DNA of 64,000 nt from Ustilago trichophora (lineage: Eukaryota > Basidiomycota > Ustilaginomycetes > Ustilaginales > Ustilaginaceae), in contig OOIN01000002.1 of the NCBI GenBank assembly GCA_900323505.1, positions 558,001-622,000 on the forward strand, given 5' to 3'. The position numbers were made by a program, and so were the translations under genes. Shown one piece after another: positions 1 to 64,000 of the stretch (the stretch's first letter is position 1; every line of letters starts with the position of its first letter). The notes under the pieces were generated by a model that searched no databases, was not told the DNA's origin, and was given only the letters and a program-made list of their open reading frames with translations.

Positions 1-1425
1 CAACTTTTAAAGTCTCAAACAGCTGATAAGGCTGCACATCTTGTCCATTCATGATCCCTCTTACAGTATACAGTTCTGCCAAGCGGCCAACTCCGATCTA
101 GAGCCAGAGCTTTGCCGTTCCGTACGCGATTGAGCGAGTCTCTAAACATGACTCTTTGGATCCTACTTGGGCGTCACGCGGTCAACAATCATGGCAGCAG
201 ACGGAAGCCGCTTGCCCGTCAAAGACAAGCGAAGCTCTCCTCCAATTGATTCCTGTCGAGCAGCGTAAGCGAAAGCATCATTCGTGATTCTCGTCTCGAT
301 GCGATGGACGCCGACCATGCAGTATGGATGTCGCGAATGTACTGTACCAGTCTCTGTATGAGCTTTCAGCTGTCTTTCAAGAAGCCGTCGATCCATTTGA
401 AGCTTCTCTTTCCGCAATGCTCGTGCGGACAAACCAGGTACTGTAACCCATGATTGCACTGATCACGACGTGAAAGAAACTGTTCCCACGGTTCGAGGTT
501 TGCATTGTACCCTTGCCAGACTCCTGGTCGCTACCACAATCTCGCACAGTCGGCAACATCACACCAAACCCTTGTCGGCGAATCAACTTGACCCTTGCAG
601 CCTCTCCGGCCGGCGGAAGCGTGCCTTCACAGCTCGGTCATCAACAGCTCCTGGATCGATATACAGTAGCTATTGCTTATGCAGGTCTGTTCTGTCAACG
701 CCACTTTGGAACCACCACCTTCCACATCGTGGCATGCTTCGACGTCACATCGTGCGTGGGAATGCAGTGCTGTGGGAGGACTCGGCGCAGAGAGAGAGAG
801 AAAAAAAAAACAAAAAAACAAAAAACAAAAAAAGGTACGCCGAAGAATGTAGCGCATGATGGATGTAGTCGTGGATCCTTGCTGCAAGGACTCTTCAAAA
901 TTACCCACACTTGACTGCGATGTCGCCCCGATCTGACTTCTGGGAGCCTCTACTCTGGCTGGCTTTCTCACGCCAAATCATGTATGAGATCGAGGCTGGA
1001 TCGGTCTTGATGCCAGACGGGCAGCTCGGTCCACCGCAGAATAAGTGCTGCTGCTGGTGTAGTAAGCCTCTCTCACGTCTTGCACATGCCTGCAGTTGAT
1101 CGACATCGACGTTTCATGTGGCTTCTGCATAGCAGTCGAGAATGTTGAGGTGTAAACCTCATTGGCTTAACAGTTGAAACATAACTCAAATCGCCAGTCA
1201 GAAACGTAAAGACCCGATATGATGCTGATCGGGTGATGCCTCCACCAGCAAGCCGTCCAGCTTCGCTGTCAGACCCTGAATTGACAGCTGTGGGACAGGA
1301 AGTTCCCTTGCATTCGCTCTCCTATCCTCAATTATCCTTCTCCATCCTCTGAGAAGTCACGGGATCACCACAGAAAGCCCAGTGATTGGGCAAACAGTAG
1401 TCACGATCGTCCAAAAGTCCATCCG
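1..1425. other. Non-coding stretch upstream of the MFS gene
   Basis: No convincing gene is seen. The stretch holds a TTACAGTATACAG word at 61-73 and a purine-rich low-complexity run of GA repeats passing into A tracts at about 788-834. The last part, ending just before 1426, is probably the promoter and leader of the MFS transporter. A minus-strand open frame at 163-459 was considered and rejected because it has no ATG start and no recognisable family. Confidence 0.5.
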
Positions 1426-3591
1426 ATGGACATTCGAACACGGCGCGAAGCCCGCTCAGGGCGCATGGGTCGACACTCATCCTCCGCATCCACATCATGG
1501 CTCATCATCCTCGGCTTCAAGCCCCAAGTGACATGGCGGAACGCGATAGCATTCCTCATCCACTGCTCCGCATCTATCCTCTTCTTGGTCTTCCTGAATG
1601 CCTCTCAGCCCTTCCTGATCCATCAGCTCGAGTCAAACACGAACAAGAAAGGCAGTCACCCATCGAGTAGAGCCGGCTCGCTCAGTGGCTCCCTCATCTT
1701 CTATGATGAGCTGCTCTCCGCATTTGCATCTCTGGTCTGGGGAGCACTCGCCGAGATTGTTGGTTTGGCCGTGGTCACGTCGATTTCTTACCTCTTCATC
1801 GCCATGGGGTTGGTGTCCTACACATTCCCGACGAGGCCATGGCCGGATCTAATTCCAGCTCGACTTGTCTTTGCGATCGGAGGAAGCGGTGCAACAGCCA
1901 TGCTTTCGGGAATCCTGTCCGAATATTCGAGCTCAAGCAAAAAGCAATCACTTGGTATGGGTGCTGAGGTGGCAGTACAGCCAAATTCAGACCAGGATCC
2001 AGAGACCACATCGCAAGGGACATTACGACCGGCTCAGCGTCAACAAGCACGTCGGGACGGAGCCGATGCTGGAGAGACCGAGCCTCTGATTTCCTCCGAA
2101 GAATTTAGAACACAAGGACCTGATCATGCCGGACGGGATAAACTCGGTAAGCGAAGACACGGCCGTGTAGCAGCCATAGCTGGCGTCTTCACAGGACTGG
2201 GTGCACTTGTTGCGGTTTTCGTGCTCGTCCGTCTCCCTCAGAAGATAGCCGAGTACTTTGAGGATCACGACTCAGCCTCTCTTGCATTAGCCACGCACGA
2301 CCATAAGAAAGACGCCGAGGGAGACCTCATGCTGCGCCGTGCCACTGTGGCGACATTCTGGCTCGTCGCGGCTCTGGCGCTCTTGGTAGCAGCTACCACT
2401 GCTGTCGGCCTCAGACAGCGTACCAACACACCACCGCGTCTCAGTGCAGCCGATGCACTCGAACAAAGATCTCAACGGCGCCAGCAGGAAGACTATGGAG
2501 CTTTGCATGACAGTACAATCGCTCTTGCAGAAGATACGCGACAAGCACGCCGTGCCCGTCTGCGTCAACGCATGGAACGCCGTTCACAATCGGCTTGGAC
2601 CAACGTGATTCGTTCCCACGTCCGACATTTCATCAGTGCGTCCATCGGAGGCTTCCGAATGGTTGGACCTGTTCGTTGGTCGGAAGATGCCGAAGAGACG
2701 AAGGCGCAACACCGTTTGGCACTAGAACTGCGTATGGCCTACCTCGGTGGTGCACTGGCCCGAGCTTTCACGATTGGCACCACCGCATTTCTCCCCCTAC
2801 TCGTCACGCATCACTACTACACCTCGGGCATATGTCGGCAGCTACCCTCGCCCAACCCAGACGCGCCTCTGCCCAATGACGAGCTGAAGAAGCTCTGCCG
2901 AAGTGCGTTTACAGCAACTGCGATCTTGGGAGGCACAGCACAGCTGACTGCTTTGCTCGCCTCGCCGCTGATCGGCTTTCTGTGCGATGCGCTGTCGCCG
3001 ACGACGACGATTTCGCTGACCTCGGCACTGGGCGCGGTAGGGTTCTATTTGCTCGGTGTTGGGACGGCTGGCTTTGCTGGGGACAAGCAGACGGGAGAAG
3101 AGGTGCCGGATCCTTTGACCGGTCTGTCGATTGCCGCTGCTGTGCTTGTTGGCTTGGGACAGATCGGAGCCATTGTAGCCAGTTTAGCTGGCTGTGCTCG
3201 AGCAAGAAGTCTGATCGCGGAAGGCGAAGAACATGACTCGAGCTTCTCTCCTCAGACCAACCCTGATGGCGACGAGGCTGATACAGGCTCAGCAGCCGAC
3301 ACCCTCATGCCAGGTCGCGAAGGCAGTTCACGACGACGCCTTTCATCAAGAGCGCAGCGTTCTGGCAACATTGAGGACCTGACAGTGATCGAAGCAGGTC
3401 AAGGCGCAGGCGCGATCGCAGGCGCATACACCTGCACTGGCTCGCTGTCGATTCTTGTCGTCTCCAAACTCGGCGGTTTCCTATTCGACATGTACGTGCC
3501 CAGTCCTTTCTTGCTCATTGGTGGATTCTCTGCTTTTGTCTCACTTTTCGGAGTTGCTGTGGGCCTCACAAAGCGGTTCAAACAAATGTAA
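1426..3591 (+). CDS. Major facilitator superfamily transporter (721 aa)
   Basis: Predicted multi-pass membrane transporter with unknown substrate. The N-terminal part has a first hydrophobic helix around residues 40-65. It is followed by the segment GSLIFYDELLSAFASLVWG and then WPDLIPARLVFAIGGSGATAM, an arrangement I recognise from a widespread uncharacterised fungal MFS family. Two long hydrophilic loops interrupt the membrane core: a central loop with many Arg/Glu residues at about 180-240, and a Ser/Asp-rich loop near 600-650. The last pair of helices follows the stretch EAGQGAGAIAGAYTCTGSLS. The ATG at 1426 starts the only long frame, and no intron is needed. Family assignment at MFS level is secure; the transported compound cannot be read from the sequence. 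The gene stands alone, with a gap of more than 4 kb downstream. Confidence 0.85.
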   Translation: MDIRTRREARSGRMGRHSSSASTSWLIILGFKPQVTWRNAIAFLIHCSASILFLVFLNASQPFLIHQLESNTNKKGSHPSSRAGSLSGSLIFYDELLSAFASLVWGALAEIVGLAVVTSISYLFIAMGLVSYTFPTRPWPDLIPARLVFAIGGSGATAMLSGILSEYSSSSKKQSLGMGAEVAVQPNSDQDPETTSQGTLRPAQRQQARRDGADAGETEPLISSEEFRTQGPDHAGRDKLGKRRHGRVAAIAGVFTGLGALVAVFVLVRLPQKIAEYFEDHDSASLALATHDHKKDAEGDLMLRRATVATFWLVAALALLVAATTAVGLRQRTNTPPRLSAADALEQRSQRRQQEDYGALHDSTIALAEDTRQARRARLRQRMERRSQSAWTNVIRSHVRHFISASIGGFRMVGPVRWSEDAEETKAQHRLALELRMAYLGGALARAFTIGTTAFLPLLVTHHYYTSGICRQLPSPNPDAPLPNDELKKLCRSAFTATAILGGTAQLTALLASPLIGFLCDALSPTTTISLTSALGAVGFYLLGVGTAGFAGDKQTGEEVPDPLTGLSIAAAVLVGLGQIGAIVASLAGCARARSLIAEGEEHDSSFSPQTNPDGDEADTGSAADTLMPGREGSSRRRLSSRAQRSGNIEDLTVIEAGQGAGAIAGAYTCTGSLSILVVSKLGGFLFDMYVPSPFLLIGGFSAFVSLFGVAVGLTKRFKQM

Positions 3592-4340
3592 GTTAGCGGT
3601 CTACAATTACATGATGAGAAAGTATTCGGTTCCGAGCAGTACCGAGACGTGTTGTCCGAGCAAGGCCATGTGTAGTCTACACCGATGCTCGTACGAGCTC
3701 GGAAGTGTCTGTGTGTAGTTAGCCGGTGCGTGTTCGAATCTGAGTACGAAAGATGCAGCATGCCAAAAAGGAGGCACCGGGCAAATCTCGGTGGCGCTTC
3801 TGAAAAACCTTATGCCGGCGCAGCCGTGGGAGTCAAAAATGAGATGAGTTAGGCTCAAAGTTGACCCGCCATGGATTGTATGCTGTTTGTCGCCTCGTGC
3901 GTATACCAGACGGAGAATGATAGGGTTTGATATTGTTCAAGCGTCTACTCTGTACTCAGCGTCCAGGGTCGAGAAAAGCGGGATGGTGTAACGCCACGGG
4001 GGTTTTGCGCGATTCCCGTTGACTTTGTCGACGCCACACTGTTGTATGTATGCTGTATCTGGGGCGGTCAATGGCCGCTGCCGGTGGCTGTAGTGATGGT
4101 AACGACAGCGATGGACGAACCTTGTTTCCAAGATGAATGGTAATTTTTAGGTGATCCGCATGTGGCATTGAAGCGAGCGTCGTGGTTTGAAGCGACACTC
4201 AACTGTCTTTGAAAACGGTCAACCGGGACGAGTGCAGCTGGGCCGCGGGAGCGTATGTGTGAGAGGGGGATCAACGCTGAAAAGGAATGACGACGTCGTG
4301 TGCACGGGTGCGTGAAAAAGGACCGCATTGTGGGGGACGG

Positions 4341-4341
4341 C

Positions 4342-4380
<39 letters not shown>
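4341..4380. repeat. (GT)n(GA)14 compound microsatellite
   Basis: Five or six GT units pass directly into fourteen GA units (4353-4380). It lies in non-coding DNA. Confidence 0.9.
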
Positions 4381-4927
4381 CTCGCGGTCCAGAATCACAG
4401 CCAGGTTTTCACTTCTTGGCATACTAGCGTTGGTTGGGTGGGCAAGTGGGCTTGAAGAAGTTGCTGTCGAAATTGCCGCCGTACGATGCACGTTATTGTT
4501 GCAACTCGATAAAAAGGACCCCGATCGGAGCTCGCATATTGCTCATAATGTTCATTTGTTGAAGGGTGGGTGCGGGAATAGAAAAGCTCTGATTCGACAA
4601 GTCAAAGTCATAGTCAGAGCCAGAGTCTATTTGCGACAACAACGAAAACGACGGCGACAGGTAGTAGTACAGTAACTTTGTGGGCTTTGCTTGGATGGAA
4701 AGCGACCCTCGCACTACTGGATACCAGACTTGCTCTCGAGGAATTTGTGTATGACAACAATCGAAGATGAAGAAAGTTTTTCTTTTATTTCGGTGCAGCT
4801 TGGCGCCCACAATGTAGTATATACAGTATTGTAGACAAAGTGTGAAAAGAATGCCGGATCGATGGTCGTAATTTGTGACTGTGGAAAGCGAAAGAGGGGG
4901 AAGAGTGCTTCCTTTGGTTGCCGCTTT

Positions 4928-4970
4928 GTGTGAGTGAGTGAGTGAGTGTGTGTGTGTGTGTGTGTGTGTA
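4928..4970. repeat. (TGAG)n(TG)n compound microsatellite
   Basis: Four TGAG units run into about twelve TG units and end at a TACAGTAT word (4969-4976). It lies in non-coding DNA. Confidence 0.9.
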
Positions 4971-5706
4971 CAGTATATGAGGGACGCCACTTGGAGAAAG
5001 AGTTCAGGCACAACCAAATTGTCTTCAAAGCCCCTGAGCTTTGACTCCACACAACAAGTGAGGTCGACCAGCAGCACATGCATACGCCGAATAATAACGC
5101 GAGATGGTGGGGGAAGGATACAGCAAGTTGTATGCATCAACAAGATCTCAAGTCATGTCATTATTCAACAACAAGAGCTGTTGCAGCAGAATGTCGGTGG
5201 GCAAGCGAGGTGAGGAAATAGAGGTACAATCTAGAGTGCGTGTGTCTCGGTTAGGTTGCGGTGCGTCTCGATTTGCGATAAGAAACAAGACTCAGCCCAA
5301 GCAACATCATCTTGAAAATTGGCTCGTGTGATCTGATCTAAGCTTTCCGCCGTTGTAGGAGAGGCAGCAGTAGCAACAGGAGGAGGAGCCAGATCAACAT
5401 TGCCGTCATGGTATCGCTACTCTCAAAGAGGAGTGCCGGTGCATGGTTGACAGGAAAGCCGTCGGGAATGCAGCGCAAGGGCGGGAAGGAGCAAAGCGCG
5501 CGGGTGCAGCCATTCGAAATCGAATCAAGAAAAGTTGAAAAGCAGACACCATTGTTTGGCGAATCTCGATCATGTAGGTTCATGCAAGAAGCTGAGATCG
5601 ACTTTTATCTACAAGTGTACGATTGCCGAGGCAATCAATTGCAACTGGAACGCACAAAGTGGAAGCCAGTCAACTGGACGGCAGTGAGACGCGAAATGGT
5701 ATCCTA

Positions 5707-5744
5707 TACAGTACCGTACAGTACAGTACAGTACTGTACTGTAC
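5707..5744. repeat. GTAC-word array with a perfect 24-bp palindrome
   Basis: The sequence consists of overlapping GTACAGTAC and GTACTGTAC words. The final 24 bases (5721-5744) are identical to their reverse complement, so the strand can fold into a perfect hairpin or cruciform. It is the longest member of a family of related palindromic words scattered through the non-coding parts of the window. Confidence 0.85.
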
Positions 5745-7771
5745 AAAGTAGTAAGCGGTGGGCCAAGCTAACCAGCCAAGAACCATGCCCGCCAAAAAAA
5801 GGTGAGATTCAGATACTTTGAAATCGTCGGACTATGAAGACCGCAGCTGTGGTTTGCAAAGCATAGCAGAAATCCACGGTCATCGGCTTCATCCCTAACG
5901 CAACGCAACATCACTTGTGCTTTTCCAGGCTATCGACCACACAGTCCATATACCGAACAGTGTCAGAAGAATGTTCAAGATCACACCGTCCAATGATGAA
6001 ACCAAGAAAAGCCTTGTTTGGAGGTGCGTCAGCTGCCTGGTTCGCTAAGAGGGATTCTGTTCGCGCGTGCGTGCTTTTGACTGCGACATTCCATCTGACT
6101 GTCAGCTGTTTCTTCGGTCCACATCCAAAAAGGGCCAGACTCAGCCCTTTTTTGTATCTGTCCCTCTTTCTCTGTCTCTGCTCTGACTTGGTATCTGTTT
6201 GAAATTTCTAAAATTGCACGACAAGAAGTCTCTTGTGTGCTGAACTGCCTTTTTTTTTCTTTCTCCACTTGGATACGTATCGCAGCTTTAGGTCTGGGAG
6301 GCTGGAGAACCGCCTTTACGGTGCAGGTGCAGTTGCGGGTGCGGGTGCGGATGCTCTGCTTGCTGGCCTTGAGAGTTCATGCTCAAGTGAGCGTTATTTC
6401 GCATAAGTATTGGCATTCTGCGACTCTCCTCTGACTTTGTGTGCTTTTCTCTCGGATCGAATTGCGAACTCAGCCCTCGTTTGCCTTTTTGCCTGCCTTC
6501 TATTCATGTCAGAGGCTTCTTTGTGCTTGTTGGTTGTGATTCTGTAGCAAATCGCTTCTGCAACACTAGGCAGGAGAGTCTGTTCGACCGTGCCAAGAAT
6601 ATATTGACTGCGCCTTGAGAAAACCGGCTAGCGCATCCGTTAGTCACACTACTGTACAGTATCTCAGTTTAGACACCTTTTTTCCCTTTTTTTTTTTTTT
6701 TTTTTTTTTTTCGCAGCGGGCATTGGTCAAGCAATGCCGCGTGAACCCGGTGGACCGACCAAACGCCTAGGCCTGACTCTCTCTTGCACTCTGGCACTCT
6801 TGCACTCTGACTCTGACTCTCTCTGCTGCCTCGCTTCCTCGCCCCGGTTCTGACTGCACTCTCTGCATCAATTCGATCCGACTCTCACAAACTTTCCTCC
6901 TCTTTCCTCTTGCTCCTCCTCTCCTCCACCACCACCGTCACCACCACCAACACCAATACCATCATCTCGTCTTGAGTCACTTCTCCTCCTCTTGCACCTC
7001 TCTTCCGACCCCCCTATCTCCACCATCCTCCCTGCCAACCACCTCTCTGACGTACAGACTCAATTCAATATATCCGGCCCCCGCAATACGCACGCACACA
7101 AACGCACACGGATCCTCACCGCCTCCAATAAATTTCTCTGCATCTTTGTCTGCATCGCATCCGCGCGGGCTTCATCCACATAGCACGCCGCTACTTCCGC
7201 TCCAGCCGCACTTCGAGCACCGTCGCTCTTCATTGCACTTTCTTAGCCTACCTCCCCTCTCCCAGACTTGACTCGTCGTCTGCTTTTGCATACACTGTCA
7301 CACTTTCGAGCGATACCGACGAGAAAATTCTTTTTCCGATCTGAATACGGACTCTTTGGCTCAAACAAAAAACAAAAAAAAAAACAATCCCCAATCTCTC
7401 CTCCGGTTTCTTCAATTACCGCACCTTGCTCATGCAAAGTTCATAGCCCTTGGCAACTTTTTCCAGTTGCTTGCTAGTATCGATCAGAGTTCGCCCCATC
7501 TCTATCCAACTTTCGACTAGCTTTCATCGACCAATCTGCATCACGTTCAAGTTCTGTACCAGCGTGCACGATCGCTTTGCTACTGCCCAGGTCAGGAGCG
7601 GCTCACATTCTGCAACTGCTGGCGCTCGTCGTGCTCTGCCCGGAATCCATCCCTGCAAGTGTGTCCGACGTCCGCGATCTTGTCCAAAGCATCACGAGCC
7701 TTTGTTGACGCCACCGCTGCTATCCTTTAACCAAGGACGACACCATCATCCCTCACGCTCAGCTTCCCGGC

Positions 7772-10700
7772 ATGGCCCAGCAGTCCATCCCGCCCGCTTA
7801 CGGCTCGGCACCCGCCCCCGGCAACCCGCTCTACGTCAACACGCCAAGAGCTATGAAGGAGTACGATCTCGGTGGCTCTCGCCACCCCTCCGCGCCTGCT
7901 GCTGCACCTTGGGATTCTACCTCATCCGACCCTTACGCCCACCGTCACGCCGGATTCCAACACCAAAGACCCATGCCATATCCACCTTTCGAATCGCGTC
8001 ATCCGGCAGACGCAGATTCACTTCGCGCGCCCTCTGTCCACCATCATCACCACGGTCCACAGCATCCTCACTTGCACCATCACCCTTACAATGCTCCCAA
8101 TGCCGGTCCCATGTACGCGTCGTCCTCACGACAAGCCGACATGCATCACAGGCATGTGTCTAGAGCTGCCTGCCTCTCCTGTCGCTCTGCCAAGCGCAAG
8201 TGCGACGGAGTCAAGCCGGTTTGTGGTCCTTGTGCCCTCAGGGGTGTCAAGGATGGCCACCCGCAAGACGATGGCGGTTGTGTCTACGTTGCCAGCAAGC
8301 GTGGCGGTCCTCGCTTCAAAGGAGTAAAGGGTGCCGAGGCAACAAAGCGCAAGCTCGATGAGCGCGAAAAGGGTGGCAAGATCAAGGCTGGCAGAGGCTC
8401 GGATCAGCATAGCCATGATGAACCGCATTCCCAGTCGCCCGACGACCACACGTCTCATCATCTTTCCTCTACAGCCACCACTCCACTCGACGGCGTCAAC
8501 TTACATGCCCATCCTTCCTTCTCTGGATCCAGCAGTGCCCCATTGCATCTGGCAAACCTCGATCTCTCCCGAGGGGGGCCGGACATGCTCGGATCGACCG
8601 TCGTCTCTGCAGAAGGCCTTCCACTTCTGGAAGAGTCCTCGGATGCGTTCTCCTTTGATCGCGAAAGGAATGCACTCACACCTCGCAGCCTCTTCCGCCC
8701 TGATGCAACCGTCGGCGGTGGTCTCTTTGACGATCTTTCCGCCACCAACTTTGAACTCCTCCAGAAGTTGTCGGCCAACCAGGCTTCCGTTGGCCTCTCT
8801 CTCGCCAACTTCTATCACAAGCTCGAAGACCTTCCCAAAGCCGGTGTACTCGCTCCCCTCGCCATGGCCGAGGTGGATGAATTTGGAAGCATCGAGGTCG
8901 ACATGCCCCAGGCCCTCCTCGAGATCGAGACGGCTAACAAGTCAAGTGCTGCCGTCAACTCGGAGCAGCAGGCACGTGCTTTGCTTCAAGACTTTTACGA
9001 GCTTGTCTATCCTGCCTGCCCTGTCATGCTGCCGTCAGGCCACCTCTCGTCTTTGGCCTTCCACCTGTCTGAGGACGAATCTTCGGCACTACTGGCAGCA
9101 ACATCGGCATGCGTTGCTCTCCAACTCCCGCAGACCGAGGCTAAACGCATTGTCAAGGGCAGTCTGCTGTTTCACGATCCCGAAGATCACGAGACCAAGG
9201 CCGAACTCCTGGATCTCGAGCACGCTTCTCGCGAAGAGATTGCCGCATACCACGCCAAGTCGGCTGAGAAGCTGCTCCTCAAGAAGGTGGCTTTGTTGGC
9301 GCGTGCTTCCTCCTTCCCATCCGAGGCGGCGAAAGCGATCGAAGCCACGAAGTTCATGCCCAACAGCCGTGGCCCTGCAGGCAGCGATCTTGAACTGGTT
9401 AGGATCAAGCTTGTCGCGACCCATACGCTTCTAGCTCACTACCACTACGGAACCTCCAACAGCCGCCGCGCCTTCCACCACGCAACCCAGGCTTGGAACC
9501 ATGCCCAAGCGCTCAACCTCGACTCGGGCGAGGGTGTCTCGTCGGCTCCATCCTGGTTCAGCCACGAACAGAAGTGCGAGTGGGCACGACGAGCATACTG
9601 GACCTGCTATGCCGCTGCCACTGTCATGTCGTGCACCGGTGGCTTCAAGCCGCTCTCGGTCACGCGAGACATGCCTTCAGACCTGGGTCTGCTTCCCAAC
9701 CTTCGAGGCGATCGATCCAGCTGGAAGGTGTTGGTTCGCGGTGCTCAGTTCGTGTCAAGATCGTACGCGAGCCTGTACGACCTCGACTCGTACAAGAACC
9801 GACCGGAAAACAAGATGGATAACCCTGCCAACCAGCCCCGCGAAAAGCGACGAAGGTGGGAGATGATCTTTGAGCGCATGCAAAAGGTGGACGCCGACGT
9901 GATGCAGTATGCCCGCTCTGATCCTGTTTGGAGCGACGAGAGCTGCTTTGCACCTACCGTCAGCGTTGGCCTTTCGAGACAGACGATGCAGTTTGAGGAG
10001 GAGAACGAGATTCGTCTCAGTCGCAGTCTGCGTGTTGCGGGCAAGCTGATGACGAGCGGTGCGCTGATCATCCTTCACCGTGCCCAAGCTTTTGCTAACG
10101 CACGCATCTTCGTCGCCCCGACGTGCGGCATTCCTGGTGCTTGCGAAGACAACAGCGACACGGCATCGGACGTTGGAAGTCGCAGGGGAGGACCTGATCG
10201 CTTGTGGCATCGCGAGGCAGAAGGGCTTCCCCCCTCCGGCAAAGCAGCGCAGAGCGACGAGCTCAGCCCGAGTATCGACAACGCCGCCAAAGCCAACCCC
10301 AGCACTAATCGATCGGTGCGATCACGCAGTGCCAGTAGCATGAGCAGCAGTGGTGCCGGCAGCGTTTCCAAGAGCCTGGTCAGCTCTTCATCTTCATCGA
10401 TGGGTCTTGGTCAGATCACATTGACATCATGTGGAATCCCGGCCAGATTCAACGGAGGACCTTTTGAGCCATCCGAATCACTTGACCGATGTCGATACGC
10501 CGCCGGTATTATGTACGCCCAACTGGCCCACATTAACACGAGCACCTTCCGCCACGGCCGCAGGGAATCCATGGCCGAACTTCCGATCGAAGCCACTCAC
10601 GGACGCGAAAACCGCGAGCAGTGGTCCGCTCCTTCGCTCCCACCGTTTTCCGCTTGCTCTCTCGTTTTGGCCGCCTACGTTTTGCTCATGGAGACGCTGC

Positions 10701-11023
10701 ACGCCCAAATCGCCGCAGGCCTCGAAGATGATCTTGACTTTTTCAGTACTGAAGCACTCGACGACAACGACGAAAGCCTCCACCAGCTTTCTCCCATCTT
10801 GCAGCCCGACCCACACAGAACAGCCCACATCCCGCAGCTCGCAGGCAGACAAGCTTACATGCTGGCCATCAAACTTCGCTCTTGCATCCTTCAGATCGAG
10901 TCGGCACTGGAAAAGTTCAGTCGAGCATGGGAAATCGCCAAAGGCTACGCACAGGAGGTCAAATTGCTACTCGAAGTCAACCAGTCTTTGTTCACCGGGA
11001 ATGTGGCGCAGATCAAATCGTAG
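7772..11023 (+). CDS. Zn(II)2Cys6 fungal transcription factor (1083 aa)
   Basis: Predicted nuclear DNA-binding regulator. The N-terminus is His-rich (residues 89-104). It is followed by a Zn2Cys6 cluster with cysteines at 134, 137, 144, 151, 154 and 170: C-x2-C-x6-C-x6-C-x2-C-x15-C. The basic stretch RSAKRKCDG sits between Cys2 and Cys3 as in GAL4-type factors. The last loop is longer than the classical 6-9 residues, and the motif RGGPR follows the cluster, a combination I associate with basidiomycete members. A Lys-rich segment (about 190-215) may be the nuclear localisation signal. The central part (about 400-760) looks like the fungal-specific regulatory domain. A Ser-rich linker lies near 850-880. 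The start ATG at 7772 follows a long pyrimidine-rich leader. The target genes are unknown; the neighbouring acetate transporter is convergent and not obviously a target. Confidence 0.9.
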   Translation: MAQQSIPPAYGSAPAPGNPLYVNTPRAMKEYDLGGSRHPSAPAAAPWDSTSSDPYAHRHAGFQHQRPMPYPPFESRHPADADSLRAPSVHHHHHGPQHPHLHHHPYNAPNAGPMYASSSRQADMHHRHVSRAACLSCRSAKRKCDGVKPVCGPCALRGVKDGHPQDDGGCVYVASKRGGPRFKGVKGAEATKRKLDEREKGGKIKAGRGSDQHSHDEPHSQSPDDHTSHHLSSTATTPLDGVNLHAHPSFSGSSSAPLHLANLDLSRGGPDMLGSTVVSAEGLPLLEESSDAFSFDRERNALTPRSLFRPDATVGGGLFDDLSATNFELLQKLSANQASVGLSLANFYHKLEDLPKAGVLAPLAMAEVDEFGSIEVDMPQALLEIETANKSSAAVNSEQQARALLQDFYELVYPACPVMLPSGHLSSLAFHLSEDESSALLAATSACVALQLPQTEAKRIVKGSLLFHDPEDHETKAELLDLEHASREEIAAYHAKSAEKLLLKKVALLARASSFPSEAAKAIEATKFMPNSRGPAGSDLELVRIKLVATHTLLAHYHYGTSNSRRAFHHATQAWNHAQALNLDSGEGVSSAPSWFSHEQKCEWARRAYWTCYAAATVMSCTGGFKPLSVTRDMPSDLGLLPNLRGDRSSWKVLVRGAQFVSRSYASLYDLDSYKNRPENKMDNPANQPREKRRRWEMIFERMQKVDADVMQYARSDPVWSDESCFAPTVSVGLSRQTMQFEEENEIRLSRSLRVAGKLMTSGALIILHRAQAFANARIFVAPTCGIPGACEDNSDTASDVGSRRGGPDRLWHREAEGLPPSGKAAQSDELSPSIDNAAKANPSTNRSVRSRSASSMSSSGAGSVSKSLVSSSSSSMGLGQITLTSCGIPARFNGGPFEPSESLDRCRYAAGIMYAQLAHINTSTFRHGRRESMAELPIEATHGRENREQWSAPSLPPFSACSLVLAAYVLLMETLHAQIAAGLEDDLDFFSTEALDDNDESLHQLSPILQPDPHRTAHIPQLAGRQAYMLAIKLRSCILQIESALEKFSRAWEIAKGYAQEVKLLLEVNQSLFTGNVAQIKS

Positions 11024-11947
11024 TCTCTCTCCCAAGGGCATTGAGGAGTTCTTTTCTTTTCGTCATTGTTTCTTTTGGATCTCTCTTTCAAATTGTACAC
11101 CGATACCTCCCTCCTTTTTACGCACCTCACGCATACCATGTATCCCACACGTCACACAGATTGTCACACCACTTTTTTTGGGCTTTCTACTCTTTCATTG
11201 TTGGACTTTTTTTGGGGGGTTTGTGTGGTGCTGTTTCGCTGTGTGTCGGTGTGTGTCCCGACTTGGTCTTTCATAGATTTCGCGAACACGAGCGGGATTA
11301 GAAGGCCATCGTATTGGGTTCCACACCACTGCGTTGTTTGGCACCGGTGGTTGCTCGTGGGACTCTTTCACAGTTTGGTTTTGAGAGTTGAAGCTCATTT
11401 GAAAGTCTCACAGAGCAGTCTAAACCGCCCAATTACACAAGTCAAAGAAAATGCGCGCCCAGAGATGTTGGCTTCACTGTCCCAACTCCAGAATCACACT
11501 CAAGACATGCTCAATCTCAAGACTGACAACTCCAGCTTCGCTCTTGAGACCCAATTCTTGAGAAAGACAGAAACAACATAGCTCAAGCTCCAAAACCCCC
11601 CCCCCACCCCAAACCCCATATTTCTTCGCCGTACAAAAAGACTGGGTTACGATGCGAAACCCAAAGCTTCACACTGAAACTAGCCACTTGAAAATGCGAA
11701 ACGAAAAGCTTCGTATGTTATAGATGAAAAGCGAAAATACAAGATCAAGAGGGTGGGGATCGAAGATAAAGCTTGTGTGGTATCATTAGGAAGCAAGGAT
11801 GAAAGCAAAGATCGTGGTGAATGTTCGAATGTTAAGGACCTAATATGAAGCGTTTGGGGACGTCTGTTCGAGCTATGGAAAGACGAGTTGGTGGACGTTT
11901 CTTGTCGGAGGATTTGGTGTTGGGTTGGGCGAGATTCGGGAAAGCGC
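11024..11947. other. Convergent 3' intergenic region
   Basis: The region lies between the tail-to-tail regulator and acetate transporter genes. It is T-rich just after the regulator (11040-11230), and no ORF in it resembles a protein. It probably holds both 3' UTRs. Confidence 0.5.
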
Positions 11948-12664
11948 TTAGTCGCGACGGCTCAGCTCGATAACGGGCAAGGTAAAGTAGCTGGTGTCTG
12001 GAGTGAGCAGACCGGCAGCACCGACGTACCAGGCGATAGCGGCGGTCAGAATGCCGAAAGCACCACCTGCGGTCTGAACGGCTGCCTTTCCGGTAAATTC
12101 TGCAATGAAGAGCAGCAAGAAAGTAATATCGAGGAAGAAGAACAAGCTGACCAATCCGACCGAGGATCTGAAACTGGCGAGAAGCATGATAAAAGTGAAG
12201 ATGAACCAAGCGGCGAGGTAGATTCCCAAAGCACTGGCAAGCTGGCTCTCAGGAACACCGTTTGCGTTGTAGGGACCCTGAACGATTCCGAACCAGGGAA
12301 TCTGGATAATGGCATAACTCCACCAAAAGGCGCCATAAGAGGAAAAGGCGGTAGCACCAAAAGTGTTTCCGGCTGCAAACTCCCACATGCCTGCAAGGAA
12401 CTGAGCCAATCCACCATAGCCGATAGCAAGACCGACAACAACGTTGGGGACGGTAACGCCACGTGCCTTTACGTTGAACATGGACAGGACAAATGTGGTC
12501 GCTGCGAAACCAAAGAGGCCGAGAGGGGCGGGGTTGGCGAATTTACGGTGGTAGACGGGGAAAGCGGGTTGAGAAGTGTCCTGGGGATGACCACCGGGGG
12601 TGAGGGCACGAATGGGTTGGGCTCCGCCCTGGTAGCCGTTCTCTTGCTGCTTGATTTCGGACAT
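11948..12664 (-). CDS. GPR1/FUN34/YaaH (Ato) family acetate/ammonium transporter (238 aa)
   Basis: Small six-helix plasma-membrane protein of the acetate uptake transporter family (yeast Ady2/Ato1, Yarrowia Gpr1). The family signature NPAPLG appears at the start of the first helix (FANPAPLGLFGFAATTF). It is followed by the expected hydrophobic segments, including GLAIGYGGLAQFLAGMWEF and a later helix LVSLFFFLDITFLLLFIAEF. The hydrophilic N-terminus of about 45 residues is typical. Length matches the family. The ATG at 12664 is the first in frame, and the upstream region is rich in homopolymers. Family members carry acetate, and in yeast they are linked to ammonia export and to growth on non-fermentable carbon. 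The exact substrate here is inferred from the family. Confidence 0.93.
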   Translation of the reverse strand: MSEIKQQENGYQGGAQPIRALTPGGHPQDTSQPAFPVYHRKFANPAPLGLFGFAATTFVLSMFNVKARGVTVPNVVVGLAIGYGGLAQFLAGMWEFAAGNTFGATAFSSYGAFWWSYAIIQIPWFGIVQGPYNANGVPESQLASALGIYLAAWFIFTFIMLLASFRSSVGLVSLFFFLDITFLLLFIAEFTGKAAVQTAGGAFGILTAAIAWYVGAAGLLTPDTSYFTLPVIELSRRD

Positions 12665-12853
12665 GGTGAATAAAAAAAAGAAAAAGAGGTGATGGAACGG
12701 AGACCGTCGATGGATGTTTTTCGCGGTGCGGGGAACAACTGAGGATGAGGGTTGGTGGGGAAGCTTTCATCAACAGTTCACGGCGGACAGGTGGCCCTTT
12801 AAGTACTTCTCCTAGCCCCCACGCAAGGCACGCAAAGAAGGACCGATCCTCTT

Positions 12854-12882
12854 CCCCCCCCCCCCCCCCCCCAGAGAGAGAG
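12854..12882. repeat. C19 homopolymer followed by (AG)n
   Basis: There are nineteen consecutive C on the plus strand and then AG repeats. The minus strand therefore carries a G19 run about 190 nt upstream of the acetate transporter start. Confidence 0.9.
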
Positions 12883-13027
12883 AATGCCGGCGAGCCAGCC
12901 ATGCGGAGCACAAAAAGAGAGTGAGTGAGAGAGGGAGGGACCAAGAATCCCCCAAGAAAGCCAAGTGCGTCACATACCGAGGCTTGGCTGTTGTGCCTCG
13001 TCCAATATCGATCCTGTCCCCAGAAAA

Positions 13028-13058
<31 letters not shown>

Positions 13059-13614
13059 GTCAGTTAGGGCACTTGGACGGAGATCCCGGCGTGGGCTTGT
13101 ATCTGTCAACCTCATCCCCACTTCCTCCTCCTCATCGTTCTCCTCCTCGGTTAGAGGCCAAAAAGTGCCTCCACAGCTAGCACGCATGCACAAAAGCCGA
13201 CCTTCCCCTCTGCTCCCCTCCCGTCCGCGTTGTTGTTGAGAAAGAGTGAGAGAGAGCGAGAGGTAGAGAACTTTCCACAACTCTCACCCTCGACTCGCCT
13301 CTGTGTAGTACAGTACTATAGGCTTCACTACTTTGTCGGTCGATCCGATGCTCTGGTATGCACTTAGCTTAGGATACCCTTTGTTCAAATTAACCCAGCC
13401 TCGATGGACGGCATTCAAACTGTAGCTCTTCTTCAATATGTCAATGTCAATTTGCCACAAACACAACTCGGACGTAATGGATCCACGAAGCTTTTGAGTC
13501 TTGAGGCTGTAGGAGCTTGGGACCAACTCGGCAACGGTCAACCTGAACCGTACCATGCATTAGTGGAAGAAAAGAGCGAAAAATTGCCTGACAATGCGAC
13601 ACATGCTGTACGCT

Positions 13615-13615
<1 letters not shown>

Positions 13616-13649
<34 letters not shown>
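13616..13649. repeat. A34 homopolymer
   Basis: There are thirty-four consecutive A, followed by a short GA repeat. It lies in non-coding DNA. Confidence 0.9.
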
Positions 13650-13651
<2 letters not shown>

Positions 13652-13724
13652 AAAAAGAGAGAGAGATCCATGATGATGCACGACAGATTTTCAGGGCATA
13701 ATATCTCCGCGCGCGCGTTTCCTT

Positions 13725-13725
13725 G

Positions 13726-13753
<28 letters not shown>
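13725..13753. repeat. (CT)n microsatellite
   Basis: About fourteen CT units run into a T tract. It lies in non-coding DNA. Confidence 0.9.
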
Positions 13754-13764
<11 letters not shown>

Positions 13765-15917
13765 GCAGAGATGCCTGCGGGTGGACGCTGCCACAACAAT
13801 TATTTTTCTTTCAAAAAATATATATATAAAAATGAAAATGAGACATGGTCCTCGAGCAAACAGGGAGAGGGGAACAACGCAGAGAAAAGCAAGGCTAGGG
13901 AGAAATGCCGTGTCGATCTCCCATCTCTGTTTCTCGTCTCACACACTTGTGCATAAGCGTTTGGTGCTTGTCGGCCCTGCCGATGTTGTTGTACGTTAGA
14001 CTCTGAGAAGGTGGTTGTGAACAGAGAGAGGACAAAAAGGGGTGAGACAAAGCTCAGTTGAAGATGCTGCTGCCGCTGCTGTTGTTGTTGTTGTTGTTGA
14101 GAAGCATCTGCACAAGAAAATGTGATTCATTGGTGGCATCTGTACAGAATATCCCCACTCAACAAATTCCTCTCATCTCATTCGCCTCGTTGTTTTTTGT
14201 GTTTTCTTTCCTTCAACAACCCTAGCGAACCAAACTAGACTAGCTCGTTACCAGAAGTCGAACCGCATCCGATTTGATTTTATTTTATTTTAGTTTTCCT
14301 TCATGCATCTTGCGGCCGGGGGCGGAGGGCGAATGGACTCAGCCTCCCTTGCCCCTCTCAGTTCAAGTTGTTTTGTGTATTGTAAATCTGCACACAAAAA
14401 ACAAGTGTTCGTGTGTGTTTGGTTGGATCCAAAAGGTCGCAAGTTGAAAATCAATTCGTGCCGATTTACATCCCCGCACCCGCGGCACGGAACATTTGAT
14501 CCATCCAGCGCGCTCAGATGCTAACATGCCTTGGACTGGCGTCATACCCAGTCGGAGTCCCTTTTTTTTTTTTTTTTTCTTTTTTTTTCCCTCTTTTGCT
14601 CGCCTCACAAAGAGAAAATTGATACTGGCCGCCATGTCCGCCTTTGCAGTAACAACACTCCACGAAAACGGTCGGCCTTTCGCAACTGGTTGCATACACC
14701 GAGATTTTTTGGAGCACATCTTGACTTCGCTCAAAAGCGGCGTTACGAGATGGAAAACATGGCTCTGAGACTCTACCTTACTTTTCACGGCATTACTCTA
14801 CAGTCACCTTTTCCCGCACAACGCATCACAAGATCAACTTGGACGCTGTGGACTACCGTTACTTGAGTACTCTAGGCGCAAGCAATCGTCGAGAGTCTTT
14901 GAACGGCTCCTCAACTTTCGCACGCTTTTAGCGTTGACCGACCACACAGACGACCATCGTTTGTCACACACACACACACAATAGGCGGATATGGGCGGGG
15001 CTCCTCAAAAAAAATCAACAAGGGCATGTCGGCAGTCTAGTCTCTCGTATAAAATGAGGATATTGTGCATAGCCGAGCCGAGGCCGGATCTCTCCCATTT
15101 CGCGATCGGTCAAAAACCTCCACCTGTCCTCTCCGCATCTCACGCTATGCATGTAAAATTAGAAGAAAGCCTCAAGGTTATCATGCCAAGACCAAGATGT
15201 GTGAGCACTCAAACGACGCCAATGACGACGTTCAAGAGGCTTAGCATCCGTGCATTCGTCGGGTCGCCACTGGGAAAGTGTGCAGTACATACGGTACAGA
15301 AAGTGGGGGACAAGAAAAGTTACCCTTGACTCAGTACAATGTACATACACTGCTTACTGACTTTCTTCAACTCTGAAACAAGGTTGAGAACCTGCAATCC
15401 GGGGTAGACACCCAAGGTCATACTTTTCAATCTGATTCGTCGTCGATAACCTGACCCCCCCGTCTTGGTTTCCCCGCAGGATCGGCGTCCAAAGTCCAAA
15501 GTCAGTGTCGCTGCATACGTCCCTAAGACTCGGCTACAATTTCCCGTCTTAGTATCACCTCGAGTCAATATTTGGTCAGTAGGGCGTCCGGCAGCTTTGG
15601 GCCTTTTTTTTTTTTTCTTCGGCTTTATGCGATCGCTCCTCCGACTCGGCCGCTCCTGCCTCATTGTTCTCGAGCTCGCTCTGTTCATACAGCTTCGGTG
15701 TTTGCAGTGGAAGAGCGGAAGCACAACAGGATCTCGATACTGTTCAGCTTTGTCAGCCCGATCTGAGGCACAGACCCATCACACCACAGACCATTATTGA
15801 CAATAGGAACAACAAAGCAGGTCTTGATTCAGCCATGGCAGAGTTGCCTTAAGAGTCCATACAGGCCTTAGAGTATAATACAGTGAAGTACAGATTTGAG
15901 TTGACGGGGGCATGAAA

Positions 15918-18900
15918 TTACTTGTCCCATGCTACGCGGCCTCCGGCAAAGACATAAGGATAGGCCGTCTGGTAGTAGTTGACAAACGTGCGTCGACCTG
16001 CAATCGATGGTGCCGTTGCATAGCTGCCACCAAGCACCACGCTGTGCTTGCCATCGAAAAAGTCCGAGCTGTAGCCAGGGTACAGTGCCGAATTCTGGAA
16101 GCCTTCATACTCGGCGAACACGGTGCTCGTCCACTCCCATACTCCTCCGTTATGACCCGGCAGCAGTGTGCCGTCAGAGTCATATCGCGGCAAGCTGGCT
16201 GGCACTGGGTGCCAGTTTCGGAAGCCTACGTTCGAAGACGGCGCAGCCTGGCCCTGAGTCGGATTCTGCGAGCCTCGGCGCTTCGTGGGCTGTGTCGTTG
16301 CCTCACTTTCCGAACTGGTACCCGGACCATGCATCGAGATTCCAGGCGGGTGGATTTCGGTCTTGAGCACACGTCGGGACTTGTTCTGTGGCTTTGGAGC
16401 GTTGGTGTTCTCCGTCACATAGAATCGACGAAGCATCATGATGGCCTCATCACGAAGGTAGCCACCCACCGATTCGTAGCCGGGTGAGCTTACAATCGCG
16501 TCATCGTCATGAAGACCAAGCACGCTGCCGTTGCCTCCGAAACGCTCGTTTCCGGCACCAAACACGACGCGTTGGATGCCAATCTGTCGAAGCGCCGCTC
16601 CACACATGATGCAGGGCTCGATCGTGACGTAAAGCGTGGTATCCTTGAAAGGGTTGTCTCCTTCAGGACCCGAGTGAGGCGCAACCGCAAAATCGGCTGC
16701 GGAGGGAGGTAGGATAGAAAGAATGTGATCAATGGCCTCGAGCTCCGCATGCCTGGTAGCGTTGAGAAGCTCGTTGGTGCGGTTACGTCCACGAGCGATG
16801 ATCTCACCCTTTCGCACAAACACGCCACCCACAGGGACCTCGTTGGCATCCAGCGCCTCCTGTGCCATGGCAAGTGCCTCTCGCATCCACTTGAGGTCTT
16901 CCTCCGACTGCTCCTCAATCGGGACGTACCGAACAGCGGAGCCACGGACGGGTGGCGCCTGCTTGCCAGGAGGGTCAATGTCATTCGCCTCGGGCTCTGC
17001 CTTTGCCGAGTCTCGGTCGAAAGGAGGCACCGTCAAGTCAAGTACCAAAGCCTCTGGTGGAGCATCCATGAGCTTGCGAAGCTCTGCGTGGGAAGGAAGT
17101 CGGCCGCCTTTCCATGCAGCGTAGGCGGAGAGCTGCTTGCCTGAAGCCTGGACGGGCCAGTGTTGGGCTGTCGCCATGTCGACAGGACCGTAGAAGGTAC
17201 GAATTGAGTAGCCTTCTCCACTATCGCTCTTGAGCCATGAGGCGGGAGCGTCCGCACTATTCGTAGCTTTGAGGAAGTCAAGATATTGAGCGTTCGAGAT
17301 GGGCAACGCCGAGATGGAGAATGACTTGGTCTCGACTTGTCGTCGAGGATGCTCATTGTCCCAGCCAAACTCGGGCTGGCCAAGCTGCATGTTGAGTTCT
17401 CGAACGTCACTTGTCGGACGGGCCGCAATGACATCGAAGTCTCGCGTATCGTCGTCGTCATGCCCGAGCTCTACAGACGAGGCCTCAAAGTGGAAGCGCT
17501 GCTCCAAGGCTCGACGACCACCACGCTTCTCGTACTCGCCTTGCCACCGCTTCGACAAAGTAACCCAATCCGGCGCCATGAAGCCGGTGGGAGGCTTGGT
17601 GTTGGGAGACTGGATGAGCATGTACAGCAGGGTCTCAAGATGGAGGTTGACGTGCTCGAGTGTCATCCACAGCATCCTCGCGAGCCTACGATTCATGACC
17701 AGATCACCACGACCAACGTCGTCGTAGATCTGCTGTACACGTCCCTGCACTGTTTGCTGATACTTGAGAATCTCGTCGAGCATGGGCCAGTCTTCTTTGC
17801 AGGTGGGCACTTCGCTGTGCGGATTGCACTGAGTGACATCATCCATGTGCGGGTCAATGCCACGCTCAAAGATGGCGGAAAAGCGGTCGTTGGTGTGAGC
17901 CTGCTTGAGATACGTGGCAACATGGATGTCGACAAAAGCAGGAATGTGGCCGAGGTAGAACAGGCAAATGTGACGGAGATCAATGGGCTTTTCGTGCAAT
18001 TTGTCTCGAGGGATCATGGTCAAGGTGACGCAGTTCCAGGCATCCCAGACTGTCTTCCAGTCTCGCAGGCTAGGCAGACCGAGCATAGCGGCCTTCTGAG
18101 CCATTTCGTCAAGGTTGCTGCCTCCCCAGCCATCGTCGATCTTGGTCGCTCCTTGAGGCTGGCTTTTCTGCGAGCTCACGTTCGAGGCAAGCGATACGAC
18201 ATCAACGCCAGAGTTGGAGAAATGGAAGCTCGGTTTCTCGACGAGCCAGATGTCGTACCGTTCGGTCTTGTCGCTCCAGCGCTGGACGACACGGAGACCA
18301 GCATAGTCGAACAGGTTGAGAGTCTCACGCTCGCCAAATTTGTAACTTGCCTCCATGTGGATGAGCTCGCCTTTCTCGATCTTGATCGGCTCGGTCAAGC
18401 CTGGAACTCGGATCTCCTGCGCTTCCTTGGCGCGATAGTATGATTCGTGACGACCTTCACGGGCGTTGTAACGGTCAAAATACTCGAATTTTCGACTATG
18501 GATGGCATTGCCGCCAAGCGCACGATCGGCATGGTCGAGGCCATTCATAATAAAGTCGCGCGTGAGACCTGCCGGGTCATTGTAGGCCAATGCGACATCA
18601 GAAGGTTTGTTGCGGCGATCGATGGAGATGAGCATGGTGTCACCGGGACGCATGCTTTCGCGTGCCGTCTTGGCGAGGAACTCGGCGGCGGACTTTCGAT
18701 CAAAGTTACCGATGCTAGAGCCGAGCCAAAGAAGGCATCGCTGACCTTCGACTTGGGCACCGGCAGCTGTCGAAGGACCTTGAAGTCCGCCTCTGCCAAT
18801 GAAGTCGAGGCCGGCGTCGTAGGTGGCCCACAAGCCATTGAGACCGACCTTGCCGCCGTGGATGGTCCACGCAACTTCGTCGCCGATAGTAGCTTCTTGT

Positions 18901-19712
18901 TGTCGCAGATCGCGCAATGTGCGTTCCAGCTCGGCTTTGTCAAGGTCCAAAGCATAATAGTGGACGCTGGGACCGCCTCCGGCAAGCGCTGGCAGGAGCT
19001 TGAGCGCGCGAAGGAGATGGATCGTCTTTTTGAGAGAGCCGGCACCGAGCTCCACAAGGGATCCTGCGCCCACAGCTCGGTCGCCGTCAAGACCTTCTTC
19101 GGCATTGACTCCGCCGTTGAACCTGCCCACGTCGCTGTCGCCCCACCTCTCCTTGGTGGAGGCACCCGCATCTCGCCGAGGGGGAAGGTGATTCTCCTTC
19201 GGAGCTTCGTTCTGGTTGTACTGAGGAGCCTGTTGATGTCCTGAGACGACACCCGACGGCTTCTCAGTTGCTGTGGTTGGGTGACCAAAGATCCTGAGCG
19301 CGATCTCGGGACCATGATCTTTGAGAATTTGCAGTTCGGCGTTGTAGAGGTAGTATTCGGGAGCCGCGGTCAGCTTGTCATAGAGAATGAGACCCTGCTC
19401 GTCGTAGAGGATGGTTGTTGGCAACGTCTTCCTATAGGCGTACTTGAGATCCTCGGGGTCATTTTCCTTGCCAGGAATGACGAGTTGGTTGGCTTGGAGT
19501 CCCGAGATGATTTCAAGTCGGAGCTGATCGTCGGTCGAGCTGCTGGAAAGGCTGCCAGCACTGCCCGAATAAAGGTCGATGACGGGAGCACTGCTAAGCT
19601 TGGCAGCTGTGTCGGCGCCGTGTACCTTGGACATTGTCTTGTTTGGAGCGTCGGTCTTTAGGAGAGGAGAATTGGCATCGATTGGAATAGCTGCTACAGC
19701 GGCTGGAGCCAT
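15918..19712 (-). CDS. EGT1: Egt1 ergothioneine synthase with an embedded Tad2-type tRNA adenosine deaminase (1264 aa)
   Basis: Egt1 trimethylates histidine to hercynine and then couples it to cysteine with oxygen. Residues 57-500 are the EgtD-type methyltransferase (ELGAGSLKKT at 221-230, GSSIGNFDR at 331-339), interrupted by a low-complexity insert at about 145-217. Residues 540-720 are the DinB-like iron domain, with His589 and the HxxxHxE triad His687/His691/Glu693. The sulfatase-modifying-factor-like domain begins at about 790, reaches GGRLPSHAELRK (869-880), and resumes at NVGFRNWHPVP (1161) to the end. Between these, residues 886-1160 hold a whole deaminase. It has HAE at 988-990, PCIMC at 1033-1037, NERFGGNGSVL at 1055-1065 and a basic tail NAPKPQNKSRR, all as in Tad2/ADAT2, which deaminates A34 of tRNA with Tad3. 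The frame is open throughout. Usual Egt1 is about 850-900 aa. Confidence 0.93.
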   Translation of the reverse strand: MAPAAVAAIPIDANSPLLKTDAPNKTMSKVHGADTAAKLSSAPVIDLYSGSAGSLSSSSTDDQLRLEIISGLQANQLVIPGKENDPEDLKYAYRKTLPTTILYDEQGLILYDKLTAAPEYYLYNAELQILKDHGPEIALRIFGHPTTATEKPSGVVSGHQQAPQYNQNEAPKENHLPPRRDAGASTKERWGDSDVGRFNGGVNAEEGLDGDRAVGAGSLVELGAGSLKKTIHLLRALKLLPALAGGGPSVHYYALDLDKAELERTLRDLRQQEATIGDEVAWTIHGGKVGLNGLWATYDAGLDFIGRGGLQGPSTAAGAQVEGQRCLLWLGSSIGNFDRKSAAEFLAKTARESMRPGDTMLISIDRRNKPSDVALAYNDPAGLTRDFIMNGLDHADRALGGNAIHSRKFEYFDRYNAREGRHESYYRAKEAQEIRVPGLTEPIKIEKGELIHMEASYKFGERETLNLFDYAGLRVVQRWSDKTERYDIWLVEKPSFHFSNSGVDVVSLASNVSSQKSQPQGATKIDDGWGGSNLDEMAQKAAMLGLPSLRDWKTVWDAWNCVTLTMIPRDKLHEKPIDLRHICLFYLGHIPAFVDIHVATYLKQAHTNDRFSAIFERGIDPHMDDVTQCNPHSEVPTCKEDWPMLDEILKYQQTVQGRVQQIYDDVGRGDLVMNRRLARMLWMTLEHVNLHLETLLYMLIQSPNTKPPTGFMAPDWVTLSKRWQGEYEKRGGRRALEQRFHFEASSVELGHDDDDTRDFDVIAARPTSDVRELNMQLGQPEFGWDNEHPRRQVETKSFSISALPISNAQYLDFLKATNSADAPASWLKSDSGEGYSIRTFYGPVDMATAQHWPVQASGKQLSAYAAWKGGRLPSHAELRKLMDAPPEALVLDLTVPPFDRDSAKAEPEANDIDPPGKQAPPVRGSAVRYVPIEEQSEEDLKWMREALAMAQEALDANEVPVGGVFVRKGEIIARGRNRTNELLNATRHAELEAIDHILSILPPSAADFAVAPHSGPEGDNPFKDTTLYVTIEPCIMCGAALRQIGIQRVVFGAGNERFGGNGSVLGLHDDDAIVSSPGYESVGGYLRDEAIMMLRRFYVTENTNAPKPQNKSRRVLKTEIHPPGISMHGPGTSSESEATTQPTKRRGSQNPTQGQAAPSSNVGFRNWHPVPASLPRYDSDGTLLPGHNGGVWEWTSTVFAEYEGFQNSALYPGYSSDFFDGKHSVVLGGSYATAPSIAGRRTFVNYYQTAYPYVFAGGRVAWDK
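16398..16922 (-). other. TAD2: Tad2/ADAT2-like deaminase domain nested inside Egt1
   Basis: These coordinates cover residues 931-1105 of the Egt1 frame. The first helix reads WMREALAMAQEAL, the usual start of Tad2 proteins. Zinc ligands are His988, Cys1034 and Cys1037, and the catalytic glutamate is Glu990. NERFGGNGSVLGLHDD is the Tad2-type loop rather than a cytidine deaminase loop. No stop codon follows the domain until the Egt1 stop, so any product starting at Met943 (ATG at 16886) would also carry the C-terminal part of the Egt1 sulfatase-like domain. Family membership is seen; activity and partner (Tad3) are inferred. Confidence 0.9.
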
Positions 19713-22195
19713 TGTTCGTGTTCGATTGAAGCAAGGAAAGATGGTATGGTTGCGTCTTTGGCCGACAATGCGGGCGTTCGTTCAATACGAGTCTTTTGCC
19801 AAAGAAGCTGTCGAGGCAAGGGCAGTTTGGTTTAGGGACAAGTAGAAAGAGCACTGGTGCGCGAACGAGCGAGAGAGTAGTAACTGAGGGGAAACGAGAG
19901 GAAAGGGAATCGTGCAAATGTTGAATGAGCCGATGTTTGGAACCGATGAGTTGAGGTACGCTCGTTTGGGAGGGTGAAGCCCTGAGTATATAAGCGTGCC
20001 AGGGTGGCGCAGCAACAGGAAGTCAGGATGTCACGGACGTGGCCAGCAGCAAAATGACAACGACAAGGGTCCAAAGGGGTCGGATCGGTAAGCTTGGCGG
20101 CGCACAAATAGCTCCTTTAGCGCTACAAGATCCGAGAGCGCTGTGCACCCTGCCCAGCAACTTGTGCTGTCTGGCGCCTTGTCGTCTTCTGGTGGGACAG
20201 CAGACTTAGCACAGATGAACGAGGAGCAAGTCGACGTTCAACTCCGCAGTTACGGCTTAGCCAGGTGATGAAAGCTCGCAGCAATAGCAGCACACTGTGA
20301 CTGTGACAGAGGGCAAGGCGAGGCGAGGCAGGGCGAAACGGGATCGGCGGTCGAGCGGCGGGGAAGAGTCCGTGCACTTGATCGTCGCCTACAGCTAATA
20401 TTGTAACTGACTGTCGCTACACAAAGATGCGAGTGTCGATGACTGAGCTCAACCAACACATTTGCTCGCCAGAGCCCAGCCCGAGCCCAATCAGACCAGC
20501 CACAAGTCTCCAAAGCCTCCACTTTCTCAGGCACCACAGCCAAGTGGTCCCACAAAACAAAATTAATTTAATCAAATCCATAATCCGGCTTTTTCTGCGG
20601 CAAGCCGTCACACAACCACAGAAAAGGCGCGGTGACATCCCGGATCGCTGTTGTCACACTGCGCTCAGGGCGCTTGCACCGTACTGTACAGTACTGTACA
20701 GAAGCAGGGTCTGGTGACAATCCACATGGTAGCGAGCCTAACGTATGATCTGTGTCCTTTTTTCAGTTGATGTGCCAAAGGATCAGTGCTGCTTGCTCTG
20801 GCCGTTGAATCCGAAATGAGCAAGCAAGGAGTCCTCTCAGCACATCAGCGGGCGATCCGAATTGCATGTTAGGCTCAACAGAGTCGGTCGCGGGGTACCT
20901 CTCCGGCATCGACGGCTGTCTTGTACTACAAAAATCGGCTAGCTTCACGATATTGGCCACGTTCGGGTTGTCGTCGAGCCAAGCCAAACCATCATTAGAA
21001 CGTGTGCGAAGGGCGATCTCAGCTGAACTATTCAGATCTTGTACTGCACCCCTGTCTCTTACTGCACCTCTGCTCGACGTTCGAAAGTAGGTGCGATGCG
21101 CCAATATCTTAAGACGGTCAGACGAAGCGCAAACGTCACGACTAATGTATGCAGTCGAGAGCTCGAGCTACGGGCGCATCAAATGCAATCGATACCTTCC
21201 GGCGGCGAGAGTGTATGAGAGCCTCAGATGCAACGTGGCTGAACAGAGCGGTCCTAGAGAGGCAACTGAAACGCTGTTCATCTCGCGCTGCGTTCCATTG
21301 GAAGGCCTTCTTCGGAGTTGCCTTGTACTCAATCAGTGCAGACTTGTTCGTGTCAGATTTCGCCTGATCCGTGTGTTTCAAAGGGGCTCACGGCTGGTAA
21401 AGCGCTAGCAGAGAGCCCAAAAGGCCACTGTATCTCTCGGTAGCCGTTAAAGGCCAGATTCGAGGAGCCTTTATAGACAGTGGCTTCGAGTTTGTGACTG
21501 CAGGGAATCTGGTACCAGTCGACGGAATGTCCGGCGGGCGTCCCGATACTCCTCTCCCGGTCCAAGACAGGGTCTCTATCCTTACATTGCTGAGAAAGCA
21601 GGTCGTTGCGCCTAACCTTGCCATCCTCTGTCGCTAAGCACGGTATCAGTCAGACAGGGGAAAGCTTGAAGCTTGACAAGCGATCTGAACTCGACGAAGG
21701 CTTAGTTAGCACCATCAGGACCTGCCACATCACAAAATCAAGTCACATGAGGCCAGTGAGTCTCAAGAAGCTTCCGAACTCATGCCCCCCTAACAGAGCG
21801 TCGATCTATACTCGCAATCTGCGTTGCCTTCAACCAAGTCGGACGCCATCAACAGTCTGGTGCATCTAGACACATACGAGTCAAATCTAGAAAATGCTGG
21901 CGTAAACAGACTTGTTTTTGGTTTAGAGCTTTGCTTTTGTGTGTGTAGAGGTACATGTCGAAACAAAGACGGGTTTCGCCTTCGATTCAGTATCGAGAAT
22001 AGGTGAGGCTACCGGGCAAAGCAACGCAAGCTCGCAACGTTGCCCCGACAGCGTGAGAAGAAAGAGTGCGTATCGTCGGTCGTGTCTGCGTGACCGTCGG
22101 TATGATGCTGGTAAATCCTAAAAGCGGACGATGATGGGGGGGAATGTGAAGATGCAACTGCGAAACCATAGACATTGACTTGAAGAGAAATAGAT
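19713..22195. other. Intergenic region between Egt1 and eL31
   Basis: No gene is recognised. The first 300-400 nt are the Egt1 promoter and leader. A GTACTGTACAGTAC palindrome with a second overlapping copy lies at 20681-20701. Short open frames at 20760-22000 have no family features. Confidence 0.5.
19987..19992 (-). promoter_or_regulatory. Possible TATA box of the Egt1 gene
   Basis: TATATA on the minus strand lies about 275 nt upstream of the Egt1 ATG. The distance would require a long leader, so this is only a candidate. Confidence 0.3.
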
Positions 22196-22579
22196 TTACT
22201 CCTGGTCGATGACGGTGGTCTGGAGGCCCTTGCAGGTGCCAAGGCCGAGAACGGGCATGGCGTAGGTGTAGAGCTTCTCCTTGGCACCCTCGTCGTCGTT
22301 ACGCTTGCGCTCGAGACGCACACGCAGGCGGCGGGGGAAGTTCTTGACACCGTACTTCCATACCTCCTGGTTGAGCTTGGGGTCAAGACGAACGTCCTGG
22401 GTGCCCATGGCCTTCTGGGCGAAGGCAACGACCTCCTTGATGGCGCGGGGAGCACGCTTCTTGAAGGCAGTGTCGTGGACACGCTTGTGGAGGTTGACGG
22501 TGTACTCGCGGGTCACAACATCGTTGAGAGCCGAGCGGGTCTTCTTGCCCTTCTGAGACTTGTCCTTGTGGTCCGCCAT
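22196..22579 (-). CDS. RPL31: Large ribosomal subunit protein eL31 (127 aa)
   Basis: Cytosolic 60S ribosomal protein that sits near the polypeptide exit tunnel. The sequence contains the eL31 core: [15 protein letters not shown], then [12 protein letters not shown], then [14 protein letters not shown] and [17 protein letters not shown]. Its length is close to the usual 113-125 residues, and the coding part has no intron. The base immediately before the ATG is the G of a CAG acceptor-like sequence (minus strand TTGCAAACAG then ATGG), preceded by a pyrimidine-containing stretch. A 5' UTR intron therefore probably ends exactly at the start codon. A consensus donor GTAAGT lies at 23353 on the same strand. 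Confidence 0.95.
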
Positions 22580-23353
22580 CTGTTTGCAATTGGAAGGTCA
22601 GGGTGTAAATGAACGAATGGAGATGGTGGTCAGAACCTCTGTTTGTTGTAAAGAGTGGTAGCAAATCCAGCAGCCAGCGTCCTCGCATGCGATCCCTTTC
22701 CAGCTTCTCTTTTGTATCATCCATGCTATGATCCTTGTATTCCCATCGATGGCAGGTCCAACTCCTCCGAGCCAACTGACACAAGTACAGAGAGTATCTT
22801 GCTCTGTATCTGATACAGGCATGCTGTCGGACATCGGGCGATTGTGACAGCCAAGTTTGCTCTGAAAAAGTGTTGACAAGCCCTTTCTGCGGCGGAGGAT
22901 GCTATGTTGACGGAATAGCAATACCGGAAGCCATCGAAAAGAGCGGCAAATGTGTATGAGCAACGCGAGACAGCGACCATCTTCAAAGCATGCTGGAGAA
23001 GACCAACTGTGTCGTGCAATGTATGGCTGTTGCCGTGTCTGTTTTGCGAATGTCGAATTGATGCTGGAATCGGCTGGTGTAAGGGTCGTAGCAAGCTTAC
23101 GATTGATGATGCGTCGCAGTGTTGAGCGAGAGATAAGGTGCAGAGAATGTCGAGGTAGGTTGTAAAGATGCAATGTAGACTTTGTCGATGCGTAATGGCA
23201 GAACTCCCTGCCTTGTGCCCAGATGACCTGCAAATTCCACCCAGACTGTGACCTCCGTCTGTTCCCTTCCAATGCCCAACGTACTGTGCAGTGCTTTCTC
23301 GTTCTGCTGTGTATGCGTAATGTGCTGCTGGTTTGGTGTCGCCAAACACTTAC
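22580..23353 (-). other. Putative 5' UTR intron of the eL31 gene
   Basis: The minus strand carries a consensus GTAAGT donor starting at 23353 and a CAG acceptor ending at 22580, directly before the eL31 ATG. A nearer GTAAGC at about 23100 is an alternative donor. The minus-strand open frames inside this interval have no family features, which fits intron sequence. I looked for a box C/D snoRNA (TGATGA and CTGA boxes) in the interval and saw none. Confidence 0.45.
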
Positions 23354-24185
23354 TGTTGATATCGATCTTGAGGTGATGGTATCAAAGGATATGGAGGATA
23401 GAGACAGTGAGCGTTGACTTTGCGATACTCAACTGGCCAGCCCACAGACGCTGGGTCGCTCGCCCTGCGAGTATCATCAGCAGCAACTGCGCCAAACGCT
23501 CGAATTCCAGCTGCTCTGCCTGCTGTCTGCTGCCTATGACCTGCTCCTGCGTGTGAGAAGCCAAAAGATCCTCGAAATTCGTTTCAGGTGGCCAGGAATC
23601 GGATCCGCACAAGTATTGACTTGTATTTGGTCACGTGTGCAAAACTGTATTTTCCATACTTGCGCCTGTACTCGTACGAGTATATGAAGCCGCCATGTAG
23701 CAAAATGAAATGTAGTCGGAAACTCTTGACGGTCTAACAAATTTTACCCAAGTTGCCTGATCAACCCAACATCAAGGGTCCATCCCGAACCTCTTAGATG
23801 ATCAATGCTGCTTTGAACCCGCCAGCTCGATAAGCATCTCGCACAGGCGAGACAGACTCAGAAGTTGGCAAAGAGGCTAAAGTATCAATATGCAGAGGAA
23901 AGCTGAATGTGGGTGGTTAATCTACAAGAGAGTCGCACAAGACGATGCGTCGGCCCAAAAAAAAAAAACAATGCCGTGAGCACCGGTCGAGGACGACTCA
24001 AAGTGTGCCAAGATGGTTGTGGAAGGTGACGATGGATTCTAGATCCTGCTTTTTACGGCTCAACATGTCTGTACAGCTTCAGCGGCACAGCGCTACAGCG
24101 ATGCGGTGAGATGGTATCGGGAGCTATGAGAGTCATGCCATGCTCGTTTTGGGGTTGTTTGTCATGAGATGAGAAGAATTCTATT
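23354..24185. other. Intergenic region between eL31 and eIF3h
   Basis: It presumably holds the eL31 promoter and the eIF3h 3' UTR. There is a short A run at about 23957-23968. No gene is seen. Confidence 0.5.
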
Positions 24186-25379
24186 TTACACAGCGCCAGT
24201 CTTGGCGGCGTTGAGCTGGATAACACCGAGAGCGGCAGTCTCGGCCAGACGTCTCGCCGAGCTGTCGATCTGGCCAAGCAGCAAAGTGGCCTCGAGACGC
24301 GAGGGCTCGGCAGGGATCTTGAACAGACGGTTGACGTCCTCGATGGGGAGAGGAGCCAGACCCTGAGCCTCACGTGCCGCATTCTCAGCCTTCTTGCGGG
24401 CAAGGTAAGCCTCGGCCTTGGCCTTCTCTCGTGCAAGCTGACGGGCCTGGAAACCGACGTTACCGGCCTCAGCAGCGTGTTCATCCATGATCTCGAGTGT
24501 AGACTCGAGCGACGAGGCAAGGACAGGCTCCAACGCGAGGTTCAAGGAAGTGTACGAGGGAGTGAGAGCAGCGGTGGGTGGGTTTCGGAGGAGATCCGAA
24601 GTGCTGGGCTGGACAATGGATGGGCCGGGTGCGCTTGGTGTCGAGATGCTGCTGAGGAAGGCGTCGAGGAGCGCAGTGTTGCGGAGCGAGACGGGAATCT
24701 CGATAAGAATGTTGGCGAAAGTGAGCTTGTGGTCGATAAGGCTCTGGGTGTGGAACTTGCCCTTCTTGTGGGCCTCCACAAAGGAGGGAGAGAGACGGTA
24801 TGCCTTGACAGAGGTGTTGCCCTGAGCAGACTGGGCGAGGTCGTGAACAATGAGAACACCCTTGCCACGACCGCTTGCGCCATCACGCTCCATAAGACCA
24901 GCAATGGCAGCGAGGCCATCGACAACAGACGAGTTGAGGAAAGCACCGAGGAAGCAGCCCTGGTACAGACCGACGGGGTTGGCATCAGCATTGACATCAC
25001 GCAGCAGTCGAACCATGTCGGAGGTATATCTGGTTGCATTGCGGCTGCTTCGATCCTCCTCCTCATCACGCTCTCCGCCGCCACGGCCAGGGTTGGGAAG
25101 GGCAAAGACGTTGGAAACCTCGAGAGTTCCGCCGAGGTCCATGCCGAGAAGGGCACCGGAAGCCGAGGCGGGGTGAGCATCACGGCAGTGCTTGACGATC
25201 TTGGTGAGAGCAAGGCCGTCGAGACGGACAGAGGTGATCACGTCCGAGTCGAGCTCGAGGGCCTCGAGGGCGGCGCGGTCAAGGTCGGACTGAGCATCGG
25301 CGGCAGGGGCCTTGGCGATGGCCGAAGCTGCGGTAGAGGCGGGTGCGGCAGCCGATGCTGTACGCGCGGCTGTGGACAT
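24186..25379 (-). CDS. Translation initiation factor eIF3 subunit h (397 aa)
   Basis: Non-catalytic MPN-domain subunit of the eIF3 complex, which acts in the cytosol in start-codon scanning and reinitiation. The N-terminal 45 residues are Ala/Ser-rich. The MPN domain follows with VRLDGLALTKIVKHCRDA, a glycine-rich ALLGMDLGGTLEVSNVF strand region, the segment DVNADANPVGLYQG, and VLIVHDLAQSAQGNTSVKAY (all recognisable against metazoan eIF3h). The JAMM metal-binding His residues are absent, as expected for this subunit. The C-terminal half is helical and Ala-rich and ends in a region rich in ARKKAENAAREAQ. I chose the ATG at 25379: the frame continues upstream to 25586, but that part resembles leader sequence. 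The gene is absent from S. cerevisiae but common in filamentous fungi. Confidence 0.88.
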   Translation of the reverse strand: MSTAARTASAAAPASTAASAIAKAPAADAQSDLDRAALEALELDSDVITSVRLDGLALTKIVKHCRDAHPASASGALLGMDLGGTLEVSNVFALPNPGRGGGERDEEEDRSSRNATRYTSDMVRLLRDVNADANPVGLYQGCFLGAFLNSSVVDGLAAIAGLMERDGASGRGKGVLIVHDLAQSAQGNTSVKAYRLSPSFVEAHKKGKFHTQSLIDHKLTFANILIEIPVSLRNTALLDAFLSSISTPSAPGPSIVQPSTSDLLRNPPTAALTPSYTSLNLALEPVLASSLESTLEIMDEHAAEAGNVGFQARQLAREKAKAEAYLARKKAENAAREAQGLAPLPIEDVNRLFKIPAEPSRLEATLLLGQIDSSARRLAETAALGVIQLNAAKTGAV

Positions 25380-25940
25380 GGTGATGTATGATGGATCCCG
25401 ATCGAAATCAGAAAGGTGCAGGTCGGACGAGATGGTGGTCAAGACTTGGTCGCGATCAACGTCAAGAGGAAAAAAAGTGAGGGCGCGACTGTGATCCACA
25501 AGAACGGCGCAGTGTGTTGCCTTTCTTTCTTCGCCTGTGCGCGTGTCCGTCGCCAACTTCATCTCAAATCTTCCTTTCTGTGCCATGCCACCACAAAGGG
25601 ATTAGGTTCTTCTTCCTGCTCCAAATTTCGCTCCTTATGTCATGAAGACGAGGTGTAACATTTGAAAATTATTTTCGGTTGTCCTGATCGCCATCTGACC
25701 CTCCCCTACTCTAATCTTGGAGGCCGTGCTTGAGCCATTTGCACACCTCTGTTCAGAGCTCTTCTCTCTCGGTCGCTCTGACGAGGCTGTACGTCTGCCG
25801 TAGGAGCGATATCTGACCGTTTGCAAGTGCAAAAGCAAAGCACATACCGCACTTATTTAGCTGTTTTGAAAGAAAACAAAAAACGGAATCAGAATTGGAA
25901 CCCTGAAAATCGGAGAAAAAAAAAAAAAAAAAAACATAAC
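25380..25940. other. eIF3h leader and retrotransposon left flank
   Basis: It contains the eIF3h promoter and leader. It ends in an A-rich tract at about 25917-25934, immediately beside the element's target site. No other gene is seen. Confidence 0.5.
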
Positions 25941-25945
25941 AGAAC
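25941..25945. repeat. Target-site duplication, left copy (AGAAC)
   Basis: AGAAC directly abuts the left LTR and is repeated exactly at 31963-31967 beside the right LTR. This is the 5-bp duplication expected from retroviral-type integration. Confidence 0.9.
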
Positions 25946-26157
25946 TATTAAAGTTATTGTCGCAACTAGAATTCAAATTACTGAAGTGGATTGGGGGAGC
26001 CATATATATACATGTGCAAAGTTGCACCAAATTGGCTATCGCTGTTGGAGCGAAGTCGTTGGCTTGTGTATCGGGGAAATGAGTCGGGGAAACACATTGG
26101 GGAAACATTATTTTTAGAACATTTTTATCAAACCTTTTTGAGACTGAGAAACTAACA
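25946..26157 (-). repeat. 3' LTR of the copia element
   Basis: This is the left-hand copy, 212 bp, and is the downstream LTR in element orientation. Three direct repeats of YCGGGGAAA type start at 26071, 26084 and 26097 (13-bp spacing). It differs from the 5' LTR by seven transitions, five of which are the TCG-to-TTG type mutated state in this copy. Confidence 0.96.
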
Positions 26158-26167
26158 CTCCCCCTTT
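26158..26167 (-). other. Polypurine tract of the copia element
   Basis: The minus strand reads AAAGGGGGAG immediately before the TGTTAG start of the 3' LTR. This is the standard position for the plus-strand DNA priming site. Confidence 0.85.
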
Positions 26168-26275
26168 CGAGGAAAATGTTGTGAGTGCGACATCGGGCAT
26201 ATCAAACTGGTATCGTAGCAGTGAATTCAGTGGGGGGGGATTATGGAACGGGACTGTTGAAGTCCTTCCCTACAG

Positions 26276-27070
26276 TTACTCGTCCTCTTCGAGGACAGGA
26301 CCAAATACAGCATCCATCATTTCCGACAAGGTTGCAAAGTTTCGAGTCTCGCCGTCGACATGCGTGAAGTCCACCCAGCGGACATTTTCGAGTTCGGTGA
26401 TAATGGCGTCCTTGAGTCCTTCGAGTTTGTCGACGTGTGCGGTGTAGATCGTCTTGAGTAGGATGAATTGATTTTGAGATAGTTCTCGGAGACGGTGAAC
26501 CTCATCTCGAAGAGATTCCACTTGACGAGTGAGTGTGCCGACGTTGTTGTTGAGAGAATGAACGGATTGGAGGATGGCAGTGTCTTCGGCGCGCAAACGG
26601 CGGAAGCCAGTGGTGACTTCGGTGCGTAGTGCAGAACGCTGTCCACGGTTGAAGGCTTGCTCGATCAACATACGCCTGTGGTTAATGGAGCGCCTCGAGT
26701 AGTCATTGGAGCATTTGCGCTTACGAACATAGCACCTGTAGCACTTCTGGGAGCGAAGCCCATGCTTGACCTCCGGAGCATACTGGCAAACATAATTGAA
26801 CCTTGAGCACGTATCACAGGGTGTGTATATTTCCGCCGCATTGTCCAGTTGTTCCTCTATGCCTAGTTCTTCCTCCAGCTTGTCGACTTCGTCCAATTCG
26901 TCGTCAGCCTGTGCATTGACTTCGTCGTCATCGTTGATTAGTGCGCCTATGTCGAAACCTAATTCAAAATCATCATCGCTATCGTTGTTGTTGGTTGGGG
27001 GGTGTTGGCTCGGGTCGGGAGGTGGGAATTCGACCCAAACATTGTCCTGGCTGTTACCGATTTCGCTCAT
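26276..27070 (-). CDS. Extra retrotransposon ORF: Zn2Cys6-like and coiled-coil protein (264 aa)
   Basis: The function is unknown. The ORF lies inside the copia element, in the same orientation, between the end of pol and the polypurine tract. From the first ATG (27070), the N-terminal 75 residues are very acidic (DSDDDFELGFD, DDELDEVDKLEEEL). Then come six cysteines at 85, 88, 95, 110, 113 and 120: C-x2-C-x6-C-x14-C-x2-C-x6-C, the spacing of a fungal zinc cluster. The basic residues sit in the second half (CYRCYVRKRKC) instead of the first. The C-terminal half is predicted coiled coil (QSVHSLNNNVGTLTRQVESL and onward). The open frame continues upstream to 27292 without an ATG. A TATAAAA lies 79-85 nt upstream of the ATG. 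It could be a regulator, a nucleic-acid chaperone or a captured host gene. Confidence 0.75.
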   Translation of the reverse strand: MSEIGNSQDNVWVEFPPPDPSQHPPTNNNDSDDDFELGFDIGALINDDDEVNAQADDELDEVDKLEEELGIEEQLDNAAEIYTPCDTCSRFNYVCQYAPEVKHGLRSQKCYRCYVRKRKCSNDYSRRSINHRRMLIEQAFNRGQRSALRTEVTTGFRRLRAEDTAILQSVHSLNNNVGTLTRQVESLRDEVHRLRELSQNQFILLKTIYTAHVDKLEGLKDAIITELENVRWVDFTHVDGETRNFATLSEMMDAVFGPVLEEDE

Positions 27071-27557
27071 AGTTGGGGTTGTGAGCGTAAAGTTGTGTTT
27101 GCTTGGGAGCTTGAGTCTCCCATCATCTCTGGACGACTTCGGTGCTTGTTTTATATCTTCACTGCACCAACTTCTCCATTGCAAATATTTTCTCGTTGGT
27201 CGTTGTCGTCCTGTAGCGAGCCCGGGGCCTGGGCTCCTCGACTGAGTATCATCGTCCTTCTTCTGCGCACTCTTTTTCTTCCAACGAATCACGGGCGATT
27301 GTGCCAGTGACTTCGTCTTATCTTTCTTTTACAGCGGTGAGTGACATCGTACATGCCGATGCCGCTCCGAATGTAACCCTATCTCGTCACCACCACCCCA
27401 AATATAACCTTTTTTAACTTTATCTTGGTCCGAGATTGTCCCTACCCTTTTTCCTCGTCCGAGCTTCCTCCTAAGTTTGACTTCGCGGCGCAACTTAAAT
27501 CTTGTACCGCCTAAGTCCGTGCTCTGCGCCGTTTCCTTTTATCTTCGTCGTCGGCAG
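27071..27557. other. Internal spacer of the copia element between pol and the extra ORF
   Basis: It contains the TATAAAA at 27149-27155 and an open stretch continuous with the extra ORF but lacking an ATG. Nothing else is recognisable. Confidence 0.5.
27149..27155 (-). promoter_or_regulatory. Candidate TATA box for the extra retrotransposon ORF
   Basis: TATAAAA on the minus strand lies 79-85 nt upstream of the ATG at 27070. The spacing suits an internal promoter that would express the third ORF separately from Gag-Pol. Confidence 0.45.
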
Positions 27558-30500
27558 TTAATGCATGTTGAGCATCCGCCTGCCTTCTTCCGCCTTGTTT
27601 GGGCCCAACGTCTTCGTTAGGCAGTCAGCTTTCTGCTGCAGTGTTGTCACGGGCACAATCTTTACTTCGTTATTGCCCACATGTTCTCGAATGAAGTGGA
27701 ATTTCACGTCTATGTGTTTTGTGCGACTGTGAAATTTGGGATCTGCAGCAAGTTGTCTAGCTGCAGCATTGTCGACGTGAATGTTGGTGGGACTATACTG
27801 TCGAAGTCCCAGCTCGTCCAGTAAGCTGCGAGTCCAAATTATGTCCTTTACTGACTCTGTCATGGCAATGTATTCGGCGACTGTGGTTGAGTCGGCGACT
27901 AACGGCTGTTTCTTTGAAAACCAGTTCACCGGCGAACCATATACAATCGTTACAATGCCCGTCGTTGATTTTCGATCTTGTGTGTCCCCGGCGAAGTCAG
28001 CGTCACTGTATCCTTCTAACACAGTCGACGTCGTCATTCCTTTTGTGAAGTGGATACCAACATTCTGAGTTCCTTTGAGGTACCGTAGGAGGTGCATTGC
28101 GCTTTTCATTGATGCCTGGGTTGGATTTTCCAGGTGCTTGCTGAGTCGACTGGTGGCGTAGCTGATGTCAGGCCTTGTGCCCGTCGATGCATACAGTAGT
28201 GACCCCACAATCATGCGATACTTCTTGTGGTCTTGTTCATTCAATGGTTCGACGTCGCTGTCAAATTCTTTTAACGGTAGCGGCGTTGTCGCTGGTTTTG
28301 CACTTTCGACCAGGAACTTGTCGACCATTCGCCGGATGTATGCTGATTGGCTTAACTTTGTACTATCTGTATTCCATGTAATTTCCAGTCCAAGTATATA
28401 CTTTAGTTTCCCTCCTTCTGTCATCTTGAATCGCCTGGTTAACTCTCTCTTGTATTTGTCCATGTCTTCCTGAGTACGAGTGACCAGGACTATATCATCA
28501 ACATATACGGCAATTATGCACAGCGACTTCGCTAATGTTCCTATCTTGTATACTCCGAAGTCGCTGGCAATCCTAGTGAAGCCCATGTCACGCAGACTTT
28601 CATCGAGCCTTTCGTACCACTTTCTTCCAGCTTGTTTGAGGCCGTATAGTGCCTTCTTGAGTTTCAATGTTTTCCCTTCCCAGTATCCAGGGGGTGGTTT
28701 CATAAAGATATCTTCGGTGATTACGCCATTCAGGAACGCGGTGACAACGTCCATTTGCTCCATCTTGAGTCCTAGTGATGTTGCTAGTGCAATTAATATC
28801 CTGAGGGTGGAAAACTTGAGTACGGGAGCGAATGTTTCCTCGTAGTCGATACCTTCTCGCTGTGTGAAACCCCTTGCCACGAGTCTGGCTTTGTATTTGT
28901 CCAATGATCCATCTGGGTTAATCTTTAGTTTATAAACCCACTTACAGTCGACAATGTGGCCATCACTGGTGGGTTTACTAGTGACTTCCCACGTGCCATT
29001 TTCACGGTGACTTTCCAATTCCTTATCCATCGCCTCCTTCCACTTGTTCCAATCCTTGCGCTTCTGTGCTTCCTGGAGTGTGAGGGGGTCTTGCTCTGGT
29101 CTAGGGGTAGCGGCGAATTCGACTTGAGTAGTGAGGTTTGCAAGTTCGACTTCACTGATGTCGCCTTCTCCCCCTGGTCCAATACTTGTCTCTTCTTCAT
29201 TGCTTTCTTCCAGGGTTGTGGTGGTTATCACCTCTTGGGCATTAGGAGGTTGGACTTCCTTTCGTTTGGCAGGAAAGTCCGTTTCAACAAAGGTGATGTC
29301 CCTGCTTATCCTTTTGTTGAGGAGGCTGAGGTCGACCACTTCATAGGCCTTTCGTCCGTATGAAATTCCTAGGTTTATCATCTTGGTACTCCTGGGTTCC
29401 AGCTTCGACTTCCTTTCTGCTTCCTGAATGTGGACATAGGCTGTGCACCCAAACGGTTGAATGTCTTGTATAGTTGCTTTCTCACCAAGGAATAGTTCCA
29501 GCGGCAAAGTCGTTGGTCCGGTCCACTCGTTCGGTACGCGATTTCGTACATAGATTGCATGCATTGCCGCCTTGGTCCAAAATCGTCCAGGCAGCCCGGA
29601 TTCATAGAGCATGCACCTGACCATGTCCATGACAGTCCTGTTCATCCTTTCCGCTATACCATTTTGTTGAGGTGTGTATGGAGCCGTCCTTCTGTGTACA
29701 ATGCCCCGACGTCGCATGTAGTCATCCATCTCTTTATTAACAAATTCGCCGCCATTGTCACTGAGCAGCATACTGAGTTTCTTTCCAGTTCGCCCTTCCA
29801 TGTGGATTGAGTAAAAGTAGAAGGCCGTAGCTACCTTGTCCTTCGTTTCAATTGGAACACCTGTTATGTGCCTTGAGAAGTCATCAACAAAGGTGACCAT
29901 GTACCTCTTTCCGTCGATGTCTGTTTCGTAAGGTCCGACGACGTCAGAGTGGACGAGTTCCAGGGGTCTCGTCGACCTCGTCACCGACCTATGAAATGGG
30001 TTCCTTGTATGTTTTCCGACTTCGCACGTTTCGCACTGAATTCTCTTTGCGAGGTCGCTCGGTAATTTTTCTTTCGTTGCCACTTCTATGGCTTCCTTGA
30101 CTGACTTCGTATTAATGTGGCCAAGCCTGCGATGCCAGGCTTCGATATCGTTGTTCTTGATTATCGCCAAGTTTGCGGCCTTGTATTGGATAGTGTGTCC
30201 CTTCAATATCAGACTGTTTCCTTCATATTTGCATTGTAAGACCTTCTTTCCGTTTGCAGTGACTTCTGCGGCGGTCAGTTTGTTGTCGACAGTGAAGTTG
30301 ATGTTGGCTGCCTTCACAAGATTTACAAGAGACAGCAGGTTTGCCGAAAGCTTTGGTACATATAGTACTCGTTTGAATACTACGTTTTCGCCTCGTTTGC
30401 CATCGATGATGGGTGCGAATTCGACCTGTCCTATTCCTTCTACTTTCAGGACGTCGCCAGTCGCAGTCCTGATTCTTAAGTATGATTCTCCTTTAACGAG

Positions 30501-31679
30501 TTTACTGAAGTATTCCAGCCTGTTCGTCATGTGCGAAGAGGCACCAGAGTCAAGTATCCAATGATCATTTATACTGTGACTTCGGCTAGCTAGTAGGGAT
30601 GATTCGTCAGCGACTTTGGCGACTACTTGTGCTGCACATCCCCACACGTCCGGCTCTTCATTTTGTTCCCTATTTTCGTTGTTTGACGTGTTCGGCATTT
30701 GGTTGTCATTTTCTTCAGTCGCGGCGTTGGCGACTTCCTTGCGTTGAAAAGGTCGGTTTCCGTTTGAAGTCGCGGCACTTTGTTTGCAGTGTCTTGCAAG
30801 GTGTCCAACCTTATTGCAGTTGTAACATTTCTTTCCACACAGTGCTGCTATGTGTCCAATCCTTCCGCATTTGAAACAGGCGCCTTTGGATCCAGTAAAC
30901 TGTTCCCCGTTGAGATTATGTTTGGTATTGCGATGTCGCTGCCCGCCATGTGGTTGTCTATTAGCTGACATCGCCATCTCTATTTTGGAGCTATCCTTCG
31001 CCTTGCCTGTCTGGTTGAGCTCCTCCTCCCGGGCCTTTAGGGTCCTCAGCACATCATTGTATCTTTCTATTTCGTCCAGCTCGTTGAGCCCTTGAGTGAC
31101 TGTGTGCTGTTTTCCATCGGCATCAGTATACGTAATTTCCTTCTTGATGAGTTTCCGGTATGTGTCATTTTCTCGCATTAGCATTGCCTTGTATACTCCG
31201 TACTCAGGGCGAAGTCCCTGCACTAGTGCTTTCATTCGTCTGTCGACATCGGTCTTGTATCCAGCAGCGTCGAGTTGTTCGCAGATCTTTGCAATCCTGG
31301 CAGAGTAGGGGTCGATTCCCTCTCCTTCCTTCTGTTTGATTGTGTTAAGCTGTGTCTGTAACATTTCCACTCGGAGACTTACATGCTCCTCAAAGTGGCC
31401 CTGAAGTCGCTGCCACATCTCCATGGGTGTTGGCAGCGACTTCACCAGGTGCCTATATTCCTGTCCAATTGCTTGAAGGATGAATCCTTTTGCCTTGATG
31501 TCTGCCTCCATCCATTCTTCTCGAGCCCGTGCCGTAACTTCAGGCATGCCCTGCGTCATACATATATAGACCTTTCCTTTGGCCATCATGGCCGCCGTGA
31601 AGTCGTCCTTCCAGGTGAAGTAGTCATCCACCGACTTCAGCCTGGGGATACCAATGAGACTTGCTTCCTTGTCCGTCAT
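27558..31679 (-). CDS. Copia Gag-Pol polyprotein (1373 aa)
   Basis: This single frame encodes all replication proteins of the element. Gag occupies about residues 1-300 and ends in two CCHC zinc knuckles (268-281, [14 protein letters not shown]; 285-298, [14 protein letters not shown]). The aspartic protease follows with DSGA at 377-380. The integrase has the HHCC zinc domain (HRRLGH..., CETCEVGKH) and a DDE core visible as [16 protein letters not shown] and IAERMNRTV. Reverse transcriptase contains [24 protein letters not shown]-type motif parts and the catalytic YVDDIVLV. RNase H has [10 protein letters not shown] and a late VDNAAA. No stop or frameshift separates Gag from Pol, as in Drosophila copia and plant elements and unlike Ty1. 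The ATG at 31679 is about 130 nt downstream of the LTR TATA box. All catalytic residues I checked are present. Confidence 0.97.
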   Translation of the reverse strand: [1373 protein letters not shown]

Positions 31680-31737
31680 TGTTTGTCTTCAATTCTAGTG
31701 TTAGCTTCTTACTTACTGTACGCAGGGGAGTGCAACT

Positions 31738-31750
31738 TGGGCTCATAACC
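31738..31750 (-). other. Primer-binding site matching the initiator tRNA-Met anticodon arm
   Basis: The minus strand directly after the 5' LTR reads GGTTATGAGCCCA. Its complement TGGGCTCATAACC is the anticodon stem-loop sequence of eukaryotic initiator tRNA-Met (anticodon CAU). This is the internal priming arrangement known for Drosophila copia, where a tRNA 5' half is the primer. It is not the tRNA 3'-end site used by Ty1. Confidence 0.8.
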
Positions 31751-31962
31751 TATTAAAGTTATTGTCGCAACTAGAATTCAAATTACTGAAGTGGATCGGG
31801 GGAGCCATATATATACATGTGCGAAGTCGCACCAAATTGGCTATTGCTGTTGGAGCGAAGTCGTTGGCTTGTGTATTGGGGAAATGAGTCGGGGAAACAC
31901 ATCGGGGAAACATTATTTTTAGAACATTTTTATCGAACCTTTTTGAGACTGAGAAACTAACA
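31751..31962 (-). repeat. 5' LTR of the copia element
   Basis: This is the right-hand copy, 212 bp, upstream in element orientation. On the coding strand it begins TGTTAG and ends CTTTAATA. Three direct repeats (starting 31902, 31889 and 31876) lie in U3, upstream of the TATATATA at 31808-31815. Confidence 0.96.
31808..31815 (-). promoter_or_regulatory. TATA box of the copia 5' LTR
   Basis: TATATATA on the minus strand, conserved in both LTRs, lies about 130 nt upstream of the Gag-Pol ATG. It probably marks the U3/R boundary region. Confidence 0.6.
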
Positions 31963-31967
31963 AGAAC
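31963..31967. repeat. Target-site duplication, right copy (AGAAC)
   Basis: Exact repeat of 25941-25945, directly after the right LTR. Confidence 0.9.
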
Positions 31968-34495
31968 AACACCAACTCCAAAGAAGTGCCGGTACGATTG
32001 ATGCCCGACACCTCACCCGAGATCAAGCCCGTTCTCACGGATGAAAGGGCTGCTCCTGGGGTCGAAGCGAGACTGTGCCACACTCCGTTGCTGAAAAAGT
32101 CCGAGTCAACGAGACAATTGACTACAGAGTCTCCTGTACGCTGTCCATACGCGGAACGAGCCGATGTTGCCACGGACGTAAAGAAGGGCAATGTAGAGAT
32201 AGAGCAAGACGGACTGTCGCGGTCTTTGAGTCCACGCTGTCACTCGCTGATATGCCGCAGTGGTAGAGATCCCTACGGGAAGACCAAACGTCGTAATCAT
32301 CCGACTGCGAGACCCCTTTCTTTCTGATTCAGGATCACGAGCCATGCTCAGGAACACCTGTGTGCATACGTTCTTCGCCACATCATTGAATCCTCAGAAG
32401 GAGTATCCATCGGCTTTCGAGAGACGGACGGCCGTAGAAACTGCTTCGTGGTCAAACGCTACGGACGGAGGAATGTCGGAGACCGCACCTACCGCAACAA
32501 AGCTGTCAGGGCTGGAGGGATTCCTCAATATATGCTCATATTGGGCACTTCTTCGCCTCGACAAGCTTCTATCACATGCTTGCTTGCTCAGTTGATGGAA
32601 TCAAGCTGAGAACAATGGGACAGACCAAAACATTCCGCCACAAAACATGGCGGCCAGGCGTGCTTCTAAATAGAGCTTTCCGTACCTAACTGACTTGCTG
32701 CACAGTGACCTTACTTGTGCAGCTGGTCAGGGCTTGCTGCAGTGTGGAGTTGGACGGCCATTTCTTTTTTCGGATTTCATTTTTTCGAGAAAATTGGAAT
32801 TCTCTGCTGGCTCTACGCCCTCGCTCGGATCTCGAGATGGGCGGTTAGCGCTGAAAATAGGCCGAGATCTGTGCGAAAAGGTGAGAGCAGAAGACCCTGG
32901 CTGGACTGTAAGGCGAAATTATCGCAATTGCAACGCGGACCCTGAAAGGTTTCGCACGTTCCATCGTATCCAAGGTTTTAGCGGATGAGACACCCGTCGA
33001 TCAAAGCTTCGACAAGAGTGAGGGAGTAGGAGGAGGGCCTGAACAAGTCGGCCCGAGCCGTGAACGGGGGGGAAGAAGAGCAAAATCGTGGCTCTGTTGT
33101 TGTCCTGCCTAACTCCGCAGAAGTGTGAGCATCGTCATGAAAGACAAAAGAGTGGCTGCCTGTGCATCCAAACATGTGGACCAGCGTCAGCAAAACTTGA
33201 TCTGAGTCTCAAAAAGAACAAAAATCCATGCGATGCAGCTGGCAAGCCATACAGTAAATTGAAATCATCATTAACACGCCTGTGTTCTCTTTGCATGGAC
33301 ACTCTTGGCATCTGACGCTGTTCTGCAAGCAAACGGTAGCTGTGGGATAAAGGGTTTCAACAAGGCGGTGTAAAGCGAAGAACGAGACAAAAAGGCAGGC
33401 GTGGAACAAGACCTAGCTTGTGATTGGCCCGTCAGCAAAGGCCACGAATTTCCCGCTTAATCGACCACGGCCCTCCGGAGACACTCGTCAAGGTGTTAAA
33501 GAAAAAAAAAACAGGCTTAAGCTTTGCAAAAAGACAGTGGGAGCCATGAACATTTGGAAGAACACAAGCAAGCAAGCAAGTCGTACAACCAGGGCTCGAA
33601 AAGAAAAAGAAGCTTGCGTTGACAAGTCCTCGTACAAAATGACATGAAGAGCATCGGAGCCTAGAGTCCTAAAAGTTGCATCTTGCATTCCACTCTTCAG
33701 CCCGTGTCGCAGCTTAGAGTTGATCTCGTGGCACCTTCAGTGGGAGACAGACAGCCCTACAAACTGTAGATGCTGCGTACCCCCTTTCCGTCTCTACAGC
33801 CTCCTTGACGCTGCTGCATTGATAGCAGAGGCTACACAGGATGTGCGGTGCTATAATCAAAGCTCCTGCATCTTCATTACTTCGCAGAAGCAGAGGGCGT
33901 TGAAGAGGTGCGCACTGATGTCGTTTTTATTTTTTTAAATCTTATAAATAAATAATTAAAAGGGACGTACTGTACGTCTTCGAGAGATTTCGAGTGGTTC
34001 TTTTGGTTCGGCTGTCCTGTAATCAACCACAACCATCGCTCGTCCCCTTCAGCCTGGCTCGGCTAACCCGAAGCTGTTTCACGATTTCCGCCGCCTGTCA
34101 AGAGGATCCCGCCTCGTGCTGAAACCCTTTTTGCTTCCCATTTGCGCGCTCCAGATCTCGACTGATCTCGACTGCTTCGCCCCAAGTCAACCTTGGCAGA
34201 AAGCCACGATCTTGTCTTGACCTTTCTCTGCTGAGCAAATCGCGGCCTCGACCCCTCCTCAAGGACCTGCGCTTGGAATCACAATCACCTTCCAACTATT
34301 ATATACAAAGCCGGTCCGGTCGCCAGCTTCAACTACAGGTGTCCTTGGCCTTCCGATCCCTCGCTATACACCACCATCATCCAGGCAGAACAAAGTGCTA
34401 TGCAAATCTGAAAAGCATCAGTTTCCAATCAGGCTAATCAAGGCTCCAAGACCAAGCCGCAACCATCGTCGGCGTTCAAATCGAGCACCATCAAA
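31968..34495. other. Non-coding region right of the retrotransposon
   Basis: No gene is recognised. Short frames at 31986-33000 have no family features and rely on non-ATG starts. An AT-rich stretch lies at about 33925-33960, followed by the odd palindrome GACGTACTGTACGTC (33964-33978). The last 400 nt should be the promoter and leader of the following membrane protein. Confidence 0.5.
34300..34305 (+). promoter_or_regulatory. Candidate TATA box of the TM7S3/TM198-like gene
   Basis: TATATA lies about 190 nt upstream of the ATG at 34496, in front of a C-rich leader. Confidence 0.4.
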
Positions 34496-37400
34496 ATGCT
34501 GCTCAAGCCTCGCATGCACTCAGCATGCGGCCTTGCCCTATTGGCGTTGCAGGTCTGCCTGGCTCAAGACCAGCAGCCAGCTCAGCCTTCTTCGACTGTT
34601 AGCGGTTCTGGCAGTGCATCGACCACTGCACGCACCGCCTCTTCAACATCGATCCCTGCCTCAACTACGGTGGTGTCGACCATCACGACTACTCTGTCGA
34701 GAGGACAGTCACTTCCGACCAGTCTCACCGCATCACCAAGCTCAAGCAGCGGCGTCTTCTATATTCCAGTCACCACCGTCATCCCAGTAGCAACCAATGC
34801 AACATCGACGACCGCTTCGTCTACAGCTGCCGCACCGACAGCCACAGCCAATGCAACCGCATCGGCGTTGGACAAATCTCCCAACAATGCTCTGCCTCTC
34901 CACACCATCATCGACCCGGCTTTCGGCGTTCTTGGCGCAATCCTCATCCTTACTGGTCTGCCCATGGCTTTCTACGGTCACCGAAATCGCTGGTCCAGCT
35001 ACTTCTTGTCCGGCTTCTTTGCCCTCGCTCTGATCTGCATCTCCATCATCCTCAAAGTTGGTGTCGAACCCGCCGTCAACCCACCGTCCAAGGCTATTCG
35101 GGGGCTCTTCCTTGTTGCTGCCGTCATTGCTGGTGCCGTTGGAGGTATCATCTCTGTCGTCTTTTGGCGTGGTGCTGGACTGCTGGCGTGTGGTTTGGGT
35201 GGATTCTTCTTCGGCCTCTTCCTCCAAGCCGTTCGTTCCGGCGGTCTCATCCGTCCTGTCGGCCTCCGCTTCATCTTGTACATCGGTCTCTATGCTGTCT
35301 TCTTTACTGCCAGCTGCATCGAGCGTGTCCACTCGCTCGTGCTCGCACTGGCCACCGCCATCATCGGCGCAACCGCGCTCACGCTCGGCATCGACTGCTA
35401 CTCGACGCAAGGTCTCAAAGAGTTCTACGTTCGCAACCTCGGCTTCGATTCCCTTTTCAGCGCAAAGTATCCGCCTACTTTCCAGAACGGCCACTTCCCG
35501 CTCGTGCAGGGTATGCAGATCGAACTTGGTGTTCTAGGTGCACTCATCCTCATGGGTTTCGCCTTCCAGATGCGACTGTGGTCCGACCTTCGCACCCAGC
35601 TCTCGGTTCTCAAACGATCCGATGAACGCCGCAACATGCGATCCAAAGCTGAGCGGGCTGCGCGCGCAGTCGCTCGGACTGCCAAGCGCGATCTCGAAGA
35701 GTGGGAAGCAAAACATGGCTACAGCAAGACAGCTAGTCGTAATCAGGCCCCGAGAGATGTAGAGAACGGCCTCTCGCCCGTTCCTACCCCTGATCTCAAG
35801 GACTCTAGAAGCCGCACGAGCTCGTTCATGACCCTTTTCCGCGCCAATACCGATGTCACGCAGCTGGCCACACCCACCTCGCACACCGAAAAGTTCGCCG
35901 ACTCTCCGGCCGCGTCTAGCATCCTCGACACAACCGCCTATCCGTTCCCTGCCCAGTCCAGCGGCCGTCGCAGCTCCCAATTCCTCGACTATATCCAAAA
36001 GGGCCCTGAGCGAGTCGAGCCCGAAGGGCCATTGCGGCTTGATTTGCCAGCCATCACCTCACCGATTGGAGATTTCGGTGCAAGCCCCGTGGCTTCATCG
36101 GCACCAAAATCCTTCACGATGAGCCGAATGACGAGTGGCGCGGGAAGCACAGTGCCAGAATCAACCACCTTCAGTGCATCTCAACAAGCCAAATCGCTCG
36201 ATCTCACTCGCGCCTTCTCTTCGGAGCCCGTGGCGCCTGTCGCCTCTTTCCGACAACGTTCCGCCTCTACAGCAGCATTGATGGACAATGCTGCTACCTT
36301 CATGGATTTGGCCCCAGCGAAGACCGAGACAGGCAACTCTGCTAGCAATTCAAGTTACGCGGGTACCGAAGAGCCGAGCTGCCTCCACCAGCCAGCGAGG
36401 CGTGCTCAGAGCCAAGGTATGGCGTCGAGATCTGTCTTGGGAGCCGAGGCACCCGACTGGAACCAGTTGAACGATACGTCGTCGCACGAGCGCACTCTCT
36501 CTAGCCCGACAGACCCAACCGGATCAGGCATCGCAGGTGCCACGCCCATGGCAAAGAGTCGGTCGCATCAGGGACAGCTGCAAAACAACATGAGTGCGCC
36601 GTATGTGGACCCGTACGCAGAAAGATGTTATCCTCAAGTGCAGCAGAGCCCCTTGGCTTCGCCTAGCCACGCCCCTGTCAAGATGGTGAGCGGCGGTCAG
36701 AGCAATGCTGTGATGCAGGCACGTCGATCCTTGGCGATGCGTCGCAGCGATCAGCCCGCCGTACCCTGGACAAATCCGGGGACTGAGAACGGCAACTCGA
36801 CCCACAGAAGGGCAGCGAGCGCCGAAGCCCCACGCATGCGCGCCATGTCGATTGAAGAGCTCGAGGCACGTCACCGAGCCAAGCTAGCGGCCTTGCAGGC
36901 GCCCGCTACTCAGACTGTTCAAGAAGCTGATGCTCTGCGTCGGGCTAAGGAGGAGTGGGAGAGAAAGCAAAAGTTGGAGAGGAGGCGTATGCAGGAGCGA
37001 GAGGCCCAGAAGCTGGCCGCCGCCGCTGCTGCTTCTGCCGGTGTTGGTGGCTCAGCGTCTAACAGTCGGGCAATGTCACCTGTTCAGGGTAGTCATGACC
37101 TTCACAGGATTAGCAGCAACGGCTCGCGAGAAGAACGCCGACGATCGCGTAATCTGAGCGCTACGCTGCTCGAAGCCGTCGGAGAAGAGACACGGGAAAG
37201 CGTCAGTGGAAGAGTGAACAAGGCTGCCGAATGGCGCAAATCGATCTCAGGCGTGGAACAGTTGGATCCCAGGGCTGCCAAGCCCTCGAACCCCGCTACG
37301 CCCAATAGCACTCGACCCACCTCGCCACAGCCTAGCGCAGGACTCGAGCGAGGATTGGTGAACCCTTTTCCACCGCAGACACAGGAGCGAAAGCGACTGA

Positions 37401-37504
37401 GCGAGACCGACCGACGGCGTTTGAGCCAAGGCGCTGGCGAGCGTGCACAGCGTCGCAACAGCCAGCCTCTTCTCGACTTTGACTTGCCTCAGCGCCATCA
37501 GTGA
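34496..37504 (+). CDS. Secretory-pathway membrane protein with TM7S3/TM198-like (DUF4203) domain (1002 aa)
   Basis: The protein starts with a hydrophobic signal peptide (about residues 1-23, cut likely after LALLALQVCLA). A Ser/Thr-rich, probably O-glycosylated ectodomain follows to about residue 130. Residues 140-370 form a compact bundle of seven or so hydrophobic helices starting at PAFGVLGAILILTGLPMAFYG and including the glycine-rich GLLACGLGGFFFGLFLQAV. This matches the DUF4203/TM7S3-TM198-like domain. The remaining 630 residues are a cytosolic tail: Arg/Lys-rich just after the last helix, then Ser/Pro-rich. It has a charged coiled-coil segment (RRAKEEWERKQKLERRRMQE) near residues 812-832, an Ala run and a basic C-terminus. 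The molecular role is unknown. The coding sequence is one frame with no intron. Confidence 0.85.
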   Translation: MLLKPRMHSACGLALLALQVCLAQDQQPAQPSSTVSGSGSASTTARTASSTSIPASTTVVSTITTTLSRGQSLPTSLTASPSSSSGVFYIPVTTVIPVATNATSTTASSTAAAPTATANATASALDKSPNNALPLHTIIDPAFGVLGAILILTGLPMAFYGHRNRWSSYFLSGFFALALICISIILKVGVEPAVNPPSKAIRGLFLVAAVIAGAVGGIISVVFWRGAGLLACGLGGFFFGLFLQAVRSGGLIRPVGLRFILYIGLYAVFFTASCIERVHSLVLALATAIIGATALTLGIDCYSTQGLKEFYVRNLGFDSLFSAKYPPTFQNGHFPLVQGMQIELGVLGALILMGFAFQMRLWSDLRTQLSVLKRSDERRNMRSKAERAARAVARTAKRDLEEWEAKHGYSKTASRNQAPRDVENGLSPVPTPDLKDSRSRTSSFMTLFRANTDVTQLATPTSHTEKFADSPAASSILDTTAYPFPAQSSGRRSSQFLDYIQKGPERVEPEGPLRLDLPAITSPIGDFGASPVASSAPKSFTMSRMTSGAGSTVPESTTFSASQQAKSLDLTRAFSSEPVAPVASFRQRSASTAALMDNAATFMDLAPAKTETGNSASNSSYAGTEEPSCLHQPARRAQSQGMASRSVLGAEAPDWNQLNDTSSHERTLSSPTDPTGSGIAGATPMAKSRSHQGQLQNNMSAPYVDPYAERCYPQVQQSPLASPSHAPVKMVSGGQSNAVMQARRSLAMRRSDQPAVPWTNPGTENGNSTHRRAASAEAPRMRAMSIEELEARHRAKLAALQAPATQTVQEADALRRAKEEWERKQKLERRRMQEREAQKLAAAAAASAGVGGSASNSRAMSPVQGSHDLHRISSNGSREERRRSRNLSATLLEAVGEETRESVSGRVNKAAEWRKSISGVEQLDPRAAKPSNPATPNSTRPTSPQPSAGLERGLVNPFPPQTQERKRLSETDRRRLSQGAGERAQRRNSQPLLDFDLPQRHQ

Positions 37505-38842
37505 GAGCGCAAATGCGGCCGTTGTGTACTGGCATCCTTTAGGCATATACGATTGTCATATGAACGACCTCTCCGTATAGCTTTGCTTCGTATTCGACAA
37601 AGTGCTTCTCTCACTTGCACCCTTAACGACTCCTTCTTTTGCATGTTCATCTTCATTTACGACTTGCACTTCCATGAACAATATCATTGTCATTGTCCGC
37701 TAACTATGATGCTGCCGGATGGTGGATATTTCAAGCTTGGTTCGGATCGTTGCGTCCTGAATCCTTGAGACAAAGAGTATAGAGGTTGCGAAGATGTGAA
37801 GAAGCACAACCGAAGCCGGCTGGCCTTCCCCAATCGGACGGATGACTCCATCGTGAAAACCGAGATCGGAAGCAATCCCGATTGACCGTTATGACCGTGA
37901 AGGGAGATGCAGAGTCGACATGAGCGCGACTCGCCGATCCGCTGTGGCTCCAGCGACGTGGATCTGGAAATGCAGGATATGCCGGCTTTTGAAATGAAAT
38001 TAAGTGGCCCTTATTTGGAATCACTTTTTTCTAATCTTTGGCCGCGAAAGCTTCTTTGCAGCGTTCTTATCGCACATCGTAGCTGCAGAGTGTTGATTTT
38101 TGATTTCGGGTTTTTTTTGGGGATCGCTCGCTGACTCGCTCGCACGCGCATTCGCTCAACGAACCACGCACGAGTCAGGTTTAGTCGACAAAAGAAAAAA
38201 AAAGTTTCCGCCGCCTAGGAGACGTTGATAGCCAAAACCCGCTCGGTCTTTGACCCATTCTTGCTTCGACAACAGGCACTCTCTCTAGAATCTCGTGGTT
38301 TACGCAGCAGCAGCGCACAAGCCGGTTTCAATTTTCCCAGGTTTCCCCACCAATTGATGCTGCCATCCGTTCTTGGCCCGCCCACTCCTTGCTGCTCCCT
38401 GTCAGTCTTGGCTGCTCGGCTGCTACTGTCATTGTTTGCCAATCATGGCCATCTGATTGCCGACGCTGCCACTGCACGAGCTAATTCAACATCGAGTCAG
38501 CAGCCGGTCGCCCTCACGACATCTCTGCAACGCCCTACGGTGCGATCTTGGTCATTGTCCAACTTTTTCCTTACCGAGATCAGAAGCCGTCTTATTCCGC
38601 CCGCATCTTCTTCGTGCCCAACACTGCTGCCGCCGATTGCCCATAAACACAAGCAGCATCAGCAGAAGATCTCATTCCAGCATCTTCTCTCAACGTCGCT
38701 TCCCCATCAAAGCCTATCCCTCTGCGCCCACCTTGCTGCTGCTCTCTACGTGCCTTATCTTTCTTGGCAACCCTTCGCGCCATCGCTCAAGCCTCGCACG
38801 CCTCGCACGCATCGTACAATCTCGTCCTCCAGCAAAGCTTGG
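37505..38842. other. Leader/intergenic region before carbonic anhydrase
   Basis: It holds the 3' UTR of the preceding gene and the promoter of the carbonic anhydrase gene. From 38225 the carbonic anhydrase frame is open, with an in-frame ATG at 38357, but this part reads as Ser/Leu-rich leader rather than conserved protein. Confidence 0.5.
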
Positions 38843-39709
38843 ATGTACACGGCTCTCCCTCGCTCGTCGCTCTTAAGCGTGGCTCTTCGTCACAGCTCCC
38901 CATCGCACCTTGTGCAACAACGTCTCGCTTCCAACAGAACCATCACTACCACCATCAACATCAACACAAACCCTCGTGTAGCTTACCGCTCCAAGGCCGC
39001 TCCTTCTCCTTTTGCCTCAAAAGCTTCGATCCGATCTCACTCGAGCTGCTCAAACAAAATGTTGCAAGTCACTGATCTCCTCAAGAAGAACGAGGCCTGG
39101 AGCGCCAACTTCACCTCGACCAAGCCTGAGCTCGCTGCCCAGCTTGCAGAGACACAGACTCCCAAGATCCTTTGGATCGGATGTGCTGACTCGCGAGTCC
39201 CCGAGTCGGTGGTTTGCGATGCCAACCCAGGCGAGATCTTTGTCACCCGTAACATCGCCAACCAGTTCCGCCTCGATGACGACAACGCGTTGAGTGTCCT
39301 CACTTTCGCTGTCCAGGCATTGGGTATCGAGCACGTCGTAGTTGTTGGTCACACCTCGTGCGGTGGTGTCAACGCAGCCATTGCCGGCGCTGGCGCTCCT
39401 CCTTCCGAAGAGGCTCTTCAGTCGAGCGCCCTTCTCCGTCACCTTGTTCCCTTGACCCAGGTCGCAAAGAAGGTCGTCGACGCCAACCCATCCCTGCAGG
39501 GCTCCGAGCTCGCACAAAAGGTCATCTACGAGTCGGTCAAGCTTCAAGTCGACAACATCGTCTCGACCAACATCATCCAGGACAACTGGAAAGGCGTCAC
39601 CTCGCCCCTCTCTGGCCAGGTCATGAACAAGGTCCAGGTGCATGGTCTTTGCTACGACATTGCAAAGGCACAGCTCATCGACCTTGACCTCACCCGATCG
39701 GCTGCCTAA
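38843..39709 (+). CDS. NCE103: Beta-class carbonic anhydrase, probable mitochondrial form (288 aa)
   Basis: Interconverts carbon dioxide and bicarbonate, supplying bicarbonate to carboxylases. The catalytic core begins near residue 73 (MLQVTDLLKKN). It carries the zinc ligands Cys114, His170 and Cys173 and the Asp116/Arg118 dyad in the motifs IGCADSRVPES and GHTSCGG. The C-terminal part (IQDNWK, VHGLCYDIAKAQL) is typical for the family. I chose the ATG at 38843 because the 72 residues before the core are rich in Arg, Ser and Thr with almost no acidic residues, as in a mitochondrial presequence. A second in-frame ATG at 39059 would give a 216-residue cytosolic form, the size of many fungal enzymes. 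The open frame continues further upstream without homology. The gene is convergent with the P450. Confidence 0.92.
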   Translation: MYTALPRSSLLSVALRHSSPSHLVQQRLASNRTITTTININTNPRVAYRSKAAPSPFASKASIRSHSSCSNKMLQVTDLLKKNEAWSANFTSTKPELAAQLAETQTPKILWIGCADSRVPESVVCDANPGEIFVTRNIANQFRLDDDNALSVLTFAVQALGIEHVVVVGHTSCGGVNAAIAGAGAPPSEEALQSSALLRHLVPLTQVAKKVVDANPSLQGSELAQKVIYESVKLQVDNIVSTNIIQDNWKGVTSPLSGQVMNKVQVHGLCYDIAKAQLIDLDLTRSAA

Positions 39710-40043
39710 ACACCCCAAAAAGGCTGCTCAAGCCGTCCGAACATTCTGTACCCCTTTTCCCGATCGCATCCAATAATATAGAGTCACGCATGTATTCCCT
39801 CTTGCACACGTAATCGCAAGGCCAGAGATTCTGGCTTTTCACCTAGGACTCATCACCTCAGCGGAGCTAAACACTGAACAGGCGCCGAACTGCCCGAATC
39901 GAATGGCACAGCTTATGAAAGCGAGATACACGCCATTCACAGCAGAACGAGTCACAGCCGGTTTGTATTCACAGATGGATCCTTCCGATGCATTCCTAGT
40001 GACGACAGAGTAAGTGTTCAAGGCGAAATGAGTGGCCGCTAGT
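39710..40043. other. Convergent 3' intergenic region
   Basis: About 330 nt between the tail-to-tail carbonic anhydrase and P450 genes. An AATAATATAG stretch at about 39772 may be part of the polyadenylation signal. Nothing else is seen. Confidence 0.5.
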
Positions 40044-41837
40044 CTAGAGAGGATCGACAACAAAGCGCAGAGGCAGCTGGCTTCCCTCCTTCTCGTATCC
40101 AATCACCGCCGGCCTCTGCACGACCGCTTCGACACTCTTGTACTTCAACCCTTCCACCGGCTCGATGCGGTACTTTGCCAGCACTCTAATCAAGATGATC
40201 TTCATCTCGGTCATGGCGAACTTGTTACCAATGCAAACTTTTGGCCCGCCATTGAAGACAAATGAACCGAAAGGGGAAGGTAGCTTCGACTTGGCATGCA
40301 ATTCGGGAAGGTGATTCCAGCGATCTGGCTTGAAGAGGTGTGTCTCGGGCCCGAAGTACTTTTGGTCAAGATTGTTGCCCGTAACCGAGATGGCGATTTC
40401 CTTGCCTGCGGTGATGGGGATGCTGCTGAGGGTTCGACCGTCTTTTGTCTTGAGCGGGGTGGTGACGGGAAGCTGGTCGTCCTTTGCGGCGTATCGGAAG
40501 GTCGTGACTACGGGTGGTCGGAGACGGAGGGTTTCTTGGATGGCGTGGTCGAGAGGTCGCATTTCGTCGCTGTTGAGGTCGGCCCAGGTGAGCTCTTCGA
40601 TTGCTTCCGCGTCCTTATCTAGCGCTCGGAGGGCTTTCTGGATCTTGCTACGCAGCGTCTGCTGGTACTCTGGGTTGAGGGCGAGGAAGTAGGTGCACCA
40701 GCTCATCGTTGTCGCTGTCGTCTCGTGTCCGGCAAAGATGAAAGTGACAATCTGACCAGCGAGCGTTTCGTCCGACATTCGGTCTTCCTCGCGAATTTCA
40801 GGCGACATGTTGGCACGCATGAGAAGATGCAAGATGTCCTTCTTGCCGCCGAATGTTTCCTTAGCGTCGACACCCGCCTCGAGCTCCTTGCGGATCTGCT
40901 TGGCCTTCGCCTGTACAATCTTGTGCGAGACCTTGATAAGCTCGCTCCTCATCTCGCGCAGCTTGCGCACGTTGTCCGTCAGGGGCAGGATGTAGAGCAG
41001 CGACGGAACGACAAAGAACATGAATGCTCCCACGATCGCGTCGAGTGGCGACACATTCATCGTCGAAGTCATAGCAGCATGAAAGGTCGATCGGACAGCC
41101 AACCCATTGGGTCCCTGTTCGACAGCGCCAAAGTCGTAATCGAATCCGGCACGACCAATGATGTCTAGTGTAACACGACCAAACCATTTCACGGAATCCT
41201 TGACGTCCTTGCCCCAACGCTTTTCGAGCGAGGTATCCTTGGCAAAGCGGTCCATCATTTGGTTGGTCGCGTGCGTAAAGATGGGCATGAGACCGCGAAG
41301 CGACTCGACGGAGAACGCAGGTGCCAGCATTTTGCGCTGCTTCTTGTGCTCATCGCCAAAGACGGCTACGATACCATCACCAATAATGATCTTGGTTGCT
41401 TTCGTTCCAGCTGTGCTACGAGTGTAGTTGTAGCTGTCGTTAAGGACATGGTTCATCGTGGCTGCATCGCGGGTGACGAGAAGCTCCCCGCCGAGAGGGC
41501 GGGGGAAGACCAGGTGGTCGGTTCCATATTCATCGTACAGTCGTGCGGTGGGGACACCGGGTGTGTCGGTGATGTCTATGCCTCCATCGCCAAGGATGGG
41601 CTCGCGATCGGCTGCTTCAGGGTTCTTGACGCCAAACTTCTTCTTCGAGTCGCGAGAGAAGCCGATGAAGTACGAGGTGCGTTTGGGTCCGGGCAGATTG
41701 GCCCATACTGATGGGCCTCTTGTGGCTTCTTTGAGGCCGAGGTAGAGGGCTGTCGCGACAATGAGGGCAAAGAGGCCAGCGAGGATGGGATGTGCGTGGC
41801 TCCAGCGAAGGACCGTGTCAGATATGGTGGTCGACAT
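40044..41837 (-). CDS. Microsomal cytochrome P450 monooxygenase (597 aa)
   Basis: Heme-thiolate enzyme, predicted to be anchored in the endoplasmic reticulum by an N-terminal helix (about residues 17-36, ILAGLFALIVATALYLGL) followed by the proline hinge NLPGPKR. The I-helix oxygen-binding motif AGHETTATT is at 369-377, the ExxR motif ETLR at 435-438, and the heme loop FNGGPKVCIGNKFA at 528-541 with Cys535 as the iron ligand. It is slightly longer than the usual 500-550 residues. The general layout resembles CYP4/CYP52-like and related basidiomycete families. I cannot name the subfamily or substrate. The start at 41837 (MSTTISDTV) lies just before the membrane anchor; the frame is open 14 codons further upstream. 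No biosynthetic neighbours suggest a pathway. Confidence 0.92.
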   Translation of the reverse strand: MSTTISDTVLRWSHAHPILAGLFALIVATALYLGLKEATRGPSVWANLPGPKRTSYFIGFSRDSKKKFGVKNPEAADREPILGDGGIDITDTPGVPTARLYDEYGTDHLVFPRPLGGELLVTRDAATMNHVLNDSYNYTRSTAGTKATKIIIGDGIVAVFGDEHKKQRKMLAPAFSVESLRGLMPIFTHATNQMMDRFAKDTSLEKRWGKDVKDSVKWFGRVTLDIIGRAGFDYDFGAVEQGPNGLAVRSTFHAAMTSTMNVSPLDAIVGAFMFFVVPSLLYILPLTDNVRKLREMRSELIKVSHKIVQAKAKQIRKELEAGVDAKETFGGKKDILHLLMRANMSPEIREEDRMSDETLAGQIVTFIFAGHETTATTMSWCTYFLALNPEYQQTLRSKIQKALRALDKDAEAIEELTWADLNSDEMRPLDHAIQETLRLRPPVVTTFRYAAKDDQLPVTTPLKTKDGRTLSSIPITAGKEIAISVTGNNLDQKYFGPETHLFKPDRWNHLPELHAKSKLPSPFGSFVFNGGPKVCIGNKFAMTEMKIILIRVLAKYRIEPVEGLKYKSVEAVVQRPAVIGYEKEGSQLPLRFVVDPL

Positions 41838-43252
41838 TTCCTCGGCTGATCGACAATCCTTCCAGGACAGGCAGGACAAGGTGACGGTCTAGGAGGTCGA
41901 GGTGGTTAGGAGTGATGGTGTGGAAAGAAGAAGAAGATGGGACGTCAAACTAGGTGGATTCCATGATCAGCAGGGCATACAGGAACACTTCAGTCGGGCT
42001 CACTGGGAGCGGCGGAATCCGATGACGGAACTATAGCCAGGGTTGCACGGCGATCATTGAGGCGATGAACAACACCTTTACCTCATCGAACCAGCGCTGT
42101 CGCGGATATACACTGTCTCCGCAAGCCATTGCAGTCCATTCAAGCAAAGAGCGGGTGAAGGGGCAGACCCTGAGGAAAATTACCGTCGGCAATCATACGA
42201 ACTGCAGGATCCTTTCAACCCAGTTACAACCATCCCACATTGCAGAGGCGATAACAGCAACAGGTAGCTGAATCAGGAGAAATTTGGCCTCAGTTCGATG
42301 AAAGGGAGCCGTCTGCGGAGGCATTCCAAAAGGGCATTCATTGACCGGCAGAAGTGTGAACATCATTCGAGTTTGGTTGACTAGTGAGTGAGTGACAGTA
42401 CCGATCGTGCAGAGCATTCCATTGCCGACTCGCCGTGTGCGGTATCACAAGGCAGACATAAGAGGCGCAATCTGGGAGCGGAGTAACTGTAGCGAGAGAG
42501 TGAGGGAAAATCGTGCTCCTTTCTCGCCTGCCTGGTACAGTACAGCACTTGCTTTGGCTTACGAGAAGCGCAGCCGAATTTGACATGAGATTGCTTGAAT
42601 TTGCTCTTCTGCGGTCAGCAAGCGCGGCAGTATATCACATGCTCAACAAGGTAGGCTGCCACGATTCGCTCTATTGGAACAACATGATATTAGGTGCCTT
42701 CATGACCTGAATGTAATGCAGCAGACCATACGATCCTAAGAGTCGGATGATGGAGCAGATGATGCGAGTCTGGCAACGGCTCGCTTTTCACCCAAATCAG
42801 GCTGATCAGAGTTGGCCGCGGAAAAAATCGACGACTCGGAATGAGCTGTGTGTGGAGCGGTCTCTATTCCTGCGGAATTCAGTCGTCCACGCACCTCGAT
42901 CATTGTATGAGCCTCCCGCATTCTTCTTCTCAACGTTCAGATGCATTTCCTGCAACGGTCAACAGAGCTGAATTGAGCCTTGACGAACGCAACGCCGCGG
43001 TATTTACACAGAGTTGCTATTCAGGTATCGACTGTAGGTATCCGGAAGGCGGAACTGAGAGGCTTTGTCTTTCTAGTTCTCCGGGTCATGCCGCCCCTTT
43101 GGTCGTTGGCAATCCGGATATAGGTGGCATGGCTCTTCTGCAACAGAAAATTTCAGAGACCACTGAGGTTGAGCGAGGGCACCTTGAAGTGGTGCAGGAA
43201 GAATGCTCGTATGCGGTGGAGCTGACATTATTGTACAATCGAAGCAAGGAAA
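41838..43252. other. Intergenic region upstream of the P450
   Basis: It holds the P450 promoter and leader and a TACAGTAC word at about 42536-42543. The plus-strand frame at 42841-43317 runs antisense into the last exon of the next gene and shows no family features. No gene is supported. Confidence 0.5.
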
Positions 43253-44672
43253 CTAGAGATACGCCTCGTAATCGGCCTCGGTCAGCTCATATCCCCACTG
43301 CCACAGCGTCTGCCTGACCACTGGATTGACCGTGGGATCGTTCCATCGACCACCACCTTTGGCCGCCACGTTGGTTGCTAGCGACTTGCGGAATCGCCCA
43401 CCGGGACCACATGCCTTCAACCATCGCCCGATCTGACGTGCATCGTCAGCCGATCTGCGACCGAGGAAGAAGCGATAGTACCACTGGAACCAGCCGCGTG
43501 GGTCAAGTGGGCGGATCCAGCCCGCCTTTTCCCAGTCCTCGAGCGACTGTCCCGCCTTGACCTTATACTTGTTACGCGAGGGCTCGAGCTGTGGGCGTCT
43601 GAGCATGTCGTCTACGTCCAAGTTTTCGAGCCAATGCTCTGGAAGTTCAGCTAATTCTGCCTCTACATCTATGGGTCGTTGTAGGACTCTCGAGTAGTAG
43701 TCTCTGCGAGTTGTGTAGCGCGTTAGATGCATCAGAGGGGCGAAGAGAGTTCAGTGTTGTCAGTGCTGGTTTCAATCTGTTTCAGCTCTTCCGCCATCTA
43801 TACGCCGTTCGCAGATACCAACCTAAACGCTGTTCCTCCGAATGCACCTTCGCGCAGCATCTCGTCTGGCGTGACATTTGGACGGAATTGTGCATACTTC
43901 TTCTCGAATACCAACGCCCCTCGACCCTTCCCATTGGTTATATGCTCTCGAGACGGCAAGGGCATCGTTCTTTCGTAGACTTCGTCGCCTCCGCTGCTAG
44001 GTAGCGGTGGTGGCGCCGGGTTCGAAAGCTTCTGAAGGATGGGTCTACCGGAAAGGTCAAAAGTGCGCGATCCGCGGCTGCTATTTGCTTCGTCGCTCTC
44101 ATCGTCCTCATCTGCCGTACCGCCACTGCCATTGGGTGGCGCTGAAGCACTTCCACCACGCCATCGAGGCACATAGGCGTCCGAATCATCTTCTTCGTCC
44201 GAGTCCCAGTCGGTGTACTTTGTTCGGGTGGAGGTGGAAGCTCGACTACTTCTACGCGTGCCCTGTCGCATCTTCCTCTCCTTCTTCTGCTTGAGAGGTC
44301 TAGCAATGGAAGGCAACAGATCTTTTTCGCGGTAAGATCGAGGACGACTGCCAGATGCGATACGAGATGACTTGCGAGAGCGTCCTTGCTGGCTCGATTC
44401 TGCGGATTCTACCGGACCACTTCGTCGTTTCGTTGTAGGCGCCTTTCTTTCTGGCGATGGCGAGCGGAGTCGTGTCGATGTCTGTTCATGGTGTGAGTCA
44501 TGGCATGTGAAGGGCTGGATGTCAGGTCATGTCGGAGCTGTTATAGGTATGGGCTTGATTGTGATGCATGTACAGTACTCACTGGATTTAATCCCAGACT
44601 AAGCATGAGTTCGGCATTCTTGCGGATGTTTTCCTGCCTGATCGCCTCGTAGTCCTGGTCCGCTTCTACCAT
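43253..44672 (-). CDS. Conserved unknown protein, three exons (399 aa)
   Basis: The function is unknown. I assembled the gene from splice signals. Exon 1 is 44583-44672 (30 codons, ATG at 44672) with donor GTGAGT. Exon 2 is 43823-44481, preceded by acceptor CAG. Exon 3 is 43253-43703, preceded by CAG with a CTAAC branch-like sequence in the 119-nt intron. The two junctions keep phase (0 and 2), and the sum is exactly 1200 nt. The N-terminus is helical (DYEAIRQENIRKNAELM). A basic, Ser-rich and then acidic disordered middle follows, then RPNVTPDEMLREGAFGGTAF joined to RDYYSRVL. The C-terminal domain holds NKYKVKAGQSLEDWEKAGWI, PRGWFQWYYRFFLGRRS and DARQIGRWLKACGPGGRFR. I recall this Trp/Arg-rich domain from many fungal proteins without assigned function. 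A nuclear role is possible given the composition but is not shown. Confidence 0.85.
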
Positions 44673-46410
44673 CTTTCCGTATTAAAGGCAGGAAGATCTC
44701 TCCCAGATCGAGCTGATTCGAATGATCGTGATGAAGATTGTCCTGAAGTACAGCTCGTGGATGAGGAGAATGACACGCATGCCTCAGCAAGAAGGGTTTC
44801 GTCTGGTCAAATTTCATGACCATTCCTCCACTTCCACTTTCATATTGTATGCAGCATGTGCAGACCAACACCGCGCATTTTCGCGTCCGCAAGTCACTGT
44901 TAGACTTTCTTGGGAGCCCTCCCGATATAGAGCATCGGCGATTAATCGGGCATTTGACCTCAATTTAGCCTCATCTAGCTCGACGTTTTCGCTTATTGCT
45001 GAGCAACACTGCCACGAAACCATTCACTAAGCCTGTTGCCACAGCTACCACGTTATACAGACGCCGTCGGGAGAACCCCTTAGATCCGGCCGATTTTAGG
45101 GAAGACCTTGACTTGGCAACTATGGTCGGCGCCTTGCCATCCGAAGCCAAGTGTCTTCCGTTGTCTGCATGAAGCTCGATGCAGTACAGTAGCGAGGAGG
45201 GTGGGAAGACTTGGCAGAAAAGCATCGGGTGAGAGAGGCACAGAAGAACCTGCTGTGTCCGTTCCAGAAGTGACCGTCGGTGACTTTGGTCGAAGCAGTA
45301 TCGTAAGCCGTTCTTTGTCTGGGCTCAGGGCGATCCGGACCCGAAATCCAGTCACTGTATCTATACCAGCTCAGTAGAACGGAAAGATAAGCACGAGATT
45401 GCCGGAGAGCTGTGTTGCATGCTGTCCGCTATGCGTACGAGTGCTTTACACAAAAAGAATTTGGCCGTGGTCGGCTGAGTGAGTTGGATGGATGCGCAAT
45501 GTGCTTTGCGAATGCCAAGACTTTGCCAAGCCACTGTTCGTCATTTTCCGGTGCAAATGCCATCGCGTGCTGTGCTACAGTGTGCTTTTTTTAAACAGCG
45601 CACTTCTTGAGCCCTGAAAACGCGGGGTGGCAGCAGCGGCCTGCATTGCCTTTTGACAGGGCTTTCCAAGCCCAGCTAGCCCAGTTGCAAGGATTGGCCA
45701 GGATTGGCTGCTCAGCATGACACTCTCCCCTACACTGCACTGCATTTCCGCAGTTGTTCTCTTCCCCCACAGCCTTTCGCCTTCCATGCAACTCGCTGCG
45801 CTTGGCAGAACGTGCTCAGAAACTTGCGCGCACGTCCAAGATGGCCTTCGATCCTGCTCAACGCCGTTCTGAAAGCCTGCACTGCCCATGTCACGTCACC
45901 TAAGATTGTGTGGCCAGTTGAAGGGTTTGCAACATGACGACGCCTAAAGTGCCTTATCGGTTGGGAAACAGCTGGCCAATGACCCTGTTCTTGGCCTACC
46001 ATTTGGCTCGTCCCTTGCCTTCTGTCAGCCGAATCATCAGCATGAGGGCAGCCTAGAAGCCAGTCCTGCCACGTCTTGTGGACCTGCCTTGGCTAACATG
46101 GCTTCCTAACCGCCGCACTTCAGCAAAGTTGAGACTATGCCGTGTTTTGTATATAGACGTACCAAAGCTGAGCAGATTCGTTCCGGCTATCCTTATTCTT
46201 ACTTTTCCCACAACGATCTGGACTGCTGTTCACTCTTGACAAGCGTTCCAGTTTGAAGATTCTAGCGTTCTTCGCTCGTATATTTCTGCATTCCAAAGCC
46301 TGATAAGCTTTCCTTCTGTCTTTGCTTCAAAAAGCGTCCTTCGTGATCCTACTAGCTCGTGTGCATTGCGCCTCAGCAGTGACAACCTTTTCAACGCAAA
46401 CCCAAAACCG
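44673..46410. other. Divergent intergenic region before ENA
   Basis: The region lies between the divergently transcribed three-exon gene and the ENA ATPase. GTAC-type words occur at about 45183-45192. No gene is recognised. The ENA frame is open from 46366, but its first ATG is at 46411. Confidence 0.5.
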
Positions 46411-49400
46411 ATGGTTCAAGGTCATGGCTGCGACTCTTCTCCTGGCAAAGGATCTTCACAGCCCCACCAGCTCGCCGGAGACCAAGCTCGTGCTACCTCT
46501 GACGCTGAAGAACCCCCTTGTAGTGGTTACTCCCACGACCCTCAGCATCAACACCAACAACAACCTCCTTCCCATCAGCAACAGCATGATGTCGACATTC
46601 CTGTCCAACACGAAAAGGCTCAGCACGACCAGCACCATGTCACGGTCGTCGACCTTCAGCAGGACACGGTCAGCAGCACCACGTCATCGATTCCCAGCCG
46701 CCGATCCTCCACCCTTACCGCAGCGGTTGATCTGCATCAACCGCATTCCCTAGAGGCCGACCAGGTGATTGCTCAGTTTTCAAGTGATCTCAACACCGGT
46801 CTCTCCGAGGACCAGGCGGCCACTCGCCTCAGCGAACATGGTCCTAATCAGCTCAAGGAGACCAACAAGGTCAGCGCCACCTCGATCCTGATCCGACAGA
46901 TGGCCAACGCCCTCACCCTCGTTCTGCTCGCCGCCATGGCTCTCTCCTTCGGTGTCAAGGACTGGGTCGAGGGTGGAGTCGTCACCGCCGTCATCGTCAC
47001 CAACGTGCTCATCGGTTTCATTCAAGAGTACAAGGCTGAACGCACCATGGCTTCGCTGCGCACGCTCTCTTCGCCTAACGCCAATGTGCTCCGAAACTCC
47101 GCCATCCGACAGCTCCCATCGTCAGATCTCGTCGCTGGTGACATAGTTCACTTCCGCGCGGGTGACCTTGTGCCCGCCGATGTTCGTCTCGTCACCATCA
47201 GCAACCTAGAGATCGACGAGGCTCCCCTGACCGGAGAGTCGGTCCCCGCCATCAAGACGACCGGCCCCCTCACTCGACCTCACCTTGGCCCCGCTGACCG
47301 TACCAACCTCGCATATGCCGGTACCACTGTCACCAAGGGTCGAGCTGTCGGCGTTGTCGTCGCCACCGGGATGAACACCCAGATTGGTCAGATCGCCACC
47401 GCTCTTGCCAAGAAGGGTTCCAAGGAGGATGCCGAGCGTCCTTGGTACAAGCGCACCTGGGACTCCATCGCTACCTTCCTGGGTGTTCGCGAAGGTACTC
47501 CTCTCCAGATCAAGCTCAACAAGTTCGCCTACGTCCTCTTATTTCTCGCCATCGTATGCGCTATCATCGTCTTTGGTGTTGCCGAATTCGACATCAACAA
47601 CGAGGTCATCCTGTATGCCATCGCACTTGGTATCGGTGTCATTCCCGAGTCGCTCGTCGCCGTCCTCACCATCACCTTCAGTGTCGGTGCTAAGCGTATG
47701 GCCGAGAGCAATGTCGTGGTCCGTCGTCTTGACGCCCTTGAGGCGCTCGGTGGTGTCACCGACATTTGCAGTGACAAGACCGGAACACTCACCCAGGGCA
47801 AGATGGTTGTCCGTCAAGGTTGGTCGCTTGCCTCCGGCAAGCAACAAAGCTTTGATGTCGAGCAGACTGGTGCTACCGCGTTCGATCCCAAGGGCCGTGT
47901 TCTCCTGCCCTCTTCTTCCGCCGATGCCGAGCTCGAGCCCGTCGAACATGACCAGCTCCCCGACTCGATCCGCAACCTCGCTACAGCTGCTTCGCTCTGT
48001 AACATTGCCGAAATCGAACAGAAGGAGGACGGTGCTTGGACTGCCCGCGGTGACCCCACCGAAATCGCACTTCAGGTCTTCGCAATCAAGCTTCAACTCT
48101 CGCGTGACTCGCTTACGCATGGCGACCGTGCTGCCTACACCCACGAGCTCGAGTTCCCCTTCGACAGCACTTTGAAGCGAATGACCAGTGTCTACCGCCG
48201 CAACATCCAGAATGTCGCTGACCGCATTTTCTTTATGAAGGGTGCCGTCGAGCAGGTACTTGCCTGCTGCCATAACACCGACGACACCGCCCGCAAGCTC
48301 ATCTTGAACCAGGTCGAGACCATGGCCTCGCAGGGACTTCGTGTCCTTGCCTTCGCGGAGCGAAGCATGGATGATGTACAGTTCAAGGAAGAGAGCGCTC
48401 GCACTTCCAGCGCCTCTCAGGTCGACGATGCTGACGAGTCCGGTACCATCAGCACCACCACCGAGAAGGAGAAGAAGTACACGAACGGCCGTGATGCTGC
48501 TCCAAGTCTTTCGCGTGCTGCCGCCGAGCAGGATTTCAGCTTCATTGGTCTGCTTGGTATCTACGATCCTCCCCGTGCCGAAACTCGTGCCGCTGTCGAG
48601 GCCTGCAAGCGTGCCGGTATCATCGTTCACATGCTCACTGGTGATCACCCTGCCACCGCACACGCCATCGCCAAGGAAGTCGCTATCGTCGATGGCACTG
48701 AAGGTGCTTCGGCTGTCATGACGGCTGCTCAGTTTGACGGTTTGACTGACGCCGAAATCGATGCTCTCGAGGATCTGCCCCTTGTGGTTGCTCGCTGCTC
48801 GCCCGCAACCAAGGTCCGCATGATCGCCGCCGGTAAGCGCCGTGGTCGCTACCTGGCCATGACGGGTGACGGGATCAATGATGCTCCTTCGCTCAAGCAA
48901 GCCCCTGTCGGTATCGGTATGGGTACTGGTACTGACGTCGCCAAGGACAGCTCCGATCTTGTGCTTACCGACGACAGGTTCGACTCGATTGTCAAGGGTA
49001 TCCGCGAGGGCCGAGCCATCTTTGACAACATTCAGCGCTTCCTCATCGGTCTTCTTGTCGCCAACGTGGCCGAGGTGCTCTTGCTTCTCTGTGGTCTCGG
49101 TGTGCGTGATGCTGACGAGGAGTCGGTCTTCCCATTGGCCCCTGTCGGTATTCTCTGGGTCAACATGGTGACCGCCTCTCTTCCTGCCATCGGTCTCGGC
49201 CTCGAGCCTGGTGAAAGTGATATCATGGAGCGTCCTCCTCACGATCTGCGTGCCGGTGTGCTGAGCCGCTCGGTCATCATTGATACGCTCGTCTATGGTA
49301 TCACGATGGGTATCACTTGTCTGGTCGGCTTCCTGCTGATGATCTACCCTATCGGCGGTGGTCAGATCGCACTCGACTGCAACCACTCATCGGCTGCCTC

Positions 49401-49824
49401 GTGCGAGCCCATCTTCCAAGCACGATCCGCTGTGTTCACCACCTTGACACTTCAGCTGCTCTTGATCTGTTGGGAGCTGATTAGTATGGAGAGATCGTTC
49501 TTCAGCATGTCGCCTGCCAAGCATCTTTGGAAGAATCCCATGCTGCTCTGGTCGGTCGTGTTCGGTATCGCCACCATCCCGATCGCGCTCTACGTTCCCA
49601 AGTTCAACACCGACGTTTTCCGTCACGCTCCCATGGGCGGGACTGGATGGGGTATCTCGATGGCCATGACCGTAGCATTTATTGCCGTTGTCGAGCTCTG
49701 GAAGGCCCTTGCTCGTCGTGGCCGCTGGCCTTGGTTGGCTAGAATTTCGGGCGGTCAACGCGGCCTCGAGCGTCGTCTTGCCAAGAAGCGCCAGCAGTCT
49801 GAAAAGTCGATGGCCACTGCCTAA
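46411..49824 (+). CDS. ENA: ENA-type (P-type IID) sodium/potassium-exporting ATPase (1137 aa)
   Basis: Pumps Na+ or K+ out of the cell at the cost of ATP, and is important at high salt and alkaline pH. The hydrophilic N-terminus (about 110 residues) is rich in Gln/His. Key motifs: TGES at 274-277 (actuator domain), the membrane motif IPESLVAVLTIT near 411-422 (ENA variant of the PEGL motif of Ca2+ pumps), the phosphorylated Asp455 in DKTGTLTQGK, and GDGINDAPSLKQA from 819. C-terminal helices follow, including ILWVNMVTASLPAIGLGLEP. Length matches fungal ENA proteins. The start is the ATG at 46411; nothing upstream is conserved. Smuts are known to have more than one ENA pump, with plasma-membrane and internal-membrane versions, and I cannot tell which this is. 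Confidence 0.93.
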   Translation: MVQGHGCDSSPGKGSSQPHQLAGDQARATSDAEEPPCSGYSHDPQHQHQQQPPSHQQQHDVDIPVQHEKAQHDQHHVTVVDLQQDTVSSTTSSIPSRRSSTLTAAVDLHQPHSLEADQVIAQFSSDLNTGLSEDQAATRLSEHGPNQLKETNKVSATSILIRQMANALTLVLLAAMALSFGVKDWVEGGVVTAVIVTNVLIGFIQEYKAERTMASLRTLSSPNANVLRNSAIRQLPSSDLVAGDIVHFRAGDLVPADVRLVTISNLEIDEAPLTGESVPAIKTTGPLTRPHLGPADRTNLAYAGTTVTKGRAVGVVVATGMNTQIGQIATALAKKGSKEDAERPWYKRTWDSIATFLGVREGTPLQIKLNKFAYVLLFLAIVCAIIVFGVAEFDINNEVILYAIALGIGVIPESLVAVLTITFSVGAKRMAESNVVVRRLDALEALGGVTDICSDKTGTLTQGKMVVRQGWSLASGKQQSFDVEQTGATAFDPKGRVLLPSSSADAELEPVEHDQLPDSIRNLATAASLCNIAEIEQKEDGAWTARGDPTEIALQVFAIKLQLSRDSLTHGDRAAYTHELEFPFDSTLKRMTSVYRRNIQNVADRIFFMKGAVEQVLACCHNTDDTARKLILNQVETMASQGLRVLAFAERSMDDVQFKEESARTSSASQVDDADESGTISTTTEKEKKYTNGRDAAPSLSRAAAEQDFSFIGLLGIYDPPRAETRAAVEACKRAGIIVHMLTGDHPATAHAIAKEVAIVDGTEGASAVMTAAQFDGLTDAEIDALEDLPLVVARCSPATKVRMIAAGKRRGRYLAMTGDGINDAPSLKQAPVGIGMGTGTDVAKDSSDLVLTDDRFDSIVKGIREGRAIFDNIQRFLIGLLVANVAEVLLLLCGLGVRDADEESVFPLAPVGILWVNMVTASLPAIGLGLEPGESDIMERPPHDLRAGVLSRSVIIDTLVYGITMGITCLVGFLLMIYPIGGGQIALDCNHSSAASCEPIFQARSAVFTTLTLQLLLICWELISMERSFFSMSPAKHLWKNPMLLWSVVFGIATIPIALYVPKFNTDVFRHAPMGGTGWGISMAMTVAFIAVVELWKALARRGRWPWLARISGGQRGLERRLAKKRQQSEKSMATA

Positions 49825-50129
49825 AGCGCCGATGAGTGCGCCCAGCTCAATACTCGCAATCTTCGTGTCGAAGTCTAGCTTGATCGAAGCATTATAGCAT
49901 TTGATCCTCTGTCGCTGCGAGCACAGGCTATCATGTCCCCTCGAATCGAATCCTTAAGCTCCTTCTATTTTCTCAAATGTTCCTATGCACTTGCGCTTAG
50001 CTCGCTCCTAGGATAGCTTCCACCCTTTTTTTTTTTCTGCGGAAGCAGTCGCCTGTTGTATCTAGGTTCAGTTCTTTGCCGCTGTTTAACAATCTTACGT
50101 CGTCGTCGCTTCTCCTTGCTGGTTTGTAT

Positions 50130-50134
50130 ATGTG

Positions 50135-50165
<31 letters not shown>

Positions 50166-50172
50166 TTTTTTT
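50130..50172. repeat. (TG)n-T24 compound repeat
   Basis: About ten TG units are followed by a run of some 24 T. It lies in non-coding DNA. Confidence 0.9.
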
Positions 50173-51901
50173 GCGCTGATTGGAAGACGAGACGTCTTGT
50201 ACAGTAGTGTGATTAAGAGGGCAAGGTGTGTCGGCCGGAAAACGTTTGCAGGAATTCACAGACTTCAAGGTGAAAGCTTGTCAATGGTGGTCCTGCTGCT
50301 GAATCAGCAAGATGGCACCAAGTCAGACGAGCCAGCCAAGCATGACATTTGCTTCAGCGACAGCTTAGTTGGAAGCAGTGTTCGGTTGAGCCCGAAAATA
50401 GTGACTGAGAGTCGCAGCAAGGGTTGCGGACTCCAACACTCCCGGTATGGCTCAATGACGACAATCTCCTTTTTTTGGGTTTGTAAATATAGAAACACAA
50501 AAAATTGGCGCTTCCATTAGAAAAAGTGGAGGCTTGATCCCCCCAAAAAGAAAAAACACGCGTCATGACCTGCGCAAAATGAGTGATAGGAGCTGCAACC
50601 GTGCAGCGACAACAACGGGAAATGCGGGGACACCTCATCGCGTGTGACAGAGCCGAGCATGGACCCATGGCTCGACCCTGACTTTGCTCTTTTGTTGCTG
50701 CAGAAAATAGGAACAACGCTTTCACTTCATTGCGAGCATTCAATGTCGATGACGAATCCAGCGATCGTCCTGTAAAGACCTCCTTTATGGTCATTACAAA
50801 TGGCCGTGAGTGAGACGGCTACGCTTGGCATTCAGTCGATCATATTGCCATTTTTGGCAGCTGCTTTCGCAGATTCCATATTTAGCTTCGTGATGCTTCG
50901 GAGGCGATGATGCGACGATGCGATGATGTACCAGCAAGTTACTTGTTTCTCTTTATTGTGGATGGTACACTCAGAGTTTGACCAAACGTTGCTTTGGATG
51001 GTGTGCAACTGCACGCCGAAATCGTGGCAGCTGCGATTTTGCCTCATGTGGAGGCTTCTGCACGGTCCAGCTCACATCGCCAATAATAGAGCTTTTTTGG
51101 ACACCTGCATCGGTAGAGCCAAAGCGTGGGAGAAGGAAAGTCTGGAGGGACTTGCAGGGCGAAAATCTGGATGAGCAACGCTGACTGACGCTGCAGGAAG
51201 GCGTGGCAAGGCGGTGAATGTGGAATTGGACTGTCTCTCTTGGTGGTAGGATAGTAGGCGAGGTGCCAAACAATGCTCCGATGCGGAGAGCCATAGCAAC
51301 GGTTACAGTGCCGAACACAAGCAACCAACCTGCTTCCTCTTTCCTCTTGGCAGATTCCACACCGCTCGCCCTTTCACAGTCCGGCTGCAGATTCCACGTC
51401 AGTCCGGCGTCGGCTACTGTTACAGCTGCGGTTGCGATTGCTGCTTTGAGACCCGTCCCGTGACGTGGTCGGCGTGCTTTTTGAGCCAATATGTGGTGTT
51501 GAAAAGGGTCAACTTGGCGCAAAGACGAGATCTTTTGGCCAAGTGGTGCCACTTGAGAGTGATGTCGTCATCGATGCCCTTTCCTTTGCCTGAACCCTTC
51601 GCGTGCTCTTTGTGTTTCGACGGAAACAGCGCAGATCGCACGGCTGTGGCGTTCGTGTGTGTGTGTGTGTTTGCAGCTAAGGCTGGCGGTGTTGCCAGCT
51701 TTCAACATCGAGAGAACACTGACCAACTTGGCTGAGTGTGAGCGTCGGTACGGCCAACCCAATTGAGCTGTCCCACCTTCGCAAGGGTCTCCTCTCCCTC
51801 TTTGCTCCTCTTTCCCAGCTACAGTCCATACAGGCTCAGTCTTCGCTGTTGGTCCATAGTCGACGTCCTAGACTCACGCACGCAAAGGTCTCCGAAAAGC
51901 A

Positions 51902-51907
51902 TATAAA
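51902..51907 (+). promoter_or_regulatory. TATA box of the Hsp12 gene
   Basis: TATAAA lies about 97-102 nt upstream of the ATG at 52004, followed by a C/T-rich initiator stretch. The spacing is normal for a strongly inducible TATA gene. Confidence 0.65.
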
Positions 51908-52003
51908 CCCTCCTTCGATTGCTCCATTGCTCCTTTTTCTTCTACACATCACTTTCTATCTCTCTCCCACACACCCTCTACAAACAACTCACACATCGCA
52001 AAC

Positions 52004-52357
52004 ATGTCTGACGCAGGACGACAGGACTTCACCGACAAGGTACGTTGATCCCCATCACCCTCCATCTTCACTTCTTTGAACAGCACAACTGACTTCCGTA
52101 TTGCCCTTTCCTTCCCCTTTCCACCACGCTTTTGCATATCACAGGCTTCTTCCGCCCTCAAGCCCGACTCGCAGAAGGGCGTTGGCGAGAAGGCCAAGGA
52201 GAACCTCGACAAGGCCGCCGCCACCCTCCAGCCCGACTCGACCAAGTCGGACTCCCAGAAGGTCGGTGACAAGCTCACGGGCTCTGACAAGTCGGACGAG
52301 TCGATCCTCGACAAGGCCAAGAACGCTGTCGGCCTCGGCAACAACAACACCGCCTAA
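52004..52357 (+). CDS. HSP12: Hsp12/Hsp9-family small heat-shock/stress protein, two exons (82 aa)
   Basis: Hydrophilic, intrinsically disordered membrane-associated stress protein of the yeast Hsp12 / fission yeast Hsp9 family, usually made in huge amounts on heat, osmotic or oxidative stress and in stationary phase. Exon 1 (52004-52039) encodes MSDAGRQDFTDK. A 105-nt intron starts GTACGT and ends CACAG, with a CTGAC branch-like sequence. Exon 2 is 52145-52357. The joined sequence MSDAGRQDFTDKASSALKPD matches the family signature closely, including ALKPDSQKG. A related unit, TLQPDSTKS, follows about 25 residues later. The protein has no cysteine or tryptophan. A TATA box lies about 100 nt upstream. 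It is shorter than yeast Hsp12 (109 aa). The split gene is too short in each exon to stand out without splicing. Confidence 0.93.
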
Positions 52358-52613
52358 AGTCATTTGGATCTGACTGACCTTCCTCCTGCTCTTTCGTCGA
52401 TTTTCACATCCACGAAGCATCAAGATTGTCATCTTCCCTCTTCTATGAAATGAAAGAATAATACCTCCAATCTTTTCACGTTCTTCACGTTCCATGTCTG
52501 TCTGTGTATTGCTTTTAGCCACAGGCCCATGAGTTGTCAAAAGATCGAACATGTGAAGCAGAAAGCAAGTTGCTGGTGACTGATAGTGTACACAAGGTGC
52601 TGGTCGCAAAATT

Positions 52614-54821
52614 TCAATGTGCAGCGGCGCCATTATCACTGGATTGGGAGCCATCAACGGCTAGACCACGGGTCTCAATGGGGAGCAGCGCCATGGCCAT
52701 GGTGACTACGAGCAGCACAGAAGTTGCAAGAAAGAGTGGTACGGCAGGTGAGAGAGAGAATGCCCAGCCGGCCAAGAGGGGAGCAACGATACCAGCCACA
52801 CGGCTGATGGCCGAAGCAGTTCCGCAAGCCGTAGCTCTAATAGTGGGCGACATGACTTCTGGCGTGTAGCCATAAATAGCAGCGTACGAGATGGAGCTCG
52901 ATACTGAGACCATCGTCAAGCTGGACCGCCAATATGTGAGCGAGAAAAGAAGCACCGAAGCAGCCATGACCGCGGTCGAGCTGGCCATTGTCCCAATCCT
53001 TCCTAGCCTTGTATCGACCATGTATGCAGAGATCAAGCTGCCCGGCAAAGATGAGAGCGAGTAGACAAGGATGTCAAGCATCGCACGTCGTATAGAAGCG
53101 TCGTCTGGTTGCCCAGCCAGTACTTTTGGAGCGTCATAACGCTGCTCAAGCAGCTTGGGAAGTAGCACGTTAAAGGTTGTAAATCCATACGACATGCCGC
53201 CCCAGATGATCCAGATGAGCAGCGTGGTGCGCTTCCATTCTGGAGTGAACATTTCGGTGTAGCGTGAAGCTAAATCAGCTGCACTTGGATGCCAGCTTGG
53301 GGGTAGCCAGCTGAGCGAGGCTGGTAGATCGAGAGAGCGGGTGTGAGTGCCATATGAAATGCTGCTGGGAGTGCGTTCGCGGATGCTCGTGTCTTCGTCG
53401 TCGCTTTCTTGGGAAATGTTGTCTTGATCAGCAATTGAATGCAGAAGGGGTTTGGAGGATGCATCGCGGTGGATAGCGTCGGTCTCGTCGTCTTCGTCCT
53501 CTGCTGTATATTCGGTTCGTATCCGATCTGAATGTTGTCCTGTTTTTGCGTTTCTGTCTGTGTTACTCGCACCTTTCGAATAAGTAGCGGCATTCTTACC
53601 AGGAATGGCCGAGGATGACGGTTGTTGATGCATAGAGTGTTGGCTGCTTTCTAGATCTCCATCGATATTCGAGCCATTCGGACGCAAATTATCCTCTACA
53701 TCCTGTATGCGAAGCGAGATGGTCGCTCCACCGTTATATCGATGAATCTTTTGCAGAATGTCCCTCGCCTCTTGTGGCCTTCCGGCATGCACAAGATACT
53801 TTGGCGACTCAAGCAGTCTAAAGAACACCACCCGAGCCGAGACAAACAGTACCGTCACAAAAGCAAGTGCACCCAACAGCCACCTCCAGCCCTCTGGATT
53901 CGTTGCCGATAGCACTGCCAATCCGATCAGACTCGACACGACGCTGCCTGCCGAAAAGAAGACCGAAAGTGCCGTGACGTAGCTGTGCTTTCTCACCGGC
54001 AAATTCTCCACCAAGTTGCTCGAGTCCGTTGGCATACTACCGCCGACTCCTGTTCCTACCGCAAAAAGCAGCAAACATAACATTGGAAAAGACGCAGCCA
54101 GCGAAGACAGCGTTCCAAAGATGGCCGTCACAGCCAGAGTGATGTTGAAAGCCGCCCTCCTGCCGTAGGAGTCCGATATTGTGCCCCAGGCTATGGACCC
54201 CACGAACATTCCGATAAAGATGGATGAGCTAGCAAGGCCCACAATGCCGTCCGAGAGGGTGAAGTATCGCTGAATATGGGGTAATATGATGGCGATAGCT
54301 TGGATCCACATGTTGTCGGCCGCCCATCCGAGACCGGAGAGGATGAGAACGGTCCATTGATATCGACCCATGCCGATGCGGTCCATGGTGCGGTCAAGAG
54401 GAGTTGCTCCCACAGCAGTCGCTCGCCAGTCGTCTCGGCTGCCTGCACCATCGTTGTCGGTGTAGTTGACAGAAGGAAGGTACAAAGAGCGGGTGGAAGT
54501 GACACGGTCGACCAGCCGAGGTCGCCGTGGTGAGTCGGCACTGTTACGGGCTGAAGAGGCGGCTGATCGACCCAAAGACTGAGTGCTGAGGTGCCGTGGT
54601 AAAGAGGGAGGTGGCAACATCGGCTGCTTCGATGAAGAAGCAATCGATGGGAAATGAGGCGGCTTTAAGCCGAGCGAAGCAGCGTCTACATGCGCATTGT
54701 TTGATGGCGTAAATGGAGGGTTGGGTGGTTCGATCCAGCTGTCGTGCCCACCCTCGCCATCCAGCGCGAAGCGAGTGGCACCTGCTGCTATTGGCCGACT
54801 TTCCTCCGGCAGCGAGGACAT
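52614..54821 (-). CDS. MFS transporter, SV2-like / sugar-porter-like group (735 aa)
   Basis: Twelve-helix plasma-membrane or organelle transporter. A long hydrophilic N-terminus (about 140 residues, Ser/Pro-rich) leads to the first helix at GMGRYQWTVLILSGLGWAAD. That motif, with a conserved acidic residue, is seen in SV2-related and metabolite-H+ symporter MFS proteins. GTISDSYGRRAAF is the loop 2-3 signature and ESPKYLVHAGRPQEA the loop 6-7 signature of that group. A large acidic and Ser-rich central loop (about residues 385-530, with TAEDEDDETDA) separates the two six-helix halves. The second half begins at EWKRTTLLIWIIWGGMSYGF. I chose ATG 54821 because the frame upstream has no further ATG. 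The substrate is unknown. The gene is divergent from the Mtm1 gene across about 735 nt. Confidence 0.88.
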   Translation of the reverse strand: MSSLPEESRPIAAGATRFALDGEGGHDSWIEPPNPPFTPSNNAHVDAASLGLKPPHFPSIASSSKQPMLPPPSLPRHLSTQSLGRSAASSARNSADSPRRPRLVDRVTSTRSLYLPSVNYTDNDGAGSRDDWRATAVGATPLDRTMDRIGMGRYQWTVLILSGLGWAADNMWIQAIAIILPHIQRYFTLSDGIVGLASSSIFIGMFVGSIAWGTISDSYGRRAAFNITLAVTAIFGTLSSLAASFPMLCLLLFAVGTGVGGSMPTDSSNLVENLPVRKHSYVTALSVFFSAGSVVSSLIGLAVLSATNPEGWRWLLGALAFVTVLFVSARVVFFRLLESPKYLVHAGRPQEARDILQKIHRYNGGATISLRIQDVEDNLRPNGSNIDGDLESSQHSMHQQPSSSAIPGKNAATYSKGASNTDRNAKTGQHSDRIRTEYTAEDEDDETDAIHRDASSKPLLHSIADQDNISQESDDEDTSIRERTPSSISYGTHTRSLDLPASLSWLPPSWHPSAADLASRYTEMFTPEWKRTTLLIWIIWGGMSYGFTTFNVLLPKLLEQRYDAPKVLAGQPDDASIRRAMLDILVYSLSSLPGSLISAYMVDTRLGRIGTMASSTAVMAASVLLFSLTYWRSSLTMVSVSSSISYAAIYGYTPEVMSPTIRATACGTASAISRVAGIVAPLLAGWAFSLSPAVPLFLATSVLLVVTMAMALLPIETRGLAVDGSQSSDNGAAAH

Positions 54822-55556
54822 ATTGGAAGCATCAAGTTGCTGTGCTGTTCTGTGTGACAGAAGAAGGTCATGCTCGAGCTGAGCTTTGTGAGAGAGTACT
54901 GTAGAGCAAGGTTCGAGAGGCTTGTGCGGGAATGCATACACCCTGCAGATGTCGGAATTCGGCTAGACCCTTGCTTGCAATTCTCTCCGAGATGTTAGAC
55001 TTTTGTCTGCATCAAAATCAACATGGGAAGCGAAAATTATCGTTTAGCTCAGCACAATTGTGTGACAGCTTGAGTCATTTTTTGGTTGGAAATTTGCCGA
55101 TAAAGCCACGTTTTATGGTGCTACTGCGCCACGCTCTGCGTCATGGACAGCTGACCCTTCTTTCCTGGAAAGGTTGCCCTTTTCGGCTTTCGAGGTTCAC
55201 AAGATTTGGAAGGATTCGGAATTTGGAATTTGCCAACCTTTCCAGTGATAGCGAGGGTGACACAAGGTGCAAGGCTGAGTTGACTCCAATCTCTCTCTCT
55301 GTCTCTCTCTTTGAACCCATTCATCATCTTTCCCTTTTGCCTCTCGGTCACTCGTCTCATATCACCACCCTACTCATCTCCACACAAGACGGATCATGTC
55401 CGCATCCTCCACAGCGTAAAGGCTCGATATTCATCGGGGTCAGTGACACAACAGGTTTCTGTCCTTTGGTGGGGTTCGTTTTGCCACTCCTCGCCTCCAC
55501 TTTGACACTTTGCATGGTCTAGGATCCCACCATCTAAACCGGAAGCTTTGTTCGCC
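54822..55556. other. Divergent promoter region between the MFS and Mtm1 genes
   Basis: The two genes start head to head here. The plus-strand frame at 54932-55522 has no family features and is probably leader of the carrier gene. A T/C-rich tract at about 55290-55330 may mark its core promoter. Confidence 0.5.
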
Positions 55557-57320
55557 ATGGCATTCACATCCATCAACGCCTCTTCATCCAGTCGGTCCGA
55601 CATGGAGCCCGAAGCATTCCCCTCCATGTCGGCGACCTCGCTCGAGCGCCCTCAGTTGGGCAAGCGACGCTCTAGCTTTGGTCAAGGTGCGTCACGCAAA
55701 CCCGTCTCACGCAGCAAAAAGGCCGTAGCTGCCGTCACGGGTGCCGTCACTACTTCGTTTCTCATGACCCCATTCGATGTGATCAAGACAAGATTGCAAA
55801 CGCAGAGTAGCGCAGAACCGCTCTTTTTCCCTTCTCAGCATCTTGCGTCCACAGCAGCGACGTCTGGGTTGCACAAGGGAAAAGGGGTCGTAAGAGGCGG
55901 CTCATCCGGTCTGGCTGCAGGAGGACTGCAAGCTCATCCAGCGACATGCTGCCAACAAACATTCTTCACTTCAAATCGCCAACCAGAGTCCATCTTGTGT
56001 CGGTATGATCCGAGGCAACCATCTTCATCATCATCAGCATCTGCCGCCACAGCATCAGCAGCGGCATCAGCATCAGCATCAGCATCGACAGTGACAACCT
56101 CCTCCAGCTCATCGCCAGCATTCTTCACCCCCACCTCAACTTCCAAGTCTACATCAACACGATCAGCACCACGTACAACAGCATCACGATTCGGCCGGCA
56201 CACTACTTCTTTTGGAGCCTCCTCCAATCCACCTCGTTCCAGTGTCCGCATCCTTCCTTCTCCTCCACCTGCGCCAGTTGGATACCTTCACCCCTCGCCC
56301 TCAGCGGTCACGGCCAATGGATCTTCTTCCTGTGCCTGTGCGTTCCCCAACGAAGCGGTCGCGGCGCGGGAGCTTAATGCTGCCGCTGCCAAACAAGGCC
56401 GCCTAACGGGCCTCTGGGATGGAGTCATCAAAGTGGGCAAAGCAGAAGGTATCCGTGGATTGTGGCGTGGGTTGGCACCTACGCTGATGATGACAGTTCC
56501 GGGGCAAGTCACCTACATGTCGTGCTACGATTTCTTCCGGTCCCAACTTCTCGCTTCTGAGGACAGCTCTCAGATTCAAGCCGCTTTCCAGGAGGACTCT
56601 GCAGCGAATGGCAGAGAGCTTGGATTGGCAGGCAAGTCACCCTCATTATCCGCGGTCACCGCTCAGTCCCTATATGCCTCCCTTTTCGCCGGTGCTTTGG
56701 CAAGAGGAATCTCAGCTACTCTGGTAACTCCTCTCGAACTTATCCGCACTCGCCTGCAAGCAAGTTCACGCTCCCAAGCCACCCTCAGCTCCATCTTGCG
56801 TGGGTTGTGGGTCGAAATGCGTACCACCACCCTCTCTTCCGGTCGCGGACCTTTGATTCTATGGCGCGGTCTGACACCCACATTGTGGCGAGACGTCCCC
56901 TTCAGCGCAATCTACTTCGCCGGCTACGAAGCCGCCAAACGCTCTCTCACTGGTGGCGGACTGGGAGAAGGCAACGCCTCTGGAAGCGGTGAAGAGTTTG
57001 GAGTAGCATTCGTTTCCGGTGCTCTTTCCGGCTCCTTCGCAGCCGTCCTTACCCATCCTTTTGATGTCATCAAGACCCGGCTCCAGACCCAAGGAGCGCT
57101 AGGAGAAGGTGAAGGCCGACTATCAGGCAGCCTCCGAGGTGCCACTGCAAAAGGCTCTGGAAACGTTTGGGTCGCCATGCGAACCATTGTTGAAAAAGAA
57201 GGAGGCAAAGGGCTTTGGAAAGGCTTGAGTCCAAGGACGGCAAAAGTGGCCCCTGCTTGCGGTGTTATGATTGCAAGTTTCGAGGTCGTTGGTCGGATGT
57301 TGGCCGATCTAGATATCTAA
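55557..57320 (+). CDS. MTM1: Mitochondrial carrier of the Mtm1/SLC25A39-40 type (587 aa)
   Basis: Inner-membrane carrier. Human SLC25A39 imports glutathione, and yeast Mtm1 is needed for manganese loading of Sod2. Three carrier repeats are visible: TPFDVIKTRLQTQ (71-83), TPLELIRTRLQ (391-401) and HPFDVIKTRLQTQ in the third. Each is followed later by a GLWRGL/LWRGL/GLWKGL-type second half-motif. The C-terminus AKVAPACGVMIASFEVVG is typical of this subfamily. The first matrix loop is hugely expanded (about 84-280). It contains Cys131, Cys132, Cys148, Cys259 and Cys261 amid a Ser/Ala repeat, so the protein is well above the usual 320-370 residues. In human SLC25A39 cysteines of this loop bind an iron-sulfur cluster that controls stability; the same role here is inference. 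I chose ATG 55557; the open frame begins three codons earlier without ATG. Confidence 0.9.
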   Translation: MAFTSINASSSSRSDMEPEAFPSMSATSLERPQLGKRRSSFGQGASRKPVSRSKKAVAAVTGAVTTSFLMTPFDVIKTRLQTQSSAEPLFFPSQHLASTAATSGLHKGKGVVRGGSSGLAAGGLQAHPATCCQQTFFTSNRQPESILCRYDPRQPSSSSSASAATASAAASASASASTVTTSSSSSPAFFTPTSTSKSTSTRSAPRTTASRFGRHTTSFGASSNPPRSSVRILPSPPPAPVGYLHPSPSAVTANGSSSCACAFPNEAVAARELNAAAAKQGRLTGLWDGVIKVGKAEGIRGLWRGLAPTLMMTVPGQVTYMSCYDFFRSQLLASEDSSQIQAAFQEDSAANGRELGLAGKSPSLSAVTAQSLYASLFAGALARGISATLVTPLELIRTRLQASSRSQATLSSILRGLWVEMRTTTLSSGRGPLILWRGLTPTLWRDVPFSAIYFAGYEAAKRSLTGGGLGEGNASGSGEEFGVAFVSGALSGSFAAVLTHPFDVIKTRLQTQGALGEGEGRLSGSLRGATAKGSGNVWVAMRTIVEKEGGKGLWKGLSPRTAKVAPACGVMIASFEVVGRMLADLDI

Positions 57321-57614
57321 TCTCCAATCGTAAGCTACCGCAGCATACAGTAAAATGAGCATGGTCTATTTCACATGCCGTACAAGTAAAGCATCATCAT
57401 TCACCCCAAGAATTGTTTGAATCACGATCATGGCAGTTCAATCTAGCATATCACCTTTTTTTTAAGCATAAAGTTAAGTTGGTATTAAAGAGCGCAAAGT
57501 GTGTTAGTGTGTGAGAACTACGATTACATGCATGACAAATGATGAGAGTTAGAACACATGCTGATACGATAATTAGTTCGTTCGGTCGTATTTTGAATGG
57601 GGGCACAACCTCAA

Positions 57615-60002
57615 TTACGCCACAGGAAATCCACTCGCACCCCCAACGTCCCCAACATCCCCAACCCTACCAGGCGTTCCCTCGTAACCCTTCCATCCTT
57701 CAACTCCAACCCACTGCCAGACTCTCAACCATTCTCCCTTCTTCTGCGCCTGTCGTGTCCTGACGTTCGAATTCTCCTCGACTACCTTTGCCACCTTCTT
57801 CCACAATCTATTTCTCGCTTTAGCCTTGTGTTCGCCCGCGAGGATGTGATCCCGAAGATGCGAGAGCGGGACAAAGTCGTCCGGATGGAGGACGGGGTCT
57901 CGGCCATGCAGATATTCTTGCTCTTGAAGCCGATCTAGTGCCGCCTGGACCAAGAGGGCGACTTTGGCGGTTTCGGCTCGAGCTGAAGCGAGTCGATAGC
58001 GCAGGTACAGGAATGCTGAGATGACTGAGAGGAGAAGGAAAAAGTACAGTCTCGCACGCAAGACCCACCCCTTCAACGCCAAGCGCGATCGGCAGGACAG
58101 CGACAACGCAGGCTGTTTGGCAGCAAGGAAGTACTGCGTCTCCCCAACACCTTCGGAGATGGTCCCGTTGCTCGAGACTGGGATGCGCAGAATGTTACTG
58201 CGAGGGTCGGTAAGCTCGAAAAGCGCCATGTACCAGATCTGTTCAAAATAGTCTTCGTCCACTCTAGCGTCGCGAGTGGCGGACATGGAGTGCTTGACTG
58301 CGGTCTCAGCGATGGCGTACGTCAAGTTTCCTTCTGCTCCAAGCACTTTCTTGGGCAAACTGCGGACGGTGGCATGGGTCTTTTGTGTGCCGCACACAAT
58401 TTCGCCTTTGAAATCGGCGAGCATGTGCGAGATGGCTTGAGCAAGTTCGGAGGCGAGCACCAGCTTCTGCGTGTCAGGGTAGCAGCGAGGGGCGGTGGTG
58501 CTGAGCGGCAAGAACCAGTTGGCCAAAGGGATGTGAGAGCGGAGGTTGGGCTGCAGGACCCAGTCGTCCGAAGAGCAGCCGAGCACTTTGCCGTAAGCGC
58601 AGTCGGCATGGGCAGGGCAGGGCGTGCAGGTGGGCTGAAGTCGGCTGGGGAGAAGCGTCATGTCCTCGACTGTCTCATTGCTGGCCTGAGCGTAGGCAAG
58701 GGCGGTGAGGCGGCGATCCTCGACGATGGCGTTGGTGTACGAGTTGGTGTCGCAGAAGCCGAGCGCGCGTGTTTCTCTAGCATACCAGACAGTCCAAGCA
58801 AGCACGCCAACGAGGATGAGAGTGTAGATCGAGTTGACAAGGTAGTCGGAGAGCGACTTGGCAGGTCGTTTGTCGCGTCGTCGCTGCTTATCCTTTTTGC
58901 GTCGAACGTTACGCATCTTGGCGAGTGCAGAGGGCGACATGAAAGTATCAACGTCAAAGTCGTCTTCATCTGCCTCAGCGCCAGCATGGGTGGTGGCATC
59001 CTTGGCACCCTCATCATCGGCAGCATGTCCACCCGTCGAGTTAGCCGAAATGGTTTCAGTGAGGCGGCTGATGAGGCGTGGAGGTGTAGTAGCTGCGACG
59101 GCTTGATCCATGTAGTTGCGCAGCGAGCCTGTCAGGCCAGGACTGGAGTGTTGAGCTGTTTTAGGAGGCGAGTCTGCGTCCAACGACTGGTTGGATGTCT
59201 TCTTGCGCAGGCTAGACGTGCCATCGGTGGTCTTGCGACGCGTCTTTTTCGCGGAAGCGGCGGTTTTGGCTGCGACGCCATGGACAGGTGAAGTTTCGCT
59301 GCCAGATTGGAAAGGATTACTGTCTGAGAATGTGCCATCATCATCGCTCTTTCCGCCGTAGCTCAGACGTCCGGCCTTTCGAGAGCTAGAAGCAGGCGGC
59401 GAGGTGGTTGGGCCGAAGGAGACACGGCGAGGTGATGCATTGTCCTCGGGTTCGGATGCCTCGACGGGAGCCGCTACCAATGCTGGAGCAGATTTGCGGG
59501 GTCGTCCTGGCTTGCGCTTGACTGGCACTTCCACCTCTTCCACCTTTGGTTCGGGGACCTCGGACTCAGTTTCACTCTCGGTGGATGTGGCAAGCTGGTT
59601 GGACAGAGACGACTTCTTACGGGCAGGCGTACGCGTTATCTTGGCTGGCGTAGATGCGGCGGTGGATTTGCGAGGGGTTCTGGTGGTGCTTGTAGCGGGA
59701 GCAGGAGTGACAGCCTCGCTCTTCCTGGGTCGGCCTGGTTTGCGCTTAGCAGGGGTCTGCTCGGGTGTGACCTCGTCACGCATGTCGATGATGCCACTGG
59801 AGCTGGCGACGACGGTGGAATTCTTCTTGCGAAGCGAGGCAATCTTTGGCAATACGCTGTCGTTGAAGTGCGCGATGAGTTCGCCTTTTCTAGCTGCGCT
59901 ACTGAATGGAATGTCGTGTTCAACGAGGATGCTTCGCAGCTGTGGCATGGTGAGCGAGATGGGATCGAAGCCCTCTCGCATATAATCGTCGCGTTCGACC
60001 AT
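57615..60002 (-). CDS. SRC1: Src1/Heh1-type inner nuclear membrane protein (795 aa)
   Basis: Links chromatin to the inner nuclear membrane and helps nuclear pore and membrane quality control in yeasts. The N-terminal HeH/LEM-like helix-extension-helix fold is at residues 10-58 (DPISLTMPQLRSILVEHD, then ARKGELIAHFN). Two identical AT-hook-like motifs KRKPGRPRKS lie at 86-95 and 162-171 in a long basic, Ser/Thr-rich region. A first transmembrane helix is near 388-410 (YTLILVGVLAWTVWYA) and a second near 650-670 (YFFLLLSVISAFLYLRY). The lumenal part between them has paired cysteines (CTPCPAHADCAYG). The Man1-Src1 C-terminal domain follows and ends with WLRVWQWVGVEGW. The ATG at 60002 directly precedes the HeH domain; the frame is open 37 codons further. 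The gene is convergent with Mtm1 (gap of about 295 nt). Confidence 0.92.
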   Translation of the reverse strand: MVERDDYMREGFDPISLTMPQLRSILVEHDIPFSSAARKGELIAHFNDSVLPKIASLRKKNSTVVASSSGIIDMRDEVTPEQTPAKRKPGRPRKSEAVTPAPATSTTRTPRKSTAASTPAKITRTPARKKSSLSNQLATSTESETESEVPEPKVEEVEVPVKRKPGRPRKSAPALVAAPVEASEPEDNASPRRVSFGPTTSPPASSSRKAGRLSYGGKSDDDGTFSDSNPFQSGSETSPVHGVAAKTAASAKKTRRKTTDGTSSLRKKTSNQSLDADSPPKTAQHSSPGLTGSLRNYMDQAVAATTPPRLISRLTETISANSTGGHAADDEGAKDATTHAGAEADEDDFDVDTFMSPSALAKMRNVRRKKDKQRRRDKRPAKSLSDYLVNSIYTLILVGVLAWTVWYARETRALGFCDTNSYTNAIVEDRRLTALAYAQASNETVEDMTLLPSRLQPTCTPCPAHADCAYGKVLGCSSDDWVLQPNLRSHIPLANWFLPLSTTAPRCYPDTQKLVLASELAQAISHMLADFKGEIVCGTQKTHATVRSLPKKVLGAEGNLTYAIAETAVKHSMSATRDARVDEDYFEQIWYMALFELTDPRSNILRIPVSSNGTISEGVGETQYFLAAKQPALSLSCRSRLALKGWVLRARLYFFLLLSVISAFLYLRYRLASARAETAKVALLVQAALDRLQEQEYLHGRDPVLHPDDFVPLSHLRDHILAGEHKAKARNRLWKKVAKVVEENSNVRTRQAQKKGEWLRVWQWVGVEGWKGYEGTPGRVGDVGDVGGASGFPVA

Positions 60003-61269
60003 TCTTGATCCGATGTGCCACTGGGTGTGGACTCTCCTGTGCCACAGTGGACTTTGGAATCGAGATGAGAGGGTAGGACCTGTTGGCCGATGGTGGTTCA
60101 GAAGGAAGCACACGAGCGTTCATCGAGTGTGCATAAAATCCCTCTTTGCTGCGTAATGCGGATCGGATCGACTGAGCTTCAGCCACCGCTCGAAGTCAAT
60201 TTCTCAGAGAGAGCTCTTGGACCCTGATTGTCCAGCGCGTGTCACCAAAAGAGCCATCACGTGATCGAACTTTTCAATGCTCTTTCTGCTGTGTTAGAGT
60301 GTTCCTACACGGCTCAGATGACGTAATCAAACTTTGCCAAATTTGAAACTTGTTCACAGCCTCGTCACTGAATGGCCACGGACCGCTTGATGAGACTTGG
60401 TGTACAGTATTGCAGCTCTCGGTCAGATTGGGCCGCTGGACATACAAATATGCTTCTGTGATGGTTGCTAAGCAGTCTGAGATCTTCATCAGCAGCCAGG
60501 CGATACGAAAAGAAGGTCCAAGAGATGGGCAGCGGCTAAAAGACAGGGTCCAGGGCGTTGCACTAGGCTAGGTCAAAAATAGTGGAAACGTTGGCTCTTG
60601 CTATCTGGTTTCGGAGGCGGAAACGGCAAAACGTGGATACGTGTCTGCCACGAATTCCGATAGATCCTGGCTTGGCCGCTTTATGAGACAGCTCTGCTGC
60701 CAAATCGGAGACATCCGAAAAACCAAGACGGGCCCTATCCGAGGTGACGGAAAGGTCTACTTTTTAGAGAGGGACGTTCAGTGCTACAGCGCAGACCGTG
60801 TCAAAATTCGGCGACAAACTGGAAAGGGTCACTCTCTAGCTGCACGAGTTGCATGCGTTGACGCTCTGTGGCACTCTTATTGATTTTGATTTTTCTTTGG
60901 TCCAGCTGACCGACGCCGCACCTGTGGGTTATGCTATAACATAGCATGGCATAGCATAGAGTGTGTACATAGGATGACTCTTGCTCGTTTCCTGACATCA
61001 GACGAGGCTTGAACCATCGTGACCTGTTATACTTTGACTCATACTCAGGCTCATACCCACGGCCTCATCCGCAATCTGCTGTCTTTCCTCTTATCACCAT
61101 CATCCTCACCAGTCATCTGTCACACAACGACACTTCAGTATCTACAGCCCTAGCTCCATCTTCTCGCCGCCACTATCGATCCAGCCAGGTACTCAGTCAG
61201 AAGTGATTGATCAAGACTTCACCTTCATCACAAGCTACAGCATCTAGAGCACCTCTTCCCATACCCAAG
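60003..61269. other. Divergent intergenic region
   Basis: The region lies between the Src1 start and the Ser-rich ORF. A TGTACAGTAT word occurs at about 60399-60408 and a repeated ATAGCATGGCATAGCATAG stretch at about 60940-60959. No gene is recognised. Confidence 0.5.
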
Positions 61270-61830
61270 ATGTACTCGACATCCCCATCATCATCTTCTA
61301 TGGCCTCGTCGTCGGGCCGCTCGTCCCCTGAGCACCCATCACAGCAGGCTGCACCGCAACCACAGCGCAGCAACTCGTTCCTTCTACCCCAGTTCTTTTT
61401 CTCCTCCTCCAACAGCAACACTAACAACAACAACTCGGAAACACCGCACCCCGTCACGAACGCGCTCCTTGCCCACCCTCCCCGCCGCACCAGCTTCGGT
61501 GCTGGCCTCTCCAACAATAGCCGCTTCTCTGCTCTGAGCGCTTTCGGATTCATGTCGTCCTCCACCGGCCTCAGCAGCTCGCCTCCTTCGTCTTTCGCTG
61601 GCGCCGCCGACCTCTCCAGACGCTCAGGTAGCGCTATCGATTTACCTTCTTCCGAGTCGCTATCCTCTTCGCCCACGAATGCGATGACGCAGCAAAGCAG
61701 TAGCTCAAGTACAAGCGCCACAACCTCGGCACCTCCGCCGAAACGTCACCTCTGCTTCCCCGATGGAATGGGCGGAACCGTCTGCCTCGAAGTCAAGGAT
61801 CGCAACCGTCGCGGCTCTTCCGTCAACTAG
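61270..61830 (+). CDS. Ser-rich hypothetical protein (186 aa)
   Basis: I do not recognise the family. The protein is mostly Ser/Thr/Pro/Asn-rich and predicted disordered. Three short islands look structured or conserved: FLLPQFFFSS, then ALLAHPPRRTSFGAGLSNNSRFSALSAF-like sequence with an RRTS phosphorylation-type site, and a C-terminal hydrophobic patch RHLCFPDGMGGTVCLEVKDR. The plus strand upstream is C/T- and CACCATC-rich like other promoters in this window. The ATG at 61270 is the first in frame. The frame shows codon choices like the neighbouring genes (C- and G-ending), supporting that it is real. It could be a small regulator or a stress-induced protein; no function is assigned. Confidence 0.65.
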   Translation: MYSTSPSSSSMASSSGRSSPEHPSQQAAPQPQRSNSFLLPQFFFSSSNSNTNNNNSETPHPVTNALLAHPPRRTSFGAGLSNNSRFSALSAFGFMSSSTGLSSSPPSSFAGAADLSRRSGSAIDLPSSESLSSSPTNAMTQQSSSSSTSATTSAPPPKRHLCFPDGMGGTVCLEVKDRNRRGSSVN

Positions 61831-62091
61831 CTTCGATCAAAGTTGTCCCATATCTGTCCAGCTTTTCTTTCCTGTCACACTCTCGCCCCCGTCTCACTTG
61901 GTCTTCTGCTGAATAACTCGTACCGATTTAGCACGTCACACTTTTTCGCACCTCGTCATTTGTCTCTCGCACACAGTCCTTTTTTTGTGTAACAACGGAT
62001 CTCTCTCGTTCGGCGTCTCTAATCAATGTCATCGTTTCCGTCAGTTTATTCCTTCCTCCATATCTACATGAGCGCGGGTATATATATCGAG

Positions 62092-63372
62092 CTATTTGGC
62101 TGTGGTCTGTGCTGCTTCGAAAGCGCTAAAAGCCGGGAAAGGTGCATCAAGTTTCTCCACCACCCCTTCCACGAACCTTTCATCCCTCGAGCCGTACATC
62201 TGCACCAACCAGGGGATCGACATGATGTAGGCCACGGTGGAGATAAACTGGCGGAAGAGCCACCTGGACGCAGCATACTGCGGGTGGACGATTCCTGGTA
62301 CGTACCAGGGCAGGGTTTGGATTTTCTGGACAAACGGCTTGAACTCGCTTTCATACCTTTCGAAGGCGATGGCAGGGTGTTGACCGGGCGAGAGCTGGGA
62401 GAGGTGTCCTGCGAGCAGGTAGCCTCCATCGATGGCCAGCGATGTGCCCATGCCGGTAAATGGGGTTGGGGCGTAGGCGGTATCGCCCAGGCAGATGATT
62501 CGGTCCTTGTACCATTTCGACAGACGAATCTGATGGATAGATGCAAAGTGGAAGTCATCCGCCTCCTCCATACCTTGCAGCAGACGCGGCGTGATCCAAC
62601 CGACATCCTTGAATTCGCTCTTGAGCAGATCCAGTTGAAGTCTACGATTGTGACTCCTAACAGCACTCCTCCACGCATCTTTCTTTGCCTGCGTAGTAGG
62701 CATAACGGAGAAGAAGGCCCTCAGCGTACCATGATTGTCGGGCCGAGTTCCAACAGCTCGGCCGTCGAGGGCTTGATGAATGCACCAGTGGTCGCTGTCT
62801 TCCTTCAGCCTGGGTACAGTGCCGTAGATGGCGAAGTTGTTCCTGTTAATCACCTGAACCATGTCCTCAGGGAACGCTTGCTTTCGGATGCTAGACCACA
62901 CTCCATCGGCAGCCACAAGAATGTCGTATTCCTCTTCCTCACCGGAGTTCAGCTTGACGCGCACCCTATCCTGGCTGTTCTCGAGCACCTGTGTCACGTA
63001 GGTGCCAAAGCGATAGCGAATGTTGGGATGGTCCTTGGTCGCCGAGTGCAGCACATAAGCCAGATCTCCTCGAAGAATCTCGTAGTCCGAGGTGAGGGTA
63101 TCAACACTTTTGGTGAGAGAGAAAGAGGCATAGACCTTGCCATTTTCATCAACGAAACTCGTGCCCTGCTCTGTGGTGTTGTATCGACGAACCTCGTCCA
63201 ACAGGCCCATCTTGTTGATAACGCTGACTGCCGTTCCGCTAATATCGATGTTCTGGCCCTGGCATCGTAGGCTGTCGGCCTTCTCGAGAATGGTGACATG
63301 TGCTCCGGCACGAGAAAGGAAGAAGGCCAAGGTGGGACCTGCGATACCAGCACCGCTGATGAGTACGCGCAT
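62092..63372 (-). CDS. FAD-dependent monooxygenase (salicylate/kynurenine hydroxylase-like, 426 aa)
   Basis: Class A flavoprotein monooxygenase predicted to use NAD(P)H and oxygen to hydroxylate or epoxidise a small, often aromatic, substrate. The N-terminal Rossmann motif GAGIAGPTLAFFLSRAG is at residues 7-23, with the acidic Glu30 ending the second strand. The DG motif ILVAADGVWSSIRKQAF is near 151-167. The FAD-binding GD motif ICLGDTAYAPTPFTGMGTS is near 292-310. Length is typical. The C-terminal part (after about residue 350) is moderately hydrophobic. Family sequence similarity alone does not tell the substrate, and no pathway genes lie beside it within the window. The ATG at 63372 precedes the FAD motif by only six residues, as usual. 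The gene is convergent with the Ser-rich ORF. Confidence 0.9.
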   Translation of the reverse strand: MRVLISGAGIAGPTLAFFLSRAGAHVTILEKADSLRCQGQNIDISGTAVSVINKMGLLDEVRRYNTTEQGTSFVDENGKVYASFSLTKSVDTLTSDYEILRGDLAYVLHSATKDHPNIRYRFGTYVTQVLENSQDRVRVKLNSGEEEEYDILVAADGVWSSIRKQAFPEDMVQVINRNNFAIYGTVPRLKEDSDHWCIHQALDGRAVGTRPDNHGTLRAFFSVMPTTQAKKDAWRSAVRSHNRRLQLDLLKSEFKDVGWITPRLLQGMEEADDFHFASIHQIRLSKWYKDRIICLGDTAYAPTPFTGMGTSLAIDGGYLLAGHLSQLSPGQHPAIAFERYESEFKPFVQKIQTLPWYVPGIVHPQYAASRWLFRQFISTVAYIMSIPWLVQMYGSRDERFVEGVVEKLDAPFPAFSAFEAAQTTAK

Positions 63373-64000
63373 CTTTGCTAGGGTAAAGATAGTTGATGTG
63401 ATGTTCGCTGGGTAGTGAGGAAGGTGATGAGGATCCGAACGAGTGAGGGCAAGGGCAGGCTCCAGACATGGTCATCTTATATCGCATGAGCACTACTCCG
63501 CATGAAGGTCTTCGAGGGAAGCTTCTCCAGAAGGCTGATTCCGTAGAAAGGCAAGGGGGCCAAAGTGGGGCTCCGCGGTGCAGTCAATTGGACGATCCGC
63601 GAGGGTCCAGCACCTAGAAGGCAACATCCTTCTGGGCGAAACGCGCTAGCCAAGGCATCCCTGCGTTAGCAATACAAGAAGTCAAGCTGAGCCAAGCTTC
63701 TTGCATTGGCAAAACTCGACAGCCTGGTAGAGTGGTTGCAATTCCAGCGCCGCTGCATCCTAGCTGGTCATATTTGTCAGTCCGTCTTTTCCGTCCAAGA
63801 CAGCTACGATGCATGGTCGCCAAAGAGACAACGGGGAGGACGGCGAACAAATAGCGGAGTTCCTGGCTTGCCTCTCAGGAGAGAGAGAAAAGGGTGGGAT
63901 TCGGGCTTGTGTAACAATGCCAGATTAGCGACATCCTGAGATGTAGCGGTTGCCGAGGATGTGGTTCAGACAGCGGCGACAGCTGTTGCAGAAAGGGTTT
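63373..64000. other. Promoter region of the FAD monooxygenase and window end
   Basis: No gene is recognised; short frames lack family features. The part next to 63372 holds the monooxygenase promoter. Confidence 0.5.
63476..63481 (-). promoter_or_regulatory. TATA box of the FAD monooxygenase gene
   Basis: TATAAG (in GATATAAGATG) on the minus strand lies 104-109 nt upstream of the ATG, a normal distance. Confidence 0.55.

Follow-up and report, generated by a model that had tools for sequence, protein, structure and literature searches.

A Tad2-type tRNA adenosine deaminase nested inside the ergothioneine synthase Egt1 of smut fungi

Tad2 and Tad3 together make inosine at tRNA position 34, and they are essential in yeast. 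Standalone Tad2/ADAT2 proteins (yeast 7bv5, human 3dh1, and the Exobasidiomycete P0123, P0124 and P0129) are encoded by separate short genes and have free ends, whereas the Tad2 described here, which shares with them the HAE, PCxMC and NERFGG motifs, a basic tail and the fold, is joined at each of its ends to an unrelated enzyme that surrounds it. Plain forms of that enzyme, Egt1 (S. pombe Egt1, N. crassa Egt-1, Exobasidium P0017 and Sympodiomycopsis P0027), show the same order of EgtD, DinB with HX3HXE, and FGE-like domains and, unlike the nested gene, contain no deaminase. Ergothioneine is made by related smuts. The Fusarium FgTad2-FgTad3 pair likewise joins a Tad2 carrying an N-terminal extension to a Tad3 partner. 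However, according to passages of PMC11087585, that extension comprises 112 aa and arises through alternative starts, whereas in the smuts Tad2 lies within a metabolic enzyme as one of its domains.

Pluskal et al. (2014) reported that in UM00197, the Egt1 homologue of U. maydis, long inserts without homology interrupt both the methyltransferase and the FGE-sulfatase domain; they called the function of these inserts unknown (PMC4020840). The passages of that paper considered here contain no identification of Tad2 within UM00197, and among open-licence PMC papers, covered in part, none was found to name the nested gene as Tad2. UM00197 is probably the same gene as the one described here, the U. 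maydis protein not being matched by name among our hits.

Architecture of the nested gene

The window, a stretch of 64,000 nucleotides from Ustilago trichophora, contains on its minus strand a single open reading frame of 1264 codons that runs from ATG to stop with no internal stops. Its domains follow the order EgtD methyltransferase, DinB-like domain, first FGE-like half, complete Tad2 and second FGE-like half, as listed below.

15918..19712, minus strand: entire Egt1-Tad2 nested gene, 1264 aa in one frame
18213..19517, minus strand: EgtD-like histidine methyltransferase region, residues 66-500 (Pfam 214-492)
19074..19256, minus strand: probably disordered, low-confidence stretch within the methyltransferase, residues 153-213 (model residues 88-148, pLDDT <50)
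17631..18017, minus strand: DinB-like iron domain, residues 566-694, with HX3HXE at 687-693 (17634-17654)
17076..17387, minus strand: FGE-like/EgtB domain, half 1, residues 776-879 (Pfam)
16938..17030, minus strand: 5' flexible linker, residues 895-925 (model residues 830-860, pLDDT <50)
16335..16937, minus strand: complete Tad2 deaminase, residues 926-1126, with HAE at 988-990 (16743-16751) and PCIMC at 1033-1037 (16602-16616)
16236..16382, minus strand: 3' flexible linker and Tad2 basic tail, residues 1111-1159 (model residues 1046-1094, pLDDT <50)
16269-16280, minus strand: RRxS in the 3' linker, residues 1145-1148, with RR.[ST] kept in 13/15 nested homologues
15921..16232, minus strand: FGE-like/EgtB domain, half 2, residues 1161-1264, with GVWEWT at 1190-1195; EgtB-IV 8vig_A matches 1153-1260

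Pfam placed Methyltransf_33 at 214-492 (1.2e-74), the histidine methyltransferase domain expected of Egt1, and dCMP_cyt_deam_1 at 937-1052 (3.1e-22). FGE-sulfatase was split into two stretches, the better at 776-879 (2.6e-25), and DinB_2 at 566-694 (5.6e-4) fell under its curated cut-off. The iron-binding motif HX3HXE (PMC4020840) is present as HVNLHLE at residues 687-693, and the corresponding EH...HLE pattern fits all 15 nested homologues. The frame, Pfam and PDB matches agree with a sequence-only reading that had proposed a single frame with Tad2 nested in Egt1, and the boundaries that it gave (residue 880, about 931-1120, and 1161) hold.

In the predicted structure, the chain completes the EgtB fold on either side of the insert, and two disordered linkers carry Tad2. 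VIA-align superposed 373 residues of the model, across the insert, on EgtB-IV 8vik_B (419 residues). The low rmsd comes from VIA-align; Foldseek gave 10.8-16.8 for the EgtB rows shown, its alignments spanning the insert. The FGE-like sulfoxide synthase domain is thus complete in the model despite lying in two halves; the relative placing of the domains is tentative. The earlier description of Tad2 as lying inside the catalytic domain calls for some caution: the FGE-like half is split in the sequence, but it closes around the insert in the model, so both enzymes can be whole. From its motifs, the Egt1 part may be expected to make hercynylcysteine sulfoxide.

Origin and conservation of the insert

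Among 120 matches listed, 15 were nested homologues, the named ones spanning three orders of Ustilaginomycetes; the record of one is misnamed as plant. All fifteen keep both catalytic motif sets, Egt1 and Tad2. At the insertion site, the plain Egt1 loop is 12-17 aa long in 59 of 105 non-nested rows. A looser loop pattern matched 63 of these 105 rows and left 42 unmeasured, while a stricter one missed 54; four rust rows read 49 aa because the looser pattern ran past the site, and their printed sequence has a short loop. These lengths, together with the structural alignment, bear out the proposal of a loop insertion as opposed to an end-to-end fusion.

The assembly (38.8 Mb, 45 contigs) contains two divergent copies of the nested gene, the second, on contig C1, having identical architecture and 95% identity to the window copy. 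Because the C1 copy and the 15 nested homologues share the architecture, it is very unlikely to reflect a chance match or a misjoined assembly. A further Tad2 was searched for across the 45 contigs, and neither genome copy yielded one. No standalone Tad2 from other Ustilaginomycetes species was present among the best 120 of 1162 database matches. Several candidates were rejected. The C23/C20 deaminase has HGE in place of HAE, and its C23 copy scores 30.6 bits against an NCBIfam TadA cut-off of 150. P0121 and P0128, the only 2 of 120 listed matches to fall within the nested clade, had the look of standalone smut Tad2 proteins, but both contain stretches of Egt1 and thus represent fragments of nested genes. 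The expectation of a sole Tad2 copy is upheld as far as the assembly shows, and neither a separate Tad2 nor a loss of deaminase residues was encountered.

The best PDB match of the insert is yeast TAD2 (7bv5_A; 1.2e-42, residues 939-1123), followed by human and mouse ADAT2, compared with 8.2e-19 for bacterial TadA and 1.4e-6 for cytosine deaminase. Its closest relatives are thus Tad2 proteins and not TadA, dCMP or cytosine deaminases. The insert also carries an N-terminal RGS..YVP tail, as found in some standalone Tad2 proteins, and a C-terminal LKTE(I/V)xPPG(I/V)SMH tail. In Exobasidiomycetes and Malassezia, Tad2 is a separate gene, and nested Tad2 groups with the Tad2 of these lineages (Tilletia included) apart from other basidiomycete rows, with support of 100/99. 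This tree comprised 35 of the 120 listed matches, P0011 left out, and held basidiomycete and unnamed rows without bacteria; with long branches flagged, it did not resolve the sister group of nested Tad2 or the base of Ustilaginomycotina. Acquisition of a foreign deaminase, bacterial or other, by horizontal transfer is vanishingly improbable, given this grouping, the yeast match surpassing that of bacterial TadA, and the retention of Tad2-type tails at both ends.

The Egt1 tree, computed without the insert, contained 48 rows (P0011, rows shorter than 800 aa and rows not chosen were excluded; the outgroup does not lie on one branch side), and alignment A1 contained 80. A count of changes gives three for the nested rows because P0121 and P0128 fall within them. 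The Tad2 tree and the Egt1-minus-insert tree are concordant and point to a single insertion of the native gene, followed by shared descent.

Tad2 is the most constrained portion of the gene, with a dN/dS of 0.008 against 0.084 for the whole. A decayed passenger, with inosine 34 made by another enzyme, is extremely improbable in light of this constraint, the zinc deaminase motifs HAE and PCxMC, intact with the catalytic Glu in 15/15 nested homologues, and the failure to find another Tad2 in the 38.8 Mb.

Products, partner and possible coupling

A Tad3, for which a search had been suggested, is encoded in the genome, fused behind a SET domain and without the catalytic Glu. The SET-Tad3 search listed 21 proteins, of which the named ones are smut relatives and one Cichorium record; the structural model of the fusion is weak (mean pLDDT 60). 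In P0259, an HAE occurs elsewhere in the protein and not at the Tad3 position. Genes for A34 tRNAs are present at 17 of 60 scored places, sampled from 993 first-look candidates. Nested Tad2 could pair with the SET-fused Tad3 and make inosine 34 in A34 tRNAs, as judged from motifs.

A full-length Egt1-Tad2 accompanied by a shorter Tad2 isoform, produced by an internal start of transcription or translation or by linker proteolysis and serving tRNA editing, is unlikely, though it has some precedent: according to passages of PMC11087585, FgTAD2 has a transcription start inside the gene along with an alternative start codon, and its N-terminal extension weakens pairing with FgTad3. Both linkers are predicted to be disordered, and a KWM ahead of the first deaminase helix, a possible start, is conserved in 15/15 nested proteins. 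However, this conservation requires no start function because standalone Tad2 proteins (P0123, P0124, P0127, P0129, P0137 and P0146) also have the WM pair. A second Met that might serve as a start, residue 882 in KLM, corresponds to Leu in P0012-P0015. Moreover, no stop follows Tad2, and an internal start product would still include the C-terminal half of FGE.

Splicing was considered with the consensus motifs GTRNG, YAG and CTRAY, which degenerate sites would escape. Removal of the Tad2 part, yielding plain Egt1 beside full-length Egt1-Tad2, is highly improbable. In the window copy, a single GTRNG donor, at codon 928, shares its phase with a single YAG, at codon 1132, and 44 of the 84 bare GT/AG pairs are in phase. 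Against this, no CTRAY branch point occurs in codons 1060-1162 of either copy; in the C1 copy the acceptor is missing, and no GTRNG-YAG pair there is in phase.

We consider it probable that the full account is a real, ancient domain insertion giving one polypeptide with EgtD, EgtB and Tad2. As loop lengths and concordant trees show, the native TAD2, nearly whole, entered a surface loop of some 17 residues within the FGE-like half of Egt1 in an ancestor shared by all sampled Ustilaginomycetes. Within the limits of the assembly and of the searches, no separate TAD2 copy is left in this genome. The EgtB fold is predicted to close around the insert, leaving Tad2 hanging on the disordered linkers; Tad2 with SET-Tad3 would produce inosine 34, and Egt1 hercynylcysteine sulfoxide, as the motifs indicate. 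The arrangement would become entrenched. Because an upstream stop or frameshift in the Egt1 part would abolish the essential deaminase as well, a gene dispensable in fission yeast is likely to be hard to lose here.

A coupling of decoding to redox metabolism, raised by the sequence-only reading, can be put forward as a hypothesis. In its fuller form, the hypothesis has Tad2 activity depend on the state of Egt1, whether its iron, histidine, sulfur or redox status or a kinase that targets the conserved RRxS of the 3' linker, a putative kinase site, and Egt1-Tad2 and SET-Tad3 would form one large assembly joining wobble editing to sulfur metabolism and a SET methyltransferase; we regard this as quite doubtful. 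In passages of PMC11169179, peroxide raises one ADAT-type editing site in Fusarium from 0.68% to 5.12%, so linking enzymes of this class to redox conditions is not far-fetched.

These findings also correct naming. One database record carries only the title 'related to TAD2' for the nested gene and overlooks its Egt1 part, P0022 is a plain Egt1 named tRNA-specific adenosine deaminase 2 that has no deaminase domain, and the insert reported in 2014 was left unnamed. In smut fungi, two unrelated enzymes depend on one reading frame, with a gene essential in other fungi lodged in one that fission yeast can lack, and this arrangement is kept across the sampled Ustilaginomycetes. It allows tests of how the fold of one enzyme accommodates another, foreign and complete, of whether nesting may secure a pathway that is otherwise dispensable, and of whether redox metabolism may elicit a response in wobble editing.

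Domain layout and distribution of the nested gene

The sequence-only reading had placed a complete Tad2 inside the ergothioneine synthase Egt1, and Pfam and PDB searches bore this out in both the order of domains and the split of the FGE-like (EgtB-type) domain. The nested gene (window 15918-19712, reverse strand) is a single ATG-to-stop frame of 1264 codons with no in-frame stop, and yeast TAD2 was the top PDB match for the whole protein (1.2e-42).

Domains of the nested gene product, in order (Pfam and PDB searches)
First domain: EgtD-type histidine methyltransferase
Second domain: DinB-like domain
Ending at residue 879: FGE-like domain, first half
Residues about 935-1123: Tad2 deaminase
From about residue 1153: FGE-like domain, second half

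When residues 850-1264 were used as a database query, 297 proteins were matched, and 15 of the best 120 showed the nested architecture. Those named came from U. trichophora, Sporisorium graminicola, Kalmanozyma brasiliensis, Pseudozyma hubeiensis, U. nuda, Testicularia cyperi, Thecaphora frezii, Pseudozyma (Anthracocystis) flocculosa and Violaceomyces palustris; a nested record labelled Cichorium endivia is probably contamination. Four of the nested species names were looked up and fell in Ustilaginales, Urocystidales and Violaceomycetales, three orders of Ustilaginomycetes. Among the matches listed, plain Egt1, which has no Tad2, came from Exobasidium and Sympodiomycopsis (Exobasidiomycetes), Jaminaea, Ceraceosorus, rusts and mushrooms.

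The loop from ELR to NxGFxxWHP spans 277-299 aa in 15/15 nested proteins and, in the 105 other listed rows, 17 (n=18), 16 (n=2), 14 (n=33), 13 (n=2) or 12 aa (n=4), excluding four rust rows in which the pattern overshot and 42 unmeasured rows. HAE...PCxMC occurred in one of these 105 rows, P0039, which is not an Egt1. The loss of deaminase residues considered in the sequence-only reading was not seen, as all 15 nested proteins keep both catalytic motif sets whole. The 3' linker carries an RRxS-type motif (window 16269-16280, residues 1145-1148), and RR.[ST] is present in 13/15 nested proteins, being absent from P0010 and P0015. The U. trichophora record P0001 bears the name 'related to TAD2'; P0022, a plain Egt1 lacking the deaminase domain, is nevertheless named tRNA-specific adenosine deaminase 2, a name probably transferred from a nested gene.

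Pluskal et al. 2014 (PMC4020840) describe U. maydis UM00197 as carrying long inserts of non-homologous sequence in both its methyltransferase and its FGE-sulfatase domain, and give their function as unknown. Among the papers listed in our literature searches, none was seen to identify the Egt1 insert as Tad2.

Origin of the insertion

Standalone Tad2 was found in Exobasidiomycetes, including Tilletia, and in Malassezia (best 120 of 1162 matches). Sympodiomycopsis has a plain Egt1 (P0027) and a separate Tad2 (P0123), each on a contig of 4,498,260, perhaps the same one. Nested Tad2 is preceded by RGS..YVP, the front tail of standalone P0123 and P0124, and trailed by LKTE(I/V)xPPG(I/V)SMH, the rear tail of standalone Tad2. 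Because these tails flank it, we infer that almost the entire Tad2 coding sequence was inserted.

Among Ustilaginomycotina rows, nested Tad2 formed one clade in the Tad2 tree (support 98/97), and Egt1 minus the insert likewise gave a single nested clade (SH-aLRT 95). Since both trees branch in the same order (Violaceomyces splits off first, followed by Thecaphora together with A. flocculosa, next Testicularia and finally the others), this orthologue comparison, proposed in the sequence-only reading, points to a single insertion followed by shared descent.

Gene copies and deaminases in the assembly

The source assembly comprises 38.8 Mb in 45 contigs. Its 14 deaminase-family matches (E up to 10) form seven pairs, and its two Egt1 copies, on contigs C1 and C2, diverge at dS 0.27; the assembly thus carries two divergent gene sets. 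Set against the 20.7 Mb of published U. trichophora genomes (PMC4966473; PMC8951962), the assembly has the appearance of a hybrid or a mixture of genomes.

A 186-residue Tad2 query gave four matches. Two are the nested copies, at 100% and 99% identity; the other two form a distant deaminase pair with 31-33% identity across 98 residues. The distant pair was rejected as a second Tad2, as HGE replaces HAE and the C23 copy lies far under the TadA cut-off. Only the nested copies were found as Tad2 in a six-frame search of the 45 contigs, which intron-broken genes can escape and for which the assembly may be incomplete; Tad3, the partner subunit, is present as a pair.

Among the remaining pairs, one is a Rib2-like deaminase, one a short deaminase and one Tad3; by their motifs, we take one other to be a dCMP-type deaminase and another a cytidine-deaminase-like protein. 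Loci noted among the deaminases, the distant pair included, were as follows.

L005 and L006 (C23, C20): the distant pair, not Tad2; short deaminases whose N-terminus is hydrophobic and signal-like and whose motifs are HGE and PCTMC
L009:1343-2923, reverse strand, and the L010 copy (C24, C19): one open frame with a PAP2 phosphatase-like domain and a Rib2-like deaminase, the latter matching 7drz at 1.1e-21 (L009 copy only)
L031:1820-3949 (C2) and L032:1894-4008 (C1), both reverse strand: Tad3, in one frame downstream of a SET domain

The closest solved structure to this SET domain is S. pombe Set7, and the SET motif occurs in 19/21 SET-Tad3 homologues among the matches listed.

Nei-Gojobori counting by script between the two copies of the nested gene gave a dN/dS of 0.084 overall, 0.065 for the methyltransferase, 0.145 from DinB to FGE and 0.040 for the FGE C-terminal part. 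Tad2, with one nonsynonymous against 35 synonymous changes (0.008), is the most constrained part.

Products of the nested gene and retention of Egt1

Splicing could in principle remove the Tad2 part from the nested transcript: codons 880-930 hold one GTRNG donor with a single in-phase YAG in the window copy, and 44/84 bare GT and AG pairs are in phase. However, the C1 copy has no in-phase YAG, and no CTRAY branch point was found in codons 1060-1162 of either copy; splice-out therefore appears unlikely. An internal start may yield an additional Tad2 product, as has precedent in Fusarium FgTAD2 (PMC11087585). Judged from the sequence, the gene is best viewed as encoding one polypeptide that would serve both pathways, with Tad2 tethered within a loop. 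Functional coupling of the two pathways is a bold reading, and the single-polypeptide view works without it.

Ergothioneine-deficient S. pombe shows no defect in vegetative growth (PMC4020840). Ergothioneine producers among smut yeasts include A. flocculosa (also PMC10858013), P. hubeiensis, P. graminicola and U. maydis (PMC11993508). Because Tad2 and Egt1 share the nested layout, loss of Egt1 would be constrained, with or without coupling.
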